Part shown: one piece after another, positions 1 through 11,343 of the stretch
Layout: each line of letters begins with the position of its first letter
Numbering within the stretch: position 1 is the stretch's first letter
Notes under the pieces: model-generated
Told to the model about the DNA's origin: nothing
Seen by the model: the letters and a program-made list of their open reading frames with translations, nothing else
Database searches by the model: none
Source: Clostridiales bacterium
Lineage (GTDB): Bacteria; Bacillota; Clostridia; Lachnospirales; Lachnospiraceae
Direction of reading: 5' to 3'
DNA length: 11,343 bases
NCBI GenBank assembly: GCA_021203115.1
Contig: JAJQBV010000221.1
Location: 1-11,343, forward strand
Translations under genes and position numbers: made by a program

Positions 1-125
1 ATATTTTTAACCCTCATAGAAAAATTCTCTGCCAATTTTATAGCAACATCCTTTTTAGACAAGCCGCAAAATTGTACCGTAAAATCAATAGCATCGCCGT
101 CGGTCTGACATCCGAAGCAACGGTA
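1..125 (-). pseudogene. CHC2 zinc-finger (primase-like) protein, 5'-truncated remnant, runs off window
   Basis: The minus strand from 125 to base 1 reads YRCFGCQTDGDAIDF followed by FCGLSKKDVAIKLAENF. This matches the second half of a CHC2 zinc finger, the DNA-binding ribbon of DnaG-type primases and of small primase-like proteins on mobile elements: CxxC, then GDxIDF, then a helix with KLAxxF. The first half of the finger (normally CPFH plus about 45 residues) is absent. Upstream in this frame is a TGA stop at 179-177 with no start codon in between, and the sequence there belongs to the end of the relaxase frame. I infer a 5'-deleted gene joined to the end of mob. The frame stays open to the window edge, so the 3' part may be intact outside. 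An unusual start or assembly error is possible but less likely. Confidence 0.6.
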
Positions 126-126
126 A

Positions 127-366
127 CTATAATTCCATGTTTTGTTTTTTTCTGTCTGACTGCTCCGGCTCCTGAATCAACGCTTTCGTCACCTGACGGT
201 GGATTGTATCAAGTTCTTTTACTTTTTCACGATACTGTTTCAGCTCGGAATATTCCAGATCATGCGCTTCGCTCAGCTCGTTTAACTCTGCCTGCCACCC
301 AGCTATCCTCTCCGGCAAATCAGTAGGTGAGAAACCTTTTGCATGAAGGAACCGGTTCGCCGTATT
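127..366 (-). pseudogene. Detached C-terminal segment of the MobA/MobL relaxase after an in-frame stop
   Basis: Directly after the TGA that ends the relaxase (369-367), the same frame stays open for 79 codons to a TAG at 129-127. It reads NTANRFLHAKGF, then a Glu/Lys/Leu-rich stretch (about residues 20-65 of the segment) with a coiled-coil look: ERIAGWQAELNEL, SELKQYREKVKEL, HRQVTKAL. This is the kind of helical tail that normally completes MobA/MobL proteins of about 500 residues, and family members commonly have an aromatic residue where the stop lies (my recollection of the family, not an alignment). No convincing ribosome binding site or start precedes it; the only ATG in the stretch (codon for MPERIAG is a non-ATG start) is not supported. 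It is best read as the separated tail of one gene. Confidence 0.65.
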
Positions 367-1626
367 TCAGAGGGTCAGCTCTGCGGTGTGTTCCGATTCA
401 TAAGCGTCTTTCTGTTTTTTCCATCTCATACCGACAAGCTCCCTGTGAACCGGATCGTTCTCCTGATACTGTTCCCCACATTCAATCATTTTCTGCAGTT
501 CCTTCATCCGCTTTTCTTTTGTAAGCAGGCTCTGCCGGACGGTATCAGATTTTCCTTTTACGTCGGATAGTGCAGCCTCCAAATCCGCCAGCGTGTGTAT
601 TCTATCGCCACTCAGCCTGTCAAGAGTTTCCATTACTTCGGTGGTCATTTCCGCATAATGTTTAAGTTGGAACATGCCGGAATACTTTTTCACTCGCTGG
701 CTCTCCATCTCCAGATACTGCAACATCAGATCAGACAGAGCGGGAGACCGGTCTTTCTCTGCAAACTCCTTCATAGCTTCATTGAGTGAGGCGATCCATT
801 CTTTCAACCCGTTAATCTTATTCCGGATCTCCCGAAGTACACGGTTCGCTTCGCGGATCTTACGGTTGATGTCGCCGCGGTCTGTCCGGATGCCTTTCTT
901 TTCCATCGCGCACGCGGCGGGTCCCATGTGGATCGATGGGATCTCTTCAAACCCGCGGTCGGCATTGCTCCGGTGATCGATCCGTTCCTCGAATCCGTTT
1001 CTCTCCAGATAGCGGTTCACCGTATCTGCCCAGGAAGCACGCCATTTTTCTGCATTATCCCGACTGTTCCAGTCAACCGTGTTCACTTTCCGTGATTTCC
1101 ATCTTCCATTCGAACCGCGGACGCGCTCACCGTTTTCATCCAGAATAAATTCCTCCCGGCTCTTAGGAAGCCACTTCCCGTTTTCATCCAATGCACGGAT
1201 TGTCAGCATGATATGGCAGTGCGGGTTGCCATCACCCTTATCGTGGATGTTAAAATCCACACACATCCCGGCATCAACAAACTGGCTGCAGTAATCATGC
1301 ATGATTTTCTTGTATTCCGAGAGCGGCAGTTCTTTCGGCAGAGATACTTCAATATCCCTGGCAAGCTGGGAATCGCGCCGTTTCTCACACATCTCAACAG
1401 AATTCCAGAGGGTTGCCCTGTCATAAAAAGAAGCCGGCGCATTGGCCGGCAACATGATCTCTGAATATACAACATCCTTTTTTCTTCTGTAATCTGCGGT
1501 TATCCCGTTCCATTCATTTTCAATCTTTGTCCCACTCCGATAAGCCGCAGCCTCCACGGCACTATGCCCGTACCTGCTTTTCCCGCCGTGCCCTATGATC
1601 TTCATGGAAAAATGGTATATTGCCAT
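367..1626 (-). CDS. mobA: MobA/MobL-family (MOBQ) relaxase, shortened by an in-frame TGA
   Basis: Nickase that cuts the element's oriT, stays bound to the 5' end of the transferred strand and directs it to a conjugative pore supplied by another element. The N-terminus MAIYHFSMKI, the Tyr in AVEAAAYRSG (Y29, likely nucleophile) and the metal-binding run HDKGDGNPHCHIM (H128, H136, H138) are MOBQ hallmarks. Residues 1 to about 220 are the nuclease domain; the rest is helical. The ATG at 1626 is chosen because GGAGGTGA lies 6 nt upstream; the in-frame TTG at 1632 abuts that site. The protein is 419 residues, ending SEHTAELTL at TGA (369-367), with a further 79 open codons after it. The nuclease domain is intact, so nicking may survive. 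The gene sits just beside its predicted oriT (1720-1860). Confidence 0.9.
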   Translation of the reverse strand: MAIYHFSMKIIGHGGKSRYGHSAVEAAAYRSGTKIENEWNGITADYRRKKDVVYSEIMLPANAPASFYDRATLWNSVEMCEKRRDSQLARDIEVSLPKELPLSEYKKIMHDYCSQFVDAGMCVDFNIHDKGDGNPHCHIMLTIRALDENGKWLPKSREEFILDENGERVRGSNGRWKSRKVNTVDWNSRDNAEKWRASWADTVNRYLERNGFEERIDHRSNADRGFEEIPSIHMGPAACAMEKKGIRTDRGDINRKIREANRVLREIRNKINGLKEWIASLNEAMKEFAEKDRSPALSDLMLQYLEMESQRVKKYSGMFQLKHYAEMTTEVMETLDRLSGDRIHTLADLEAALSDVKGKSDTVRQSLLTKEKRMKELQKMIECGEQYQENDPVHRELVGMRWKKQKDAYESEHTAELTL

Positions 1627-1719
1627 GTTCAATCACCTCCCTGTCCTTGCCATAAAACTGATACATATAATAGCTGTGAATATTTCATAAAAGTCCGGCG
1701 GCGGATTCGGGAAAGGATA

Positions 1720-1860
1720 GACGGCACAGCCGTCGCAAGGGAAACTTTTGTTTCTCTTGACGCACCAGCGGTGCCAGCCCTCCGCAGATACCGTGCCGGT
1801 ATCGGTAGGAGTCTCCGAAGGACGCACGGTCACTGGAAGTGACGTATAAGTGCGCTTTCA
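1720..1860 (+). other. Predicted origin of transfer (oriT) with pIP501/RSF1010-like nic region
   Basis: The stretch between DUF3847 and the relaxase holds a run of short, perfect inverted repeats with 3-4 nt loops: GACGGC-ACA-GCCGTC (1720-1734), GAAAC-TTTT-GTTTC (1741-1754), GCACC-AGC-GGTGC (1762-1774), GATACCG-TGC-CGGTATC (1787-1803) and GTCACT-GGA-AGTGAC (1829-1843). The last is followed after one base by TATAAGTGCG (1845-1854) and then CTTTC. An inverted repeat followed by ATAAGTGCG and then CCCT is the known nic layout of pIP501/pGO1-type oriTs, so I place nic on the + strand between 1854 and 1855. The C-rich bases after the nick are only partly matched (CTTT). The 5' end at 1855 would lead, so 1855 upward enters first and mob enters last. 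Confidence 0.72.
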
Positions 1861-1868
1861 GTCTTTTC

Positions 1869-2195
1869 TCAGTATTTCCCCGTAACCGGGGTGATTTCTT
1901 TTTCATCCTGTCGTAACCCTCTCTTTCGTAAAAATCCCGTCGCTTCCGGGCAGGTTGCCACAATTTGGATAAATTCCGCGGCATCCTGCTCAGACATTTC
2001 TTTCAGTTCCGGCACATAGCTTTCCAGGATTCCGGCCTCTGTGCAGAGCCGCCGGGTACGTTGCCGACGTTCCTCATTTTTGTATGCGTTTGCATACATC
2101 TTCTCCTGGTTTTTCAGTTTCCGGATCTGATCCTCAGCGTAAATAAGCTCCGCCTGGATTTCTTCTTTTGTTTCTGGTTTCTTTCTACGTCCCAT
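1869..2195 (-). CDS. DUF3847 family small protein, upstream of relaxase
   Basis: A 108-residue basic protein starting MGRRKKPETKEEIQAEL, with a probable coiled coil at residues 11-50 (AEDQIRKLKNQEKMYANAY) and a C-terminal LCTEAGILESYVPEL followed by an acidic stretch. This fits DUF3847, a family repeatedly found directly upstream of MobA/MobL genes and presumed to be an accessory mobilisation or regulatory protein; no activity is established to my knowledge. I chose the ATG at 2195 because GAGGAG lies about 9 nt upstream. An ATG at 2201 is too close to that site, and the longer frame starting with TTG near 2342 runs through a terminator-like hairpin. Its stop (1869) lies 15 bases from the predicted nic, so gene and oriT almost abut. 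Confidence 0.82.
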   Translation of the reverse strand: MGRRKKPETKEEIQAELIYAEDQIRKLKNQEKMYANAYKNEERRQRTRRLCTEAGILESYVPELKEMSEQDAAEFIQIVATCPEATGFLRKRGLRQDEKEITPVTGKY

Positions 2196-2229
2196 AAACA
2201 TCAGCTCCTCTCTGTGATTTGAAAAAATG

Positions 2230-2267
2230 GTCAAAAGAAAAGCTCCCAACTTAATACGGTTGAGAGC
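2230..2267 (-). terminator. Rho-independent terminator or attenuator upstream of the DUF3847-mob genes
   Basis: Read on the minus strand, GCTCTCAAC (2267-2259), an 8-nt loop and GTTGGGAGC (2250-2242) form a 9-bp stem with one mismatch, followed at once by TTTTCTTTTG. This is a standard intrinsic terminator shape. It lies about 35 nt upstream of the DUF3847 ribosome binding site. It would stop transcripts arriving from tnpV and the hairpin array, or act as an attenuator. No separate promoter for DUF3847-mob was identified with confidence. Confidence 0.6.
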
Positions 2268-2349
2268 CAGTTCAAACATAAACGTAATTCGATTTAATCC
2301 TCCAAAAAGTGTGTGTATTTTCTCAGTGGCCTTTTTTGACAATTTTTCC

Positions 2350-2480
2350 CCGATTGGCCAATCGGCGTTTCTTATGAATTTGTCGTTTTCACAGCGCCGT
2401 TTGTGGAGTTATTCATCCAGATTCTCTGAAAATCGCAATTTTCCCAATTTAACCGATTGGCAACCGGATTTTGCCGATTG
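2350..2480. repeat. CCGATTGG half-site cluster with one perfect 16-bp palindrome
   Basis: CCGATTGGCCAATCGG at 2350-2365 is a perfect, loop-free 16-bp palindrome. The half-site CCGATTG recurs in direct orientation at 2453-2459 (within CCGATTGGCAACCGG) and 2474-2480 (GCCGATTG). The stretch is otherwise AT-rich and non-coding. A loop-free dyad plus isolated half-sites looks like a binding region for a dimeric regulator or a replication/partition protein. No protein is assigned to it. It lies between the terminator-like hairpin and the stem-loop array and is different in sequence from both. Confidence 0.5.
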
Positions 2481-2494
2481 TTGTATATATCACC

Positions 2495-2963
2495 TTCAAG
2501 TTGTCATTTTGACAACTTGAACCTGTCTATTATTCGGGTACAGTATAAGGGTCTGTGAATTGATAACTCGCATCAAGTTCCCAAAATGGGAACTTGATTG
2601 CTGATCGTGTAATAAATAAAATCAATCTGTCATTCAGTTGCATCAAGTCCTCAAAATGAGGACTTGATTTCTGATAATCTGTCATCGAAGTTATTTTTCA
2701 TAAATGATTCAGATCAAGTTCGCAAAATGCGCACTTGATTCGAGTCACCACAAGTTGTCAAAATGACAACTTGCGGTTGTCCGAAATCAGGAGGTAGTCC
2801 GCATGTTACGAAAATCGTAACTTGCGGTATATTGCGCCATTTCACCGCAAGTTCTCAAAATGGGAACATGCGGTGAGTAACTGTCCGGATGCCGCAAGTC
2901 CTCATATTGAGGACTTGCGGTAAACCAACACGTATCGTAGCTGTTATCAAAATGATAACGGCT
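2495..2963. repeat. Array of nine covarying stem-loops (27-nt core, 12-bp arms, 3-nt loop)
   Basis: Nine inverted repeats with the same geometry fill this otherwise non-coding stretch. Cores or full stems: H1 2495-2521, H2 2572-2598, H3 2642-2668, H4 2713-2739, H5 2748-2776, H6 2799-2827, H7 2842-2876, H8 2892-2920, H9 2939-2963. The left arm is CAAG-TTNNCA, the right arm mirrors it, and the loop is AAA in seven units, TTT in H1 and TAT in H8. Left inner hexamers are TTGTCA, TTCCCA, TCCTCA, TTCGCA, TTGTCA, TTACGA, TTCTCA, TCCTCA and TTATCA, almost always matched by the complementary right arm. The outer arm is ATCAAG in H2-H4 and CCGCAAG in H5-H8 (one-base variants in H5-H7). Loop centres are spaced 77, 70, 71, 36, 51, 46, 47 and 45 bp. 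H9 touches the tnpV stop codon. No T-run follows any stem, so these are not terminators. Function unknown; operators, single-stranded DNA hairpins and RNA elements are all possible. Confidence 0.93.
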
Positions 2964-3340
2964 CAGGTATAGATCAATTCTGATAAAACGTTTTCCTCCG
3001 CACGGCTCCGGATACTGTTCATGCTCTGCACCCAGTGCCAACTATCGCGGCGTTTCAGTTCCTCGTTTACACCTTCGACCTCTTTCATCTGTTCAATAAT
3101 AACCTCCAGCCGCTTCTGCGCTTGTTCATTGAGGTTAGCCAAATATGTCCATATTTCACCGGAAACAACCATCTCCGTATAAATGCTTGGCTTGCTCTCT
3201 TTCAGATATTCCCGATGCATCCGTCCCCAGCGTCCGATAGATCGCTTCTCCTCTGGCGATTTCAAATCAGGAATATAACAATCCCCGACAAGAACATAAT
3301 CAATCCCGTTTTCATAAATTCGTTTCTCCAATTCAGCCAT
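2963..3340 (-). CDS. tnpV: TnpV family transposon-encoded protein
   Basis: A 125-residue protein beginning MAELEKRIYENGIDYVLVGD. It shows the pattern I recognise from TnpV, first named in Tn4451/Tn4453-type clostridial elements: YIPDL near residue 24, then IGRWGRMHREYLKE (about 35-48), an S-G-x-x-x-x-YL segment (SGEIWTYLANLNEQA, about 59-73) and a C-terminal WVQSMNSIRSRAEENVLSELIY. The biochemical role is not established; TnpV is not the recombinase. The ATG at 3340 is chosen because AAGGTG lies about 6 nt upstream; the longer frame to 3385 has no such site and overlaps the preceding gene more. Its stop codon coincides with the last stem-loop of the array. Confidence 0.87.
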   Translation of the reverse strand: MAELEKRIYENGIDYVLVGDCYIPDLKSPEEKRSIGRWGRMHREYLKESKPSIYTEMVVSGEIWTYLANLNEQAQKRLEVIIEQMKEVEGVNEELKRRDSWHWVQSMNSIRSRAEENVLSELIYT

Positions 3341-3350
3341 CCGATTCACC

Positions 3351-3578
3351 TTAACCCTTTCTCTGCTCTCGCAGATATGCTTCAAAAATGCTTCTCCGTA
3401 TCAATACTTTTTTACCGATTTTATAAACCGAACCGCTTTCATACACCATACGCGTGAGCGGCTTTATTCCCAAACGATAGTATTCACATGCTATGCTATA
3501 AGTCACGAACTCATGCTGTAAAAAATCCATATCCTCATCATCGATCTGATCAGAAAACATCCAAACATTTCCACTCAT
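3351..3578 (-). CDS. DUF6462-type small protein (downstream paralogue)
   Basis: A 75-residue protein. Its core (about residues 26-70) reads TYSIACEYYRLGIKPLTRMV, then SGSVYKIGKKVLIRRSIFEAYL. This fits DUF6462, short helix-turn-helix/excisionase-like proteins of Firmicutes mobile elements: a helix pair, an A-x-x-x-Y-K/R-I/F stretch, a basic strand, then IFxxYL. It resembles the protein encoded just upstream (residue pattern Y-R/K-I/F-x-x-x-V-L-I-x-R-x-I-F-x-A-Y-L in both). Its ATG overlaps the upstream TGA (ATGA), so translation is probably coupled. A role as DNA-binding regulator, excision or mobilisation accessory is inference. The N-terminal 25 residues are acidic and not conserved with the partner. 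Confidence 0.75.
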   Translation of the reverse strand: MSGNVWMFSDQIDDEDMDFLQHEFVTYSIACEYYRLGIKPLTRMVYESGSVYKIGKKVLIRRSIFEAYLREQRKG

Positions 3579-3838
3579 TTGGCATCACCGCCTTTATCAT
3601 TTATGGTTGCCGGTTCATGAAATCTCTCCAGGTAAGCATCGAATATCTCACGATTGATCAATACCGTACTGTCAAAACGATAGATAGCTCCCGCCTCGCT
3701 GGCCAATTCCAACAGTTTTTTATGAGACAGACTATAAATTAATTCTGCCTGTTGGTATCGTATGTACTCTCTCTGCAATCTGCGCAGCTGCTCCGGTACC
3801 TCTTTCATACTTTTGATCGGTTTGTAAGTTTTACTCAT
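3575..3838 (-). CDS. DUF6462-type small protein (upstream paralogue)
   Basis: An 87-residue protein starting MSKTYKPIKSMKEVPEQL. The core (about residues 26-72) reads YIRYQQAELIYSLSHKKLLELASEAGAIYRF, then TVLINREIFDAYLERF, the layout of DUF6462 mobile-element proteins. GGAGGAG lies about 8 nt upstream of the ATG at 3838, a strong start. It is the first gene of the element's rightmost transcription unit, preceded by a terminator-like hairpin (3898-3936). It overlaps the next gene by 4 bp. It could bind element DNA, including the nearby stem-loop array, but nothing in the sequence proves this. Confidence 0.8.
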   Translation of the reverse strand: MSKTYKPIKSMKEVPEQLRRLQREYIRYQQAELIYSLSHKKLLELASEAGAIYRFDSTVLINREIFDAYLERFHEPATINDKGGDAK

Positions 3839-3897
3839 GACAGTCTCCTCCTACTGATTTAAATTTGACTGATTGACAGAAGCTGGCTTCTTGGACG

Positions 3898-3936
3898 AAA
3901 AAAGAGCACTTCTCAGATAATCTCCAAAAAGTGCTC
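3898..3936 (-). terminator. Rho-independent terminator between lysS and the mobile element genes
   Basis: On the minus strand, GAGCACTT (3936-3929) pairs with AAGTGCTC (3911-3904) over a 17-nt loop, and six T residues follow (3903-3898). It lies about 170 nt downstream of the lysS stop and 60 nt upstream of the first DUF6462 gene. It probably ends read-through from greA-lysS, insulating the element. An attenuator role for the element operon is possible. No other terminator for lysS was seen closer to the gene. Confidence 0.68.
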
Positions 3937-4057
3937 ACAGGTCTTGTCTAAACCTTATCCAGTTCCGTCATAAACATCATAACGCTTCGTGATGATGCGT
4001 TATTCTTCAAAATTTTGCTGTCAAATTGCTGTCAATGCGAGTATGACATCATGGCTA

Positions 4058-4102
4058 AATCGCAATATATAGTATGTTTTTAGCATTCCAATCGCAATAT
4101 AT
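4058..4102. repeat. 13-bp direct repeat at the element/lysS junction (candidate attachment-site region)
   Basis: AATCGCAATATAT occurs at 4058-4070 and again at 4090-4102, 32 bp apart in direct orientation, the second copy ending 8 bp from the lysS stop codon. Base composition changes here from the GC-rich housekeeping block to the AT-richer element. A second short tandem repeat, TTGCTGTCAA with one-base overlap context, lies nearby at about 4016-4036. These are features expected of an integration junction (core site or recombinase arm sites), but the other end of the element is outside the window, so the core cannot be confirmed. Confidence 0.4.
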
Positions 4103-4109
4103 TGTGGTT

Positions 4110-5606
4110 TTATTTCTCAATGGTTTTCATGGTCGGGAACAAGATCACATCCCGAATGGCCGGGCTGTCCGTCAACAGCATAACCAACCGATCGATCCCG
4201 TACCCGATTCCTCCGGTCGGCGGCATGCCGATCTCCAGCGCGTTCAGGAAATCCTCATCCGTGTGGTTGGCCTCCTCGTTGCCCGCCGCAAACGCCGCAT
4301 CCTGCGCCGCAAAGCGCTCCCGCTGATCAATCGGGTCGTTCAGCTCAGAGTAGGCGTTGCACATCTCCCATGTGTTGATGAAAAGCTCGAACCGCTCCAC
4401 CTTCTCCGGGTCGGACGGCTTTTTCTTCGTCAGCGGGGAGATGTCAAGGGGATGATCCATAATAAAGGTCGGCTGAACCAGCTCCTTCTCGCAGAACTCC
4501 TCGAAAAACAGGTTGATAATCTCGCCCTTGGTGTGGCGCTCCTCATATTCGATGTGATGCTCCTTCGCAAGCTTCCGGGCCTCCTCAAGCGTGCTGACTT
4601 CATCGAAATCGACTCCGGCGTATTTTTTGATGGCGTCATTCATGGTAAGCCGCGCAAACGGTTTTCCCAGATCAATCTCAACCCCGTTGTAAGTAATTTT
4701 GCTGCTGCCGCATACGGTCTCGGCCAGATAGCGGAACATGCTCTCGGTCAGCTCCATCATTCCCTCATAATCGGTATACGCCTGATAGAGCTCCATCAGC
4801 GTGAACTCCGGATTGTGGCGGGTGTCGACACCCTCATTGCGGAACACGCGTCCGATCTCGTACACGCGCTCCAGACCGCCCACGATCAGCCGCTTCAGGT
4901 ACAGCTCCAGAGAAATCCGGAGCTTCACGTCCTCATCAAGCGCATTGTAGTGCGTCTCAAACGGCCGGGCCGCCGCGCCGCCCGCGTTGGAGACCAGCAT
5001 GGGAGTCTCCACCTCCATAAATCCGCGGCCATCCAGAAAGCGGCGGATTTTCCTGATAATCCGGGAACGCTTGAGAAACGTCTCCTTCGACTCCGGATTC
5101 ATAATCAGATCCACATACCGCTGGCGATAGCGAAGATCTGTGTTCGTCAGCCCGTGGAACTTCTCCGGCAGCACCTGCAGGCTTTTACTGAGCAGCGTCA
5201 GCTCCGACGCGTGGATGGAAATCTCGCCCGTCTTGGTTTTAAAAACCTCGCCCTTTATGCCGACAATGTCGCCGATATCGTATTTTTTAAAATCCTTATA
5301 CGGATCCTCCCCGATGCTGTCTCTGGCAACATACGCCTGAATACTGCCCTGCAGATCCTGAACATTACAAAAAGAAGCCTTGCCCATCACGCGCTTAAAC
5401 ATCAGCCGTCCGGCAATGGAAACCTCTTTGCCCTCCAGATCGGCATAGTTGTCCTTGATCTCCAGACTGTGATGTGTTACATCGTATTTTGTAATCTGAA
5501 ACGGATCCTTTCCCGCCTCCTGAAGATTCTTAAGCTTCTCCCGACGGTTTCTTAAAATCTGGTTTAAGTCCTGCTCCGGGGCATTTCCTTTCTTTTGTTC
5601 GCCCAT
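4110..5606 (-). CDS. lysS: Lysine--tRNA ligase, class II
   Basis: Charges tRNA-Lys with lysine in the cytoplasm. The 498 residues are full length for bacterial LysRS. An OB-fold anticodon-binding domain covers about residues 55-150 ([20 protein letters not shown]). The class II catalytic core follows, with motif 1 around [10 protein letters not shown] (about 186-195), motif 2 [15 protein letters not shown] (245-259) and motif 3 [12 protein letters not shown] (466-477). The ATG at 5606 has GGAGGGAG about 5 nt upstream. It lies 35 bp behind greA, so the two are probably one transcript, an arrangement common in Clostridia. The stop (4110) is at the edge of the mobile element, whose integration seems to have left the gene intact. 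Confidence 0.98.
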
Positions 5607-5641
5607 TTTCTACTCCCTCCGCTCGCCATCATTTTCCGGTG

Positions 5642-6121
5642 TCAGTTCGATCTCTGAATCTCCAGCACCTTGTAAGTCAGTATGCCGGCCTGTGTCTCCA
5701 CCTCAACGGTCTCGCCCACCTTCGCGCCCAGCAGCGCCCGTCCGACCGGGGACTCATTGGAGATCATTCCCTTTAAGCTGTTCGCCTCGGTGGAACCGAC
5801 GATCTTGTACTCCAGCTCCTCATCGAACTCGCAGTCCAGAATCCGAACTTGACATCCGACGCCGATGGCGTCCAGATCAACCTCTTCCTCCACGACGACC
5901 TCCGCGTTTTTGAGGATCTTCTCAATCTCCTCGATCCGCGTCTCAATGTCGCGCTGCTCGTCCTTTGCCGCGTCATACTCCGCATTCTCGGAAAGATCCC
6001 CCTGTTCGCGCGCCTCTTTTATCTTCTGGGCGACCTCTTTCCTGCGGATCACCTTCAGATCCTGCAGCTCCGTCTCCAGCTTCTGCAGGCCCTGATAAGT
6101 CAAAAGATTTTTCTTACCCAT
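5642..6121 (-). CDS. greA: Transcription elongation factor GreA
   Basis: Binds the RNA polymerase secondary channel and stimulates cleavage of backtracked transcripts. The 159-residue length is normal. The N-terminal coiled coil (about 1-76) carries the signature REQGDLSENAEYDAAKDEQ, with the tip acidic residues D42 and E45. The C-terminal FKBP-like domain (about 83-159) includes SNESPVGRALLGAKVGE. I take ATG 6121 (MGKKNLLTY) because AGGAGG lies 10 nt upstream and the family starts here; the frame extends to 6187 without a better site. It is followed 35 bp later by lysS. The 112-bp gap upstream is large enough for its own promoter, but none stands out. Confidence 0.97.
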   Translation of the reverse strand: MGKKNLLTYQGLQKLETELQDLKVIRRKEVAQKIKEAREQGDLSENAEYDAAKDEQRDIETRIEEIEKILKNAEVVVEEEVDLDAIGVGCQVRILDCEFDEELEYKIVGSTEANSLKGMISNESPVGRALLGAKVGETVEVETQAGILTYKVLEIQRSN

Positions 6122-6233
6122 ATATCTGATTCCTCCTGTTGAAAGATATAGTAACGATATGTCATCGGGTTGTGTAAAATGATACAAAAAAGAATATCAC
6201 TTGTCCCTGCGATACTCCCTCACGCGGCGCTTC

Positions 6234-6768
6234 TCACCGTTCTGCCCTGACAGTCAACATATTATACCCAATCGGCACTTTGATGTCAAGGCAGTCCTCC
6301 TCCCATTTTCTCTTTTGAAAGGGAAGATAAATCGCATCCTCCGGAAAACAGGAAACATCCGCCTCCCCGTACCGTTCAAAATCCAGAACCATGTTACCAT
6401 ACAGCGGTATGTCCCGTGATTTCGGCACGATGCGGACGATCAGGCCGTACTCCGCTTCCATGTAGTCTTTCCAGTCTGTGAAATAATCCGGCCTGTCCGT
6501 GCAAATTTCCAGAAAATTCAACCCGTCCTCCATCTGGGCGAGCACCTGATCAACATCAACCTCCTCCCCGAAAACCTGGCCGGGGCAGTCCGTGTCAATC
6601 AGAATCGGACGAAACCGGCGGTAGTCCAACCCCCGCAGCTCAAGCACCGCCTCGATGACTGCCCGGCTGTAAGCCAGATACGGGTTGACCCATGGCGTGC
6701 TTTCCCCGTTTTCCTGTCCGGCGTCTGCTCCCGCTTTTTGCCTCCGTCTCTGAAAGAAGCTCTTTCAT
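6234..6768 (-). pseudogene. Unrecognised conserved-looking protein with an apparent 5' frameshift at an A5 run
   Basis: I do not recognise this family. From about 6734 down to 6234 one frame encodes NPYLAYSRAVIEAVLEL, RGLDYRRFRPILIDTD, then an acidic body ending KVPIGYNMLTVRAER. That frame has no ATG: a stop lies at 6767-6765 and the first usable start is GTG at 6647, inside the sensible sequence. A different frame starts with ATG at 6768 (or ATG 6804) and reads MKELLSETEAK before losing sense. Removing one A from the AAAAA run at 6739-6735 joins them as SETEAKAGADAGQENGES and onward, giving a protein of about 178 residues from 6768. So the gene is either recently frameshifted or carries a sequencing indel. 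Without the shift, a 137-residue protein from GTG 6647 is possible. It sits between dusB and greA, same strand. Confidence 0.6.
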
Positions 6769-6849
6769 TTTCCGAAAAAATCTCTGCCCTTGCGCACAAC
6801 TCATTCCGTCCGGTTGCGGTTAGTTAAGAATATGCGCCCTGCCGGTTCC

Positions 6850-7827
6850 TTATGCGCACAAAAATTCCTCCAGCAGCCGCTCCAGATCCCCGTAGGTCTG
6901 GATCTCGTTGATCCGTCCCCGCAGGCGCGAAGAATTTTTATAACCGGCCGTATACCACGCCGCATGCTTTCGGATCTCCCGGATACCGATATATTCCCCC
7001 TTCACCTCCAGCAAAAGCCCGGCGTGCCGAAGGATCATATCCGCCATCTCGCGGACGGACGGTTTCGGCAGGGGTTCCCCCGCCTCCAGCTCGTGGAGGA
7101 TCTGCCGGAAAATCCACGGATTTCCCTCCGCTTCCCTCCCGATCATAAACCCGTCGCAGCCGGTCTCCTCTCTCATCCGGATCACATCCCGCGCCGAGCG
7201 CAGGTCGCCGTTGCCGATCACCGGAATGCTGACCGCCTCTTTCACACAGCGAATGATATCCCAGTCCGCCGCTCCCGCGTAATACTGCTGCCGGGTTCTT
7301 CCATGGACTGTCACCGCGGCGACGCCGCAGCTCTCCGCGATCCTTGCGATCTCTACCGCGTTGATATGCTCCTCGTCAAATCCCTTGCGGATCTTCACTG
7401 TCACCGGTTTTTTCACTGCCTGAACCAGCTTAGACAAAATCTTCTCCACTAGCCGCGGATCATTCATCAGCGCCGACCCCTCGCCGTTTTTGACCACCTT
7501 CGGCACGGGGCAGCCCATATTGAAATCCAGAACGGCAAACGGCCGCTCCTCGATTTTTGCCGCCATGTCCGCCAGAATATTCGGATCTGAGCCGAAAAGC
7601 TGAAGGGAGACCGGCTGCTCCTCCGGACGAATCTCCATCAGCTTTTCCGTATTCTTATTCCCGTAATAGATTGCTTTTGCGCTGACCATTTCCATGCAGA
7701 CAAGACCGGCGCCCTGTTCTTTGCACAGCAAACGAAATGGCAGGTCGGAAACTCCTGCCATTGGCGCTAAAATCAAATTGTTGTCCAAAACCACATTGCC
7801 GATCTGAAGCTTCTCTGTTGGTCTCAT
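6850..7827 (-). CDS. dusB: tRNA-dihydrouridine synthase (DusB type)
   Basis: FMN- and NADPH-dependent enzyme that reduces specific uridines in tRNA to dihydrouridine. The 325 residues form the usual TIM barrel plus helical tail. Diagnostic segments are LAPMAGVSDLPFR (20-32), the catalytic cysteine in DFNMGCPVPKVVKNGEG (C106), KIRKGF, TVHGRTRQQYYAGAADW, the FMN phosphate site IGNGDL and GFMIGREAEGNPWIF. GGAGG lies 5 nt before the ATG at 7827. It starts 27 bp after coaX, in the same run of genes. The Dus subfamily (B rather than A or C) is assigned from overall resemblance and context, so the exact uridine position modified is not certain. Confidence 0.95.
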   Translation of the reverse strand: MRPTEKLQIGNVVLDNNLILAPMAGVSDLPFRLLCKEQGAGLVCMEMVSAKAIYYGNKNTEKLMEIRPEEQPVSLQLFGSDPNILADMAAKIEERPFAVLDFNMGCPVPKVVKNGEGSALMNDPRLVEKILSKLVQAVKKPVTVKIRKGFDEEHINAVEIARIAESCGVAAVTVHGRTRQQYYAGAADWDIIRCVKEAVSIPVIGNGDLRSARDVIRMREETGCDGFMIGREAEGNPWIFRQILHELEAGEPLPKPSVREMADMILRHAGLLLEVKGEYIGIREIRKHAAWYTAGYKNSSRLRGRINEIQTYGDLERLLEEFLCA

Positions 7828-7854
7828 GTCATCCTCCGGTTCTCCGGCGTTTTC

Positions 7855-8625
7855 TCATTTTTTCTGCTTCTCAAAGATCAGGCGCATCCCGTACAGCGTA
7901 AGCTGCGGATCGTAGATATCGATCGCGTCCGTCTCCTGTTCAATGATGCGTCCCAGCCCGCCGGTAGCGACCACCTTCACGTCCTCCCGGCCGAACTCCT
8001 TTTTCATCTGGCGGATGATATACTCCGTCTGCCCGACCTGTCCGTAGACCAGACCGGCCTGCATGCACGCGATGGTATCCTGCGCCAGAATGCTCTTCGG
8101 CTTTTTGATCTCAAACTCCGGCAGCTTTGCCGCCATACTCCACATCGACTGCGCCGATGTCCGGATCCCCGGTGCAATCACGCACGCGGTAAAGGTTCCG
8201 TCCTCGTCCACCAGATCAAAGGTCGTCGCGGTTCCGTAATCAACCACGATCGCCGGTCCGCCGTAAAGCTCATACACCGCCGCCGCATCCACGATCCGAT
8301 CCGCTCCCACCTGACGCGGATTGCGTCCCGCGACGCGGATGCCGGTTTTAATGCCGGATTCAATGATGATCGGTTTCGTGTGAAAATATTTGAGAATGGC
8401 GTTGGTCAGAGAATGCATGACATTCGGAACCACCGACGCGACGATTGCATCCGTAATATCCGCCACCGCCACCTCATTGTGAACCAGCAGCTCACAGATC
8501 ACCATGCCGTACTCATCCGACGTGCGCGTCTGTATCGTTGTCATGCGAAACGTGGTCCGCAGCTTTTTCCCGTCGAACACCCCCAGCGTAATGTTTGTAT
8601 TTCCGATATCCACTGTCAGTAACAT
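7855..8625 (-). CDS. coaX: Type III pantothenate kinase
   Basis: Phosphorylates pantothenate, the first step of coenzyme A synthesis. The 256 residues belong to the ASKHA fold and show the type III signatures: VDIGNTNITLGVFDG (5-19, phosphate loop 1), GADR (107-110) and DYGTATTFDLVD (129-140, phosphate loop 2, with Tyr where Phe is common), then VIAPGI (149-154). The ATG at 8625 overlaps the stop of the DUF6145 gene by one base (TGATG), with GGAGG upstream inside that gene, so the two are translationally coupled. Type III enzymes are not feedback-inhibited by CoA, a property of the family rather than something visible here. Confidence 0.97.
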   Translation of the reverse strand: MLLTVDIGNTNITLGVFDGKKLRTTFRMTTIQTRTSDEYGMVICELLVHNEVAVADITDAIVASVVPNVMHSLTNAILKYFHTKPIIIESGIKTGIRVAGRNPRQVGADRIVDAAAVYELYGGPAIVVDYGTATTFDLVDEDGTFTACVIAPGIRTSAQSMWSMAAKLPEFEIKKPKSILAQDTIACMQAGLVYGQVGQTEYIIRQMKKEFGREDVKVVATGGLGRIIEQETDAIDIYDPQLTLYGMRLIFEKQKK

Positions 8626-8966
8626 CAGATGTCATCCTCCCCGATCTCTCCCAGAAAAACTGCCTTATAATATAGCTCCAGCGACTCCAACAGCTCTGTT
8701 TTTGTGTTCTGTATCTGACGGATCTTTAAAACACTCCCGATCTCATCATACAGAAGGTCTCCTTCGTCTGCGGAGGTTTCCAGCTGCAGGCAGCCGTCCG
8801 CATCAAACTTCATCACCAGAACACCGCCCACATCCTCCGTGTACAGCACGCAGAGAATCTTCAGCTCATCCTGAACCTGCGCGGGCAAACCGTCAAACTC
8901 CGGATTCAGATAATACTGCTTTGTGTATGCACTGGACGCACAGAGTATGGTTTCTTCGTCATTCAT
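8625..8966 (-). CDS. DUF6145 family protein
   Basis: A 113-residue acidic cytoplasmic protein reading MNDEETILCASSAYTKQYYLN, then LPAQVQDELKILCVLYTEDVGGVL, DEGDLLYDEIGSVLKI and TELLESLELYYKAVFL. I recognise this as the DUF6145 family of Lachnospiraceae and relatives; its function is unknown. ATG 8966 is preferred since AAGGAG lies 8 nt upstream, 19 bp after birA ends. The frame remains open back to 9095, but that part overlaps birA and has no conserved look. Position between birA and coaX, two cofactor genes, with a one-base overlap to coaX, suggests co-expression but not a shared pathway. Confidence 0.8.
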   Translation of the reverse strand: MNDEETILCASSAYTKQYYLNPEFDGLPAQVQDELKILCVLYTEDVGGVLVMKFDADGCLQLETSADEGDLLYDEIGSVLKIRQIQNTKTELLESLELYYKAVFLGEIGEDDI

Positions 8967-8985
8967 GAAGTATTCTCCTTTTATT

Positions 8986-9963
8986 TCATATGTAGCCGTA
9001 CACGCCCCGGACGGACACCTCTCCCGCGGAAACGCAGACCATGCCGTCCGCCGTCTCCACCAGAAGCTCCCCGCCCGCGTTGATTCCGCGGGCAACGCCG
9101 ATATATTCCCGTTTCATATCCATCACGCGCACCTGCCTGTCCCGGTTGACCAAGTGCGCCTGATACTCGTCCGCCAGCACGGAGAGATCCTGTGTTTTTA
9201 AAAAGACGGCATAATATTTCTCAAACTGCCGCATACAGTTTGCAATCAGCTCAGCCCGGCAGATGCGCTCCCCTGTCTGCTGATATACGGATGTCGCCAT
9301 CTGTGCCACCGCCTCCGGGAAATCCCGGTTGTGAACATTGATGCCCACGCCGATCACGATGTAATTGATATAATCCATCTGCGCGCTCATTTCCGTCAGA
9401 ATGCCGCAGACCTTCTTTCCGCTGCAAATAATGTCGTTCGGCCACTTAATCTGTACGCCCGGCACGCCCAGATCCTCCAGCGCTGACCGCACCGCCATTC
9501 CCATGACCAGCGTCAGCATAGAGGCATGCCCCGGCTCAATGTCCGGCTTCAACAGCAGCGACATAAAAATCCCGCTTCCCTTCGGGGACTCCCATGTTCT
9601 GCCGCGGCGGCCCCTTCCGGCCGTCTGCTCCTCCGCGGCCACCAATAGCCCCTGCGCCGCACCGGACTCCGCCTGACGCTTTACTTCCGTATTGGTGGAA
9701 TCCGCCGTGTCAAACACCTGCAGCGGATGTCCCGCCCACTCTGTGTCAAGGTATTCCTCCACACGCTCCGCGGTCAGCAGATCCGGCTCCATGCACAGGC
9801 GATATCCCCGGTTGCGCACCGCCTCGATCTCATAGCCCGCCTCTTCCAGTTGACGGATGGCTTTCCATATGCTTGTCCTGCTGACGCCGAACCTTCGGCT
9901 GATCTCCTGGCCGGAGAGGAAACCGTCGGTTTCCCTGAGAAGCTGTAAGATCTTTTCCTTCAT
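8986..9963 (-). CDS. birA: Bifunctional biotin--[acetyl-CoA-carboxylase] ligase / biotin operon repressor
   Basis: Activates biotin as biotinyl-AMP and attaches it to carboxylase carrier domains. An N-terminal winged helix (about 1-60, ISRRFGVSRTSIWKAIRQLE and the wing RNRGYRL) suggests it also represses biotin genes. The catalytic domain shows DSTNTEVKR (88-96), GRGRRGRTW (116-124), KWPNDIICSGKKVCGIL (173-189) and GVGINVHN. A C-terminal SH3-like domain ends GEVSVRGVYGY. At 325 residues it is full length for the Group II, DNA-binding type. The ATG at 9963 is 6 bp after the argF stop, with GGGAG overlapping the end of argF. No biotin operator was found in the window. Confidence 0.97.
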   Translation of the reverse strand: MKEKILQLLRETDGFLSGQEISRRFGVSRTSIWKAIRQLEEAGYEIEAVRNRGYRLCMEPDLLTAERVEEYLDTEWAGHPLQVFDTADSTNTEVKRQAESGAAQGLLVAAEEQTAGRGRRGRTWESPKGSGIFMSLLLKPDIEPGHASMLTLVMGMAVRSALEDLGVPGVQIKWPNDIICSGKKVCGILTEMSAQMDYINYIVIGVGINVHNRDFPEAVAQMATSVYQQTGERICRAELIANCMRQFEKYYAVFLKTQDLSVLADEYQAHLVNRDRQVRVMDMKREYIGVARGINAGGELLVETADGMVCVSAGEVSVRGVYGYI

Positions 9964-9969
9964 CGCCGT

Positions 9970-10959
9970 TTAGTCTCCCAGCGTCGCCAGCATCACTGCT
10001 TTGATCGTGTGCATACGGTTCTCTGCCTCGTCAAAGACAATGGACTGCTCACTTTCAAAAACCTCATCCGTCACTTCCATCGCATCCAGTCCGTATTTGT
10101 CATGGATCTGCGCGCCGATCTTTGTCCCCAGATCATGGAAGGCGGGAAGACAGTGCATAAAACGGCACTGCGCGCCCGCGGCCTCCATCAGCGCCCGGTT
10201 CACCTGATACGGAGTCAGATCCCGGATCCGCTCCTCCCACACCTCGTCCGGCTCGCCCATGGACACCCAGACATCCGTGTAGATCACATCCGCGCCCTGT
10301 ACTCCACCGACGGCATCCTCCGTCAACTCGATCACGGCTCCTGTCCCGGCCGCAATCTCCCGGCAGGTCTCCACCAGCGCCGGATCCGGAAAATACTTCC
10401 TGTTCGTGCAGGCCACAAAGTGCATCCCCAGCTTTGCGGATAAGATCATGAGCGAGTTCCCCATATTATAGCGGGCATCGCCCATATAGACCAGCTTGAT
10501 CCCCTTTATGCGGCCGAAATGCTCCCGGATCGTCAGGGCATCCGCCAGCATCTGCGTCGGATGAAACTCATTTGTCAGCCCGTTCCACACCGGCACACCG
10601 GCGTATTTCGCAAGCTCCTCCACGATTTCCTGTCCGAAGCCGCGATACTCAATCCCGTCATAAATGCGGCCCAGCACACGGGCTGTATCCGCAATGCTCT
10701 CCTTTTTCCCGATCTGGGAGGCCGAGGGATCCAGAAACGTCGCCTGCATGCCCAGATCATAGGCAGCCACCTCAAAAGAGCAGCGGGTTCTCGTACTTGT
10801 CTTTTCAAAAATCAGTGCGATATTTTTCCCGCGCAACACATCATGCGGGATTCCCTTCTTTTTTTTGTCCTTCAGATCCGCCGCAAGATCGATCAGATAT
10901 GTAATCTCTTCTGGCGGGAAATCCAGCAGCTTCAGAAAATTTTTCCCTTTCAAATCCAT
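9970..10959 (-). CDS. argF: Ornithine carbamoyltransferase
   Basis: Converts ornithine and carbamoyl phosphate to citrulline. The 329 residues are standard length. The carbamoyl-phosphate site STRTR (55-59), HPTQMLAD (133-140), the ornithine-side DVWVSMG (229-235) and HCLP (269-272, catalytic cysteine) are all present. The segment [12 protein letters not shown] resembles catabolic (ArcB-type) enzymes as well as anabolic ones, so the physiological direction cannot be fixed from motifs; no arcA or arcC neighbour is visible, which favours biosynthesis weakly. The ATG at 10959 follows AGGTG by about 5 nt. It is the first gene of the run leading into birA. A possible ArgR box lies just upstream (10979-10994). 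Confidence 0.95.
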
Positions 10960-10978
10960 AATAACACCTACTCTCTGA

Positions 10979-10994
10979 CATGATTTTTAACATG
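10979..10994. promoter_or_regulatory. Possible arginine operator (ARG-box-like dyad) upstream of argF
   Basis: CATGATTTTTAACATG is an imperfect dyad with an AT-only centre, about 20 bp upstream of the argF start. It resembles ArgR/AhrC boxes of Firmicutes (CATG-type ends around an A/T core of about 18 bp) but is two bases short of the usual length. It would suit repression of argF by arginine. Assigned on position and resemblance only. Confidence 0.3.
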
Positions 10995-10998
10995 AAGC

Positions 10999-11059
10999 GG
11001 GCTGCCGGAAAGCAGCCCCCATATGACACGATCGGGGATGGCCGCACTGCGGCCACCCC
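10999..11059. terminator. Two GC-rich hairpins between the SPFH gene and argF
   Basis: GGGCTGC-CGGAAA-GCAGCCC (10999-11018) and TGGCCGC-ACT-GCGGCCA (11039-11055), the latter extended by GGGG/CCCC (11034-11037 and 11056-11059) around a bulged A. They follow the SPFH stop by about 50-100 nt on the minus strand. The likely role is transcription termination or mRNA 3'-end protection for the SPFH gene. No clean T-run follows either stem (CGCTTCATG after the first-named), so termination may be weak or depend on other factors. Confidence 0.45.
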
Positions 11060-11106
11060 GTTTACTGTAAAACTCCCGCTATTTCCCGGACGAATGAGGC
11101 GCGGTA

Positions 11107-11343
11107 TTATGCCTCTCCCTTCACATCCGCAGCAACCTCCACCACGGATTTTGCGAGTCCCGCGATCCCCTGAATCTCGGAGGGGATAATGATCTTGGTC
11201 GCTTTTCCGTCGGCCGCCTTTGCGAATGCCTCCAGGCTCTTGATCTGCAGCACTGCCGCATCCGGCTCTGCCTCCTTCAGGAAACGAAGTCCGTCCGCAT
11301 TGGCCTGCTGAATCTTTAAGATCGCCTCTGCCTGACCCTGTGC
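11107..11343 (-). CDS. SPFH/band-7 (stomatin-like) family protein, C-terminal part only
   Basis: The last 78 codons of a gene entering from the right edge. It reads AQGQAEAILKIQQANADGLRFLKEA, then AAVLQIKSLEAFAKAADGKATKIIIPSE and LAKSVVEVAADVKGEA before a TAA at 11109-11107. An Ala/Glu-rich helical coiled coil with AQGQAEAI, a LxSLEAFxxxADGKATKIIIPSE block and a short tail are typical of the C-terminus of membrane-associated SPFH proteins (stomatin/QmcA-like), which form oligomeric membrane scaffolds. The N-terminal membrane segment and SPFH domain are outside the window. It is upstream of argF on the same strand but separated by 147 bp holding two hairpins, so probably a separate transcript. 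Confidence 0.85.
   Translation of the reverse strand, partial: AQGQAEAILKIQQANADGLRFLKEAEPDAAVLQIKSLEAFAKAADGKATKIIIPSEIQGIAGLAKSVVEVAADVKGEA

Follow-up and report, generated by a model that had tools for sequence, protein, structure and literature searches.

Nine small palindromes stand in a row in a mobilizable element of a Lachnospiraceae genome, and the question they raise is what such palindromes do and why their arms remain paired as their sequences differ. The window, meaning the whole stretch of 11,343 nucleotides analyzed, is one entire contig (C230) of a 1.69 Mb assembly that is about 80% complete. Its left third is part of a mobilizable element with every gene on the minus strand, in the order two DUF6462 ORFs, tnpV, about 470 bp containing the array, a DUF3847 gene and a MobQ-family relaxase. 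To the right of the element are lysS and then more chromosome. The contig end truncates the element, whose left end is missing. The features around the array are as follows.

367 to 1632, minus strand: MobQ-family relaxase (PF03389; NF041496 above cut-off)
1869 to 2342, minus strand: DUF3847 ORF, the first gene past the array in the direction of transcription, with a likely start near 2201 (by eye)
2241 to 2268, minus strand: terminator-like hairpin (consensus match only) that has a T run and lies between the array and DUF3847
2963 to 3385, minus strand: tnpV (PF14198, E 5.2e-40), whose stop codon abuts the array
3351 to 3838, minus strand: two DUF6462 ORFs (3351-3578 and 3575-3838), the former also matching Tn916-Xis (Tn916 excisionase)

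The array itself spans 2495-2963 and is made of nine dyads with a 3-nt loop, centered at 2508, 2585, 2655, 2726, 2762, 2813, 2859, 2906 and 2951. The units, for which no strand is given, are these.

H1, 2495 to 2521: 12 perfect pairs, loop TTT, core GTTGTCA
H2, 2572 to 2598: 12 perfect pairs, core GTTCCCA
H3, 2642 to 2668: 12 perfect pairs, core GTCCTCA
H4, 2713 to 2739: one mismatch, core GTTCGCA
H5, 2747 to 2777: one mismatch, core GTTGTCA; its central 23 bases are those of H1 in reverse complement
H6, 2799 to 2827: one mismatch, core GTTACGA
H7, 2842 to 2876: one mismatch and one wobble, core GTTCTCA
H8, 2892 to 2920: 13 perfect pairs, loop TAT, core GTCCTCA
H9, 2939 to 2963: one wobble, core GTTATCA

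The loop is AAA in the seven units other than H1 and H8. Starting at the loop and reading outwards, the inner arms on the left are ACTGTTG (H1 and H5), ACCCTTG (H2), ACTCCTG (H3 and H8), ACGCTTG (H4), AGCATTG (H6), ACTCTTG (H7) and ACTATTG (H9). Centre-to-centre distances from H1 to H9 are 77, 70, 71, 36, 51, 46, 47 and 45 bp, and the units form two groups. H1-H4, 70-77 bp apart, have ends of the type (A/T)TCA...TGA(A/T); the second group follows 36 bp further on and comprises H5-H8, with ends near CCGC...GCGG, and H9, at spacings of 45-51 bp. H2 and H3, taken with their flanks, appear to be a partial duplication (86% over 36 bases). Between the array and DUF3847 there are extra dyads at window positions 2350-2365 (CCGATTGGCCAATCGG) and 2454-2480 (CGATTGGC...GCCGATTG).

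The nine-dyad array was confirmed as real. In 496 bp, nine hairpins scored at least 8, whereas 200 dinucleotide shuffles averaged 0.07 and never gave more than 1; an alternative count gave eight, against an average of 0.0365 and no more than 2 in any of 2000 shuffles of 800 bp. In the alignment of the nine units, 95.4% of the cells were paired, versus 73.1% with the right arms reshuffled, and none of 500 reshufflings reached the observed value. Nine of the 12 pairs were altered on both sides, with 21 double-change cells compared to 6.5 in the shuffled alignments. The original prediction, which had reported the nine dyads with their 3-nt loop, the positions of the mismatches and wobbles and the compensating changes in the arms, was correct in these respects. 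The common pattern that it gave, CAAGTTNNCA/AAA/TGNNAACTTG, is exact in H2 and H5, and in H1 save for the TTT loop, but the other units depart from it, with CAAGTC in H3 and H8, CATGTTACGA in H6 and AGCTGTTATCA in H9. Likewise, its spacers are indeed irregular, but the range of 45-77 bp becomes 36-77 bp when measured from centre to centre. Six columns are invariant across the nine units and the sequence is thus not free. The non-Watson-Crick positions are G.T on the plus strand in H7 and H9 and on the minus strand in H5, so neither strand is favored as RNA.

The known classes that had been set aside for this array stayed so. A terminator scan found no T run behind eight of the nine units and listed only H1, with the tail CCTGTCTATT. 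The units differ from one another at uneven distances, whereas a CRISPR has near-identical repeats and even spacers. No Rfam family reached its gathering score in window 1600-4200, where two matches lay far below it.

Similar arrays were searched for in genomes, phages and plasmids. A covariance model (R1) matched 20 of 299 family genomes at E<=0.01, the window's own genome included. The other 19 had one site each, several with a T run behind it. In the own, incomplete genome all 17 R1 matches, both strands counted, lay inside this array, and the model found no dispersed copies of the REP/BIME type elsewhere in it. The pattern CAAGTT-N11-AACTTG matched in 57 of 391 class genomes, and beyond the units of the window just two matches were fully paired (G108 and G497). 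The G108 match (L151) lies outside a ParB-like gene and is flanked by two other small palindromes. Small palindromes with a centre of a different kind were seen in L151 near 1480-1550, around CAAGTTTGCCAAAGGCAAACTTG, and in a row beside tRNA genes at L022:307-410. Comparison of the array with phages and plasmids by blastn gave short matches alone, with E of 2 or more.

Among 66 loci with relatives of TnpV, 62 of which were searched with R1, none had an array of the window's kind. R1 matches occurred in L033, L034, L035, L036, L041-L043, L045, L071 and L093, singly save for two in L071, and the weakest of these are probably chance. Hairpin clusters of another kind were present in L063, L080 and L083. 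In L071, palindromes at 8414-8440 and 8806-8832 lie just 3' of tnpV and within a gene that, by its look, we take to encode an ORF6N domain; this is perhaps a second DNA-binding family carrying its own site. In the closest TnpV relative, the DNA downstream of tnpV (L033:8480-9170) shows, by eye, long repeats that have diverged and contain CCTATTGG-type motifs.

Palindromes of the same design were found in frame within genes. A pattern search of viral contigs gave 29 stretches, 12 of which lay in frame after an HGG(D/N)(R/H)-like motif and were translated as SSxQNxNL or similar. Nine of these 12 were ParB-like genes with a putative HTH behind the palindrome, and L033 also has one such gene. In phages and mobile elements, many ParB-like genes have this in-frame palindrome, 21-37 bp long, just ahead of the putative HTH, and homologues fetched by protein similarity have it at the same position with other arms, for example ATCAACGGGCCAAAATGGCCCGTTGAT (L164), ATCAGGTTACGGAAAGCGTAACCTGAT (L163) and CCCAAATCCCCAAAATGGGGATTTGGG (L159). 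The ParB-like label comes from weak PHROG matches and from names in database records, for instance pNOB8 ParB N-like protein. Visual inspection of the sequences was the basis for assigning the HTH and the recognition helix within it; two proteins also matched HTH_65, below the threshold (E 0.0093 and 0.087). The ParB-like proteins tested had no above-cut-off Pfam match save for a Dam domain in L122. The best sequence matches to solved structures concerned the C-terminal part, involved chains that are designed or form coiled coils, and were taken as chance.

A total of 107 loci yielded 76 distinct ParB-like ORFs after 11 loci without a recognizable ORF and 20 duplicates were set aside; the protein-profile scan kept the best 80 of 150 relatives, and 80 of 93 stretches from the core-directed retrieval were examined. 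The linker palindrome scored at least 9 in 48 of the 76 ORFs, compared to four of 255 control windows of those same ORFs, and below 9 in the other 28. Removal of the nine genes that had been found by their palindrome left 40 of 67 versus four of 220, and further removal of L160 and L162, which had been fetched partly for an earlier palindrome match, left 38 of 65 versus four of 214. No such palindrome was seen in the ParB-like genes of L391, L394 and L395. Across 50 genes and 13 pairs, 88.3% of the cells were Watson-Crick, compared to 42.8% when shuffled, the high value being partly by construction as the genes were chosen by a score of at least 7; in the same set, each of the 13 positions has two or more Watson-Crick pair types. 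Palindromicity is thus maintained at the level of the DNA, in coding sequence for a peptide that varies.

The surroundings of these genes were also examined. No second copy of the core was found in the flanking DNA of 48 genes (up to 3 mismatches, 228,809 bases). Palindromes with a CA-N3-TG centre and a score of at least 9 occurred outside the ParB-like gene in four of the 14 longer records (G679, G682, G684 and G687), and several such sites in a record occurred only in G679 and G682. The ParA motif KGG(V/S/T)(G/A/S)K(T/S) was present in none of the 76 ParB-like loci, whose flanks are often only 1.5 kb, and a wider motif gave one 70-residue frame unlike ParA. One family member has 6839 relatives at E<=1e-10, of which 120 were examined, and P0102, a close relative with 89% identity over the region, has a ParA-type ATPase fused to it, which would fit a partition-like role. 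An actin-like gene was present in one of 17 records searched and is therefore not a general partner.

Several further observations were made at these loci. An ORF resembling PemK/MazF by motif lies near the ParB-like gene in 20 of the 76 loci, including L160, L172, L186-L190, L196, L200 and L205, and is confirmed by Pfam in two; it is perhaps a maintenance module. L234, L237-L239, L247 and L251 form a subfamily with SHDTI or SRDTL helices and even-loop palindromes centered near CAGAWWTCTG. L372 has three dispersed palindromes (11640, 14049 and 17003) with the common core TTTGGGACAAAATGTCCCAAA, one of them just upstream of a predicted gene, and the contig's own ParB-like gene has a different core.

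The inner arm of the in-gene palindrome follows the putative recognition helix encoded next to it. In partial Mantel tests, the inner arm was correlated with the helix given the HTH scaffold (r=0.352, p=0.0005, n=43) and uncorrelated with the scaffold given the helix (r=0.016, p=0.40); this set leaves out low scorers and the even-loop palindromes. The correlation held when the nine palindrome-found genes were removed (r=0.309, p=0.0005, n=35) and when the set was thinned to n=23 (r=0.278, p=0.0025). The outer arm gave r=0.105 (p=0.08) with the helix and is symmetric all the same. In the 120 listed close homologues of L111, the linker peptide and the helix switch jointly among four classes without exception: SQ(N/I/F)G(N/T)L with (S/C)KNTV in 83, CQIGNL with GMRTVFR in 30, YGKRNL with GRTYVIE in four and GQNG(P/Q)L with NDSFVKR in three. 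This joint switching could come from common inheritance of neighboring segments. CC in the core accompanied Glu at position 6 of the helix in six of nine genes, compared to one of 45 genes without this Glu (Fisher p=2e-5), which we offer as a hypothesis noticed in the same data.

The coupling of core and helix fits a double-stranded DNA site that would be read by the HTH of the same protein. The original prediction had taken the pairing as evidence of selection for a folded structure; because the inner arm co-varies with the adjacent putative helix, the result points instead to dyad-symmetric double-stranded binding sites, and the earlier interpretation is partly supported. The symmetry of the outer arms, which do not track the helix, may reflect a structural or mutational component in addition.

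Window palindromes share with the in-gene ones their centre, their size, two outer-arm kinds and several cores, although the sharing of cores is a biased count as genes were partly retrieved because they bear particular cores. H2 is identical to the palindrome in L111 (helix SKNTV) over 27 bases, 16 of which had been fixed by the search pattern, and its core is also in L192, which was fetched by protein similarity. The H3/H8 core is in frame in the ParB-like genes of L292 and L293 (TVER helices), the H6 core is in the left arm of L033 (GRDYV helix) and the H9 core is in L126 (SPASV helix). The nine sites would thus span at least four helix classes. No complete palindrome with the H1/H5, H4 or H7 core was seen in ParB-like genes, and a search with the GTTACG core gave 58 stretches, with none of the 23 that have an arm of at least 8 lying in a recognizable ParB-like gene.

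From these sequence comparisons, we propose, with slightly more confidence than doubt, that the array is a cluster of nine operator-like or parS-like sites for HTH proteins that act as dimers and belong to a ParB-like family of phages and integrative elements. The segment after the linker would be the HTH, one HTH of a dimer would read each half-site, and the copy within a gene would be the protein's own site. Dimers of a ParB-like protein would then bind the units of the array, and the array, being upstream of DUF3847 and MobQ, would recruit the protein to control these genes. Alternatively, the sites may stabilize a circular form of the element as a partition-like handle, or may compete with the owner of the ParB-like protein. 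A search of the window and of its 80%-complete genome turned up no ParB-like gene; the protein may therefore be encoded in the lost left part of the element, in the fifth of the genome that the assembly lacks, or on another element. If a single protein read all nine sites, the symmetric differences at their variable positions would have no explanation. Symmetric change at positions that one protein need not read, together with outer arms that are unlinked to the helix, makes a plain operator insufficient, so several readers, a fold or repair by template switching must add to it.

Several readers are the subject of a tentative, rather doubtful alternative, in which a ParB-less mobilizable element gathered sites for the ParB-like proteins of many phages and elements as a multi-specific landing pad. 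Whichever ParB-like protein co-resides would be recruited for stability or transfer, or else titrated and made incompatible, and the in-gene palindromes would be self-identity tags that travel with their reader.

Related arrays, for which the original prediction had proposed a search, exist in other elements, and one of them lies in non-coding DNA of a MobA/MobL element. This contig (L370, from G679) has genes for a MobA/MobL relaxase, an actin-like protein, large serine recombinases (one Pfam-confirmed), a ParB-like protein and a PemK-like protein, and its palindromes lie at 8120-8394, directly upstream of the actin-like gene. Four were found by a scan (of L361), with a fifth, weaker one by eye near 8170, and three pass the hairpin count, where 0.02 are expected. 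Two of the units have GTGG...CCCAC cores, close to the CAGTGGGCC...TGACCCACTG that the contig's own ParB-like gene has, which supports a cluster for a single reader. The phage contig L366 has six strong palindromes, and two weaker ones recognized by eye, within about 410 bp next to a large-terminase gene (7087-7496; 0.05 expected by the hairpin count), and no relatives of this array were found in phage records. Its arms share little save for a centre near C(A/G)ANTTG and are so divergent that a single reader is hard to imagine, which supports many specificities or a structural role. On its minus strand, the flanks of two palindromes read GGDRRS or GDRRSS, as in ParB-like linkers. A third contig, L365, is phage-like by its genes and has three palindromes whose cores are much alike and whose outer arms, symmetric in each, differ.

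A structural role is what the hairpin explanation assumes, namely that a single strand (in conjugation or replication) or a transcript folds into nine stem-loops and that a structure-reading protein or enzyme needs the fold while the paired arms drift freely. The divergent arms of L366, the compensation seen over the full length of the arms in the window, the several pair types at all 13 positions in the palindrome-picked genes and the symmetric variation of outer arms that do not follow the helix all speak for it. Against it, the inner arm tracks a putative recognition helix, six columns of the array are invariant, and the mismatches favor neither strand as RNA. We consider it unlikely that the palindromes are hairpins selected for their structure.

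Still less likely, in our judgment, is that these are mobile or duplicating palindromic units, like Rickettsia palindromic elements or REPs, that spread into tolerant linkers and non-coding arrays and have no function for the element. Pattern matches do occur in other ORFs as well, including one (L105) that by eye resembles a small terminase, and rows of small palindromes stand beside the tRNA genes of L022. The apparent duplication of H2 and H3 points the same way, as does a ParB-like gene in L288 (1534-1608) with two in-frame palindromes of different cores 48 bp apart. Against this, the palindrome keeps one fixed place in ParB-like proteins, close homologues differ there jointly with the HTH, and the window's incomplete genome has no other copies. 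Template switching during replication, a known mechanism for quasipalindromes, would repair an imperfect palindrome from its own other arm after duplication of a binding site and would account for symmetric change where a single protein need not read, outer arms included. By itself it explains neither the core-helix coupling nor the arrays in unrelated elements, and it is the least probable of these explanations.

The preferred reading, that of operator-like or parS-like sites for ParB-like proteins, has partial precedents. In the accessible part of its description, SGI1, an integrative mobilizable element, has two 22-bp inverted-repeat sites that are bound by the ParB of another element and that stabilize SGI1 and destabilize or expel the helper plasmid (PMC10954446). 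The element in the window resembles it in being mobilizable and carrying inverted repeats, which are putative sites here; SGI1 has one consensus with binding shown, whereas the window has nine putative sites with seven different cores and no known helper. The same text mentions that a parS had earlier been hypothesized to lie inside a gene (ORF053), but not an in-gene palindrome with variable arms. From this precedent, a stabilizing or expelling role is possible for ParB sites on a mobilizable element. As excerpts of another report describe, KorB of RK2 is a ParB-family clamp with O_B sites near or far from promoters and long-range silencing of mobile-element genes (PMC11790492), and the putative sites here would be alike in these respects. 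O_B, however, is one 16-bp silencer sequence, while here the arms vary and the best-sampled site is in frame in the protein's own gene.

Orphan ParB-like proteins, according to the available portion of a survey, have a ParB-CTPase fold outside a parAB operon and are enriched on mobile elements; its text makes no mention of palindromes, inverted repeats, hairpins, the own gene or coding sequence (PMC12704722). In the family studied here, by contrast, a close relative has ParA fused to it. Rickettsia palindromic elements also occur in frame within protein genes and between genes, but they are, in the accessible text, 105-146 bp repeats of one genus, while those here are about 27 bp, have variable arms and are tied to an HTH (PMC2229807). 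As for putative membership of the parS type, one unit (H2) is identical to an in-gene palindrome, and among in-gene palindromes the cores co-vary with the putative helix; a candidate cognate ParB gene on the same replicon was not found in the window and its incomplete genome and is present on the contig of the L370 array. In a full-text literature to which most subscription papers do not belong, and judging by titles and the beginnings of abstracts, we recognized no published description of such in-gene palindromes or arrays. What is new here is where such palindromes occur elsewhere, that is, in frame within ParB-like genes.

If this explanation is right, the genes of a large family of ParB-like proteins contain, within their coding sequence, the DNA site that their own product recognizes, and reader and site would be swappable as a cassette. 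The family would also provide a ready data set for a recognition code of HTH proteins and for the prediction of sites for uncharacterized ParB-like proteins. Arrays in mobilizable elements, such as the one in this window, would then allow hitch-hiking and incompatibility among mobile elements to be tested by sequence analysis.
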